Below, piece after piece: positions 1 to 44,834 of a DNA stretch of 44,834 nucleotides. Under the pieces are notes generated by a model, which was not told the DNA's origin, ran no database searches, and saw only the letters and a program-made list of their open reading frames with translations. Location of the stretch: assembly GCA_903910555.1 (NCBI GenBank), contig CAIVZZ010000017.1, forward strand, positions 1 to 44,834. Reading direction: 5' to 3'. Within the stretch, counting starts at the first letter, position 1. Each line of letters opens with the position of its first letter. This stretch comes from an uncultured Gemmatimonadota bacterium. Lineage in GTDB: Bacteria > Gemmatimonadota > Gemmatimonadetes > Gemmatimonadales > Gemmatimonadaceae. The translations under genes and the position numbers were made by a program.

Positions 1-138
1 CCGCACTCGAGCCTCGCGGATCAAACGCCGGACGAAGCATACTTCACGCCACTCTCAATTCGGAGAGCGGCCTGACCCCGCCCGTGAATCCACTTATCTC
101 AAGCTGAAAAGCTGTACAGAAAAGCGGAGCCACTTCTG
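1..138. repeat. Left copy of 138-bp terminal inverted repeat, probably vector or adaptor
   Basis: Bases 1-138 are the exact reverse complement of 44694-44831. The outer edge reads CCGCACTCGAG, which is an XhoI site next to what would be part of a NotI site; the right-end copy shows three more bases of the NotI-like stretch. The TonB gene entering from the right stops resembling its family exactly at base 138/139. I infer cloning-vector or adaptor sequence around an environmental insert. I do not recognise the specific vector. A natural terminal repeat of a linear replicon is the less likely alternative. Confidence 0.85.
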
Positions 139-595
139 TTCCTTCGATCGAGAGACTCATCATCGCGGGCGGATACGCAGGCGCGGCGCTGGACGGATCG
201 CGCACGGCAGCGGAGTCGACGTCGAGTATGCTGTAGGCATCGTCGTCCGACATCGTGCGCGGAACCGAGATCAGGTTCCTTTCATCGTTCTTCGCGGCGG
301 ATGACGGGTTTGCCGGCTGCGATCCGTTCGTCACTTCATTGGTCGAGGAGCCTTTCTCGCCGACCGAGACGAACTGTAGGTGCTCCTGCTGTCGCGGGCC
401 GGAGCGATCGGGCGGCACCATGTACAGCGCTTCTGTCGTCTCCGGCTCCGGCTTGTCATCGACGAAGCGGTTGCCGAGCGACGGGCCGGCGATCGCCGCC
501 ACGATCAGCGCGCCATGTGCGAGCGCGCTGAGGGTCGCCTCAAGCAGCGGGCGCGGCGTGCGTACTCCGCGCGACTCAAGCAGTACATCTAGCAT
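139..595 (-). CDS. TonB-family energy transducer, 3' end missing
   Basis: This is the N-terminal 152 residues or so of a TonB-like protein, which would couple the inner-membrane proton motive force to outer-membrane receptors. The ATG at 595 is chosen because AGG lies about 7 bases upstream; the frame extends to a TTG at 610. A short cytoplasmic stretch is followed by one hydrophobic anchor (around LSALAHGALIVAAIAG), then a polar, Pro/Ser-rich periplasmic linker. The first part of a TonB C-terminal domain follows (AYPPAMMSLSIEGT, the usual YPxxxxxxxIEGT start). The reading frame then runs into the terminal repeat and encodes unrelated residues to base 44, so the gene is cut by the insert boundary. 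The exported-protein gene at 706-1173 lies upstream on the same strand. Confidence 0.8.
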
Positions 596-705
596 GACAA
601 CCTGCGGCAATCGGGTAGCGGAGTGGGGCCGTTACTTGATCTGTGAATCAATCAATAGCGGCCCGCTCCGCAATGCTAGCAGGAACAACGCGCGAGCACC
701 CTGCG

Positions 706-1173
706 TTAGCGGACTGCGGACTCCACCAGAAGCGATACCGGCGCAGTCGCGGCTTCGTCGAGCAGCGTCTGGCTGTCGGACCGGATGCGGAGCAGCACGG
801 GTGTGCTCAGCTCTTTGCCGGCGGCGGTACGCGCCACGCGAATGCCGGCGGCACCGACCGGCGTTGCCCGACCGTCTGCGCCGATGATCTCGACTGTGAC
901 GCCGCCGAGCCGCGGGACGATGGAGAGGAAGCTCTCGCCCGAGGAACTCGCGGTAACGAGTGCGGAGACTTCGCGCTCGAGCACGCCAGTCGCTCTCGAG
1001 TTCATCGCGTTTACTTCGGCGTGTTCGATGCGCGTCGCGGACGCGAGAACCGTCACGCTGACGTTGAGCCGCGCATCGCGCGACTGCTGCGCGCCTGCGC
1101 GCGCGCCGACCGTGGCGACCAGCGCCACAGCGAAAATGTTTTTGAAACGACGTTCAGCGCGCGAGCGAGACAT
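706..1173 (-). CDS. Exported protein of unknown function
   Basis: This encodes 155 residues. The ATG at 1173 has a GAGG ribosome site 8 bases upstream. The N terminus is basic (MSRSRAERRFKN), then hydrophobic, ending in ARAGAQQ, which is a plausible signal peptide with cleavage after Ala. The mature part is rich in Val, Ala and Ser with alternating hydrophobic residues, suggesting a small beta-sandwich. I do not recognise a family. It lies 110 bases upstream of the TonB gene in the same direction, so the two may be co-transcribed and act in the envelope. It is divergent from the PadR gene across a 268-bp AT-rich spacer. Confidence 0.6.
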   Translation of the reverse strand: MSRSRAERRFKNIFAVALVATVGARAGAQQSRDARLNVSVTVLASATRIEHAEVNAMNSRATGVLEREVSALVTASSSGESFLSIVPRLGGVTVEIIGADGRATPVGAAGIRVARTAAGKELSTPVLLRIRSDSQTLLDEAATAPVSLLVESAVR

Positions 1174-1297
1174 CCAAAACCTCGACAGTTGTAACGCGCG
1201 GGCGGGGGACGAAATGATCAGCGCAGCGTTGTTATGTCTAATATCTGTATGTCAAAAATCTCCGCAATAGGGCATTTGTACATTTAGTATCATAATG

Positions 1298-1312
1298 TGA
1301 CAGTTTATGTCA
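1298..1312. promoter_or_regulatory. Inverted repeat TGACA-N5-TGTCA in divergent spacer
   Basis: A perfect 5-bp inverted repeat with a 5-bp spacer lies in the AT-rich gap (1174-1441) between the exported-protein gene and padR. The gap is clearly richer in A and T than its surroundings and should hold both divergent promoters. The repeat is short enough to occur by chance, so an operator role is only a possibility. Confidence 0.25.
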
Positions 1313-1389
1313 TCTGCTTATCAACTCAGGTAATAATGACTGATCATATAGAACATCACTCACGGTGTTGCGGGATTCGGAACTCTTAT

Positions 1390-1403
1390 TTAGATATATC
1401 TAA
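1390..1403. promoter_or_regulatory. 14-bp palindrome upstream of padR, candidate PadR operator
   Basis: TTAGATATATCTAA is a perfect palindrome centred about 45 bases before the PadR start. PadR proteins typically bind AT-rich palindromes in their own promoters, so autoregulation is a reasonable inference. A second imperfect ATAT-centred element (TCGCTATATCGA) follows at about 1415-1426, just before the ribosome site. Confidence 0.45.
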
Positions 1404-1441
1404 CGTACTATCATCGCTATATCGAACTAGGAGGTTTCATC

Positions 1442-2041
1442 ATGTTCCATCGGGATTGTGGGCCTCGCGATCGCGAAGGCGCGGGACGCGGGTGGGATTG
1501 GCGGTCCGATCCGAATTTCGGAGCGTTCTTTTTCGGAGGCGGCCATCGTCGCGGCGGACCGTGGCGTGGAGGCCGGATGTTTGAGCAGGGCGGTTTGAAG
1601 TTCGTCATCCTCCGTCTGCTCGACGAAAAACCGCGCCACGGCTACGAGATCATCAAGGAGCTCGAAGAGCGTTCAGGTGGCCGCTACACGCCGAGCCCGG
1701 GCACTGTCTATCCGACGCTCACGATGCTCGAGGAGATGGGTTTCGCCAGCGCTGCGGTCGAGGAGGGCGGGAAAAAGGTCTACTCGATCACCGACGCCGG
1801 CCGGCAGCACCTCACCGAGAACAAAAGCGCCGTCGATGACGTGATCGACAGGCTCGCGCAGGTCGGTGCGTCGATCTTCGGCGAGCAGATGCGCTCTGCG
1901 CACGAAGCCATGGGGTCGCTCGCCCGCAGTTATGCGCATGTCACAATGCACCGCACCGCCGATCCGCAGTACGTCGCGCGGGTGGTGGAAATTCTGAAGC
2001 GCGCGTCGGCGGAACTCGAGGCGTTGACCGCCGCGCCCTAA
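1442..2041 (+). CDS. PadR-family transcriptional regulator with Gly/Arg-rich N-terminal extension
   Basis: This encodes 199 residues. The start is fixed by a perfect AGGAGG at 1429-1434, 7 bases before the ATG. Residues 1-46 are rich in Gly, Arg, Trp and Phe (for example FFFGGGHRRGGPWRGG). A winged-helix PadR domain follows, with LKFVILRLLDEKPRHGYEI, the SPGTVYPTLTMLEE recognition-helix region and a wing ending KKVYSITDAGRQHL. The C-terminal part is helical, as expected for the dimerisation domain. PadR proteins are usually ligand- or stress-responsive repressors. A Gly/Arg/Phe-rich leader of this kind is seen in a subset of the family, and its role is unclear. A palindrome in its promoter suggests autoregulation. 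The nearest downstream gene is kup, but a terminator hairpin lies between them. Confidence 0.92.
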   Translation: MFHRDCGPRDREGAGRGWDWRSDPNFGAFFFGGGHRRGGPWRGGRMFEQGGLKFVILRLLDEKPRHGYEIIKELEERSGGRYTPSPGTVYPTLTMLEEMGFASAAVEEGGKKVYSITDAGRQHLTENKSAVDDVIDRLAQVGASIFGEQMRSAHEAMGSLARSYAHVTMHRTADPQYVARVVEILKRASAELEALTAAP

Positions 2042-2093
2042 CCGCTTTTTGGCATTTGCTGGACGCGGGGAGACTCCGCGCTAACTTGCGAGG

Positions 2094-2125
2094 ACGGGTC
2101 GCGGACAATCCGCGGCCCGTTTTTT
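2094..2125 (+). terminator. Intrinsic terminator between padR and kup
   Basis: A 12-bp stem with one G-U pair (2094-2105 with 2109-2120) and a 3-base loop is followed by six T residues (2120-2125). It lies 53 bases after the padR stop. The T-run ends only 8 bases before the kup ATG, so it either simply ends the padR message or acts as an attenuator in a kup leader. Confidence 0.8.
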
Positions 2126-2133
2126 CGTGAATC

Positions 2134-4131
2134 ATGCCGGCTGACGAAGCACACCCAACCGAGTTGAGCGACGCCGCGAACACGCCGGCAGTAGGCGCCA
2201 CGGCTGTGCGTCCGATACCGCCGGAACGTCTCTCTGTAGAGACGAATCCGACCGGTAAGCGCCTGGCGGTTCTCACGATCACTGCGCTCGGCGTCGTCTA
2301 CGGCGACATCGGCACCAGCCCGCTCTACGCGCTGCGCGAGTGCTTCAAGCCGGAATATGGGATGGCTCCGTCGTCCACGAACGTCTACGGCATTCTTTCA
2401 CTGATCGTCTGGTCGCTCACGGTGGTGGTGAGCGTGAAATACATCGTCTACGTGATGCGCGCGGACAATCACGGCGAGGGAGGAATTCTCGCGATGCTCG
2501 CGCTGATCATCGGCAAGACAACAACACACACGCGGCGGCGCGCGGTCCTCGTCGCGCTCGGGCTCTTTGGTGCGGCGCTCCTCTACGGAGATGGCGTCAT
2601 CACGCCGGCGATCTCCGTGCTCGGTGCGATGGAAGGGCTGAATGTTGTGTCGGGGACATTTGCGCACCTCGTGATTCCGCTGACGCTCGTCGTGCTCGTC
2701 GGACTTTTTTTGGTTCAGCGTTTTGGCACGGCGCGAGTGGGCGGGACATTCGGCCCGATCATGGTCGTCTGGTTCCTCACCATCGCGACGCTCGGCCTTG
2801 TGGAGGTGATGCGCGCGCCGCGCATTTTACTCGCGATCAATCCGATGTACGCCGTGAATTTTTTCCGCGACCGCGGCTCAGCCGCGTTCGTGCTGCTCGG
2901 TGCGGTCGTTCTTGCAGTGACTGGCGCCGAGGCGCTCTACGCCGATATGGGACACTTCGGCAAAAAGCCGATCAGGCTCGCCTGGTTCTGGCTCGTGTTT
3001 CCCTGCCTGCTGCTGAACTACTTCGGTCAAGGCGCGTTGGTGCTGCGCGATCCTGCGGCGGCGGCGAATCCATTTTACCTGCTGGCGCCGCGCGTGATGC
3101 TCTATCCGTTGATCGCGCTCGCCACGGCGGCCGCGGTGATCGCGAGCCAGGCGCTGATTTCCGGTGCGTTCTCACTGACGCAGCAGTGCGTGCAACTCGG
3201 CTACAGTCCGCGCGTGACGATCGTGCACACATCGGCGCGTGAAGCGGGGCAGATCTACATCCCCGAGGTCAACACCGCGCTGATGGTCAGTTGCCTCCTT
3301 GTCGTGATCGGCTTCGGAAGCTCGACGGCGCTCGGCGCTGCGTATGGAATCGCCGTCACCGGAACGATGGCGATCACGACCGTGCTATTTGTCGTCGTCG
3401 CGGCGCGACGCTGGAACTGGCCGCGGTGGCAGGCGCTGTCGCTCGCGAGCGCATTTCTGGTGGTCGACCTCGCGTTTCTCTCAGCGAATGCACTGAAGAT
3501 TCTGCACGGCGGCTGGGTTCCGCTGGCGATTGCGATCGTGCTGTTCACGCTGATGACGACATGGAAGCACGGCCGCGCGATACTCCGCGAACGCCTGACC
3601 GAAATCACGATGCCGCTCGACACATTCCTCACGAGCGTGGGCCACAGCACCATCCCGCGCGTGCCGGGCACCGCGGTGTTCATGACGTCGGATTCGGGAG
3701 GCGCGCCGGTCGTGCTGCTGCACCATCTCAAGCACAACAAGGTGCTCCATGAGAAGATGATCCTGCTCTCGGTGATGACCGCAGGCGTGCCCGAGGTGAA
3801 GAACGACGACCGCCTCACGGTTGAGCGGCTCGAACACGGGTTCGTCCGCGTTGTCGCGCATTTCGGATTCATGGAATCGCCGGACGTGAAGGAAGTGATG
3901 GAGCTCCTTCGGCGCGTCGGCGTGCGGTCGAAGCCGCTCGACACGAGCTATTATCTCGGCCGCGAGCAGCTCATTCCGATGCGAAAAGCGTGGAAGCGCG
4001 GCGGACTCTCGATGAACATGTGGCGCAAGCGCCTGTTCGCCGTGATGTCCCGCAACGGGAGAAGCGCCGCGGAATTCTTCCAGCTGCCGCCCAACAGAGT
4101 TGTCGAGATCGGGACGCAAATAGAGTTCTGA
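2134..4131 (+). CDS. kup: KUP-family potassium uptake protein
   Basis: This encodes a 665-residue potassium/proton symporter of the inner membrane. Family hallmarks are visible: VVYGDIGTSPLYALRECF near residue 60, NHGEGGILAMLALI near 115, and LYGDGVITPAISVLGAMEGL near 150. About 12 hydrophobic segments follow, then a roughly 170-residue hydrophilic C-terminal domain. Length and architecture match the family. The ATG at 2134 adds a polar leader of about 45 residues, but no clear ribosome site precedes it and a terminator hairpin ends 8 bases upstream. The true start could be a later GTG or ATG in the leader, or expression could be attenuated. A strong hairpin follows the stop, separating it from the convergent PDZ gene. 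Confidence 0.95.
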   Translation: MPADEAHPTELSDAANTPAVGATAVRPIPPERLSVETNPTGKRLAVLTITALGVVYGDIGTSPLYALRECFKPEYGMAPSSTNVYGILSLIVWSLTVVVSVKYIVYVMRADNHGEGGILAMLALIIGKTTTHTRRRAVLVALGLFGAALLYGDGVITPAISVLGAMEGLNVVSGTFAHLVIPLTLVVLVGLFLVQRFGTARVGGTFGPIMVVWFLTIATLGLVEVMRAPRILLAINPMYAVNFFRDRGSAAFVLLGAVVLAVTGAEALYADMGHFGKKPIRLAWFWLVFPCLLLNYFGQGALVLRDPAAAANPFYLLAPRVMLYPLIALATAAAVIASQALISGAFSLTQQCVQLGYSPRVTIVHTSAREAGQIYIPEVNTALMVSCLLVVIGFGSSTALGAAYGIAVTGTMAITTVLFVVVAARRWNWPRWQALSLASAFLVVDLAFLSANALKILHGGWVPLAIAIVLFTLMTTWKHGRAILRERLTEITMPLDTFLTSVGHSTIPRVPGTAVFMTSDSGGAPVVLLHHLKHNKVLHEKMILLSVMTAGVPEVKNDDRLTVERLEHGFVRVVAHFGFMESPDVKEVMELLRRVGVRSKPLDTSYYLGREQLIPMRKAWKRGGLSMNMWRKRLFAVMSRNGRSAAEFFQLPPNRVVEIGTQIEF

Positions 4132-4134
4132 CGC

Positions 4135-4168
4135 GCGTCGCGGCACACTGTCTTGTGTGCCGCGACGC
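4135..4168. terminator. Perfect 14-bp hairpin between convergent kup and PDZ gene
   Basis: GCGTCGCGGCACAC pairs perfectly with its complement across a 6-base loop, just after the kup stop and 20 bases from the PDZ gene stop. Neither side carries a T-run. Its position between converging genes fits a bidirectional transcription end or mRNA-stabilising hairpin. Confidence 0.65.
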
Positions 4169-4187
4169 TGCCAGGATCCCTGCCGGA

Positions 4188-5357
4188 CTAGATGATTACG
4201 CCGCGTCCGAAACGCGCGCGAATCATCGGCATCTCGAGGCGGAGGCGGCCCATTTCGCTGCGAACGTCATCCATCACGCGCGGCAGCTCGCGATCCAAGT
4301 CCTCGCGAATACGGGGCATTTCGCGATTGATATCCTCGCGAATACGCGGTCCAAGGTCGCGCAGCGTTTCGCGGAGACTGTCAAAGTTCATCTCCTGATC
4401 GCCGTCGTTGTAGATGCGGACGCGTGCGCGCGGTGCTGACGGCGGCATGGGCGGCATGGGAGCCATTGGCTCCATCGGGCTCATCGGAGCCATCGGCGTG
4501 CGCGGCATCATCATGAACGATCCGCCGTCGCCGGTCGAAAAGTGGAACGAGTTCTTTTCGAGATCGGCCGCGCGGCCGAGCGTGACTTTCACCGTGCGCG
4601 CGTGACCGCCGTCGACCACCGACAGGTCAACAGTCTGCCCGGGCTTCAGCTTTCCGATTTCGCGCTGGAGTCTCGCTACGCGTGCGTTCGAGACGGACCA
4701 GTCGCCGAGATCCTCTTTCGGCACCCGCAGGTCGACGCCGTTTACGCTCGCGATCCGGCTTCCCTCCAGGATGCCGGCCTTATCCGCCGGTCCGCCTTCG
4801 CTCACATCTGAAACGAACACGCCGAGCGTGTCGCGCTTGCTTCCGCTCTCTCCGAGCGAAATGCCGAGCGCGGGGCGATCCTCGATGTCGGCGCGCGACA
4901 TCCGGCGCTCCGTCAGCTCTTCGGCAGCGACGGTTTTCACTTTCACCGTTTTCGTACGCGCGCCGCTGGTCCACACTTCGAGTGTTACGTCGTCGCCGGC
5001 TTTGACCTTTCGCATTTCGCGCACGAGGCGGTTCGTCATCGTGCTCGACATGTCGGATTCGCCCGCGTCTTCGCGAGCGAGCTTGAGGCTGACACCGTTT
5101 ACCGACGCGATGCGGTTCCCTTCCTCGAGCCCCGCCTTTTCCGCCGGGCTGCCGTGCGTGACCGACTCGATGAGCAGACCGAGCGTGTCGCGCTTGCCGC
5201 TGGAGCCGGTGGATACGCCGAGCATCGCGCGGTCCCGCTCGTCGGCGTTCGTGTAGGTGAACGCGCGGGCGCGCGGTTCAACAGTTCCGGTCGTTTGGGC
5301 TGCCGCAAATGGCGCGGACGCGGCGAGCAGGACTGTGGGGAGCATGAAGCGACGCAT
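4188..5357 (-). CDS. Secreted tandem-PDZ protein without a protease domain
   Basis: This encodes about 389 residues. The ATG at 5357 is chosen over the upstream frame because a GAGG ribosome site precedes it and the signal peptide MRRFMLPTVLLAASAPFAAAQ starts there. Two PDZ domains follow, with the repeated signatures SPAEKAGLEEGNRIASVNGVSL and GPADKAGILEGSRIASVNGVDL; each begins with a RDTLG strand. There is no trypsin-like domain, so this is not a complete DegP/HtrA. After PDZ2 comes a Met/Pro-rich linker with repeated PMxP units. The tail is helical, with repeats of the form PRIREDxxRExPR, then a hydrophobic end (GVII). An envelope scaffold or chaperone-adaptor role is plausible but not shown. 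It is divergent from the mbfA-like gene. Confidence 0.85.
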   Translation of the reverse strand: MRRFMLPTVLLAASAPFAAAQTTGTVEPRARAFTYTNADERDRAMLGVSTGSSGKRDTLGLLIESVTHGSPAEKAGLEEGNRIASVNGVSLKLAREDAGESDMSSTMTNRLVREMRKVKAGDDVTLEVWTSGARTKTVKVKTVAAEELTERRMSRADIEDRPALGISLGESGSKRDTLGVFVSDVSEGGPADKAGILEGSRIASVNGVDLRVPKEDLGDWSVSNARVARLQREIGKLKPGQTVDLSVVDGGHARTVKVTLGRAADLEKNSFHFSTGDGGSFMMMPRTPMAPMSPMEPMAPMPPMPPSAPRARVRIYNDGDQEMNFDSLRETLRDLGPRIREDINREMPRIREDLDRELPRVMDDVRSEMGRLRLEMPMIRARFGRGVII

Positions 5358-5475
5358 ATAGACCTCGGTGCTGTTGTTGGTTTCGGTCTTCGGTGTTCCG
5401 GCTATACGACACATCCGTGGTTTGAAATGGTTTCCTCGGTGTGCGCGCCGTTCACTTTTCGCCATATTTCCTTCT

Positions 5476-6603
5476 ATGACAGCGACAGCCGACAGGCCCG
5501 ACCTCCACACGTTCGAGCATCACTGGCAGGACGAAGCGGACGCCGCGTATCTGTACCGCGTACTCGCGTCCGTCGAACCCGATGCAACAAAGCGCGATGT
5601 CTTCCAGCGGCTCGCCGAAGTCGAAGACCGCCACGTCACGATTTGGGAAGAAGTGATCACGAAGAACGGCGGGCGCGTCGGCAAGTTTTCACCGGCTGCA
5701 CGCACGCGGCTGCTCGCGTGGCTCGGCCGCCGATTTGGTCCGGGGTTTCTGCTGCCGATGCTGCTCGCCGAAGAAGGGCGCGAAGTGAAGAGCTACCTCG
5801 ATCTGCACCGCGAGACGCCGAAGGGCGCTGCGGGCGGTGAAGAGGCGCTGGTGCTCGCACGCGAATCGAAAGAGCACGCCGCGACCATTGCGGGCTTGTC
5901 AGGCCGGACGGGCGAACCCTGGCATTCGACGGGCGCCGGCGGCCTGTTGCGCAACGTGATCTACGGATTTAATGACGGACTCACCGCGAATTTCGGATTG
6001 GTTGCCGGCGTCATTGGCGCGACGGCGCTCGGGCAGGATCGCGCGATCATCGTGGCCGGCGTGGCCGGGTTAATTGCAGACGCGCTTTCTATGGGGGCCA
6101 GCGGATATCTGGCCGCGAAAAGTGAGCAGGAAGTGTACGCGCATGAAATCGCGATGGAGAAAGACGAGATCGCGCTCATGCCGGAAGTCGAACGTGACGA
6201 GCTCGCGCTGATTTACGAAGTGAAAGGAATGCATCGCGACGCCGCGCACGCGCTCGCGACCGAAGTGATGGCCGATCCGGAGCGGATGCTCAAAGAGCAG
6301 GTGCAGGAGGAGCTGAAGATCGGCGGCCACGAAGAGTCGCCGCTGCGGGAGGGGTGGATTACCGGTTCGGCAACGGCGATCGGCGCGCTGATTCCAGTGT
6401 TTCCGTTTTTCATCTGGAGCGGCCCGACGGCGATGTGGCTGTCGTTCGGTCTCGCGATGGCGAGCCACTTCCTCGTTGGCGCGGCGCGAAGCGTGTTCAC
6501 CGGACGGAGCGTTTTCCGCTCCGGCCTCGATATGTTCGTCGTCGGCGTAGGCGTGGCGGTGGTCGGGTACTATGTCGGCGAGTGGGTGGCCCGGATGATT
6601 TAG
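5476..6603 (+). CDS. mbfA: Ferritin-like/VIT1 fusion membrane iron exporter (MbfA type)
   Basis: This encodes about 375 residues from the ATG at 5476; the frame stays open upstream to 5368, but that extension looks non-native. Residues 1-150 form a four-helix rubrerythrin/ferritin-like domain with iron-ligand candidates spaced along the helices (FEHHWQDEADAAY, AEVEDRHVTIWEE, LAEEGREVKSY, ARESKEHAA). A CCC1/VIT transporter domain follows, with RNVIYGFNDGLTANFGLVAG and IADALSMGASGYLAAKSEQE, then three or so more membrane segments. This domain order is that of the Er-VIT1 group, whose Bradyrhizobium and Agrobacterium members export iron under iron excess. Its stop codon overlaps that of the convergent DUF1080 gene. 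No obvious iron operator was seen upstream. Confidence 0.88.
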   Translation: MTATADRPDLHTFEHHWQDEADAAYLYRVLASVEPDATKRDVFQRLAEVEDRHVTIWEEVITKNGGRVGKFSPAARTRLLAWLGRRFGPGFLLPMLLAEEGREVKSYLDLHRETPKGAAGGEEALVLARESKEHAATIAGLSGRTGEPWHSTGAGGLLRNVIYGFNDGLTANFGLVAGVIGATALGQDRAIIVAGVAGLIADALSMGASGYLAAKSEQEVYAHEIAMEKDEIALMPEVERDELALIYEVKGMHRDAAHALATEVMADPERMLKEQVQEELKIGGHEESPLREGWITGSATAIGALIPVFPFFIWSGPTAMWLSFGLAMASHFLVGAARSVFTGRSVFRSGLDMFVVGVGVAVVGYYVGEWVARMI

Positions 6604-7370
6604 TGTTTCTCTAAATCCCGAATCCAGATATTCCGGAACCGCACCGGATGCTCGTGATCCTGTAGGCCCAAAGGCAACCGGTCCGGCCCGGCCTCATACG
6701 GTGGCCGGCGCATGTTCGCCGTCGGCCCGACCGGTTCCACATCGTCCTGCACCAGGACACCGTTGTGAAAAACGGTGAAGCGCGCGGGCTTCGTCAGCTT
6801 TCCCGCTGCGTCAAAATGCGGACGATGAAAAACGATATCGTAGCTCTGCCACTCTCCCGGCTTGCGGCTCACATTCACGAGCGGCGGATACTGCCCGTAG
6901 ATCGACGCAGCCTGTCCGTCCGCGTACGTGATGTTGTCGTAGGAATCGAGCACCTGCACCTCGAACTTCCCCATGAGAAAGACACCGCTGTTTCCGCGGT
7001 CCTGATCTTTCCCTTTCGGCGGATTCGGCGACATCCACTCGACATGCAGCTGCGCGTCACCAAATCCATCGTGTGTCTGGATTCGGCCGGTGCCCGGTGC
7101 AACCTCCATCGCACCGCCGCCGATCAGCTTCCATTTCGCAGGAGCGCCTTTGCTGTCTTCCCACTTCGCGAGACTCGTGCCGTCGAACAGCACGATCGCG
7201 TCTGACGGCGGGGGCACAGGAAGCGCCGGAGCACCCGGGGTGACGATCGGGGCGACAGGCCGCTCACGCGAATGCTGCGGCCAGTCACTCATGCTCTGCT
7301 GCGCCGCAACGGCCGACGAAAAAAGCACACTCGCGATCAATACTGCGCTGATATCGAAGGTTCTTTTCAT
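6600..7370 (-). CDS. Secreted DUF1080 / 3-keto-disaccharide hydrolase-family protein
   Basis: This encodes about 256 residues. The ATG at 7370 is supported by a GGAG ribosome site and the signal peptide MKRTFDISAVLIASVLFSSAVAAQQ; the frame extending to 7658 lies inside leuS and is a shadow. The mature protein has the concanavalin-like DUF1080 fold: VLFDGTSLAKWED at the start, GDAQLHVEWMSP, RGNSGVFLMGKFEVQVLDSY in the middle and VRFRNIWIRDL at the end. Family members are secreted sugar-binding or glycoside-degrading proteins, and some hydrolyse 3-keto-glycosides. It lies 26 bases downstream of leuS on the same strand, and its stop overlaps the mbfA stop by a few bases. Confidence 0.88.
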   Translation of the reverse strand: MKRTFDISAVLIASVLFSSAVAAQQSMSDWPQHSRERPVAPIVTPGAPALPVPPPSDAIVLFDGTSLAKWEDSKGAPAKWKLIGGGAMEVAPGTGRIQTHDGFGDAQLHVEWMSPNPPKGKDQDRGNSGVFLMGKFEVQVLDSYDNITYADGQAASIYGQYPPLVNVSRKPGEWQSYDIVFHRPHFDAAGKLTKPARFTVFHNGVLVQDDVEPVGPTANMRRPPYEAGPDRLPLGLQDHEHPVRFRNIWIRDLEKH

Positions 7371-7396
7371 CGGCCGCTCCGTTGAATTGACGCCTG

Positions 7397-9916
7397 CTAC
7401 AGTACCACGTTGAGCAAACGCTTCGGCACGAAAATCACTTTCTTCGGCGTGCCGGTGATGAACTTCGCGATGGCGGGATCCGCCATCGCCGCTGCGAACA
7501 CGTCCGCCTCCACTGCGTCCGGCGAAACCGTCACCGTTCCGCGCGTCTTGCCGCCGACCTGCACGGCGATCGTCGCCGTCGACTGCGTCACGAGCGCGCT
7601 GTCGAACGCGGGCCATCCGGAGTCGAACACGCTCTTCACATGCCCGAACGACTCCCAAAGTTCCTCCGCAATGTGCGGCGCGAACGGCGCGACGAGCTGC
7701 ACGAGCGGCTCGACCTCGGCACGGTGCGCGGTCCGTTCGCCACGGCGCACGGTGTTGAGATACTCCATCATCGCCGCGATCGCCGTGTTATACGAAAGCT
7801 TCGGAATATCCTCGCCGACTTTGCGAATCGTCTGATGCAGTTTACGCATCACGTCGAGCTCCGGCTCGCCGTTCGTGTGCGACCCGCGCGCGGAAATCCA
7901 GAGGCGGCCGAGGAAGCTGCGCACTCCGCTGATGCCGCCGTCGCGGAAATCGCCGCCTTCTTCGAACGGTCCGAGGAACATCAAGTACGTGCGGAAGGTG
8001 TCCGCGCCCCAGCCGTCGAAGTAATCGTCGGGATTCACGACATTCCCCTTCGACTTCGACATCTTGGCACCATCGCGAATGATCATGCCATGCGCGCGGA
8101 ATTTCGTGAACGGTTCGTCAAAATCGACGTAGCCCGCCTCGTGCAGCACCATCGTGAGAAAGCGCGAATACATCAGGTGCAGCACGGCGTGCTCATTCCC
8201 GCCGATATACGAATTCACCGGCAGCCACTTTTTTGTGAGTGCTGGGTCGAAAGGAACGTCATCGAGTCCCACGCTCGGATAGCGGAGGAAATACCAGCCG
8301 CTGTCGAGGAAGGTGTCGCTCACGTCCGTTTCACGCCGCGCGCTCTTGCCGCACTTCGGGCACGGCACGCGATACCACTCTTCGTGACGCGCGAGCGGCG
8401 AGACGCCCGAATCGTCTGGTTTGAAATCCGGAATGTTCGGCAGCAGCACAGGCAGATCTTTCTCCGGTACGGGCACCATGCCGCATGCGTCGCAGTAGAT
8501 CACCGGAATCGGCGGGCCCCAATAGCGCTGCCGTGAAATGCACCAGTCGTGGAGCCGGTAGTTCACGACCCCTTTCGCCGCGTGCTTCGATTCAAGCCAG
8601 TCGGTCAGAATCCGTTTGGCTTCACCAACCGGCGTGCCGTTGAACTGCTCGCTGTTGCAGAGCACGCCGCCGTCGGCGTCGTCGACGTACGCTTCACTGA
8701 GCGGCGCGCGCGCCGATCCGTCGCGCGCGACCACGACGCGCTCGATCGGAAGTCCGAATTTCGTGGCGAACTCGAAGTCGCGCTCGTCGTGACCGGGCAC
8801 TGCCATGATCGCGCCCGTGCCGTAATCCATCAGCACATAGTCCGACGTCCACACCGGCATCATGTCGCCCGTCGCGGGATTCACCGCGTAGGATCCGGTG
8901 AACACGCCGCTCTTTTCTTTGTTCGTCTTGCGCGCGATCAAATCCTGCCGCGCCGCCACCGTGCGATACTCTGCAACAGCCGCGCGCTGTTCGTACGACG
9001 TGATCGCGTCGAGCAGCGGATGCTCGGGGGCAACGACCACATACGTCGCGCCAAAAATCGTATCGGGGCGCGTCGTGAACACCTTGATCTCATGCGCGCC
9101 GCTGCCGACCTCGGCGGTTACATGAACGGCCGCGCTCCCCGCGTCCTCCAGAGGATTCAAAACTTTAAACCGTATTTCCGCGCCTTCGCTCCGCCCAATC
9201 CATGAGCGCTGCGCGGTGGTCGTCGTGTGCGACCAGTCGAGCCCGTCGATTCCGTCGAGCAGACGCTCGGAATAATCGGTGATCCGGAAGAACCACTGCT
9301 CGAGCAGGCGCTGCTCGACGAGCGCGCCGCACCGTTCGCAGCGGCCGTTCTCAACCTGCTCGTTGGCGAGCACGGTTTTGTCGTTCGGACACCAGTTCAC
9401 CGCTGCTTTCTTCTTGAACGCGAGCCCGCGCTCCAGAAGCTTCAGGAAAACCCACTGCGTCCACTTGTAGTACGAGGGATGAGTCGTGTCGATGACGCGC
9501 GACCAATCCACCATCAGCCCCGCGCGCTCGAGCTGGCGCGTGAAGTTCGCGATGTTTGCCGGAATCAGCTCCATCGGGTGCAGCCCGGCCTTCAGCGCGT
9601 GATTCTCGGAGTGAATCCCGAATGCGTCAAACCCTATCGGCTGAAAGACATCGAATCCTTGTAGCCGCTGGAACCGCGCATAGATATCATTCCCAGTGAA
9701 CGCGAAGAGATTGCCGACGTGCAATCCCTCTGCGGAAGGGTACGGGAACATCATCAGCGCGTAGAACGGCCGTTTGGCTCCGGCGATGTCCGGCTGATTG
9801 GCGGCGCGTGCCGCCCAGCGCTCGCGCCATTTGCGTTCGACGGCGCCAGGTTCGTAACCGGCCGGCTCGAAACCCTCCGGCGCGCCCGGGGTGTCTACCG
9901 GTAGGGACTCAGTCAT
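7397..9916 (-). CDS. leuS: Leucyl-tRNA synthetase
   Basis: This encodes 839 residues, the normal size for the bacterial enzyme that charges tRNA-Leu in the cytoplasm. The HIGH-type motif is HVGN (residues 66-69, after FPYPSAEGL). The zinc-binding insert carries [12 protein letters not shown] with CERCG. The CP1 editing domain has the conserved region [18 protein letters not shown]. The class I signature KMSKS is at residues 618-622, followed by an anticodon-binding domain and a short C-terminal domain ending KRLLNVVL. The ATG at 9916 is 19 bases from the divergent chemoreceptor start, so the two promoters must overlap the opposite coding regions. Confidence 0.97.
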
Positions 9917-9935
9917 CTATGAGATTTCGGCGGGG

Positions 9936-11288
9936 ATGGGCGAGACGATTCAGAGCAATCTAGCCGCGACGACGGGACGAACAAGCGCGCAGCGCATCGC
10001 CGAGATGGGCGAGTTGCGGTCGCACGTCATCGACCGTGTGACGAAGTGGCTCGCCGTCATTTCAGCCCTCGCATTTCTTGCCTTGCTCGGTGTAGGCCGC
10101 GAGTCGCTGGGCCGAATCGTCGCCGGCGGTGGAACCTGGCTCCTCGTCGCGCTCGCCGTGTCGCTCGCGGTGCTCTCGGGTGCGCTCGTCATCATCTTCG
10201 TCGTCTCACCTGCGATCGGCAATCAGCTTCGCGATCTCGCCGAAGTCGCCGAGGCGGTGGCGGCCGGAAACCTTTCGAAAACACCGGACGCAGCGCGCCA
10301 AGGCGGACAGCTCGGCCGGCTCGCCCGCGCCATGGTCGCGATGACGCACGAGCTCCGCGATCTCTCCGCGCTGCTCACCTCGACCTCCGCCGAAACATCC
10401 GGGCTCTCCGCCGAGATCACGCACGGCACGGAGCACATGGCGCAGGCGGCGTCCGGAATAGCCGACACCGCAGCGCAGCTGAGCGAGCAGGCGCAGGGAA
10501 TGGCCGGGACGATCCACCATCTCACGATTGAAGCGACGCGGCTCAACGAACACGCCCGCACCGTTACCGCCGGCGCGCAGGAGGGAATCGCGCGCAACAC
10601 AAACCTGCGTGCGCTGGCTTTAGAGAATCATGAGCGTCTCGACGAGAGCGCGCGCCGCCTCGGGCATCTCGCGAATGACGTTCGCGAGAGTGCGAGCGCG
10701 ACTGAATCACTGGCGAGCGCCACGGATCAGGTGCGGCAGTTCGTGACGCTCGTGCAGAAAATTGCGCGCCAGTCGAAGCTGCTGGCATTGAACGCGGCGA
10801 TGGAAGCAGCGCGCGCCGGCGAGCAGGGCGAGGGTTTCGCCGTGGTCGCGAACGAGGTGCGCCGTCTCGCCGCGACGGCCGCCGAGGCTGCGGAGCACAC
10901 TGACGCGCTCATGAAAGAAGTGCTCGGCAACATGGTAGCGGCGCGCGAAGCGAGTACGCGCGCGCTCGCCGCAGTCGAGAGCGTGCACACGGCAACGGAG
11001 CACGGTCGCGCGAGCTTTACGCAGGTGGAGACGGGTGTTGCCGACGCCGAATCGTGGACCACAGCGATCGCTCAATCGGCGAGCGCCGGCAGCGCGCTCG
11101 CCGCGGAGATCACGTCGCGGCTCGATTCGATCACCGAAGGCACACAGTCGTTCGCGAACGCGATGCAGGACGTCGCGGCTGCCAGCCAACAACAGAGTGC
11201 CAGCACCGAACAAATTGCCGCGGCGGCCGCACATCTGACACTCGCCGCCGAGCGCGTCGCGAAAGCCTCGCGCTCATTCCGGACATGA
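9936..11288 (+). CDS. Methyl-accepting chemotaxis-like protein
   Basis: This encodes about 450 residues from the ATG at 9936; a GTG at 9891 is possible but lies inside leuS. Two hydrophobic helices at roughly residues 35-55 and 65-90 are separated by only a few residues, so there is almost no periplasmic sensor domain. A HAMP-like segment follows ([25 protein letters not shown]). The rest is a long coiled-coil signalling domain whose hairpin tip, [20 protein letters not shown], matches the universal chemoreceptor contact region. No CheA, CheW or CheY lies in the window. Its TGA overlaps the ATG of the downstream Ser/Thr kinase (ATGA at 11285-11288), implying translational coupling and possibly a joint signalling role. 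Confidence 0.88.
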
Positions 11289-13162
11289 CCGCGGACGAAT
11301 CAGACGCGTTCGACGCGAAGCTTCGCGAAGCGTTCGACGCCGCGTACGTGCTCGAGCGTGAGCTGACCGGCGGCGGAATGAGCCGCGTTTTCCTTGCGAC
11401 AGAGCGCGCGCTCAATCGCAAAGTTGTGATCAAAGTGCTTCCGCCGGAACTTGCCGCGGGCGTGAACCGCGAGCGCTTTCGCCGTGAGATCCAGCTCGCC
11501 GCGCAGTTGCAGCATCCACATATCGTGCCGCTGTACGCAGCGGGCGAGCATGGCGACCTGCTGTACTACACGATGCCGTTCATCGAGGGTGAATCGCTGA
11601 AGCATGCGATTCACGAGCACGGCACCAAGAAGCCGTTCACGCTGCGCGAAGTCGTGCGAATCCTGCACGATGTGTCCGACGCGCTCGCCTACGCGCACGC
11701 GCGCGGCGTGATCCACCGCGACATTAAACCGGGAAATGTGCTGCGCAGCGGATCGCATGCCGTCGTCACGGATTTCGGAGTGGCGAAGGCAATATCCGCC
11801 GCGATGCCCGCGGTGGGGATGACCACGAGCGGAATGGCCATCGGCACGCCGGCGTACATGGCGCCTGAACAGTTGGCCGGCGATCCCGCAGCCGACCATC
11901 GGATTGATATCTACGCCGTTGGATTGCTGGCGTACGAAATTCTCACCGGCGAAGCGCCGTTCAACGAGACGTCGCCGCAGGCGACGCTGGCCGCGCAGAT
12001 GACGCGCGATCCGGAACTGGTGAGCAAAAAACGCGCGGACGTGCCGCCGGCGCTCGCGGCGCTTGTGATGAAGTGCCTCGCGAAAATGCCGGAGCGCCGC
12101 CCGCAAACTGCGCAGGAGCTGGTGGTAGAGCTCGATGCGATGGCGATCGGTTCGGGGGATTTTGTGCCGAGGACTGGTGCGACGCCGATGCGGCGCTGGG
12201 GCATTGCGGCAGCGGTTTTTGCAGCGACCGTCCTGGTCACAATTGCGGTGCGCGCAGGCGCGCCGACGACCGGCGCACCTGCGGCGAAGACTGATTCTGT
12301 CGTCACGCCAAAGCCGGCCGCGACACCGTCGCTCACGCATGCGGATTCACTTGCCATCGCAAGCGCCGTTGAGCGCCGCATGGCGAATCGCACGGCGACG
12401 GCACCGACCACCGCAAAAATCGACAGCGCAACACTGGCGCTCATCCGGTCGGAGGTGGAGTCGTCGGTGCTCGACTCGCTCAAGAAGATGGCGCCGCCGG
12501 AACCGCCGCCGGGCTCGCAGGGTGGCCAGCGATTCAACGGACGTGGTGCGGACTTTTCCGGTATGACACAGGCGCATATCGACTCGATTGTCCGCTCGAC
12601 GCGCGCGGCCATCGACCTCGGGCGCAACGTGAATGGCCGCGGTGGGCCGGGGAATTTCACCGGACCGCGGAATAGCGCCGACGCAGCGCAATTCGAAGCG
12701 CGCATGGCCAACATGGGACCGCCGCGGCGCGTGATCGTCGCGGATCCGCCGCCGGATTCGCGGCACGCTGAGCTGCAAGCGGCCGGAACGCAGGTGATGG
12801 ATGCGCTGCGAAAGCAGCTCGCATCAGTGCCGCGCTATGTGGTCGTGAATCACGATTCGGTTGCCGCGGTGCTGCTGCGAACGAGAAACCGCGATTCGGT
12901 GATGCACGTGCTCACGGCGGATATGAACGTCGCTATTCGCGCCGTACCGGTGTCGGCAAGCGATTCGGTGCGCTGGATGATCACGGTGTTCGATCCCACA
13001 TCGCAGCTTCGCTCCGAGCAGATCAACACGGGGCCGGTTCCGATCAATTCAGCCGCGGCCGCCGACTCGGTCGCGCGACTTGTATCACGCGCGTTCTGGC
13101 AACTCGATCACTCGCCGCGCCGCGGAACGCCTACGCCTTCACCGGCGCCGCCACGGCCCTGA
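11285..13162 (+). CDS. Membrane Ser/Thr protein kinase with extracytoplasmic C-terminal domain
   Basis: This encodes 625 residues, starting at the ATG that overlaps the chemoreceptor stop; the longer open frame to 11054 is a shadow. The kinase domain (about 20-285) has the Gly loop [12 protein letters not shown], the ATP Lys in [10 protein letters not shown], the catalytic loop [20 protein letters not shown] and [10 protein letters not shown], so it should be active. One membrane helix lies at about residues 302-322. The outside part begins with a low-complexity Ala/Thr/Pro and Gly/Arg-rich stretch. It ends in a folded region ([20 protein letters not shown], ending [11 protein letters not shown]) that recalls lipoprotein-like nucleotide- or peptidoglycan-associated modules, but I cannot name it. 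Its 3' end overlaps the convergent channel gene by 32 bp. Confidence 0.92.
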
Positions 13163-14183
13163 GGCGCTGCACCGATGCCGGATCGCCCATCGCGATCAGC
13201 GAGCATCCCGGTGTCACGCGCGTTTCGGCCGGCGGATTGAACAGATGTTCTCCCGCAACGGTCCGCACCGCGAGCAGCAACAATCCGGTGCCATACTCGT
13301 GCAGTTTGAGCGACGCGACATTCTTCCCGGCGAGCGCGCTCCCGGCCGTGACGGGAACGTCCTCGATGCGAAGATTGCGGTTCGTGTCGCGCAGCATCTG
13401 ATCCAGAAAACTTACCACGCTCGGCCGAATCATCTCGCTCGCGAGGCGCATGCCGCCGATCTGCGCTGGTGAGACCGCGCCGTCGGCGCCCGCCTGACGC
13501 AGACGCGCCGCGGCGCGCTCGGTGGTCGCGCGGGCAACCACACGGATTTTTGGATTGAGCTGACGCGCGAGCACAGTGGTGACGAGGACGTTTTTGTCGT
13601 CATCCGTGCACACAATGATCCCCGCCGCGTGCTGAACGCCGGCGAGTGTCAGTGTTTCGTCGTCGGAGCAATCGCCCTGTATGTACGCGACGTCCGGAAA
13701 TGCCTCGGTGATATTCGCAATGTGCTGTGCGTTGTGCTCGATGGTGACACAATCGCGCTCCGTGCTCACCAGTTCGCGAATCACCGACGTGCCGGTCTGC
13801 CCCGCGCCGCAAACGATAAAGTGACCCCGCATCGCGTCGATTCGCTTCTGCATGCGACGTCTCCTGAATCCGTGCGTCATGTCGCCTTCAACGATGAAGG
13901 CAGTGATCATTGAGAGTGTGTACACGGCGGCGGTGGCGCCGAACAGCAGCAACAGTGTCGTGAAAATTTCGCTGGCTTTCGAAAACGTCGGCACCGCCTC
14001 GCGCAGCGGCGTGGTCGTGAGCAGCATCATCGTCATGTACACGGCATCGAGCCAGCCGTGGTTCGGCGCGCCAATGATGCGATAGCCGACGACGCCCACG
14101 ATAAACACCGTGAGCAGCAACAGCGCCGCGAACGCAACGCGGCGCTGAAGGACTCTTAGCTCGTTCTCACCGCGGGGTGTCAA
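13131..14183 (-). CDS. K+-channel/RCK-like protein with abnormal selectivity filter
   Basis: This encodes about 351 residues. The TTG at 14183 is the only sensible start just after the upstream gene's stop; the frame to 14348 is a shadow. Two membrane helices (about 15-35 and 75-100) flank a pore loop. A Rossmann RCK/TrkA-N domain follows (HFIVCGAGQTGTSVIREL, then QGDCSDDETL and VARATTERAAARLRQAGAD), and then a TrkA-C-like domain. The pore loop reads LTTTPLREAVP where channels have TTVGYGDxxP, so the GYGD filter is replaced by PLRE at residues 59-62. It may be a non-selective or non-conducting NAD-sensing membrane protein. It is 7 bases downstream of the asparaginase-type gene, likely in the same operon. 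Confidence 0.82.
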   Translation of the reverse strand: MTPRGENELRVLQRRVAFAALLLLTVFIVGVVGYRIIGAPNHGWLDAVYMTMMLLTTTPLREAVPTFSKASEIFTTLLLLFGATAAVYTLSMITAFIVEGDMTHGFRRRRMQKRIDAMRGHFIVCGAGQTGTSVIRELVSTERDCVTIEHNAQHIANITEAFPDVAYIQGDCSDDETLTLAGVQHAAGIIVCTDDDKNVLVTTVLARQLNPKIRVVARATTERAAARLRQAGADGAVSPAQIGGMRLASEMIRPSVVSFLDQMLRDTNRNLRIEDVPVTAGSALAGKNVASLKLHEYGTGLLLLAVRTVAGEHLFNPPAETRVTPGCSLIAMGDPASVQRLRAVAAPVKA

Positions 14184-14190
14184 AACGCGC

Positions 14191-15342
14191 TCATTTCTTC
14201 CGGCTGGGATCTTCGGACGCCTTGTACAGGTAGGCGCACTCTTCGAGGCGCGGTCCCTTTTCGTCGCACACGGCGAACTTCGTTCCTTCGTACGCCGCCG
14301 CTCCTGCGTAACGGCCGTCCTTCGTAAGCGCGTAGAAGGTGAGGCCAAAGAGAGGACGGCCGTTCGGTGCCAGCAGCCGCTTCTCTGAATGCGCGATCAC
14401 GCGCTCCATGGTTTTCATCAATGCGGCCTGCGGTGCCATTCCCTGACGCATGAACTCCACGGCGAGAAATGCGCCGCAGACCATGATGTTCGATTCACCG
14501 CGGCCGGTTGAGCCGGCGGAACCGACTGAGTTATCGGTGTACTGACCCGCGCCGATGATCGGCGAATCGCCGATGCGTCCGGGAAGCTTCCACGAAATTC
14601 CGCTCGTCGTCGTCACCGAACTCACATCGCCCGCCGCATTCACGGCGTCCATGTTGATCGTGCCGTGCGTCCAGTTCACTTCGCCGTCGTATTCCATCTC
14701 GGGCAGCTCGGCTTTATTTCCCTTCGCTGCGTTGTAGCGCATCCAGTCGGCTTTTGCCTTGGGATCGGTCCACGGTTCGTATTTTCGCGTGGCTTTCCAC
14801 TTTTCCCAATCGGCTTTTGATTTTTCGGTCAGGAGATTCTGTTCTTTGAATCCCATCGCGAGCGCGAAACGTTTCGCATCCTGACCGACGAGCATGACGT
14901 GGTCGGTGTAGTCCATCACTGCTTTCGCGACGTTCGATGGCGTCGCGATTCCCTCGAGACAGGCCACTGATCCGGCGCGCTTGGACGGTCCGTGCATGCA
15001 ACTCGCGTCGAGTTGCACAACACCCTCTGAGTTCGGCAATCCACCGAGTCCAACCGACTGGTCGTCGGGATCGAGTTCAACGCAGTTCACTCCGGCGATG
15101 ATCGCGTCGAGCGTATCAGTGCCCGACACGATTTTGTCGTAGGCGACTTTGATGCCCATCCCTTTATCGAGATAGCCGTTGGCCGCGCTGATAACGCACG
15201 CCTTTCCTTTGAAATTTTTCGGGATCGCCGCACGTGATCGATCGCGATCGGCAAGCCATTCTTCGGCGCTGATCTGGCGCGGAAGAAAGCCCAAAGCGGC
15301 CAATGTTGCGGATTTTTCGATGAAGGTTCGGCGGGAATCCAT
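14191..15342 (-). CDS. Tat-exported N4-(beta-N-acetylglucosaminyl)-L-asparaginase / isoaspartyl peptidase family
   Basis: This encodes 383 residues. The N terminus MDSRRTFIEKSATLAALGFL has a twin-arginine motif (SRRTF) and a hydrophobic stretch, so export in a folded state is likely. The body is an Ntn hydrolase of the glycosylasparaginase group, which cleaves Asn-linked GlcNAc or isoaspartyl bonds after self-processing. The processing site and nucleophile are visible as HGTINMDAV, with Thr228 the expected new N terminus; substrate-pocket residues follow in PGRIGDSPIIGAGQYTDN and STGRGE. A DPDDQSVGLGGLPN block near residue 95 is typical of the family. It is followed by the channel-like gene after 7 bases. 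A 98-bp palindrome sits in the spacer upstream. Confidence 0.93.
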   Translation of the reverse strand: MDSRRTFIEKSATLAALGFLPRQISAEEWLADRDRSRAAIPKNFKGKACVISAANGYLDKGMGIKVAYDKIVSGTDTLDAIIAGVNCVELDPDDQSVGLGGLPNSEGVVQLDASCMHGPSKRAGSVACLEGIATPSNVAKAVMDYTDHVMLVGQDAKRFALAMGFKEQNLLTEKSKADWEKWKATRKYEPWTDPKAKADWMRYNAAKGNKAELPEMEYDGEVNWTHGTINMDAVNAAGDVSSVTTTSGISWKLPGRIGDSPIIGAGQYTDNSVGSAGSTGRGESNIMVCGAFLAVEFMRQGMAPQAALMKTMERVIAHSEKRLLAPNGRPLFGLTFYALTKDGRYAGAAAYEGTKFAVCDEKGPRLEECAYLYKASEDPSRKK

Positions 15343-15417
15343 GCGGTGCTCCGACTGGAGTGGACTTCACATTCTAGTGCCGAGTGTGGCATCGGGATAG
15401 ACAGCCGAACAGCCTTT

Positions 15418-15516
15418 GCCGCGGGTTTGCGCGGGTACCCGCGGGTCGGCGCCCGCGCGCACGCCGAGGGAAGTGCCATGTGATGTGACCAGCGTCAACC
15501 CGCGAAAACCCGCGGC
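15418..15516. repeat. Long imperfect palindrome in the spacer after the DUF2334 gene
   Basis: The 20-base arms 15418-15437 and 15497-15516 match at 18 of 20 positions. The interior holds repeated CGCGGGT units and a smaller inverted pair (TCGGCG with CGCCGA). It lies in the 185-bp gap between the DUF2334 gene stop and the asparaginase-type gene start, both on the minus strand. It may terminate the upstream operon. No T-run is present, and it is not related in sequence to the GACGGGAC palindromes. Confidence 0.6.
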
Positions 15517-15527
15517 TAAGAAATTTC

Positions 15528-16241
15528 TCAGCTCAACGCTCTATAAAAAGTCTGACGCCGCGCGGACAACCACGCATCCAGTCCCCGCTCAACCGATGCC
15601 GCCGTCGCCGGATGACCAAGATCACCGGGGTGCAGCGCAATCCTCATCACTCGCTCGCCACGCTGACTCCACCAGCGCAGCCGCTCGAACAACACCGATC
15701 CGTACGCGCGCACCGCACCTCGTCCGCTCCAACGCACCACCGGCGACTGCACCACGCGTCCGCGAACGTACACCGCCCCATCATCCTCACTCACGCTCAA
15801 TCCGGCGTCACGCACCGCCGCATGCGTCGCCGGCTTCGCCAGCCACGCCGGCGGCACAAAACCCACCGGCTCCAACCCCATCGCACGCAGCCTCGCAATT
15901 CCGCGATCAATCCGCGCGCGCGCCGCGTCGTAATCGAGGGTGAGAAACTCTCCCTCCTTATTCGTCTTTCCGAACGCGCGCAGTTCATCGCCGAACGATC
16001 GCGGCAGCCCGACTTCATCATGCCGCTCGCCGTGCAAAAATATTTCCGCCCCGTCCGACGCCCGCCCGCGAACCCAATCACCGAACGCGGCATCGCTCTC
16101 CATCGCGGCCTCGCCGTGCCAGTCGGGCACGACCAACAGCCCGGGCACCACGCCGCGCGATCTGCACAACTGCCACAATGCCTCGACCCGCGCCGCGTTC
16201 GGCGGCGTGACATCGTGAATCGTTATGAGCAGTTCGTTCAC
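15528..16241 (-). CDS. DUF2334 polysaccharide deacetylase-like protein
   Basis: This encodes about 237 residues. It starts at a GTG (16241) whose GTGA overlaps the stop of the upstream glycosyltransferase gene, indicating translational coupling. It begins directly with the catalytic strand LLITIHDVTPPN (metal-binding Asp), followed by FLHGERHDEVG, the His-containing second motif. GFVPPAWLAK and ALHPGDLGHP fit the last conserved blocks of the divergent deacetylase fold. There is no signal peptide or membrane helix, so it is probably cytoplasmic. Pairing with a GT4 enzyme suggests it deacetylates a sugar intermediate of a glycolipid or surface glycan. The exact substrate cannot be told. Confidence 0.82.
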   Translation of the reverse strand: MNELLITIHDVTPPNAARVEALWQLCRSRGVVPGLLVVPDWHGEAAMESDAAFGDWVRGRASDGAEIFLHGERHDEVGLPRSFGDELRAFGKTNKEGEFLTLDYDAARARIDRGIARLRAMGLEPVGFVPPAWLAKPATHAAVRDAGLSVSEDDGAVYVRGRVVQSPVVRWSGRGAVRAYGSVLFERLRWWSQRGERVMRIALHPGDLGHPATAASVERGLDAWLSARRQTFYRALS

Positions 16242-17503
16242 CGTGCTCGTCCGTTCGCGATCGTGTCGTACAGCGCAAAAATCCGGTCGAACACGGAATC
16301 CCATGAATGGTCTTTTTCCGCGTACGCCCGACCCTTAACGCCGAGTGAAACCAGATCCGACTGCAGCAGCTTCACCGCTTCGTCGGCAAGCGACCGCGAT
16401 TCACCCGAAATGAACCGCGTGCCCGCACCGCTCGTCGCGACCTGCTCGCTGATCCCGCCGCGGTCCGCCGACAGCACCGGCGTCCCGCTCGCGAGCGCCT
16501 CCAGCGGCGCGAGACCAAACGTCTCGTTCGAGCTCGGCGCGACAAACAAATCAATCGAAGCCATCAGATCTGCGACCCTGTCGCGATCCCGCTCATACGG
16601 GAGAAAACGCACCCACGGTGCGCCGTCTGCTTGTGCCACGAGCTGCGCGCGCATTGGACCATCGCCTACAAGCGCGAGTTGCGCGCCCGTCCGCCGATGA
16701 ACCTCGCGCCAGGCATCGAGCAGTACATCCAGCTCTTTCTCAGCGGCGAACCGGCCGACGAACGCCGCGACTGGTCCCTCCGGAAGCCCGTATCGCACCC
16801 GCACCTCACGCCGCCGCGCAGCGCGCGCCGGATTGTACAGCGCGAGATCGACGCCGAGCGGGATCTTCGTCACGCGATCGATTCCAGCCGCACGCAGATC
16901 ATTCGCGACGAAATCCGAGCAAACGATCGTATGCGCAAAATGCCGGTCGATCTCACGCGCATAGCGCCAGCCGAGGTCGAACATCGCGCGCCGGAACCCA
17001 TTGGCGCGCTCGGGAAAGGGCGCGAAGACTCGCGGGAAGTTGCTGTGGTAGAACGCGACCACCGGGATATCCAGTCCGCGCGCCGCAAGACGCACGATCC
17101 AGGGGACAAACCCCGGGCTGCCCACCTCTATCACATCCGGGCGTTCGTGGACCGCGATCCGCCGGTTGGTACGCGTCGCGAGCATGAAGCGATATGGATC
17201 CTGCGTGGGGACGCGCGGTCCCTCCAAGCGGTAGCAGCGCACGCCGTCACTCTGTGAAAGCGCGTCTCGGGGCCCCGGAAGCACCAGAACCTGCCGCAGC
17301 TTCGGCCGCGCCTCGACGTACTTCGCCTTTTCGCGGAGGTAGGTGCGTATGCCCCCGGTCGTCTCGCCATAAAACTCGGTGATATCGAGAATCGAGCGGG
17401 TCGCGGCAGGCCGGAGCACCGGCGGGAGCGACAAATGCGACAAATCGAGACGGCCAGCCTCGATTTGCGCATCGGGGAGAAACAGCGCGTTAGTGCTCAG
17501 CAC
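16238..17503 (-). CDS. GT4-family glycosyltransferase
   Basis: This encodes about 421 residues, starting at GTG 17503 with AAAGG five bases upstream. It has a GT-B fold. The N-terminal acceptor domain has ILDITEFYGETTGGIRTYLRE, the Gly-rich loop region. The C-terminal nucleotide-sugar domain has AAFVGRFAAEKELDVLLDAW and the EX7E-type block SSNETFGLAPLEALASGTPV. The overall pattern resembles MgtA/PimB-type mannosyltransferases acting on lipid acceptors at the inner face of the membrane; donor and acceptor are inferred. It is the first gene of a minus-strand unit with the DUF2334 gene. It is divergent from the small helical-protein gene over only 50 bp. Confidence 0.9.
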   Translation of the reverse strand: MLSTNALFLPDAQIEAGRLDLSHLSLPPVLRPAATRSILDITEFYGETTGGIRTYLREKAKYVEARPKLRQVLVLPGPRDALSQSDGVRCYRLEGPRVPTQDPYRFMLATRTNRRIAVHERPDVIEVGSPGFVPWIVRLAARGLDIPVVAFYHSNFPRVFAPFPERANGFRRAMFDLGWRYAREIDRHFAHTIVCSDFVANDLRAAGIDRVTKIPLGVDLALYNPARAARRREVRVRYGLPEGPVAAFVGRFAAEKELDVLLDAWREVHRRTGAQLALVGDGPMRAQLVAQADGAPWVRFLPYERDRDRVADLMASIDLFVAPSSNETFGLAPLEALASGTPVLSADRGGISEQVATSGAGTRFISGESRSLADEAVKLLQSDLVSLGVKGRAYAEKDHSWDSVFDRIFALYDTIANGRAR

Positions 17504-17553
17504 GGTACCTTTAATATTAGCAGTGAATACCGCAGGACTCTTGAGGAGGTTTG

Positions 17554-17928
17554 ATGGCCGCTACAAAACTGGACGGTGCCGGCACGCAGAAGATGAAAAC
17601 GCTCGACGAAGCGCACATGTCGCTTCAGTCCATCCACGGCATGGTCGAACGTATGGCTATAGAAGTGAAGAACAACGCGTCGGTTGGCATCCTGCCGAAC
17701 CAGATCAAACGCAGCGCCGGCACGCTCCAGGGACAGCTCAAGGGTCAGTTCGGCATGATCGCCGACATGTTCGCGGCGATGATTCTCGCGGCGGGCCGCG
17801 GCGGAAGCGAGATCGTCCGCATTCGCACCCTGCGCGAGCAGGTTGCCCAGATTCGCACCGCGCTCGACATGGCCGCGAGCAAGGTCAAGAAAGACCACTC
17901 GGTTGACATCGTGATGGCAGACGACTGA
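17554..17928 (+). CDS. Small helical protein of unknown function upstream of the oxidase operon
   Basis: This encodes 124 residues. A perfect AGGAGG (17544-17549) lies four bases before the ATG at 17554. The sequence is predicted helical throughout, Met- and Ala-rich, with heptad-like spacing (EAHMSLQSIHGMVERMAIEV, then IRTLREQVAQIRTALDMAAS). The middle is less polar and Gly/Ala-rich (GMIADMFAAMILAAGRGG). There are no Cys residues, signal peptide or full membrane helix. I recognise no family. Good expression signals and clean coding character argue that it is real. It precedes the caa3 oxidase genes by 142 bp, with no obvious terminator between, so co-expression is possible. Confidence 0.75.
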   Translation: MAATKLDGAGTQKMKTLDEAHMSLQSIHGMVERMAIEVKNNASVGILPNQIKRSAGTLQGQLKGQFGMIADMFAAMILAAGRGGSEIVRIRTLREQVAQIRTALDMAASKVKKDHSVDIVMADD

Positions 17929-18070
17929 GAGTGTTTTTTCGTAGTTTTTGCGAGCGTTTTGCTGTTGCCCGCTCCCGCTCTGCCGAATAGCTTTTGCCGT
18001 TGACGTTTTTTGACTGTTTTGCCCCCCTCCCCTGCTCTCGCTTCTCACAGAAACGACAGGATTCCCAGTA

Positions 18071-19417
18071 ATGCCCCGTAAGCGTTCGCGCCGGCTCTCC
18101 TCCGCCCTGATTTTGATGGCAGGCGCGTTGGTGGTTGCCGCCTGTGGAGAGAAGTACCCGAACTCCACGTTCACGCATCTGACTGACTTCAACACGATCA
18201 TCGACGGCCTGTGGAACCGGCTGTTGCTGCTTGGAACGATCGTGTTCGTGTTCGTCGAGACGCTCCTGATCTTCACGATCATCAAGTTCCGGCGTCGCGA
18301 GGGTGCACCCGATCCCAAGCAGACGCACGGTAACACGACCCTCGAGATCACCTGGACGATCATTCCGGCGCTGATCCTGGTCCTGATCGCCGTCCCGACG
18401 GTCGACGCGATCTGGAAGACCGAGGCCAAGGCCTCGGACAGCTCGATCCAGGTGCAGGTGATCGGTCACCAGTGGTGGTGGGAGTTCCGCTATCCGCAGT
18501 ACGGCTTCACGACGGCCAACGAGCTGTACCTGCCCGCCGGCCGCACGGTGAATTTCCAGCTCAACTCGCGCGACGTCATCCACTCGTTCTGGACGCCGCA
18601 GCTCGGCGGAAAGCGCGACGTGATCGCGAACCGCACGAACTACATCTGGTACACACCGGATTCGAGCCTCGCCGGCAGCGTGTTCAACGGCTTCTGCACC
18701 GAGTACTGCGGATCGTCGCACGCGAACATGCGCTTCCACGTCTACGCCGTTTCACCGGCTGACTTCGACAGCTGGGCCGCGCACCAGAAAGAGAACGCGG
18801 CGATGTCGCCGATTGTGGCACCGGCGCCGGCAGCACCCGCGACGCCGGCCGCCGCAGTGAAGGTCGCGTCGGCAGCCACGAAGCCTGCGGCGCCGGCTGC
18901 AACGAAGCCTGCGGCACCGGTCGCTGCGATGCCGGCTTCCGAGGGTTACGTCTTCCCGCTCGCCAAGATGCCGCCGCACACGCTCCCGCAGACACCGTTC
19001 CCGGTGGGCGACCGCGAGGTGAAGTTCGACGAGTCGCTGCTCGCCGGTGGCGACGCGGCACGCGGACACGAGCTCGTGTCCAACATGGCCCACATGGGCG
19101 ATGTGCCCTGCCTCACCTGCCACATCATCAAGGGTGAGTACATGGTCGCCGGCAAGCAGATGTTCACCGACGACAACGCGAAGGCGCCGAACCTCACGCA
19201 CTTCGCAACGCGTCATACGTTCGCCGGCGGCATCTACCCGGCGACACCCGCGATGCTCGCGCGCTGGGTTAAGAACGCCGAGCACATGAAGCCGGGTTCG
19301 TTGATGACGACGCTCGGAAACGGCGAATACGCGCCGTCCATGAAATCGAAACGCACGACGGGACTCGACGACCGGCAGATTGCCGATATCGTCGCGTACC
19401 TGTTGTCACTCAAGTAG
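18071..19417 (+). CDS. ctaC: caa3-type cytochrome c oxidase subunit II with fused cytochrome c domain
   Basis: This encodes 448 residues. A lipobox (VVAAC, Cys25) predicts a lipid-anchored N terminus, followed by two membrane helices at about 45-72 and 92-114. The CuA cupredoxin domain carries all ligands: His171 (VIHSFW), Cys209, Glu211, Cys213, His217 and Met220 (FCTEYCGSSHANM). An Ala/Pro-rich linker (about 245-290) leads to a cytochrome c domain with the heme site CLTCH at 347-351 and a probable axial Met in MKPGSLM. It therefore takes electrons from cytochrome c or directly from a bc-type complex. It is the first gene of the operon with subunits I, III and IV. Confidence 0.97.
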   Translation: MPRKRSRRLSSALILMAGALVVAACGEKYPNSTFTHLTDFNTIIDGLWNRLLLLGTIVFVFVETLLIFTIIKFRRREGAPDPKQTHGNTTLEITWTIIPALILVLIAVPTVDAIWKTEAKASDSSIQVQVIGHQWWWEFRYPQYGFTTANELYLPAGRTVNFQLNSRDVIHSFWTPQLGGKRDVIANRTNYIWYTPDSSLAGSVFNGFCTEYCGSSHANMRFHVYAVSPADFDSWAAHQKENAAMSPIVAPAPAAPATPAAAVKVASAATKPAAPAATKPAAPVAAMPASEGYVFPLAKMPPHTLPQTPFPVGDREVKFDESLLAGGDAARGHELVSNMAHMGDVPCLTCHIIKGEYMVAGKQMFTDDNAKAPNLTHFATRHTFAGGIYPATPAMLARWVKNAEHMKPGSLMTTLGNGEYAPSMKSKRTTGLDDRQIADIVAYLLSLK

Positions 19418-19434
19418 TCCGGGGAGACGCATAA

Positions 19435-21330
19435 ATGGCCACCACCGCCGCCACCCCGTCGTACGAGCAAACGGGAATTTGGAGTTGGATTACAACGGTC
19501 GATCACAAGCGGATCGGCGCGCTGTATCTCTACACCGCACTGTTCTTCTTCATGTTCGGCGGACTCGAGGCCGGCGTGATCCGCTGGCAGCTCGCGCAGC
19601 CGAACCAGCACATCGTCTCGGCTGAGCTCTACAATCAGCTGTTCACGATGCACGGCACGACCATGATCTTTCTCGCGGTCATGCCGTTGTCTGCTGCCTT
19701 CTTCAACTTTTTGATTCCACTCCAGATCGGCGCGCGTGACGTCGCGTTCCCACGGCTCAACGCGTTCAGCTACTGGGTGTACGTGCTCGGCGGCACGTTC
19801 ATGACGCTGCCGATCTTCTTCAACACCGCACCGAACGGCGGCTGGTTTGGCTACGCGCCGCTGACGACGCTCCCGTTTTCGTCGGGGCTGAACATCGACT
19901 TCTGGGTGATGGGCCTCCAGATCCTCGGTATCAGCTCGCTCGCGGCGGCGTTCAACTTCATCACGACGATCATCAACATGCGCGCACCGGGCATGACGCT
20001 CATGCGCATGCCGGTGTTCACCTGGATGTCGTTCGTCGTGCAGTTCCTCCTCGTGCTCGCCTTCCCGGTGATCACGATCGCGCTCGTGTTCCTGCTGTTC
20101 GATCGTTTCTTCGGCACGAACTTCTACGAGATCGCGGCGGGCGCTGATCCGCTTCTCTGGCAGCACCTCTTCTGGGTGTTCGGACATCCCGAGGTGTACA
20201 TCCTGATTCTGCCGGCGTTCGGACTCGTCTCCGAGATTTTGCCGACATTCTCACGCAAGCCGTTGTTCGGCTACAACGTCGTCGTGTATTCCGGCATCAT
20301 GATCGGATTCCTCGGCTTCGGCGTGTGGGCGCACCATATGTTCGCGGTCGGCATGGGCGCGACGGCCGACACGATCTTCGCTCTGACGACGATGCTCATC
20401 GGCATCCCGACGGGCGTGAAGATTTTCAACTGGATCGCGACGATGTGGGGCGGCCAGATCCGCTTCACGGCCGCGATGAAGTTTGCGATCGGCCTGATCG
20501 CGCTGTTTACGATCGGCGGCATCTCGGGTGTGATGCACTCGTCACCGCCGGCGGACTTGCAGCAGACAGATACGTACTTCGTCGTCGCGCACTTTCACTA
20601 CGTGCTCTTCGGCGGCTCGATCATGGGCATCTTCGGCGGCATCTACTTCTACTATCCGAAGATCACGGGCCGCTACATGAGCGAGGTGCTCGGCACGTGG
20701 CACTTCTGGTGCACGTTCATCGCGATGAACCTCACGTTCTTCCCGATGCACTTCAGCGGAATGCTCGGCATGCCGCGCCGCATTTACACCTACGACGCGG
20801 GTCAGGGCTGGGACACGTTCAACCTGATCTCGTCGATCGGCACCGGATTGCTGATTCTCTCGACGCTGATCTTTGTCGTGAACTTCTTGAAGAGCCGGAA
20901 GAGCGGCGAAGTCGCACCGGGCGATGCATGGGGCGCGGGCACGCTCGAGTGGACGATTCCGTCGCCGCCGCCGGATTACAACTTCGCAGAAATCCCGTTT
21001 GTTACGTCGCGCTATCCGCTGTGGGATCTCAAGCATCCGGAGCGCACGAGTGGCATCGCCCATTCCGCGCCGGACGTCATGACGATCACGGACGCGCATG
21101 CGACGCCTGTGCACGAAGAGATGGGACACAAGACCGCAGCCGAGCTCGGCATTCCGATGCCGTTCAACACGGTGAAGCCGCTGATCGCCGCGGCGGCGCT
21201 GGTGGCGATGTTCGGCGGTCTGCTGTTCATGCACACCAATCAGTTCGCCGTCGCAATGACGATTACCATTGGCAGTGCTTCCCTGTTCGTCGGGACGCTC
21301 TACGCCTGGCTGACCAGCCCTCTCGAATAG
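19435..21330 (+). CDS. ctaD: Cytochrome c oxidase subunit I
   Basis: This encodes 631 residues with about 14 membrane helices, longer than the 12-helix minimum and like other caa3 enzymes. Heme a ligands are His73 (TMHGTTM) and His388, heme a3 is His386 (VVAHFHYV), and CuB is held by His251, His300 and His301. Tyr255 is the cross-linked tyrosine and Glu253 the D-channel glutamate (GHPEVY), which places it with A1-type oxidases. It catalyses oxygen reduction with proton pumping. GGAG precedes the ATG and it starts 17 bases after subunit II. The last two helices (after residue 570 or so) lie beyond the standard core. Confidence 0.98.
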   Translation: MATTAATPSYEQTGIWSWITTVDHKRIGALYLYTALFFFMFGGLEAGVIRWQLAQPNQHIVSAELYNQLFTMHGTTMIFLAVMPLSAAFFNFLIPLQIGARDVAFPRLNAFSYWVYVLGGTFMTLPIFFNTAPNGGWFGYAPLTTLPFSSGLNIDFWVMGLQILGISSLAAAFNFITTIINMRAPGMTLMRMPVFTWMSFVVQFLLVLAFPVITIALVFLLFDRFFGTNFYEIAAGADPLLWQHLFWVFGHPEVYILILPAFGLVSEILPTFSRKPLFGYNVVVYSGIMIGFLGFGVWAHHMFAVGMGATADTIFALTTMLIGIPTGVKIFNWIATMWGGQIRFTAAMKFAIGLIALFTIGGISGVMHSSPPADLQQTDTYFVVAHFHYVLFGGSIMGIFGGIYFYYPKITGRYMSEVLGTWHFWCTFIAMNLTFFPMHFSGMLGMPRRIYTYDAGQGWDTFNLISSIGTGLLILSTLIFVVNFLKSRKSGEVAPGDAWGAGTLEWTIPSPPPDYNFAEIPFVTSRYPLWDLKHPERTSGIAHSAPDVMTITDAHATPVHEEMGHKTAAELGIPMPFNTVKPLIAAAALVAMFGGLLFMHTNQFAVAMTITIGSASLFVGTLYAWLTSPLE

Positions 21331-21346
21331 AACGGAGACGACTTCC

Positions 21347-22006
21347 TTGGCATCCGCCGTCGCAGAAGTTCACGAGCACACGCACTACACGACCACCGGT
21401 CTCGACAACCGGAAGGTCGCGATCTGGGCATTTATTGGATCGGAGTGCATGCTTTTCATGTCGCTCATTTCGACCTACCTGATTTACAAGGGCAAGTCGA
21501 TTGTGGGCCCGTTCCCGCACGAAGCATGGACCGATCCGAGCGGCCATGTCTTCAAGCCGATTCTGAACATTCCAGTGACGTCGCAGTCGACGTTTGTGCT
21601 GCTGATGTCGTCGCTCGTGATGGTGCTCGCGCTGGCCGCGGTCGAGAATCGCGGCAAGCCGGGTTACCAGGGCACGCTGCTCGGCAACTCGAAGCTCTGG
21701 CTCGCTGCGACAGCCGCGCTCGGCGCGACCTTCCTCGGTTACCAGGCGTACGAGTTCACCTCGTTCGTGCACGAAGGGCTGACGATCCACACGAATCTGT
21801 TCGGTTCGTCGTTCTTCACGCTGACCGGTTTCCACGGCGCGCACGTCACGGCCGGCGTGCTCTGGCTGCTGACGCTGTTGTCGATCGATATCAAGCGCGG
21901 GCTGACGCCGAAGGATGCGCTGCTCGTTGATATCTGCGCGCTGTACTGGCATTTCGTCGACGTGGTTTGGATCGCGATCTTCACGCTCGTCTATCTTATC
22001 AAGTAG
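21347..22006 (+). CDS. ctaE: Cytochrome c oxidase subunit III
   Basis: This encodes about 219 residues. The start is TTG at 21347, 9 bases after GGAG; no ATG occurs until residue 36, which would cut the first helix. Five or so membrane helices are visible. The conserved subunit III features are present: SECMLFMSLISTYLIY in the first helix, FTLTGFHGAHVTAGV in the middle, and the C-terminal signature ALYWHFVDVVWIAIFTLVYL. It stabilises subunit I during turnover. It lies 16 bases after ctaD and 12 bases before the subunit IV gene. Confidence 0.95.
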   Translation: MASAVAEVHEHTHYTTTGLDNRKVAIWAFIGSECMLFMSLISTYLIYKGKSIVGPFPHEAWTDPSGHVFKPILNIPVTSQSTFVLLMSSLVMVLALAAVENRGKPGYQGTLLGNSKLWLAATAALGATFLGYQAYEFTSFVHEGLTIHTNLFGSSFFTLTGFHGAHVTAGVLWLLTLLSIDIKRGLTPKDALLVDICALYWHFVDVVWIAIFTLVYLIK

Positions 22007-22018
22007 GATTCATCGATC

Positions 22019-22339
22019 ATGAACGATCACGCGCCGCACGCCGATCACGCGCACGAGCATCCGACCTGGAAGCAGTACAAATGGGTCGCGCTCTGGTTGA
22101 CGCTGATCACGGTATTCGAAGTCTGGATTTACTATACGCCGTTCAAAGAGACGCCGTATTACATCCCGCTCCTGCTGGTGTTGTCAGCGACGAAGTTTGC
22201 GATCGTGGTGCTGTTTTATATGCATCTCAAGTACGATCACAAACTGTTCAAGGCGCTGTTTACGGGGCCGCTCATCATTGCGGTTTGCACGCTGCTCGCG
22301 CTGTTTGCGTTGTTCTCGCATCGGGCGATTCCGCAATAG
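22019..22339 (+). CDS. ctaF: Cytochrome c oxidase subunit IV (prokaryotic type)
   Basis: This encodes 106 residues. A His-rich N terminus (NDHAPHADHAHEH) is followed by three hydrophobic helices, the middle one reading SATKFAIVVLFYMHLKYD, the characteristic COX4_pro block. It is a small accessory subunit of caa3 and bo-type oxidases. It is the last gene of the ctaCDEF set. A strong hairpin with a T-run follows 88 bases after its stop. Confidence 0.92.
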   Translation: MNDHAPHADHAHEHPTWKQYKWVALWLTLITVFEVWIYYTPFKETPYYIPLLLVLSATKFAIVVLFYMHLKYDHKLFKALFTGPLIIAVCTLLALFALFSHRAIPQ

Positions 22340-22376
22340 AATCACCACTACCGCCGCCGCTGGTTGTCGGTTTTGA

Positions 22377-22519
22377 CAACAAAGGGGATGCGTTAACGGT
22401 CGTTGATTGACGGGTATTGAACTAACGGCGACGGGACAGTTCGTGTTAAACACGAACTGTCCCGTCGCTTTTTGTTCATTAATCCGCTGCCAACGACTGT
22501 TAACGCATCCCCTTTGTTG
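22377..22519. repeat. Long nested palindrome, copy A of a dispersed family
   Basis: Outer 29-base arms (22377-22405 and 22491-22519) match at 28 positions. They enclose a weaker middle section and a perfect 18-bp inner stem (22428-22445 with 22451-22468, loop TTAAA). Weaker pairing continues about 15 bases beyond each outer arm. The same arms (GCGTTAACGGTCGTT) and core (GCGACGGGACAG) recur at 41348-41515. It occupies the gap between the convergent ctaF and DUF-less membrane protein genes. Confidence 0.85.
22428..22473 (+). terminator. Intrinsic terminator of the ctaCDEF operon, inside palindrome A
   Basis: A perfect 18-bp stem with a 5-base loop is followed directly by TTTTTG. It lies 88 bases downstream of the ctaF stop. 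It is the centre of the larger palindromic element. Confidence 0.8.
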
Positions 22520-22554
22520 CGATTACCCACAACCGCAAAACGCTGTGCGCCGCT

Positions 22555-23052
22555 CTAGCTAGACCCATCCAGCGCATGCGTAAGATTCCCCGCAAACTCC
22601 GGATGCCGCTTGAGCAAATATCCACCCATCAGTGCCGAAGCCACGAGATTCGCCGCTCCAATCTGATACCAGGCAAGCGACCCGAGCACATTGCCGGACG
22701 ATAGCATCAAAGTGAGAAAGTAGAATCCCACTTCGAACACCGCAAAAAAGAGCGCCATCCCCGCCGTGAACTGCGGCGCTTTGCGCGACGCGGTAATCAA
22801 TACGCTGGCGACGCAGCCGAGCGCGACGAACGCCACGATGTGAAACAGGGTGTACGCCACGACAAAATAAGTCAGATCGTGATTTTCAATCCCGCGTCCG
22901 AGGCCGCGCAGCAACGCCCGCCCAAGAAAATCCGGCGTAGAGAACGGCTGTCCGGCAATCATATCCACCGCCAGAAACCAGACCGCAACGCCGGCGGCGC
23001 CGAGCAATCCGGCGGTGATACCATCCCTCAAAGTCTTCGCCTGAATAGCCAT
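22555..23052 (-). CDS. Four-helix membrane protein of unknown function
   Basis: This encodes 165 residues. The ATG at 23052 has a strong AGGAGG six bases upstream, so the longer frame to 23115 is rejected. Four hydrophobic helices are visible: around TAGLLGAAGVAVWFLAVDMI, YTLFHIVAFVALGCVASVLI, GMALFFAVFEVGFYFLTLML and IGAANLVASALMGGYLL. I cannot assign a family. No charged or metal-binding cluster stands out apart from a short DFLGRALLRGLGRGIENHD loop. It is convergent to the oxidase operon and divergent from ctaG across 150 bp, so it may be co-regulated with oxidase assembly, but that is only positional. Confidence 0.75.
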   Translation of the reverse strand: MAIQAKTLRDGITAGLLGAAGVAVWFLAVDMIAGQPFSTPDFLGRALLRGLGRGIENHDLTYFVVAYTLFHIVAFVALGCVASVLITASRKAPQFTAGMALFFAVFEVGFYFLTLMLSSGNVLGSLAWYQIGAANLVASALMGGYLLKRHPEFAGNLTHALDGSS

Positions 23053-23211
23053 CGAACTCCTCCTGCAGGGGGTCGCCAGGACTAACCCAGTAGTAAACCA
23101 GTACTGACCCAGCACCAGCTCGTACCATACCGCGACTCACCGGCGGACGTCATCGCACAAACGGGGGAGCCGGCGGTCCCCTCATGTTCAGAGACCGTTA
23201 GATTGCAGGAG

Positions 23212-24105
23212 ATGTTCCCACACTTCCCCGCCCTCCTACACCTCCTGCATCCCGCCGCCCGCATCGGCTGGCAGTATTTCTCCGTGCACTGGAGCACGGT
23301 CGCCGGAATCGCGGCATTGTGGGCTTTGTACGAATGGCGGGCGCGAGCGCATCGCGCTGAAGCGGCGACGCCGGAAGAAGCGGCAGGACCAACACGCGGT
23401 CAGCACACGCTTTTCATCAGCGGCCTGCTGGTGATGTTTCTCTCGCTGAACGGCCCGCTGCATGACCTCAGCGACTATTACCTGTTCAGCGCACACATGG
23501 TGCAGCACCTCGCGCTGACGCTGGTCATCCCGCCGCTGCTGATTCTGGGGACGCCGGGCTGGATGCTGCGCCCCGCGCTGAAAACAGCTTGGGTGAACCG
23601 CTGGGCCCATCGCCTGACCGGCGCGAAGACTGCATTCATGATCTTCAATATCGTCCTCGCCGGCTGGCATCTGCCGCCACTGTACAACCTGGCGATGGCC
23701 AATCACGACGTGCACATCTTTGAACATCTCATGTTCATGGTGAGCGCGACTCTGATGTGGTGGCCGCTCACGAGCCAGATGCCTGAACTCCCGCGACTCC
23801 CGTATCCGGGTCAGATGCTCTACTGCTTCATCATGACGATTCCGATGTCGGTTGTCGCGTTCTGCATCACACTGGCCGATCACATGCTCTATCCCGCGTA
23901 CGCGGCCGCGCCGCGCATTTGGGGGATCACACCGATGGTCGATCAATCTGCGGGCGGTCTGATCATGTGGGTTCCGGGGACGCTCTTTTTCCTTATCGTG
24001 CTCTCGGTCGTGTTCTTCAAGTGGGTGGGCGCGGATTCAGACGATTCGGCCGGCGCGCAGGTGAACTGGACGCCGGCGGCCTCACCGAACCTCAATCGCC
24101 GGTGA
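23212..24105 (+). CDS. ctaG: Cytochrome c oxidase assembly factor CtaG (caa3_CtaG family)
   Basis: This encodes about 297 residues. The start is uncertain: ATG 23212 has AGGAG immediately adjacent with no spacing, while TTG 23203 has no clear site. About seven membrane helices are present. The family pattern is clear: LSLNGPLHDLSDYYLFSAHM, MVQHLALTLVIPPLLILGTP, WHLPPLYNLAMANHDVH and EHLMFMVSATLMWWPL, with conserved His residues that likely take part in copper delivery to subunit I. Its position beside ctaCDEF agrees. It is followed after 4 bases by the DUF5009 gene, suggesting one transcript. Confidence 0.92.
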   Translation: MFPHFPALLHLLHPAARIGWQYFSVHWSTVAGIAALWALYEWRARAHRAEAATPEEAAGPTRGQHTLFISGLLVMFLSLNGPLHDLSDYYLFSAHMVQHLALTLVIPPLLILGTPGWMLRPALKTAWVNRWAHRLTGAKTAFMIFNIVLAGWHLPPLYNLAMANHDVHIFEHLMFMVSATLMWWPLTSQMPELPRLPYPGQMLYCFIMTIPMSVVAFCITLADHMLYPAYAAAPRIWGITPMVDQSAGGLIMWVPGTLFFLIVLSVVFFKWVGADSDDSAGAQVNWTPAASPNLNRR

Positions 24106-24109
24106 TTGA

Positions 24110-25270
24110 ATGAGCGAGCCGACGCCAGCGACAACCAAGCGCCCGCGACTTCTCGCTCTCGATGTTTTCCGCGGCCTGACGGTCGCGGGGATGCTCTTGG
24201 TGAACGATCCCGGCACGTGGAGCGCGATTTATCCGCCGCTCGAGCACGCCGAGTGGAACGGCTGGACGCCGACGGACGTGATCTTTCCGTTCTTTCTGTT
24301 TATCGCCGGCGTGACGACGCATCTCTCGCTCACCGCGCGACGCGCGGAGGGCGCCGGCGACTCGGCCCTCGCGAAGCAGATCATCCGGCGCGGGGCGTTC
24401 ATCGTGGGTTTCGGCCTTTTGATGGCCGTCTTTCCGTTTTTCCCAGTCGAGCGGTTCATACACATACGAATCCCCGGCGTGCTCCAGCGGATCGGCGTCT
24501 GCTACACGATCGCGGCGCTCATCTCGCTGCGCACGACGCTCAAGCAGCAGGTCGCGATTATCGCGTCGCTGCTACTCGGCTACTGGTTCGTGATCACGCT
24601 GGTTCCCGTGCCGGGCGCGATGGGTGGAATCGGGGCCACGCTGAACATGGCGCCGGCGCGCACGCTCGCCGCCTGGACCGACCGCTTCCTGCTCGGCGGC
24701 CATTTGTGGATCAACTCGGTGACGTGGGATCCCGAGGGACCACTCTCGACGATCCCCGCGATCGGCACCGCCATGCTCGGTATTCTCGCGGGACGCTGGA
24801 TCGGTGAAAAGCGCCCGCTCGATGAGCGTCTCAACGGCCTCTTTGCCGGTGGCGCGCTCGGAATGATGGTCGGACTCATGTGGAATTGGTCGTTCCCAAT
24901 CAACAAGAGTCTCTGGACCAGTTCCTACGTGATCTTCACCGCGGGAATGGCCTGCGTGTCGATCGCGACAATCAGCTGGATTATCGACGTAAAACGCGTG
25001 ACGTGGTGGACCCGTCCAGTCGTCATATATGGTATCAACCCGATCATCGCATTTGTTGGATCGGGGATGATGGCGCGAATGATCTACACGGTCTGGAAGG
25101 TCGACTTCCACGGAATTCCGACTCCGGTGCAGTCCGTGGTGTATGAAACAGTGTTCAGGCCGTGGCTCGCACCGCGCAACGCGTCACTCGCGTTCGCGCT
25201 CTGCTTTGTGCTCTTTTGGTATCTGATTTTGTGGGCGCTCGCCCGCAAGAACATTATTTTCAAGGTGTGA
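24110..25270 (+). CDS. DUF5009 / heparan-alpha-glucosaminide N-acetyltransferase-like membrane protein
   Basis: This encodes 386 residues with about ten membrane helices. It opens with [22 protein letters not shown] and continues with [22 protein letters not shown], the hallmarks of the HGSNAT/NagX family. Those proteins move acetyl groups across the membrane to amino sugars. [16 protein letters not shown] and a C-terminal helix ending ARKNIIFKV also fit. In this setting, directly followed by a peptidoglycan carboxypeptidase gene, an envelope-sugar acetylation role is plausible but inferred. It starts 4 bases after ctaG and ends 4 bases before dacB. Confidence 0.88.
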
Positions 25271-25274
25271 CTCA

Positions 25275-26837
25275 GTGATCTTCCAGCTCCTGCTCGCCGC
25301 TTCGGTCGCATTGCATTCCGCGGCGGAGACACCCAAGAAGAAGGCTCTGGGGCCGAAGAAGAGAGTCGCAACGCACAGTCGCGTGCAGGGCACGAAATCC
25401 GTTCAGAACGCCAAGCTCGCGCCGTCAAAGACTGCGCCGGCATCGGCGGGCGCGATTCATTGGACCACGCCGAAAGGCCGCATTGATCTTTCCGACGATC
25501 TCTCGTCGATGCTCGCGCGCGCAAAATCCGGCAAATGGGGCGTGCTGATCGTTTCGCTTTCCAACGGCGACACACTGTTCGAGCGCAACGCCGATCAGCA
25601 GCTGCTCCCGGCGTCGACGATGAAGCTCTTCACGAGCTCGCTCGCGCTCGACCGCTTCGGCGCAGAAGGAAAATTTGTTACGGTCGTGCTGCGCGCCGGT
25701 TCGCTCAGTTCCGGCGGAACATTGCACGGCGATCTCATGCTGCGCGGCGCAGGAGATCCGACTCTCAATGGAAAAGCGTTCGAACCCGGCGGCGACGCGC
25801 CGATGGAGGCGCTGGCGCGACAAATCGCGGCGGCCGGCGTGAAGCATGTGACTGGCGGAGTCGTCGGCGATGCATCGGCATTCCTCGACGGTCACGTTCC
25901 CGACGGCTGGCGCACGCGCTATTTGCAGGCGTCTTATGCCGCGCGCGTGTCCGCGCTGTCGTTCAACGAGAACAAGATGACGATCATCGTGCGCGCCAAT
26001 GGCGGTCACGCTGACCTCTCGTTTCAGCCTGCTGTGAGCGGCATGCCGGTCGTGAACGACGTGAAGATCACACCGTCGAGCAAGGGATCGCACATCGGCG
26101 TTCGCCAGGACAGCACGGGGCGTTTGGTAATCAGCGGCTGGATCGGCGCGCAGAGCGCACAGCGCGATTATCAGGTGATGGTCGAGGGACCGGAGCTCTT
26201 TGCAGCGGGCGCGCTCCGCGCGGCGCTCGTCGCGCAGGGTGTCACGGTCGACGGCCCGGTGCGCGTTGGTGCAACGCCAACGGACGCCGTCGCGCTCGCG
26301 AAGTTTGATTCCCCGTCGCTCGAAAAGATCGTCACGCAGATGAATGGCGAGAGCAACAACCATTTCGCCGAGCTGTTGTTCCGTGACGCGGCGAGCAGCG
26401 TTGGCGCGCCGGGCTCGGCAGAGAACGGCAATATTCTCCTGCGGCGTTTTCTGTACGAGAAGGCTGCTGTCGCGCCTACTTCGGTATTCGCGGCCGACGG
26501 CAGCGGGCTCTCCACGCTCGACCGCGTAACACCGCGCGCGATGGTGCAGCTGCTCGGCTACGTGCGCAAAGCCCCTTGGGGACCGGTGCTCGAGCAGTCG
26601 CTGCCGGTGGCCGGCGAAACAGAAACACTCAGGCATCGCATGCGCGCGACGCCCGCGATGGGGAATCTCCACGCGAAGACCGGAACCACGAACGACGTCG
26701 CGTCGCTCGGCGGCTACGTGACGGCGAAGAATGGCGAGCAGCTGGTGTTCTCGTTCATCTACAACGGGAAGGACCGGTGGCGTGCGAAAGAGGCGATGGA
26801 CGCGATGGGCTCAACGCTCGCGAGCTTCTCGCGCTAG
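25275..26837 (+). CDS. dacB: D-alanyl-D-alanine carboxypeptidase/endopeptidase (PBP4, peptidase S13)
   Basis: This encodes 520 residues from the GTG at 25275. A short hydrophobic N terminus (MIFQLLLAASVALHSAAE) suggests export to the periplasm. A Lys-rich linker of about 40 residues precedes the catalytic fold. All three penicillin-binding motifs are present: SxxK as S114-T-M-K117, SxN as S360-N-N362 and KTG at 468-470, followed by TNDVASLGGYV. It trims or cleaves cross-linked peptidoglycan peptides. It is the last gene of a close-packed set with ctaG and DUF5009. Its stop overlaps the convergent hydrolase stop by 4 bases. Confidence 0.95.
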   Translation: MIFQLLLAASVALHSAAETPKKKALGPKKRVATHSRVQGTKSVQNAKLAPSKTAPASAGAIHWTTPKGRIDLSDDLSSMLARAKSGKWGVLIVSLSNGDTLFERNADQQLLPASTMKLFTSSLALDRFGAEGKFVTVVLRAGSLSSGGTLHGDLMLRGAGDPTLNGKAFEPGGDAPMEALARQIAAAGVKHVTGGVVGDASAFLDGHVPDGWRTRYLQASYAARVSALSFNENKMTIIVRANGGHADLSFQPAVSGMPVVNDVKITPSSKGSHIGVRQDSTGRLVISGWIGAQSAQRDYQVMVEGPELFAAGALRAALVAQGVTVDGPVRVGATPTDAVALAKFDSPSLEKIVTQMNGESNNHFAELLFRDAASSVGAPGSAENGNILLRRFLYEKAAVAPTSVFAADGSGLSTLDRVTPRAMVQLLGYVRKAPWGPVLEQSLPVAGETETLRHRMRATPAMGNLHAKTGTTNDVASLGGYVTAKNGEQLVFSFIYNGKDRWRAKEAMDAMGSTLASFSR

Positions 26838-27763
26838 TGACGCCAGATCGGCCTTTCAAGAAAGCCGACGACTGCTGAAACGAAAGCGGGCTGCATGTTC
26901 TCCATGAGCGACGCGTGATCGCCGCCGGCCATCACGACCCACGCGCGATCTGCCGTTCCGAGACGTGAGAAAAAGGCTGCTTGCGTTTCGGTTGGTGCGA
27001 TCGGATCGAGCTCGCCCTGAATCAGCAGCGTCGGAACCTTGACCTTTTTCGGGTCGATCGCGTTCCACTGCTCGAGGTGGCGCCAGTCTGTACGAACAGG
27101 ATCGGCCTTGAGCGCGGCGGCCACGTACGCATCAACGGCCTTCTTCGATATCGCGCCGGGCGCAATAAAATCGCTCGCGGCGGCCTCTGCGGTCGTTTTC
27201 TCGCGGGGAGGTTTGCCCGGTTCCGCCTCGGCAACAATCACTGAATCAGGGTGCTTCCAAAATCCTGTGAGAATCAGCGCCGACATTTGATCGGGGTGGC
27301 GCTGAGCGCAGAGAATCGAAACGGTCGAGCCATTCGACCAGCCGAGCACCGCGGGCTTGCCGGCGACGCCGGAGTTCTTCGCGATCCAGACGAGCGCGGC
27401 CGAGAGATCTTCGGCGGATCGATCTGGTGTGTCCCAGCCGCTCGCATCGCGCGGCGTGGCGCCGTAGCCGCGGAGATCGAGCGCGTATACCGCGTAGCCT
27501 TTGGCGACGAGCGCGTCCATCAGCGAGTGATGCTCGCCGGGAACCTGCAGGTCGAAATCGGGGAGCGAACTCCAGGTGCGGCCGTGCAGCAGAAGGATCG
27601 TGGCTTTGGGATTCGCTGTGCGCTTCTCCCAGAGAGTGAGGCGCTGACCGTCTTCGGGAGGGAGCAAATGCTTCACCAACGTTGCCTGCGCGCTGGCGAT
27701 CGATGCGAAGGCCGACATAAGGAACGCCGCCGCAAGCAGAGCACGACCGAATGATCGATTCAT
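26834..27763 (-). CDS. Secreted alpha/beta-fold hydrolase
   Basis: This encodes 309 residues with a signal peptide (MNRSFGRALLAAAFLMSAFASIASAQA). The fold is shown by TILLLHGRTWSS (oxyanion strand-loop), the nucleophile elbow LGWSNGS, the acid in LIQGELDPIAP and the catalytic His in GGDHASLMEN. It probably acts on esters or amides outside the cytoplasm; the substrate cannot be inferred. A GGAA element precedes the ATG. An intrinsic terminator upstream (27801-27839) separates it from the Arg-rich repeat gene, so it has its own promoter. Confidence 0.9.
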   Translation of the reverse strand: MNRSFGRALLAAAFLMSAFASIASAQATLVKHLLPPEDGQRLTLWEKRTANPKATILLLHGRTWSSLPDFDLQVPGEHHSLMDALVAKGYAVYALDLRGYGATPRDASGWDTPDRSAEDLSAALVWIAKNSGVAGKPAVLGWSNGSTVSILCAQRHPDQMSALILTGFWKHPDSVIVAEAEPGKPPREKTTAEAAASDFIAPGAISKKAVDAYVAAALKADPVRTDWRHLEQWNAIDPKKVKVPTLLIQGELDPIAPTETQAAFFSRLGTADRAWVVMAGGDHASLMENMQPAFVSAVVGFLERPIWRH

Positions 27764-27800
27764 GGTTTCCGTGGTTGAACTGCCGTACGCCGTCTGAATT

Positions 27801-27839
27801 ACAAAACGCCGCCCCCAGCTAAGAAAGCTGGGGGCGGCG
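27801..27839 (-). terminator. Strong intrinsic terminator after the Arg-rich repeat protein gene
   Basis: A perfect 14-bp stem (27807-27820 with 27826-27839, loop AAGAA) is followed on the minus strand by TTTTGT. It lies 26 bases after the stop of the 27866-28510 gene and before the hydrolase start. Confidence 0.92.
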
Positions 27840-27865
27840 ATTCGGGCAATCTGGAAACGAAATCT

Positions 27866-28510
27866 CTATTGAATCGCAGCCGCGAACACGATGCCGCGCG
27901 AGTAGCGATCCATCACGACCACACGGTCACCAAAGAGGCACGAATCGTAGTTCGGCTGCATCTGGGGAAGCATGTACTCGTAGTCCACAGGTACCGGCTC
28001 GCAATAGCTCATGTACGAGACCGGGAAGAAGCCGCGCACGAAGACTCTGCTCTCCCAACCAAACGGAAGTGCGAGGCGACCGCCGAAGCGATTGAACCCT
28101 GCGCCGTAGCGAATCCCGCCAACAAATGCCGGACGACCGTATGCGCCTCTGGTGATCAGCGGACGGCCATGCGCAGCGACCGGTACCACGCGTGAATCGC
28201 GGCCACGGAAGTCATCGCGTCCGCGGAAATCTTCACGCCCGCGAACTTCCGCGCGTGCACCGAAATCATTGCGTCCACGAACTTCCGCACGCGCGTTGAA
28301 ATCGTTGCGGCCGCGAACTTCCGGACGGGCCTGCACATAGTTCCGCGGGCGGGCATCCTGACGAGCGCGGGATTCCGTATGACCGCGAGGCGCCTGAGCC
28401 CTCGGAGCGGCATGACCGTTATTGCGCTGCTGGGCGCCAAGTACTCCGGCAGAAGCGACAAATGCAGCAGCGGTGATCGCGAGTGTAGTCAGACGAAGAG
28501 TGTTTTTCAT
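27866..28510 (-). CDS. Exported Arg/Asp-rich repeat protein
   Basis: This encodes 214 residues from the ATG at 28510, chosen because GGGAGG lies five bases upstream. The signal peptide runs to about residue 27 (MKNTLRLTTLAITAAAFVAS, then AGVLGAQ). A disordered, highly basic region follows, with three 12-residue repeats of the form R-x-EVRGR-N/E-DF-x-x and a shorter half repeat. After that comes a Gly/Tyr/Phe-rich part (RPAFVGGIRYGAGFNRFGG) and a tail with two Cys (SYCEPVPVDYEY, YDSCLFGDRVVVMDRYSRG). I recognise no family; secreted mineral- or polyanion-binding proteins often look like this. It is the last gene before a strong terminator. Confidence 0.72.
   Translation of the reverse strand: MKNTLRLTTLAITAAAFVASAGVLGAQQRNNGHAAPRAQAPRGHTESRARQDARPRNYVQARPEVRGRNDFNARAEVRGRNDFGARAEVRGREDFRGRDDFRGRDSRVVPVAAHGRPLITRGAYGRPAFVGGIRYGAGFNRFGGRLALPFGWESRVFVRGFFPVSYMSYCEPVPVDYEYMLPQMQPNYDSCLFGDRVVVMDRYSRGIVFAAAIQ
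28202..28327 (-). repeat. Tandem 36-bp in-frame coding repeats
   Basis: Three consecutive 36-bp units plus an 18-bp half unit encode the R-x-EVRGR-N/E-DF repeats of the exported basic protein. The units are similar enough at DNA level for copy number to change by slippage or recombination without breaking the frame. Confidence 0.85.
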
Positions 28511-28607
28511 ACAGCCTCCCATCAGCGAGATCGGGCGCCGTCACAACTGCATCGGCTCCCATTCAATCGTACGCGCGCCAGAGCGGATTGTTCCTGCGCC
28601 GCGCGTA

Positions 28608-29768
28608 TTAGTGCACTCGACTTGTGGTGTCGTGGATCACAATGCCGCGCTTCGCGAGTTCCGCGATGTAGCGCTCACCGGGAACACACTCGTCGGGCGT
28701 GTGAACGCCGCCGGGTTTGATCGCGCCTTCGGCTTGCAGCTGTCCGGTGATCGCAAGCGAAAATCCAGTCGTGCGCTCCATCGCGCTGATACCGTGCGCT
28801 TCATCGTGATGGTCTATCAGCTCGAACGTGTGCGTCACCGGTGTGCCGCTCTTCGTGCCTTCGACCGTCACGCGCATAGCGACGAGATCGCGCCCCGCAG
28901 GCTTTTTCAAGTGCGGCCCCATCGCAGCGATCGCCACGTCGCGCGGTGAGACTTTGACTCCCTTCACGTCGATCGGCTCGAGATCGAGCAACCCGAGATC
29001 GCGAATCGCCTCCATGATGTGCGCATGGCCCGGATAGCGGAGCGTTTTGTACTCCATCGTCGGGATCTGCCCTTCGTAGCGCATCGCGAGGGTCGAGAGG
29101 CCGCCCGCGGTGTGAAACGCCTCCAGCTCACCAACAGGTTCAGCGAATCGTACGGACTCGCGTTCCGAGAGCGCTTTGACCTGCGCGCGCCGGCCGTCGC
29201 GCAGCACCCACGAAAGCGTCGTGTAATAGTCGAGCACGCCCTCGAGCGAATACACAATCTGATACTTGAGCGGTCCCTCGGGCTGCTGCGGCAAACCGCC
29301 GACGAATATTTTTACGCGCGAGACTTTGTCGCAGCGGGAAATACCGAGTTGGGCGAGGATGTTCACCATGCCGGGAGCAAGGCCGCAGTCGGGAATCACC
29401 GTGATCCCTTTGGCGCGCGCCGCCGAATCCAGCGCTTTCTGCTGCAAAACGATCTGCGTGTTGCCGCCAAGATCGCAGAAGTGCACGCCCGCATCTATTG
29501 CGAGGCGGGTCATTTCGAGATTGAAGTAGTACGGCAGTGCACACATCGCGGCGGTCACGCCGGTCATCGCAGCGGCAATCGCGGCGGAGTCCTTTGCGTC
29601 GAGTGCGACGCGCACGAGACGCGGATCACTCGCGTAGCGCGAGAGAAACGCAGGGAGCGGCGCCGCATCGCGGTCGGCGAGGCGCACTTCTTCCACGTCC
29701 GGATTCTGCAGCAAATCGTATGCACAGGCCGAGCCTTGAAGGCCGGCGCCGAGAACTAACATCCGCAT
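28608..29768 (-). CDS. Saccharopine dehydrogenase-family protein, L-lysine 6-dehydrogenase-like
   Basis: This encodes 386 residues. The Rossmann start MRMLVLGAGLQGSACAYDLL binds NAD(P). The rest matches the lysine 6-dehydrogenase branch as I recall it from Geobacillus: LGGNTQIVLQQ, TVIPDCGLAPGMVNIL, KIFVGGLPQQPEGPLKY, YSLEGVLDYYT, LEAFHTAGGLSTL and EYKTLRYPGHA. That enzyme oxidises lysine to piperideine-6-carboxylate. Length agrees. AGAGGT lies 8 bases before the ATG. It sits 22 bases downstream of the retropepsin-like gene. Because neighbouring genes encode secreted peptidases, a role in using peptide-derived lysine is a reasonable guess. Confidence 0.86.
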   Translation of the reverse strand: MRMLVLGAGLQGSACAYDLLQNPDVEEVRLADRDAAPLPAFLSRYASDPRLVRVALDAKDSAAIAAAMTGVTAAMCALPYYFNLEMTRLAIDAGVHFCDLGGNTQIVLQQKALDSAARAKGITVIPDCGLAPGMVNILAQLGISRCDKVSRVKIFVGGLPQQPEGPLKYQIVYSLEGVLDYYTTLSWVLRDGRRAQVKALSERESVRFAEPVGELEAFHTAGGLSTLAMRYEGQIPTMEYKTLRYPGHAHIMEAIRDLGLLDLEPIDVKGVKVSPRDVAIAAMGPHLKKPAGRDLVAMRVTVEGTKSGTPVTHTFELIDHHDEAHGISAMERTTGFSLAITGQLQAEGAIKPGGVHTPDECVPGERYIAELAKRGIVIHDTTSRVH

Positions 29769-29790
29769 GAACGTACCTCTAAAGACAGGG

Positions 29791-30798
29791 CTACTTCGAC
29801 GTAACGATCATTCCGCGTTTGAGGTCAAGCGTCCAGCGGAGTCCGTTCAGCGCCGAGCGAGCCGGCGGAGCATCCCAATTCGTCGGCGTCTCACCGATGC
29901 GCGGCGCGATCATGAGTCCGGGGAACATGACCATGAATGGTACTTCATCGCCACGGATCGCGACGGGATGTTTGTGCAATGTGAGACGGTGGTGGGCAGG
30001 GTCGAAGGTCGGCTGGAACGGCGCGAGGAGGTCGAGACCGATCGCGGGGGGCTCGCCGGCCGAGAAATTCGTCGCGACGTTCGAGAGGCTCAGCGCACCG
30101 ATGCTCACTGAGTGCACTGCGGCAACGGTGAGGCTGTCGTGTCGTGCGTTGATTTCGGGACCAATACGTTGTTTGCCGAACAGCTGCGCCTCGCGCATCT
30201 GCTTTGCCTCTGGCGGCAACACGAGGCCATCGATATTCGGGTCAATGTCGGCAAGAATCGTCGTCCCTCCAATGACGATCGCGATGCGGCCGATGACCGT
30301 TGCGGCGTTCGGATCGGCCGGAACCGGGTCCATTGCGACGACGACAGAATCCGGACCGAACGTTCCCGGCGCGTGCGCCGCGAGCCACTTGGCCTGCGCA
30401 CGCTCCGGCGCCGAAAGCGCGCTGCGTCCAAGAGCTGCGCGCGAGCTCCAGTCGCCGATCCACGGATACATCTGCGCGAGATGCGCGTCGACTACGGCGG
30501 CATTCGCGCCAAACTTTCGCGCCTCCTCGAGCAGTACGGCGCCAATCTTGATGTGTCCTCTCGACGCGAGATACATCCCAAGTCCGGCCCGCAGCGCAGC
30601 GTCGTGCGGTGCGCGTTCACTCGCCGCATACAAGAGCGATTCCGCAACGGCGAATCGCCCCTTTGCTATCGCAGCCTCAGCTCCGGGCGCGAACGCCGGA
30701 CTCGGCCCCGGTGATTTTTGTGCGGCGAGCGGCACGGCCAGCAGCGCTGCAAACAGCGTACTGCGACGCGAGTACCGTGCGATGTCGGGGAAAATCAT
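29791..30798 (-). CDS. Exported TPR-like/retropepsin-like protein with altered active site
   Basis: This encodes 335 residues. A basic start and hydrophobic stretch (RRSTLFAALLAVPLAAQ) look like a signal peptide. Residues 40-145 are helical and Ala-rich, resembling TPR-type repeats (AAIAKGRFAVAESLLYAASE). Residues 165-300 resemble an aspartyl-protease (retropepsin-like) domain: ILADIDPNIDGLVLPPEA, SVSIGALSLSNVATNF and PAIGLDLLAPFQPTFD with a following HHRLTLHK strand. The catalytic DTGAS is replaced by DPNID (186-190), keeping the Asp but losing Thr and Gly. It may be a non-catalytic binding protein. Its ATG overlaps the stop of the M1 aminopeptidase gene (ATGA at 30798-30795), so the two are translationally coupled. 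Confidence 0.75.
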   Translation of the reverse strand: MIFPDIARYSRRSTLFAALLAVPLAAQKSPGPSPAFAPGAEAAIAKGRFAVAESLLYAASERAPHDAALRAGLGMYLASRGHIKIGAVLLEEARKFGANAAVVDAHLAQMYPWIGDWSSRAALGRSALSAPERAQAKWLAAHAPGTFGPDSVVVAMDPVPADPNAATVIGRIAIVIGGTTILADIDPNIDGLVLPPEAKQMREAQLFGKQRIGPEINARHDSLTVAAVHSVSIGALSLSNVATNFSAGEPPAIGLDLLAPFQPTFDPAHHRLTLHKHPVAIRGDEVPFMVMFPGLMIAPRIGETPTNWDAPPARSALNGLRWTLDLKRGMIVTSK

Positions 30799-32429
30799 TT
30801 GCCGTGAATCTCCGCCAAGAGTTCCACATCGGGATCGAATGTGATACCCCGCGGCGGCGCGGCAAGATCGAGTGGGAACGTGACCCTCGCAGACTTCTCA
30901 GCCGGTATCTCAACGTGTACGCGATGCACGGCGCCGGCTGCGTCAGTCACATCTGCTGAAAGCGTCAGGCGATACGGAGCGAACCTCGCTCCCTGCTCTA
31001 CATCGAGGACGACGCGATGCGTCGCGGCGTCATATCGCCAGCTCGTCGTCAGCGACGCGAACCCCGGCCGGCGCAGCCACTGATCAAAGAACCAGCCGAG
31101 TTTGACGCCGGACCGGTTCTCGATGGCATGCATGAGATCGTCGGTGAGCGCGTTGCCGTCCACATGCGCCGCGTAGTAATCGCGGATTCCGCGGAAGAAC
31201 GCCGTGTCGCCAACGAGCGTGCGCAGCATATGCAGTGTCCAGCCGCCTTTCTGATAGCTGTTCGCGTCGAGCAGCTTCATCAGATCGGTCTGCGTCGTGT
31301 CGATCACCGGGCGTGATGCCACAACCGGATCGCGAAGGATCTGTGCGCGTGTTCGCACCATCTCGGCTTTGAACGCGCTGTCACCAAAGGCGTGACGCGT
31401 CCAGAATTCTTCGAAATAGGTCGCGAATCCTTCGGAGAGCCAGAGATGGCCCCATTCGCGCTCGGTTACGGCATCGCCGAACCATTGGTGGGCGGTTTCG
31501 TGCGCGATGGTGCCGGCGGCAGTCCCGCCCTTTCTGAATCCGCCGTCCGCGTAGAAAATCGCACTCGAGTTTTCCATCCCGCCGAAGCGCGTGCTGCTCT
31601 GCAGATGCGCGAGCTTTTCGTACGGGAAGGGCGCGACCAGATGCGTGAAGAAATCCATAATATCCGGCGAATATTTGAAATTCGCCGGCATCGATGCGGC
31701 CTGCTCGGGTGCCGTGTACACCATCTGGCTCACGCACTTCCCGTCGCGTGCAAATCCGCACGCGGAGGCGGCTAAATCGTAGCGCACGAGCGGCGCCGCG
31801 GCGATCGTGAACAGATAGACCGGGATCGGATGCGATTCGCGCCAGCGGGTGAGTGTGCGCTGCACGCCGCGTCCGAACGAGCCGTCGGGATCGGCTGCGA
31901 GCGGAATTTTCGTTTCCTCGAGGAGCGTTCCGTTCGCGACCACCTTCAGCACCGACGGCGCACGCACATTGAACGTGACAGTCGCCTTATCACTCGGGTG
32001 ATCGATCGAGGGAATCCAATGGCGCGCGCGGTTCGGCCAGTTGTCGCCGAAGGCCATCCAGCGGCCGGCGCTGTCGGTGCCGATGATCAGGCCGTCGGTG
32101 ACGGCGCCCGCGTATTCCACGACGACTGCCAGCGTATCGCCACGCGCACCGACCATAGGAATGCGAATGTGTTCCGCATCCTGCGTGAACGTCGCCGGGC
32201 GTCCGCCAAGCAAGACGCTCTTCACTTTCAGGTCGAGTAGATCTAGCACCAGCGTATCCGCGCGCGCTTTTCGCACGACGGTCAGTTCCGCTTTGCCCTC
32301 GATGGTCTTCCCGGTTTCAGGAAGATCGAGCGTCAGGTTGTAGTTGGAGATGTGGAAGGCGGACTGTTGCGCGCCGAGCGGGGCAGTCGCGAGCATCAGT
32401 GCGAGGGAAAATGCAGAGCGCTTTTTCAT
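30795..32429 (-). CDS. Secreted M1-family metallo-aminopeptidase
   Basis: This encodes 544 residues from the ATG at 32429, where the signal peptide MKKRSAFSLALMLATAPLGAQ begins; the frame to 32567 crosses a palindromic spacer and is rejected. The N-terminal beta domain is followed by the exopeptidase motif FGGMENSSA. The zinc site is HETAH at 310-314, with the third ligand Glu in LWLSEGFATYFEE. A C-terminal beta domain ends FDPDVELLAEIHGK; the long helical domain of larger M1 enzymes is missing. It would release N-terminal residues from peptides outside the cytoplasm. No strong ribosome site is visible. It is coupled to the retropepsin-like gene. Confidence 0.93.
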   Translation of the reverse strand: MKKRSAFSLALMLATAPLGAQQSAFHISNYNLTLDLPETGKTIEGKAELTVVRKARADTLVLDLLDLKVKSVLLGGRPATFTQDAEHIRIPMVGARGDTLAVVVEYAGAVTDGLIIGTDSAGRWMAFGDNWPNRARHWIPSIDHPSDKATVTFNVRAPSVLKVVANGTLLEETKIPLAADPDGSFGRGVQRTLTRWRESHPIPVYLFTIAAAPLVRYDLAASACGFARDGKCVSQMVYTAPEQAASMPANFKYSPDIMDFFTHLVAPFPYEKLAHLQSSTRFGGMENSSAIFYADGGFRKGGTAAGTIAHETAHQWFGDAVTEREWGHLWLSEGFATYFEEFWTRHAFGDSAFKAEMVRTRAQILRDPVVASRPVIDTTQTDLMKLLDANSYQKGGWTLHMLRTLVGDTAFFRGIRDYYAAHVDGNALTDDLMHAIENRSGVKLGWFFDQWLRRPGFASLTTSWRYDAATHRVVLDVEQGARFAPYRLTLSADVTDAAGAVHRVHVEIPAEKSARVTFPLDLAAPPRGITFDPDVELLAEIHGK

Positions 32430-32462
32430 CGTGTACCAGGCCGCCAAGGTCGAGACAGCGTG

Positions 32463-32578
32463 AACTGTTTTTTGTTGTTCGGTGTTCTGTAAGAGAATCA
32501 GTCCGGGCCGTTGACCGCGTCGACGCACTTCGATGTTCGGACGGAGAACTTTGGTTAACCGACGCACAGAAAACAGTT
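32463..32578. repeat. Long imperfect palindrome between the kinase and M1 peptidase genes
   Basis: AACTGTTTT (32463-32471) pairs with AAAACAGTT (32570-32578). Interrupted inner pairing follows (GTTCGGT with AACCGAC, GTTCT with AGAAC, GTCCG with CGGAC) around a central GCGTCGACGC. It fills most of the 163-bp gap between two minus-strand genes. The sequence does not match the GACGGGAC family. Confidence 0.55.
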
Positions 32579-32592
32579 AACTCGTTTTTGCC

Positions 32593-33666
32593 TTATCTGC
32601 CGAACAGTTTCCCCAGCACGCCGCTCCCACCCGGTGGTGTCCCGCCACGCCCACTCGCCGAAGCCCGCAGTGCCTCACCGAATTCTGGTGTCGACGGATA
32701 CCGGTCATCCGCATTCCGCGCCATCCCTTTCAGCAGCACCTGCTCCATTGCTTCCGGAAAATCCATTCCCGCCCGTCGCTGCCTAAGCGGGATCGGATCG
32801 TTGCGCAGCCGCGCGATCATCATCTCCTGCTGCGTGCGCCCTTCGAACGGAAGTTTTCCGGTGAGCATCTCGTACGCCATCAGCGCGAGCGAGTACACAT
32901 CCGTGCGCGCGTCGAGCGGCTTGCCGCGCAGCTGCTCGGGGCTCATGAACTCCGGCGTGCCGAGAATGATGCCTGTTGCCGTGAGCTTCTCGAGCTCGCC
33001 GCCCGCTTTGCGCTCTTTCGCGAGGCCGAAGTCCATCACCACGGCATAATCGGTGCCGTCGGCCCGCTTGCAGACCATGATGTTCTCGGGCTTCAAGTCG
33101 CGATGAATAATTTTAAGTTCGTGCGCGACGTGCAGGCCGGCCGCAATTTCCGAGATGAACTGCACCGTCATCGGAACTGGAATGACGCCCATGCGGTTGT
33201 TGCGGTCCGCGAGGATTTCTCCCTCAACATAGGGCATCACCACGTACACGAGCCCGTCTTCGGTCTCGCCCATGCGCACGATGTGGCACACGTTCGGATG
33301 CGCGAGGCGAATGCCGAGCGCGGCTTCGCGGCGCAGTCGCGCCATCGCGTTTTCGTCTTTCGAAAGATTCGGCGAGAGAATCTTGATCGCGTAGCGCTCG
33401 TTCGTGGAAACGTCGTGCGCGAGGTACACATACGACATGCCGCCCTCGCCGACTTTCTTCACGATCGCATACCGGCCGTCGAGCACCTGTCCCGCGAGAT
33501 TCGCGTGGTTGACGACCTTTTTCATCGCGATCTCGGGCGTGTTCTGCCTCGGCGACGTTTGACGCGGAGCACCTGGCTCGAACGCGATCAGCCGTCCGCC
33601 GTCCTTCGTGCAAAACTTGGCGTCATCGGCATAGACCGTGCCGCAGGTCGGGCATCGAGTGCTCAT
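32593..33666 (-). CDS. Soluble Ser/Thr protein kinase with N-terminal zinc ribbon
   Basis: This encodes 357 residues. It begins with a CPTCGTVYADDAKFCTKDGG zinc-ribbon, in which the last ligand is Asp rather than Cys, as is usual in this kinase subgroup. The kinase domain has the Gly loop VGEGGMSYVYLA, Lys in YAIKIL, HRDLKPENIM, VMDFGLAKE and GTPEFMSPEQLRG, so it should be active. The C terminus is a short Gly/Pro-rich tail with no membrane helix, so it acts in the cytoplasm. It starts 29 bases downstream of the broken receiver-GGDEF gene, and with the dehydratase gene they form a probable transcription unit. Confidence 0.93.
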   Translation of the reverse strand: MSTRCPTCGTVYADDAKFCTKDGGRLIAFEPGAPRQTSPRQNTPEIAMKKVVNHANLAGQVLDGRYAIVKKVGEGGMSYVYLAHDVSTNERYAIKILSPNLSKDENAMARLRREAALGIRLAHPNVCHIVRMGETEDGLVYVVMPYVEGEILADRNNRMGVIPVPMTVQFISEIAAGLHVAHELKIIHRDLKPENIMVCKRADGTDYAVVMDFGLAKERKAGGELEKLTATGIILGTPEFMSPEQLRGKPLDARTDVYSLALMAYEMLTGKLPFEGRTQQEMMIARLRNDPIPLRQRRAGMDFPEAMEQVLLKGMARNADDRYPSTPEFGEALRASASGRGGTPPGGSGVLGKLFGR

Positions 33667-33695
33667 GGCTTTCTCATGGCTTTCTTATGGTTTTC

Positions 33696-35165
33696 TCACG
33701 TGCACACCTTGTTCCGCCCGGCGGCCTTGGCGCGATACAGCGCCTCGTCGGCACGGGCAAAGAGATCGTCAACGCCCGCCACATCCGGCGCGGGATAACT
33801 CGCCACTCCAATGCTCGCAGTCAGTCGCACACCACCGTGCGCCGGCGTGAACGCCGTGCGCTCGACGCGCTCCCGCGTACGTTCGGCAAATTTCACGGCG
33901 CCGATCTGCCCGGTTTCCGGCAGCACGACCACAAACTCTTCCCCGCCGTACCGCGCGACGATATCGACGCTTCGAATCGATTCCTGAAGCAGCGCCGCCA
34001 CTTCACGCAGCACATCGTCGCCGACGAGATGTCCCGACGTATCGTTGATTCCCTTGAAGTGATCGAGGTCGAGCATCAGCAGCGTGATCACCGAATCGTA
34101 GCGCTTTGCACGCTCCATTTCCGAACTCAACCGCACCGTCAGCGCGCGCCGGTTCAAAACCTGCGTCAGCGGGTCCGTATGCGCGAGCACTTCCAGACGT
34201 GCGTTGTCGGCCTTGGTCGTTTCAATCAGCTGCGCGCGGTGAATCGCAGCGACAGCCGCCTTGATGACCGCGTCCGCAAACTCGACGTCCTCATTTGTAA
34301 GCGGCGGCTCGTTCGCCATGCGGCGCAGGAAGAACACACCCGCCTGCGTCTTGCCAAGCGTAAACGGCAACGCGATCACGGAGCGGATCGGGACGAGCGT
34401 GCCGTTCGCCTGCCACTCTTTTCGAATATCAGCGTACAGTGGATTGCTCTGCAGATCCTCGACGAGCACCGGATGACCGTGTTCGAGCGCGCTGCGGATT
34501 TCCGGATAGCGGTCGAGATGAATTTCGAAATTTCGGAGCGCCGGATTGTCGAACGCGGTCGCCACGACGCCAACTTTATCGCCTGGCTTCGCGAGAATCA
34601 CCGAGCAGCGCGAAAGGCTGAGCGCACGTGCCACGCGCCGCGCGAGAATGTGATAGATCTCGTCACTTGAGAGATCGCCGGTGACCTCGTGCAGAATATC
34701 GACGACCTTCCGGCGGCTCTCGGCGTCCTCACGTGCGCGCAGGAGCTCTTCTTCAGCAGACCGAAGTGCGAGCTGCGTGGTGGCCAGTTCGCGCCGCATT
34801 CGCAGCTGCGCCTGCACCCGCGCAATGAGCTCGCGCGGACGGAACGGCTTGCGAATGAAATCCGCGGCGCCAAGCCCGAATGTTTTCTCCGTCATCTCGT
34901 CGGGCGAGAGTGACGAAACCATCAGCACCGGAATGTCGCGCCAGCGTGCGTCCGCCTTGAGCTCCTGCAGCAGCTGCACGCCGTCGGTGCCGGGCATGAT
35001 CACATCGAGCAGCAGCAAATCCGGGAGCGCTTTCTGCAGTTATGAAAAGAGCGTGTCGCGCCCCGTAGCCGATGACACGTCGAAGCCCGAATCGCGCAAC
35101 ACGCCGCTCAGCGACTCGAGTACGCTCGGATCGTCATCGACCACCAGGATGCGCGAGCGGGTCAT
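33696..35165 (-). pseudogene. Receiver-GAF-GGDEF diguanylate cyclase interrupted by an in-frame TAA
   Basis: The reading frame starts at ATG 35165, overlapping the dehydratase stop (ATGA). It encodes a CheY-like receiver (Asp10-11 pocket in ILVVDDDPS, phospho-Asp54 in LLLLDVIMPG, Lys in FIRKPF), a GAF-like domain and a GGDEF domain. The last has GGEEF at codons 407-411 and an RxxD inhibitory site (RSVD) five residues before. Codon 42 (35040-35042) is TAA, and the frame continues intact on both sides: ATGRDTLFS, stop, then LQKALPDLLLLDV. One base change (for example from GAA, CAA or TAC) explains it. Translation could restart at TTG 35018, giving a protein without a working receiver. A real mutation, a read error or readthrough are the options. 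Confidence 0.88.
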
Positions 35166-36154
35166 GCGCTCTTCCCCAACAACGCGAGCAGTCCGTCCCA
35201 CTCGACATTTCCGCCGGAGAGAATGCAAACCGTACGCGCCGCCGGCTTCACGATCCCTTCCAGCAGAGCCGCAACGGTGATCGCACCACTCGGCTCGGCG
35301 ACGAGCTTATGCCGGTCGAGCAAAAAGCGCATCGCGTTCGGCAGCGCGCTGTCCGGAACGGTGACGACGTCATCGAGAAATGCGTGATGGTGCGCGTAAT
35401 TGATGCTGCCGATGCGGACCGCGAGCAATCCATCAGCGAGTCCCCCCGGATTCGCCGCGATCGTCACCGGCGCGCCCGCCTCGCGCGCGCGCGTGAGCTT
35501 CGGTGATCCCGCTGGCTCAACACCAATCACGCGTACGGCAGGCGCAGCGCGTTTCAATGCGGCCGCCACACCAGAACTCAATCCACCGCCGCCAACGGGA
35601 ACCAGCACGAGCTGCACGTCGGGCATGTCCTCGGCGATTTCCAAACCGATCGTGCCCTGACCTGCGATAATTGTCGGATCATCGAACGGCGGCACAAGCG
35701 TTGCGCCCTCGCGTTCACAAATCTCCACGGCCTTCGCCATGCGCTCGGCAGTCGTCGTGCCTTCGAGAATCACACGCGCGCCAAGACGCTCCGCGCCCTC
35801 ACGCTTCGCGCGCGGCGCGGTGGTCGGCATGACCACGGTCGACGGCACGCCGAAAAGTTTTGCGGCGAGCGCGACGGCTTGTCCATGATTTCCAGATGAC
35901 GGCGCGACAAGCCCTTTCGCGCGCTGCGCCGGAGTGAGCTGTGAAACGAACCAGTACGCGCCGCGGAACTTGAACGCGCCGCCTCGCTGAAGCATTTCCG
36001 GCTTCAGAAAAATCGGAACGCCGAACTGGTCGTGCAGCGCTTCCGACGGGAGCAGCGGTGTCCGCACGGCGACGCCGCGCAGCGCGGCAGCCGCGTTGCG
36101 GAAGTCGTCGAGCGAAACCAGCGTCGGTGCAACAGTCGAAGCGGCAGCAGTCAT
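35162..36154 (-). CDS. PLP-dependent threonine/serine dehydratase
   Basis: This encodes 330 residues. The PLP lysine is K62 in GGAFKFRGAY. The phosphate-binding loops are SSGNHGQAVA and VPVGGGGLSSG, and LSGGNVEWD closes the fold. It lacks the C-terminal ACT domain of biosynthetic IlvA, so it resembles catabolic threonine dehydratase or serine racemase-type enzymes. These convert threonine to 2-oxobutanoate or serine to pyruvate. CAGGAG lies about 12 bases before the ATG. Its stop overlaps the start of the receiver-GGDEF gene, an odd partner for an amino acid enzyme. Confidence 0.92.
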   Translation of the reverse strand: MTAAASTVAPTLVSLDDFRNAAAALRGVAVRTPLLPSEALHDQFGVPIFLKPEMLQRGGAFKFRGAYWFVSQLTPAQRAKGLVAPSSGNHGQAVALAAKLFGVPSTVVMPTTAPRAKREGAERLGARVILEGTTTAERMAKAVEICEREGATLVPPFDDPTIIAGQGTIGLEIAEDMPDVQLVLVPVGGGGLSSGVAAALKRAAPAVRVIGVEPAGSPKLTRAREAGAPVTIAANPGGLADGLLAVRIGSINYAHHHAFLDDVVTVPDSALPNAMRFLLDRHKLVAEPSGAITVAALLEGIVKPAARTVCILSGGNVEWDGLLALLGKSA

Positions 36155-36337
36155 CCGGTGCGAAAGCTCCTGAAAACGAAGGCACGCGTTTCTATCAGGT
36201 TACTATAGAGCGCAAAGGGTTCTCGACGGGTGTAAAACTACTCCCCGTCCAGAGGCCGGTAAAGGATCGAAGTGTATAAAATAACGACAGCTTACTGAGT
36301 GCCATCTCCATCTATTCGAAGGAGTTAGCGCGAGTCG

Positions 36338-37306
36338 TTACCGAGCAGCGGAGGCATCCCAGCTGGCCACCGCCGCACCCTTGGAGTGCAAGACCAGGGC
36401 CAGCAAGGTCAGCGCTGGCCCGGTGGTGCCGTCGCGGCGTCCAACCGCGAAACGTGCCTGGAGGCTGAGTCCGGAGCGCATTGAGTCAGGATCGGGCGCT
36501 TTCGACGGAGGCACATGGAACAGATCGCGCGCGATGTACGACAGCCCGGATGCCCCGCAAATAAACGCGGGTCGCGTGAAGCAGGTGAGGGCGAGACGAG
36601 CGCTGGCCGTATCGCCCACCTGAGGCCTGATGAGCCCGTCCACGGCGACCTCGAGCACTCCCCGGCTCGGATCGTACCTTGCCTCTTTCACGGCGAATTG
36701 CACGATGACAATCGTTGAGTCTCGTGGCGAATCGACCGCGGCACGCAGGCGTTCGGCGAACGCAGCAGGCGTCAAAATGGACGGCGGAGCCTCACGCTCG
36801 ACCGTATTCGGGACTACACGGTCGGTCACTCCGACCGTGACCGGAATCACACTTTTTTGCGTGGGTTTCGCGGGCGCGGTAGCAGGCGGCGGCGCGTCAG
36901 TTTCGCTGCCTGCGTGGGCGAGCGCGGTGGCGGCAGTACCGTACCGCGAATCGGTACAGAATGGCTTTTCCGCCGGCGATGACGCGCCGGTCGACGACAC
37001 GATCACGAAGCAGAGAAAAGGCGCGAGCCGCGCGTCTGACGCGCTGGCTGAGAACGTGCGCGCGGACGCGTAGCTCACGGCGATCAATGCACCGCTCTTT
37101 GGTACGAACTGCAGCGTCTTGATGTCGGTGGTGTAGCGCTTGTTCGCGTTGAAATAGCCGCGCTCGAGATCGGTGAGCTTCGAGAGATCCGCGCGCACCG
37201 CATCGGCGAGATGTGCTTTGTCCGCCGGCACGTCCTGCTGCGCCGGCAGCGCGCGCACGGCGGCGAGCGCGCATCCGATCAGCAGCCGCCGCGCGCGCAT
37301 ACGCAT
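36338..37306 (-). CDS. Exported protein with a pilin-like N-terminal region
   Basis: This encodes about 322 residues. ATG 37306 shares one base with the upstream stop (TGATG); a GTG at 37309 is also possible. A basic, hydrophobic signal peptide ends near ALPAQQ. Residues 30-120 (AVRADLSKLTDLERGYFNAN, KRYTTDIKTLQFVPKSG) resemble the globular part of type IV pilin-like proteins, which contain the phrase 'xxxYFxxxxxYxxxxxxLxF'. The pilin N-terminal helix is absent. After a Pro/Ala-rich linker there is a second folded region (about 165-320) with two Cys (LTCFTRPAFICGASGL) that I do not recognise. It is coupled to the histidine phosphatase gene. Confidence 0.68.
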   Translation of the reverse strand: MRMRARRLLIGCALAAVRALPAQQDVPADKAHLADAVRADLSKLTDLERGYFNANKRYTTDIKTLQFVPKSGALIAVSYASARTFSASASDARLAPFLCFVIVSSTGASSPAEKPFCTDSRYGTAATALAHAGSETDAPPPATAPAKPTQKSVIPVTVGVTDRVVPNTVEREAPPSILTPAAFAERLRAAVDSPRDSTIVIVQFAVKEARYDPSRGVLEVAVDGLIRPQVGDTASARLALTCFTRPAFICGASGLSYIARDLFHVPPSKAPDPDSMRSGLSLQARFAVGRRDGTTGPALTLLALVLHSKGAAVASWDASAAR

Positions 37307-37860
37307 CACTTCATCGAGTTGGGACAGGTTGTCGCCGGGTCAGCCGACGGCGCGCCGTACGTCGACGCCACGAGATCGGCTTTGTTGTCGTGCAGGATGA
37401 GCACATAGAAGTTCGAGTACTGCGAATCGCAGATGTCGGGGAGTTTCGGGCCGCCAAGTGCGGCGATGATCGCGGGGACCGTGTTGCTGTGCCCGACGAC
37501 GAGAACCGTTTGTCCCGCGTGCGCGCGGACGGCGTCGGCGACGGCTTTCGCGTGCGCGACAACGGGGCCGGTATGAACAATTTCAGGCGTGAGATGCTGT
37601 GCGTCGACCGTGGGCTGCGCGGTTTCGCGCGTTCGCGTGAGTTCGGTGGTGATCGCGGCCTGCACCGCTGTGTTCGCGAGAGCCGCTGCGAGTGCTTTCG
37701 CCCGCACCATTCCCGCTTCGGTAAGCGGCGGATCGGCCGCGGGTGCGGCGGCCTTTTCGCCATGGCGGACGAGGATGACGATGATCGGTTTCGTCTGCGC
37801 GGAAAGCTGAGCGTCTGCGACGATCAAGCAGATGAGTGCCAGGAAAAAACGTCTCGTCAT
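37306..37860 (-). CDS. Secreted histidine phosphatase-superfamily protein
   Basis: This encodes about 184 residues. The start is ATG 37860, which has GGAA nine bases upstream; ATG 37869 is the alternative. The signal peptide is MTRRFFLALICLIVADAQLSAQ. The phosphohistidine motif is LVRHGEK, the second His is in VVGHSNT, and TRTRETAQPT supplies the usual Arg-Glu segment. Branch 1 enzymes of this type remove phosphate from small molecules or proteins. The exported location points to scavenging or envelope sugar phosphates. Its TGA overlaps the start of the next gene. It is divergent from the DUF486 gene. Confidence 0.9.
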   Translation of the reverse strand: MTRRFFLALICLIVADAQLSAQTKPIIVILVRHGEKAAAPAADPPLTEAGMVRAKALAAALANTAVQAAITTELTRTRETAQPTVDAQHLTPEIVHTGPVVAHAKAVADAVRAHAGQTVLVVGHSNTVPAIIAALGGPKLPDICDSQYSNFYVLILHDNKADLVASTYGAPSADPATTCPNSMK

Positions 37861-37966
37861 TGCGGACATTTCCGGGGTAAGAAGTTGCGTTGGACTCGCA
37901 CCGCACGAAGAATATGCTCACTCAGACCACAATGTGGCGCGAAGCGCCGACCCATCGAGGCCAATA

Positions 37967-38320
37967 ATGCCGATCATTCTGCGAACCGCCGGACTGCTCG
38001 TCCTTTCGAACCTGTTCATGACTTTTGCGTGGTACGCGCATCTCAAGAATCTGAGCACGCGAGCCTGGTACGTCGCTGCGCTCGCGAGCTGGGGAATCGC
38101 GCTCTTCGAGTACATGCTTCAGGTACCCGCGAATCGCATTGGCTACACGGTTCTCACGCTCGGACAGCTCAAGATGCTGCAGGAAGTGATTTCGATCGGC
38201 GTGTTCGTACCGTTCGCGATTTACTACATGAAGCAGCCGCCGAAACTCGACTACTTGTGGGCCGGATGCTGTCTGCTCGGCGCGGTGTACTTCGTATTCA
38301 GGAGTCCCGCCGTGACGTGA
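37967..38320 (+). CDS. DUF486-family small membrane protein
   Basis: This encodes 117 residues from the ATG at 37967, supported by GAGG six bases upstream; the open frame from 37832 is antisense to the phosphatase leader. Four membrane helices are visible. The family signatures are NLFMTFAWYAHLKNL, the ASWGIALFEYMLQVPANRIG block and FAIYYMKQPPKLDYLWAGCC. DUF486 belongs to the drug/metabolite transporter superfamily, with no established substrate. It is followed after 62 bases by the plastocyanin-like lipoprotein gene. Confidence 0.92.
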   Translation: MPIILRTAGLLVLSNLFMTFAWYAHLKNLSTRAWYVAALASWGIALFEYMLQVPANRIGYTVLTLGQLKMLQEVISIGVFVPFAIYYMKQPPKLDYLWAGCCLLGAVYFVFRSPAVT

Positions 38321-38382
38321 CCCTGCCGGAGATGTGCGCCGCGTCACGCTCGTTTTCAAGCGCACCCGTTAGATACAGATGT

Positions 38383-38991
38383 ATGAGATTCGCACTCGTA
38401 CTCACCGCGCTCGGCGTTGCCGCGTGCGGCAGCGGTGATAAAGCGACCACGCAACCCGGCGGAAGCACGGCCGTGCTCACGTCGCTGGATCTCAGCGCAC
38501 CGGGCAATACGCTCGCGCTCAACGGCACGATGCAGCTCAGCGCGACGCCGAAAGACCAGAATGGCGCGACGTATGCCGCGACAGTCACGTGGAATTCTGG
38601 AAGCAACTTTGTCGCAACGATCAGCGCGACCGGACTCGTCAGCGCCGTCGCGGGCGGTCAGGCATACATGTTCGCAACAGCGGGCGCGTTCAAAGACAGC
38701 ACGCTGATCACCGTCATAACAGGTGCATATCCAACAAGCGCGGCGGTGTACATGCTGCCGGCCGCGTATTCGCCGGGCGCAACAGACGTTGCCGTTGGTG
38801 CCACAGTGCAATTCGTCTTTCCATCACTTGGCCACAACGTCTTCTTCGGATCCGTCCCCGCCGGAGCACCGCTAGATATTCCCGGCGAGGTGTCGAATCA
38901 AACCGTCTCGCGCACGTTCAACACGCGCGGCAGTTTCGGCTACAACTGCACGATCCACCCCGGTATGAACGGGACTATCGTCGTTCACTAA
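38383..38991 (+). CDS. BIG2-plastocyanin lipoprotein
   Basis: This encodes 202 residues. The lipobox is LGVAAC (Cys15). Residues 30-115 form a bacterial Ig-like group 2 domain (LDLSAPGNTLALNGTMQLSA, then ATISATGLVSAVAGGQA). Residues 120-202 are a cupredoxin with type-1 copper ligands His151 (LGHNVFF), Cys189, His192 and Met195 (NCTIHPGMNG). It is therefore a surface- or periplasm-anchored electron carrier or copper-binding protein. The long open frame extending back to 37213 is antisense to other genes and not real. The ribosome site is weak. Confidence 0.88.
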   Translation: MRFALVLTALGVAACGSGDKATTQPGGSTAVLTSLDLSAPGNTLALNGTMQLSATPKDQNGATYAATVTWNSGSNFVATISATGLVSAVAGGQAYMFATAGAFKDSTLITVITGAYPTSAAVYMLPAAYSPGATDVAVGATVQFVFPSLGHNVFFGSVPAGAPLDIPGEVSNQTVSRTFNTRGSFGYNCTIHPGMNGTIVVH

Positions 38992-39005
38992 GCACACGCG
39001 CGGAG

Positions 39006-41321
39006 TTACCGCGCTATCGCTCCCCAAATCAGCGGCTCGCTCGCCTTCGACTGCCCGCGATACTGCGGACGGAACCCGTAGAGCACCGCGTGTCCCTTCC
39101 CGACGCTGACATCGACCATCGCGGCTTTGCCGTTGAGCTTCGCGCCGCCGAGCAGCCAGCCTGAGAGCAGCACTTCACCGGTCGCCGGATAAGACGCCAC
39201 AACGGTCGCGCGAGCGGGATCGGTGATCTCGAACGCCGGCCCATTCTCAAACCAGATCGCAGGAACCGGTGCCGTCATCCGCGACGCGAGCGGGCTCGCA
39301 CGATTGATGTCGACCGCGAGAATCGAACCGGGCGCATAGAAATCAGCGTTCCGTACGCCGGCGAGAACATTTTTCACCGGGAGCTTGAGCGTTTCGATCG
39401 CGTAGTTGCTCGCTTCGTTGAACGCGAGCACCGTCCCGCCGTTCTCTACAAAAGCGACGAGCGCAGCAGCGCCTGCTGTGCCGAGACCGCCAACGAGCGA
39501 ATCCGGATACGTATCGCGCAGGCCGCGCGTCATCTGCCCGGCGTTCTGGTCGGGGAGCACGATCACGTCGAACTTCGCGTTGAGATTTCCGGCGCGTATA
39601 TCGCGATCGACAAGCGACGTGAACGGCACGCGGTTCACATCGAACATCCAGCGCGTCCAGCCTTCGTCCATCGGTGCGTTGTAGCTGCGGTAGATGCCGA
39701 CGCGCTTTGCGTTGCGGTCGCTAAGCCCGGCCACCGTGAACTTCGGCTCTTCCATCGGCATGATCGGCGCGGCACTCGAGACTGGCGCCACTGACACACT
39801 CGCGATGTCCACGCCGAACAACAGCGGCAGCGTCTGCGCGGTCACGTCGTACGGACGGATCGGCGGGCCGCCCGGGTACTCATGCAGGTTCGGATACTTC
39901 TGCCGCTCGAGCATCGACTTCGCATAGCCACCCATTGGCTGCGACGTCAGCACCACATACGATCCGCTCGGATACGTCGTGCCGTTCGCAGTGACCGCCA
40001 CCGTGCTGGTCCGCACTTCAACCTGCCCGTGCTGCAGCGTCCAAATAATCCGCTGAACGGCCTGCGTGTCGCGCTGCGTGCGCGGAATGATGAACGCGGC
40101 CGGCACGGTGTCATGCGTCCACGGATGGTCAGCGGCGATCGCACGATCGCCCAGCGCGGCATAACTCTCGAGCCACGCGCGACGATCGCGCGCGGCTTCA
40201 TTCAGCATGGCCCAACTCGCGCTCACCTGATACGCGACGATGTCGCCATACGTCCAGTGCCCACCCGGCCAAAGCGCGGGGAAATTCCAGGTAACTGTTT
40301 TGGCTTCGTAGCCGCGCGCCGCGCCGAGCTGGTTGAACGGAATGTCGATGGGCGTCGCGAGCGCAGCGCTCGCCGTCTCCGTGAGGATGCGCACGCCGCG
40401 ATGATACAGCGAATACTGACGCGCCGGCGACCACTGGTCGTACGCGGCGTTGTACGCAATTCCCGTTTTTCCTTCGGCGATCATTCTCCAGCCGATCGCC
40501 ATTCCCATCGAGTTCGTACCCGCGGTAAGAATCGGGTCGATGTTCGGATCGAGCGGGTCCATGTAAGGCGGAAGAAAAATTCTTCCGGCATTCGAACCCT
40601 GCTGGTGAATGTCGTTGACAATTTGCGGATCCCACGGCGTGTAGAGCGAGTCCACCGTGTAACGCGTTTCGGGCTGCGTGAACGCGTACCAATCACGATT
40701 GTCGTCGTGGCCGGTGTACTTGTGGTAAAGCTCCGGCGGCGATGTGCCCTCGGCTTTCGTGCCGAGCGTTGCACGATACCAGTCGCCGACGATGTCGACG
40801 CCGTCTGGATTCTGCGATGGAACAAGAATGATGATCGTGTTCGCGAGGATCGCTTTCGCTTCGGGCGTGTCGCCGCGGGCGAGCCGGTCCGTGAGCACGA
40901 GCGGCGTGGTGAATCCGCCGGATTCCGTCGAGTGAATCGCGGAGGTGATCAGAATGACGTTCTTGCCGGCGGCGAGCAGTGACTCGAGCTCGTCTTTCCC
41001 GCGCACGAGCGGGTTCATGAGCTTGCGCTGAATCATCTGATAGCGATCGAGATGCTTGAGCGTAGCCGAATCCGAAATGAAGACCGCGAGGAACGGGCGG
41101 CCAAGCGTCGTTTTTCCGAGTGTGTGAACCTGAACGCGCGGGCTCGTTTTCTCGACGGCGCGAAAGTAGTCGGTGATCTGCTTCCACGACGGCAGGTGCC
41201 GGTCGGCGCCCGGCTCGTAGCCGAGGATCGAGGCCGGCGTCGGAACCGGCGACTTCTGTGCGGCGAGCGGGGGGGGGGCGACGAGGGCCAGCGCGAGGCA
41301 GATCAAGTGTGTGCGTTTCAT
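39006..41321 (-). CDS. Secreted M14-family zinc carboxypeptidase
   Basis: This encodes 771 residues from the ATG at 41321, where the signal peptide MKRTHLICLALALVAPPPLA begins. The zinc ligands are His130 and Glu133 (AIHSTESGG) and His239 (DIHQQG). Glu315 in RILTETAS is the likely general base. Large M14 proteins of this group usually carry a C-terminal glutamine-amidotransferase-like fold, matched here by the region FDVIVLPDQNAG and onward. It should remove C-terminal residues from peptides outside the cytoplasm. A run of ten C residues on the coding strand (41269-41278) lies in the signal-peptide codons and is prone to slippage. No clear ribosome site is present. Confidence 0.92.
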   Translation of the reverse strand: MKRTHLICLALALVAPPPLAAQKSPVPTPASILGYEPGADRHLPSWKQITDYFRAVEKTSPRVQVHTLGKTTLGRPFLAVFISDSATLKHLDRYQMIQRKLMNPLVRGKDELESLLAAGKNVILITSAIHSTESGGFTTPLVLTDRLARGDTPEAKAILANTIIILVPSQNPDGVDIVGDWYRATLGTKAEGTSPPELYHKYTGHDDNRDWYAFTQPETRYTVDSLYTPWDPQIVNDIHQQGSNAGRIFLPPYMDPLDPNIDPILTAGTNSMGMAIGWRMIAEGKTGIAYNAAYDQWSPARQYSLYHRGVRILTETASAALATPIDIPFNQLGAARGYEAKTVTWNFPALWPGGHWTYGDIVAYQVSASWAMLNEAARDRRAWLESYAALGDRAIAADHPWTHDTVPAAFIIPRTQRDTQAVQRIIWTLQHGQVEVRTSTVAVTANGTTYPSGSYVVLTSQPMGGYAKSMLERQKYPNLHEYPGGPPIRPYDVTAQTLPLLFGVDIASVSVAPVSSAAPIMPMEEPKFTVAGLSDRNAKRVGIYRSYNAPMDEGWTRWMFDVNRVPFTSLVDRDIRAGNLNAKFDVIVLPDQNAGQMTRGLRDTYPDSLVGGLGTAGAAALVAFVENGGTVLAFNEASNYAIETLKLPVKNVLAGVRNADFYAPGSILAVDINRASPLASRMTAPVPAIWFENGPAFEITDPARATVVASYPATGEVLLSGWLLGGAKLNGKAAMVDVSVGKGHAVLYGFRPQYRGQSKASEPLIWGAIAR
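41269..41278 (-). repeat. Ten-base G/C homopolymer inside the M14 signal-peptide codons
   Basis: Ten consecutive G on the plus strand encode APPP in the carboxypeptidase signal peptide. It is the longest homopolymer I noticed. A one-base change would shift the frame after residue 18 and abolish the protein. Confidence 0.9.
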
Positions 41322-41347
41322 AATTTGAAACTTACGACTGTTTTTGG

Positions 41348-41515
41348 TTTTGAGTAATCGCAACAAAAGGTGTGCGTTAACGGTCGTTAATTTATTGGTA
41401 TTGAACTAACGACGACGGGACAGGTCGGCCCATGCTCGACCTGTCCCGTCGCCGTTAGTTCGAAACCAATGCCCAACGACCGTTAACGCATACCTTTCGT
41501 TGCGAGTACCCAAAA
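41348..41515. repeat. Long nested palindrome, copy B of the dispersed family
   Basis: Outer arms 41361-41389 and 41474-41502 match at 26 of 29 positions. Pairing continues through the middle (ATTGGT and GAACTAACG segments) to a perfect 15-bp inner stem (41413-41427 with 41437-41451). It extends about 13 bases beyond the outer arms. The arms closely match copy A at 22377-22519. It fills the gap between the DUF1501 stop and the M14 start, both minus-strand genes, and has no T-run. Confidence 0.87.
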
Positions 41516-41530
41516 CTGTTGGGCAGTTTG

Positions 41531-42826
41531 TTACTTGGTGACCCCTTGGAAGGTCGGCGTGTACCCCGGCCAGATCTGCACCGGATTCTGCAGCCGGTTC
41601 GCCACGATCTCCGCAAGCACATCGCGGTGATCGATCGTGACCTTCACGTCCTGACCGTCCTGGAGATTCGGCGTCGCGAGCGGAAGGAAATTCTTCGTGA
41701 GAACCTTTCCGCCTGCGATGTGATGGCCCATCACGAACATCGCGCCGCCGCGGCCGTGATCGGTTCCCTGATTGCCGTTCTCGCGAACGTTGCGCCCAAA
41801 CTCGCTCATCGCCACCAGCGTCACGTTGTACGTGCCGTTCCCCTGAAGCACGTCGGCCCAGAATGCGCCGATCGAATTCGAGAAGTCGCTCATCGTGTTG
41901 AACAGCGATCCCGTCAGCGGTCCCTCGGCGACGTGCGTGTCCCAGCCTCCGATATCTATCTGAATCGCCTCGACACCAATCCCCGCCTTGATGAGCGCGG
42001 CGGCCGAACGGAGCCCGGTTCCGAACGAGCTGGTCGGGTACGCTGCGGCATTCGACGGTTTATAACCCGGGAAGTTGATCGCCTTGAGCAGTGACAGGGT
42101 GCTCACGACATCGAGCGCAGCTGCGCGCGCGGGATCTTGATCGAGATAGAACTCGTTCGCGAGCCATGCGCTGCGCGCGGTTTGTGTTGCCGCGCTGCCG
42201 CCAATCGCGAAGGTCGGCGGCGACGGCATCGGAATCGTGAGCGGCGCGCCGTCGAGTGTCAGCGGAAGTCCGTTCGCGATTGCGAGCGCACGGAGCGGTG
42301 CAGCGGGATTGAGCGGCCACGAAGTCGCGAGATGGCGGCCGAGCCATCCGGTAGAAACCGTGTCGTCAGTCGCGGATCCGACCTCGATGAAATGCTGCGC
42401 GTCAAAATGGGAACGCGAACTGAAGGTCAGTCCCGCGCCGTGCACGACGAGCAACTCTCCGCCGAGAAATGCCGGCACCAAGCCGGTCATCGCTTTCGGA
42501 AACATCCAATAGTTGTCGAGCGCGGTGCCCTTGTTCACACTGCCGCTATCGGGCCGCGGAATCGCGAGCGTCGGACGCGCTGTGTAATAGTTGGGATCGG
42601 CAAACGGTGCGCAGAGCGACAGACCGTCCGCACCGCCGCGCATGAAGATGTTCACGATCACATCGCGCGCGCCGTTCGCACTGCTCGCCATCACCACTTT
42701 TGGAACCCATTCCGGCACCGCTCCGGCAAAAACCGCAGCGCCCGCCGCCTTCACGATGAAGTTGCGGCGCGAGAGATCATTGTATTCCTGACAGCCGCAG
42801 TTCGCGTGCTCGTCGTATGCGCTCAT
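41531..42826 (-). CDS. Tat-exported DUF1501 protein
   Basis: This encodes 431 residues. A twin-arginine signal lies at residues 19-40 (SRRNFIVKAAGAAVFAGAVP), after a short leader with two Cys. The body has the DUF1501 pattern related to sulfatase/alkaline phosphatase folds: VNIFMRGGADGLSLCAPFAD, VVHGAGL, RSHFDAQHFIEVG, IGGWDTHV and MSEFGRNVRENGNQGTDHG. The family has no proven activity; its genes nearly always follow DUF1800 genes, and both products are exported. Here the DUF1800 gene ends 42 bases upstream, so the pair is an operon. Confidence 0.94.
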   Translation of the reverse strand: MSAYDEHANCGCQEYNDLSRRNFIVKAAGAAVFAGAVPEWVPKVVMASSANGARDVIVNIFMRGGADGLSLCAPFADPNYYTARPTLAIPRPDSGSVNKGTALDNYWMFPKAMTGLVPAFLGGELLVVHGAGLTFSSRSHFDAQHFIEVGSATDDTVSTGWLGRHLATSWPLNPAAPLRALAIANGLPLTLDGAPLTIPMPSPPTFAIGGSAATQTARSAWLANEFYLDQDPARAAALDVVSTLSLLKAINFPGYKPSNAAAYPTSSFGTGLRSAAALIKAGIGVEAIQIDIGGWDTHVAEGPLTGSLFNTMSDFSNSIGAFWADVLQGNGTYNVTLVAMSEFGRNVRENGNQGTDHGRGGAMFVMGHHIAGGKVLTKNFLPLATPNLQDGQDVKVTIDHRDVLAEIVANRLQNPVQIWPGYTPTFQGVTK

Positions 42827-42868
42827 GTCCCGCCCCCTCTGTTTTTGTTGCGGTGTGCCTGGAATTTT

Positions 42869-44395
42869 TTAGAAGTACTGAAACGCCGAACTCGACAGTG
42901 CGAGTCCGATTGTCTCGCGCACGAGTGCCGCACTGGTCGGATTAGTCGACACATAGTTCGTGAGTTCGCCGGCGAGCCGCGGCGGCATCTCACCCGCAAA
43001 TACGGCTTTGTTGATCGCACTCACGATCGCCGCCGGCGTGGCCGGAGTCATGAACGGTGTGACGTTGAACTGCACTGTTGCCGCCGTGTTCGCATTTGAA
43101 ACGAACGTCGCGTAGTTCCAGCGCGTCAGCATGTTGCCGGACCAGTATTCGACCGTGTCGGGAAATCCGTCCGGGGTGAGCCAGGTGAAGGGCTGCTGGC
43201 CGACGGTCGTCACCTGACCAGACAACGACGCCACACCCGTGACGGTCACCGTTGGCGCGAGCGCGCGCAGTCCCGCCATAACGAGATGGTACGGACGTTT
43301 GAACTTTGCCGGCGCCGCCATCAGGTTGTCCTGCGACAAGATCTCGCGCAGCATCGACTTGATGTCGCCGCCGGTGTTCGCATACACCTGCGCGACCGCC
43401 GTGATCTGCGCTGCCGACGGTTGATAGCAGAGGAAGTACTGCAACATCTTGGTCGAAATGAATGTCGCCGTGCTCGGATGCACCGCGAGCACATTCAACA
43501 TTCCCTCGCCCTCGGCCTGCGCGGCCGCGCCGGTCGCCGGCGACGCTGCGGGAATCGTCACGCCAAGCACGGTCTTCGATCCAAAATCGTGCAGCGAAGA
43601 ATTAAAGTTGAACGTGCCCTTCCCCGCGATCGTCCATCCCGTCAGTACGCGCGACAGCTCGGCGACATCCGTTTGCGTGTATCCGCCATTCACGCCGAGC
43701 GTATGCAATTCCATAATTTCGCGCGCGTAATTCTGGTTCGGCGCCGCCTTCTGACTCATGGTCTGATCGAGATACAGCAGCATCGCGGGACTGTGCGCGC
43801 TCGCTTTGAGCAGCTGCGGGAAGGTGGTCATGGCGTACTGCCGGATCACGCTGCTGTCGTCGACGACTTTCAGATAGCCGACCTTCTCCATCGAGATATT
43901 GAAGTGGTCGCTCCAGAACTCGACGAGGCGCTGGTGGAGCTGCTGAGTGGAGAACGCGCTTCGATAAATTGTGGCGTAGGTGAGCTGATTCTGGACCGTT
44001 GTCGCATCTGCCGCGAACAACGTGGGGAGATCTTCGGAGATTACGGGGAAGTTCGCGGCGACGAATCCCTCTGAGGCGCTGTCATCAATGGAATCCGGCG
44101 CGAGCTGATATTCGAGATATTCGGAATAGCCCATCGATGTTGCGCGCGCGGCTTCTGTTGCGTTCAAGCCGAATGAGAGACGGCGCGCGAGGCGAAGTTC
44201 GGGGCTGACCCATGACGCGGCGGGATCGATACCCGGCGGACGCGAGATCAGTGTCGGTGGTGTGGTTGGGCGCCGGATCGGTGGACCGACGGGCAGTCTG
44301 CCGATTCCCTGCGCACGGGCGATGATCGGCGCAAACATTCCGGCGGCGAGTGCGGCACCGGCTTTCAGTATTGAGCGGCGAGTCGGAGCGGTCAT
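42869..44395 (-). CDS. Tat-exported DUF1800 protein
   Basis: This encodes 508 residues from the ATG at 44395, preceded by GGAG 11 bases away; the frame to 44431 adds 12 residues without benefit. The signal MTAPTRRSILKAGAALAAGM has a twin-arginine-like RRS core. Family blocks include LARRLSFGLNATEAARA near the start, LVEFWSDHFNISM, NYAREIMELHTLGVNGGYTQ, LTGWTI and a C-terminal part ending LALSSSAFQYF. No activity is established for DUF1800; it pairs with DUF1501. The upstream 298 bp hold palindrome C and must carry the promoter. Confidence 0.94.
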   Translation of the reverse strand: MTAPTRRSILKAGAALAAGMFAPIIARAQGIGRLPVGPPIRRPTTPPTLISRPPGIDPAASWVSPELRLARRLSFGLNATEAARATSMGYSEYLEYQLAPDSIDDSASEGFVAANFPVISEDLPTLFAADATTVQNQLTYATIYRSAFSTQQLHQRLVEFWSDHFNISMEKVGYLKVVDDSSVIRQYAMTTFPQLLKASAHSPAMLLYLDQTMSQKAAPNQNYAREIMELHTLGVNGGYTQTDVAELSRVLTGWTIAGKGTFNFNSSLHDFGSKTVLGVTIPAASPATGAAAQAEGEGMLNVLAVHPSTATFISTKMLQYFLCYQPSAAQITAVAQVYANTGGDIKSMLREILSQDNLMAAPAKFKRPYHLVMAGLRALAPTVTVTGVASLSGQVTTVGQQPFTWLTPDGFPDTVEYWSGNMLTRWNYATFVSNANTAATVQFNVTPFMTPATPAAIVSAINKAVFAGEMPPRLAGELTNYVSTNPTSAALVRETIGLALSSSAFQYF

Positions 44396-44594
44396 GATGA
44401 TGCGACTCCGTGGTAACGCGGTTGTTAACACATCACAGCGTACTGCATTGAGATGTACACTGACGTACGCACGGTGTAGTCATATCCTGTGTGATGAATG
44501 TCACTTTCTGCGAGTTTATGTCGTGGGAGTGATACCCAACTGCTAACAACTGTCGTGAGTTTTGCGCTCTCGGACCAAGGCTGTGTGTTTGAGG

Positions 44595-44693
44595 CTGACG
44601 GTGGTTGGCTCTGGAAAAAAAGCGACGGGACCGAATCGTGTTTATCACGATCGGTCCCGTCGCCGTTTCATTCCCAAAGCCAAAAACCGTCAG
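44595..44693. repeat. Nested palindrome, divergent copy C, cut by the insert end
   Basis: CTGACGGT...TTGGCT...TGG (from 44595) pairs with the complementary segments ending at 44693, around an inner stem of 18 bp with one bulged A (44622-44640 with 44646-44663, loop TTTAT). The core GCGACGGGAC and the ACGGT-GTTGG segment are shared with copies A and B. It stops at the terminal repeat, so outer arms may be missing. The rest of 44396-44594 is an AT-richer spacer with no gene. Confidence 0.75.
44615..44663 (-). terminator. Intrinsic terminator on the minus strand inside palindrome C
   Basis: Read on the minus strand, the 18-bp stem is followed by seven T residues (A-run 44615-44621 on the plus strand). 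It would end transcription of a gene beyond the insert and insulate the DUF1800 promoter. Confidence 0.72.
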
Positions 44694-44831
44694 CAGAAGT
44701 GGCTCCGCTTTTCTGTACAGCTTTTCAGCTTGAGATAAGTGGATTCACGGGCGGGGTCAGGCCGCTCTCCGAATTGAGAGTGGCGTGAAGTATGCTTCGT
44801 CCGGCGTTTGATCCGCGAGGCTCGAGTGCGG
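44694..44831. repeat. Right copy of 138-bp terminal inverted repeat, probably vector or adaptor
   Basis: This is the exact reverse complement of bases 1-138. It ends with CTCGAG (XhoI) followed by TGCGGCCG, seven of eight bases of a NotI site. The last three bases of the window extend the restriction-site-like stretch. No gene is contained. Confidence 0.85.
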
Positions 44832-44834
44832 CCG

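What the first reader, a model, noticed from the sequence alone, without database searches (positions are those of the whole stretch)
22377..22519. Dispersed family of long nested palindromes (copies at 22.4, 41.4 and 44.6 kb)
Copies A (22377-22519) and B (41348-41515) share outer arms (GCGTTAACGGTCGTT), a middle segment (TATTGAACTAACG) and a core stem (GACGGGACAG), and each folds onto itself over its whole length. Copy C (44595-44693) keeps the core and part of the middle. The inner stem pairs differ between copies (AGTTCGTG, GGTCG, CGAATCGTG) while staying self-complementary, which suggests selection for the hairpin. Only A and C have a T-run. They sit in three different contexts: convergent genes, between co-directional genes, and upstream of a gene. 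They could be expanded terminators, foldback MITE-like elements or structured RNAs.
Basis: seen in the sequence. Interest (0 to 1): 0.72.

Follow-up and report, generated by a model that had tools for sequence, protein, structure and literature searches.

The report
Palindromes paired with IVP (four-helix) genes
The three palindromes belong to large families of gene-free hairpin repeats whose arms match the arms around copies of a small, widespread bacterial gene of unknown purpose (long known from inserts in ribosomal RNA genes), which suggests that this gene comes with its own population of spreading hairpins that settle at the ends of genes.

Summary
The palindromes are real. A and B (22.4, 41.4 kb) belong to one dispersed family. 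C (44.6 kb) shares only the core with them and belongs to another. The genome is a Gemmatimonadota MAG. The unexpected result: one family-A copy (contig C15) carries, inside the core hairpin, a gene for a four-helix-bundle protein (PF05635, 23S rRNA intervening-sequence protein, IVP; Avd-like fold). The genome has 11 IVP genes. All 11 lie between inverted-repeat arms, and each has its own arm family. In an unbiased 775-kb sample, 36 of 48 long palindromes match the arms of an IVP element (0 of 187 random segments do). A second species gives 18 of 38. The gene-free copies covary as hairpins, sit mostly at 3' ends (convergent pairs enriched, odds ratio 5.4), and differ between species at the same site. 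IVP genes are under purifying selection (dN/dS 0.06-0.19). Across the phylum their arms are often inverted 7-8-bp repeats. At three loci the element is inverted between species. Best reading: a REPIN/RAYT-like arrangement with an IVP/Avd-type protein in place of a transposase; the gene-free hairpins are reused as terminators. Mobilisation itself is inferred. No target-site duplication or catalytic partner was found.

The parts
22362..22534 (.). Palindrome A: solo (gene-free) copy of arm family A, between COX4 (22019-22339 +) and a convergent gene (22555-23115 -)
   Evidence: orthologous copy in G012; other species have another palindrome or a plain terminator here
22427..22469 (+). Core hairpin of A, terminator-like with a following T-run
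   Evidence: 20-pair stem followed by TTTTG
41347..41516 (.). Palindrome B: solo copy of arm family A, between two - strand genes (39006-41366 M14 peptidase; 41531-42826 DUF1501)
   Evidence: orthologous copy in G012
44594..44694 (.). Palindrome C: same core, arms of the family around the IVP gene at G000 C4:39662
32458..32583 (.). Degenerate solo copy of 'family 2' (arms of the IVP element next to ychF, G000 C11:21050)
   Evidence: (score 44 against 9.5 +/- 1.8 for shuffles)

Best explanation
The palindromes are gene-free ('solo') members of families of foldback elements. The full-length members consist of two long inverted arms with a PF05635 (IVP/S23, four-helix bundle, Avd-like) gene in the apex. 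SHOWN: every IVP gene of this genome lies between inverted arms; most long palindromes in sampled sequence carry the arms of one or another IVP element; solos are intergenic, concentrated at gene 3' ends, hairpin-conserved, and differ between species at the same site; the IVP protein is under purifying selection; the whole element occurs in either orientation at orthologous loci. INFERRED: solos arose from IVP-bearing elements by loss of the gene; they are copied to new hairpin/terminator sites with help from the cognate IVP protein, which would bind the folded arms as an Avd-like ring (a pentamer, by recall of the solved relatives) and act with host or trans-acting enzymes, since it has no recognisable catalytic site; they survive because the hairpin serves as a (often bidirectional) transcription terminator. 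The system would then work like REPIN/RAYT, with an IVP protein in the place of the RAYT transposase.
For: IVP gene inside the family-A core on C15. 11 PF05635 genes in the genome, all within inverted repeats. Unbiased 775 kb: 48 long palindromes, 36 match the arms of an IVP element; 0 of 187 random segments hit a palindrome; 9 of 11 IVP arm families have solos in this sample. Second genome: 18 of 38 palindromes match its own IVP arms, 8 of 10 IVP elements have solos; five G000 arm families with 27 solos have no copy in the G012 sample. Family 2: the IVP beside ychF has the arms of about 14 solos in G000 and many in G002. Covariation beats all shuffles for paired cells and covariation score in both families. 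Convergent pairs 16/45 against 50/539, OR 5.4, p = 6e-6. Turnover at orthologous 3' sites. IVP dN/dS 0.06-0.19. Element inversion at three loci. Phylum: 39 of 65 IVP loci above the 99th percentile of mismatched flank pairs.
Against: No target-site duplication, no perfect empty site and no transposition event were seen; sites without the palindrome usually hold another palindrome or a plain terminator. IVP has no recognisable catalytic motif, and no rayT or BPP-1 reverse transcriptase homologue was found in about 0.9 Mb (28%) of the genome or at IVP loci, so the enzyme is unknown. About 22% of the sampled G000 palindromes, and half of the G012 ones, match no IVP arm. Orthologous IVPs have different arms in different species, and the ychF IVP of G012, G007, G013 and G016 has no clear arms. 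The inversions come from draft MAGs in which inverted repeats can be mis-joined.
Confidence: 0.6

Rival explanations
1. The palindromes are host terminators that spread by recombination or template switching. IVP genes are separate selfish inserts that home into hairpin loops, so the IVP is a passenger and not the driver.
For: Solos sit at terminator positions. 23S IVS are inserted in rRNA helices (PMC4990558). Arms change faster than the IVP gene at the same locus. One core (GCGACGGGAC) is found in different arms.
Against: IVP genes are under strong purifying selection. All 11 IVP genes have arms, and nearly every one has its own solo family, more than expected if inserts landed at random among hundreds of terminators. 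Ordinary terminators do not form dispersed 110-390-bp families.
Confidence: 0.22
2. Classical MITE-like elements moved by an undetected transposase elsewhere in the genome; the IVP is cargo of the autonomous element.
For: Size, inverted arms, dispersal and intergenic location fit MITEs. Conserved CGAGT ends in family 2 and at ychF-locus IVPs.
Against: No target-site duplication. Arms are symmetric over their whole length rather than having short TIRs. Each arm family has its own IVP and no transposase was seen in any. No rayT hit in the 28% sampled.
Confidence: 0.12
3. Structured RNAs (RNase III substrates or regulators) conserved for RNA function, with IVP as their RNA-binding protein; dispersal is incidental.
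For: Compensatory changes; Avd-like fold; RNase III excises known IVS (PMC4990558).
Against: No Rfam family matched. Positions are not conserved between species, and unrelated arms replace one another at the same site.
Confidence: 0.06

Closest known systems
23S rRNA intervening sequences (IVS) with the S23/IVP ORF (Leptospira, Coxiella; PMC4990558)
   Same: Same protein family; ORF bounded by complementary ends that form a long stem; origin and mobility are an open question there
   Different: Here outside rRNA (no Rfam hit at 20 loci), in up to 11-14 copies per genome, with populations of gene-free copies, much longer arms and heptad-repeat arms
REPIN / RAYT (Pseudomonas, E. coli; PMC3116915, PMC8049555)
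   Same: One conserved, vertically kept gene with arm sequences shared by many dispersed non-coding palindromes in intergenic regions
   Different: Partner is a four-helix bundle (PF05635), not a HUH/Y1 transposase; one long nested palindrome of 110-390 bp, not two REPs; up to 11 partner genes per genome, each with its own family
Avd of diversity-generating retroelements (PDB 4dwl, 8ub7)
   Same: Same fold (TM about 0.8 to the IVP model); PHROG Avd hit 1.6e-7 for one IVP
   Different: No reverse transcriptase or template repeat next to IVP genes
MITE-like bacterial repeats (Correia/NEMIS, ERIC, RU; PMC2229807)
   Same: 100-200-bp dispersed foldback repeats, intergenic
   Different: No target-site duplication seen; no transposase-derived TIR; each family is linked to an IVP gene
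Heptamer direct repeats (TAACTGA in Beggiatoaceae, Cyanobacteria, Bacteroidetes; PMC4679880)
   Same: Intergenic 7-bp repeats of unexplained origin
   Different: Here in inverted pairs flanking IVP genes; that paper does not mention IVP

Membership tests
23S rRNA IVS elements | ORF of the IVP/S23 family | tested here: met
   PF05635 97.7 bits, TIGR02436 95-116 bits
23S rRNA IVS elements | ORF lies between complementary ends forming a stem | tested here: met
   11 of 11 own IVP genes
23S rRNA IVS elements | Inserted in 23S (or 16S) rRNA | tested here: not met
   No Rfam rRNA match at 20 IVP loci
23S rRNA IVS elements | Excised by RNase III | not testable with these tools
   needs an RNA assay
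REPIN/RAYT | RAYT (Y1/HUH) transposase gene in the genome | tested here: inconclusive
   No hit with E. coli rayT in 0.9 Mb of 3.2 Mb
REPIN/RAYT | Two GTAG/CGTC-tagged 20-40-bp REP hairpins | tested here: not met
   Single nested palindromes of 100 bp or more, not paired short hairpins
MITE | Short, non-coding, inverted ends, many copies | tested here: met
MITE | Target-site duplication / clean empty site | tested here: inconclusive
   None found at the A, c2, c8 and family-2 copy2 sites; alleles differ too much
MITE | Shares TIRs with a transposase-encoding element | tested here: not met
   Arms are shared with IVP elements, which encode no transposase
Intrinsic terminator | G+C-rich stem followed by a T-run at gene 3' ends | tested here: inconclusive
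   A met, family 2 has A-run/T-run around the core, B has no T-run; position at 3' ends met
DGR Avd | Avd fold | tested here: met
   AlphaFold model pLDDT 95.6; 4dwl/8ub7 TM about 0.8
DGR Avd | Adjacent RT and template/variable repeats | tested here: not met
   No BPP-1 RT homologue at IVP loci

The most novel reading that the evidence does not exclude
IVP/S23 four-helix-bundle proteins are the drivers of a previously unrecognised, widespread class of bacterial mobile palindromes: elements with no transposase of their own, made of an Avd-like hairpin-binding protein plus inverted heptad-repeat arms, which spread gene-free hairpins into terminator positions. The 23S rRNA intervening sequences would be the special case in which such an element landed in an rRNA helix.
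Probability: 0.35. Interest if true: 0.93.

Novelty: new variant of a known kind. Interest (0 to 1): 0.8.

Why it matters
PF05635 proteins are common in several phyla and their purpose is unknown. The idea that the IVS ORF helps its own mobility dates from 1993 (Ralph and McClelland, as cited in PMC4990558) and has lacked a tractable system. Here the gene comes with countable families of non-coding partners, so the question becomes directly testable. PMC8049555 calls REPINs the only known intragenomic sequence population stably maintained in prokaryotes; this would be a second, with an unrelated partner gene. It also offers an origin for rapidly changing terminators and for intergenic heptamer repeats.

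Tried and rejected
Known RNA family: no Rfam hit in the window or at 20 IVP loci. Single family including C: rejected. rRNA insertion: not met. Defence system: no PADLOC hit for four IVPs. RT partner and RAYT partner: no hit in the sampled sequence. Sequence-level homology of IVP to BPP-1 Avd by hhalign: not significant, though the fold matches. A universal inner motif: GCGACGGGAC is not general outside the genus. TSD search by comparing orthologous sites: nothing clean. Literature: no paper in the library linking IVP genes to dispersed palindromes or heptad repeats was found; subscription journals are mostly not covered.

Full report
Observation. The three palindromes exist. The inverted arms of A reach 22362-22534 and those of B 41347-41516; C is 44594-44694. 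They fold far better than shuffled sequence (z -18.6, -18.5, -12.4). A search of the window's own genome (G000, 3.2 Mb, the window being contig C17) found the family of A and B at six or more further places, each a palindrome of about 140-156 bp.

Organism. Protein relatives of the element's gene are found mainly in Gemmatimonadota MAGs. Two congeneric genomes can be named from matching contig lengths: G012 = PMYN (isolate fen_1231) and G002 = JANYIJ (GL140_2_metabinner_43). That the window belongs to the same phylum is inferred from this.

The key copy. On contig C15 the same arms enclose a 556-bp element with an open reading frame in the place of the apical loop. The protein is PF05635, 23S rRNA intervening-sequence protein (97.7 bits), also TIGR02436 four helix bundle protein. 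The genome has 11 PF05635 genes; the same search rings in none of 14 control genomes. All 11 lie between inverted repeats of 45-177 bp, with different arm sequences. None of the 20 IVP loci tested lies in rRNA.

One arm family per IVP gene. I sampled 775 kb of G000 without regard to the finding and called palindromes de novo. Of 48 with arm score of at least 40, 36 match the arms of one of the 11 IVP elements; two of the other 12 are IVP elements themselves. None of 187 random 100-nt segments hit any palindrome. Nine of the 11 arm families have gene-free copies in this quarter of the genome. Of the other two, the C4 family includes copy C of the window and the C5:145156 family had none in the sample. 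Copies within a family are on average 74-82% alike. As a replicate I took 394 kb of G012: 18 of 38 palindromes match the arms of G012's own IVP elements, and 8 of 10 IVP elements have solos. Five G000 arm families (C3, C18, ychF, C5:83772, C11:43113), with 27 solos in the G000 sample, have none in the G012 sample, while the C15 family has more there. A second family worked out in detail (family 2; arms CGAGTGAACTGTTAACTACTAACTGTTGGTCGG) has about 14 solos in G000 and many in G002; its IVP-bearing member is the IVP beside ychF, a locus kept in about 12 of the 18 genomes of the genus.

Hairpin conservation. On 19 family-A copies from three genomes, 94.5% of pair cells are standard; 52 cells changed on both sides against 25.5 in shuffles, 0/500 reaching it. 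On 22 family-2 copies the figures are 96.6% and 25 against 8.1, 0/500. Sliding the partners by 1-3 columns destroys the signal. Related sequences can exceed such shuffles without structure, so this is support and not proof. Selection for pairing and correction between arms of one palindrome predict the same pattern and are not separated here.

Position. In the curated set, 16 of 23 solos with two called neighbours lie between convergent genes (one of these, at 32.46 kb, is doubtful), 7 between co-directional genes and none between divergent genes, mostly within 50 bp of a stop codon. In the unbiased sample 16 of 45 are convergent against 50 of 539 gene pairs (odds ratio 5.4, p = 6e-6); 6 were called divergent with a crude gene caller. 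At the orthologous position of copy A, downstream of the cox operon, G016, G006, G008, G013 and G007 have a plain terminator, G012 has the A-family palindrome and G002 a palindrome of family-2 type. Three other sites show the same kind of turnover. The core of A itself scores as a terminator.

IVP elements. The gene is under purifying selection: dN/dS 0.06-0.19 over 13 orthologous comparisons (synonymous sites near saturation in most; one further pair saturated). At three loci the element is inverted relative to its flanks between species: C15 (G012 against G000 and G010), C5:145156 (G012 against G000), C25 (G002, G010 and G012 against G000, G007 and G016). It is not inverted at ychF or C19. 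At the C25 locus the arms differ in sequence between species but remain inverted repeats in each, so the two arms change together. These are draft MAGs, so inversions need long-read confirmation.

Generality. PF05635 occurs in 159 of 297 Gemmatimonadota genomes, up to 14 copies. For 65 loci, mostly one per genome, the local score between the left flank and the reversed right flank has median 23, against 11 for mismatched pairs (99th percentile 19.8); 39 exceed that percentile. Local 7-8-bp periodicity is prominent: 80% or more lag identity over 35 nt (any lag, mostly 7 or 8) is seen in 29% of upstream and 21% of downstream flanks, against 0.9% of control segments. In 28 loci from other phyla (Bacteroidota, Planctomycetota, Acidobacteriota and others) 10 exceed the 99th percentile, with arms such as (TAGTGGA)n, (AGGTGCT)n and (CAGCTAT)n. 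The signal is weaker there and absent at many loci.

The protein. A model from 18 relatives is confident (pLDDT 95.6) and matches 2gsc and 2rld (PF05635, function unknown; TM 0.84-0.91) and the Avd subunit of diversity-generating retroelements (TM about 0.8). One IVP matches the PHROG Avd family at 1.6e-7. Avd acts with a reverse transcriptase on a structured RNA; no such enzyme was found near IVP genes or in the sampled sequence, nor a RAYT. These are negative results on part of a genome with single-sequence queries.

Mechanism. Shown: the physical nesting, the family-by-family match between IVP arms and solos, dispersal with turnover, hairpin conservation, 3'-end location and protein conservation. 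Inferred: that solos derive from IVP-bearing elements; that IVP protein recognises its own folded arms; that copying needs it; that termination is why solos are tolerated. The main alternative, IVP as a passenger homing into hairpin loops, fits the nesting and the fast arm turnover but not the one-family-per-gene pattern and the strong purifying selection.

Known or new. The protein and its rRNA-borne IVS elements are known (PMC4990558; PMC11270868 reports IVP in 16S and 23S inserts of CPR bacteria). REPIN/RAYT populations are known (PMC8049555). I found no report of dispersed palindrome populations or inverted heptad arms linked to IVP genes, within an open-access library only.

Noticed in passing
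window 112-138 (-) and 44694-44720 (+): The same 26-27-bp sequence lies about 115 bp from the ends of many contigs of this genome (C21, C17, C12, C8, C19, C18, C3 and others): a high-copy repeat seems to break the assembly, and the window is bounded by it on both sides.
   Followed up: no
window 15414-15520: Another palindrome (CGCGGGTTTGCGCGGGTACCCGCGGG...) not assigned to any IVP arm family.
   Followed up: partly
window 22555-23115: A gene without Pfam or NCBIfam hit sits between copy A and ctaG in G000; a related gene is present at the same place in G007 but absent in G012, G016, G006 and G008.
   Followed up: no
L009/L179/L180/L182 (c2 site): At one orthologous 3' site G000 has an A-family palindrome, G002 and G007 have palindromes sharing a GGGGGAAC...GTTCCCCC core inside different arms, G006 a plain terminator, and G010 about 1.6 kb of other sequence.
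   Followed up: partly
A4 alignment, family-2 copies: Family-2 copies carry two variants of an inner arm block (TGTTCTGT or TTAACCAAGGT) in all four left/right combinations, which looks like orientation marks plus conversion between the arms of single copies.
   Followed up: no
IVP elements at the ychF locus (L016, L194, L101, L102, L106, L108): Arms differ between species, but most begin with CGAGT at both ends, like family-2 solos and some heptad palindromes: a candidate recognition end.
   Followed up: partly
L317 (G000 C6:91215): Same GCGACGGGAC core wrapped in heptad-like arms of yet another family (-145 kcal/mol): arms and core combine as modules.
   Followed up: no
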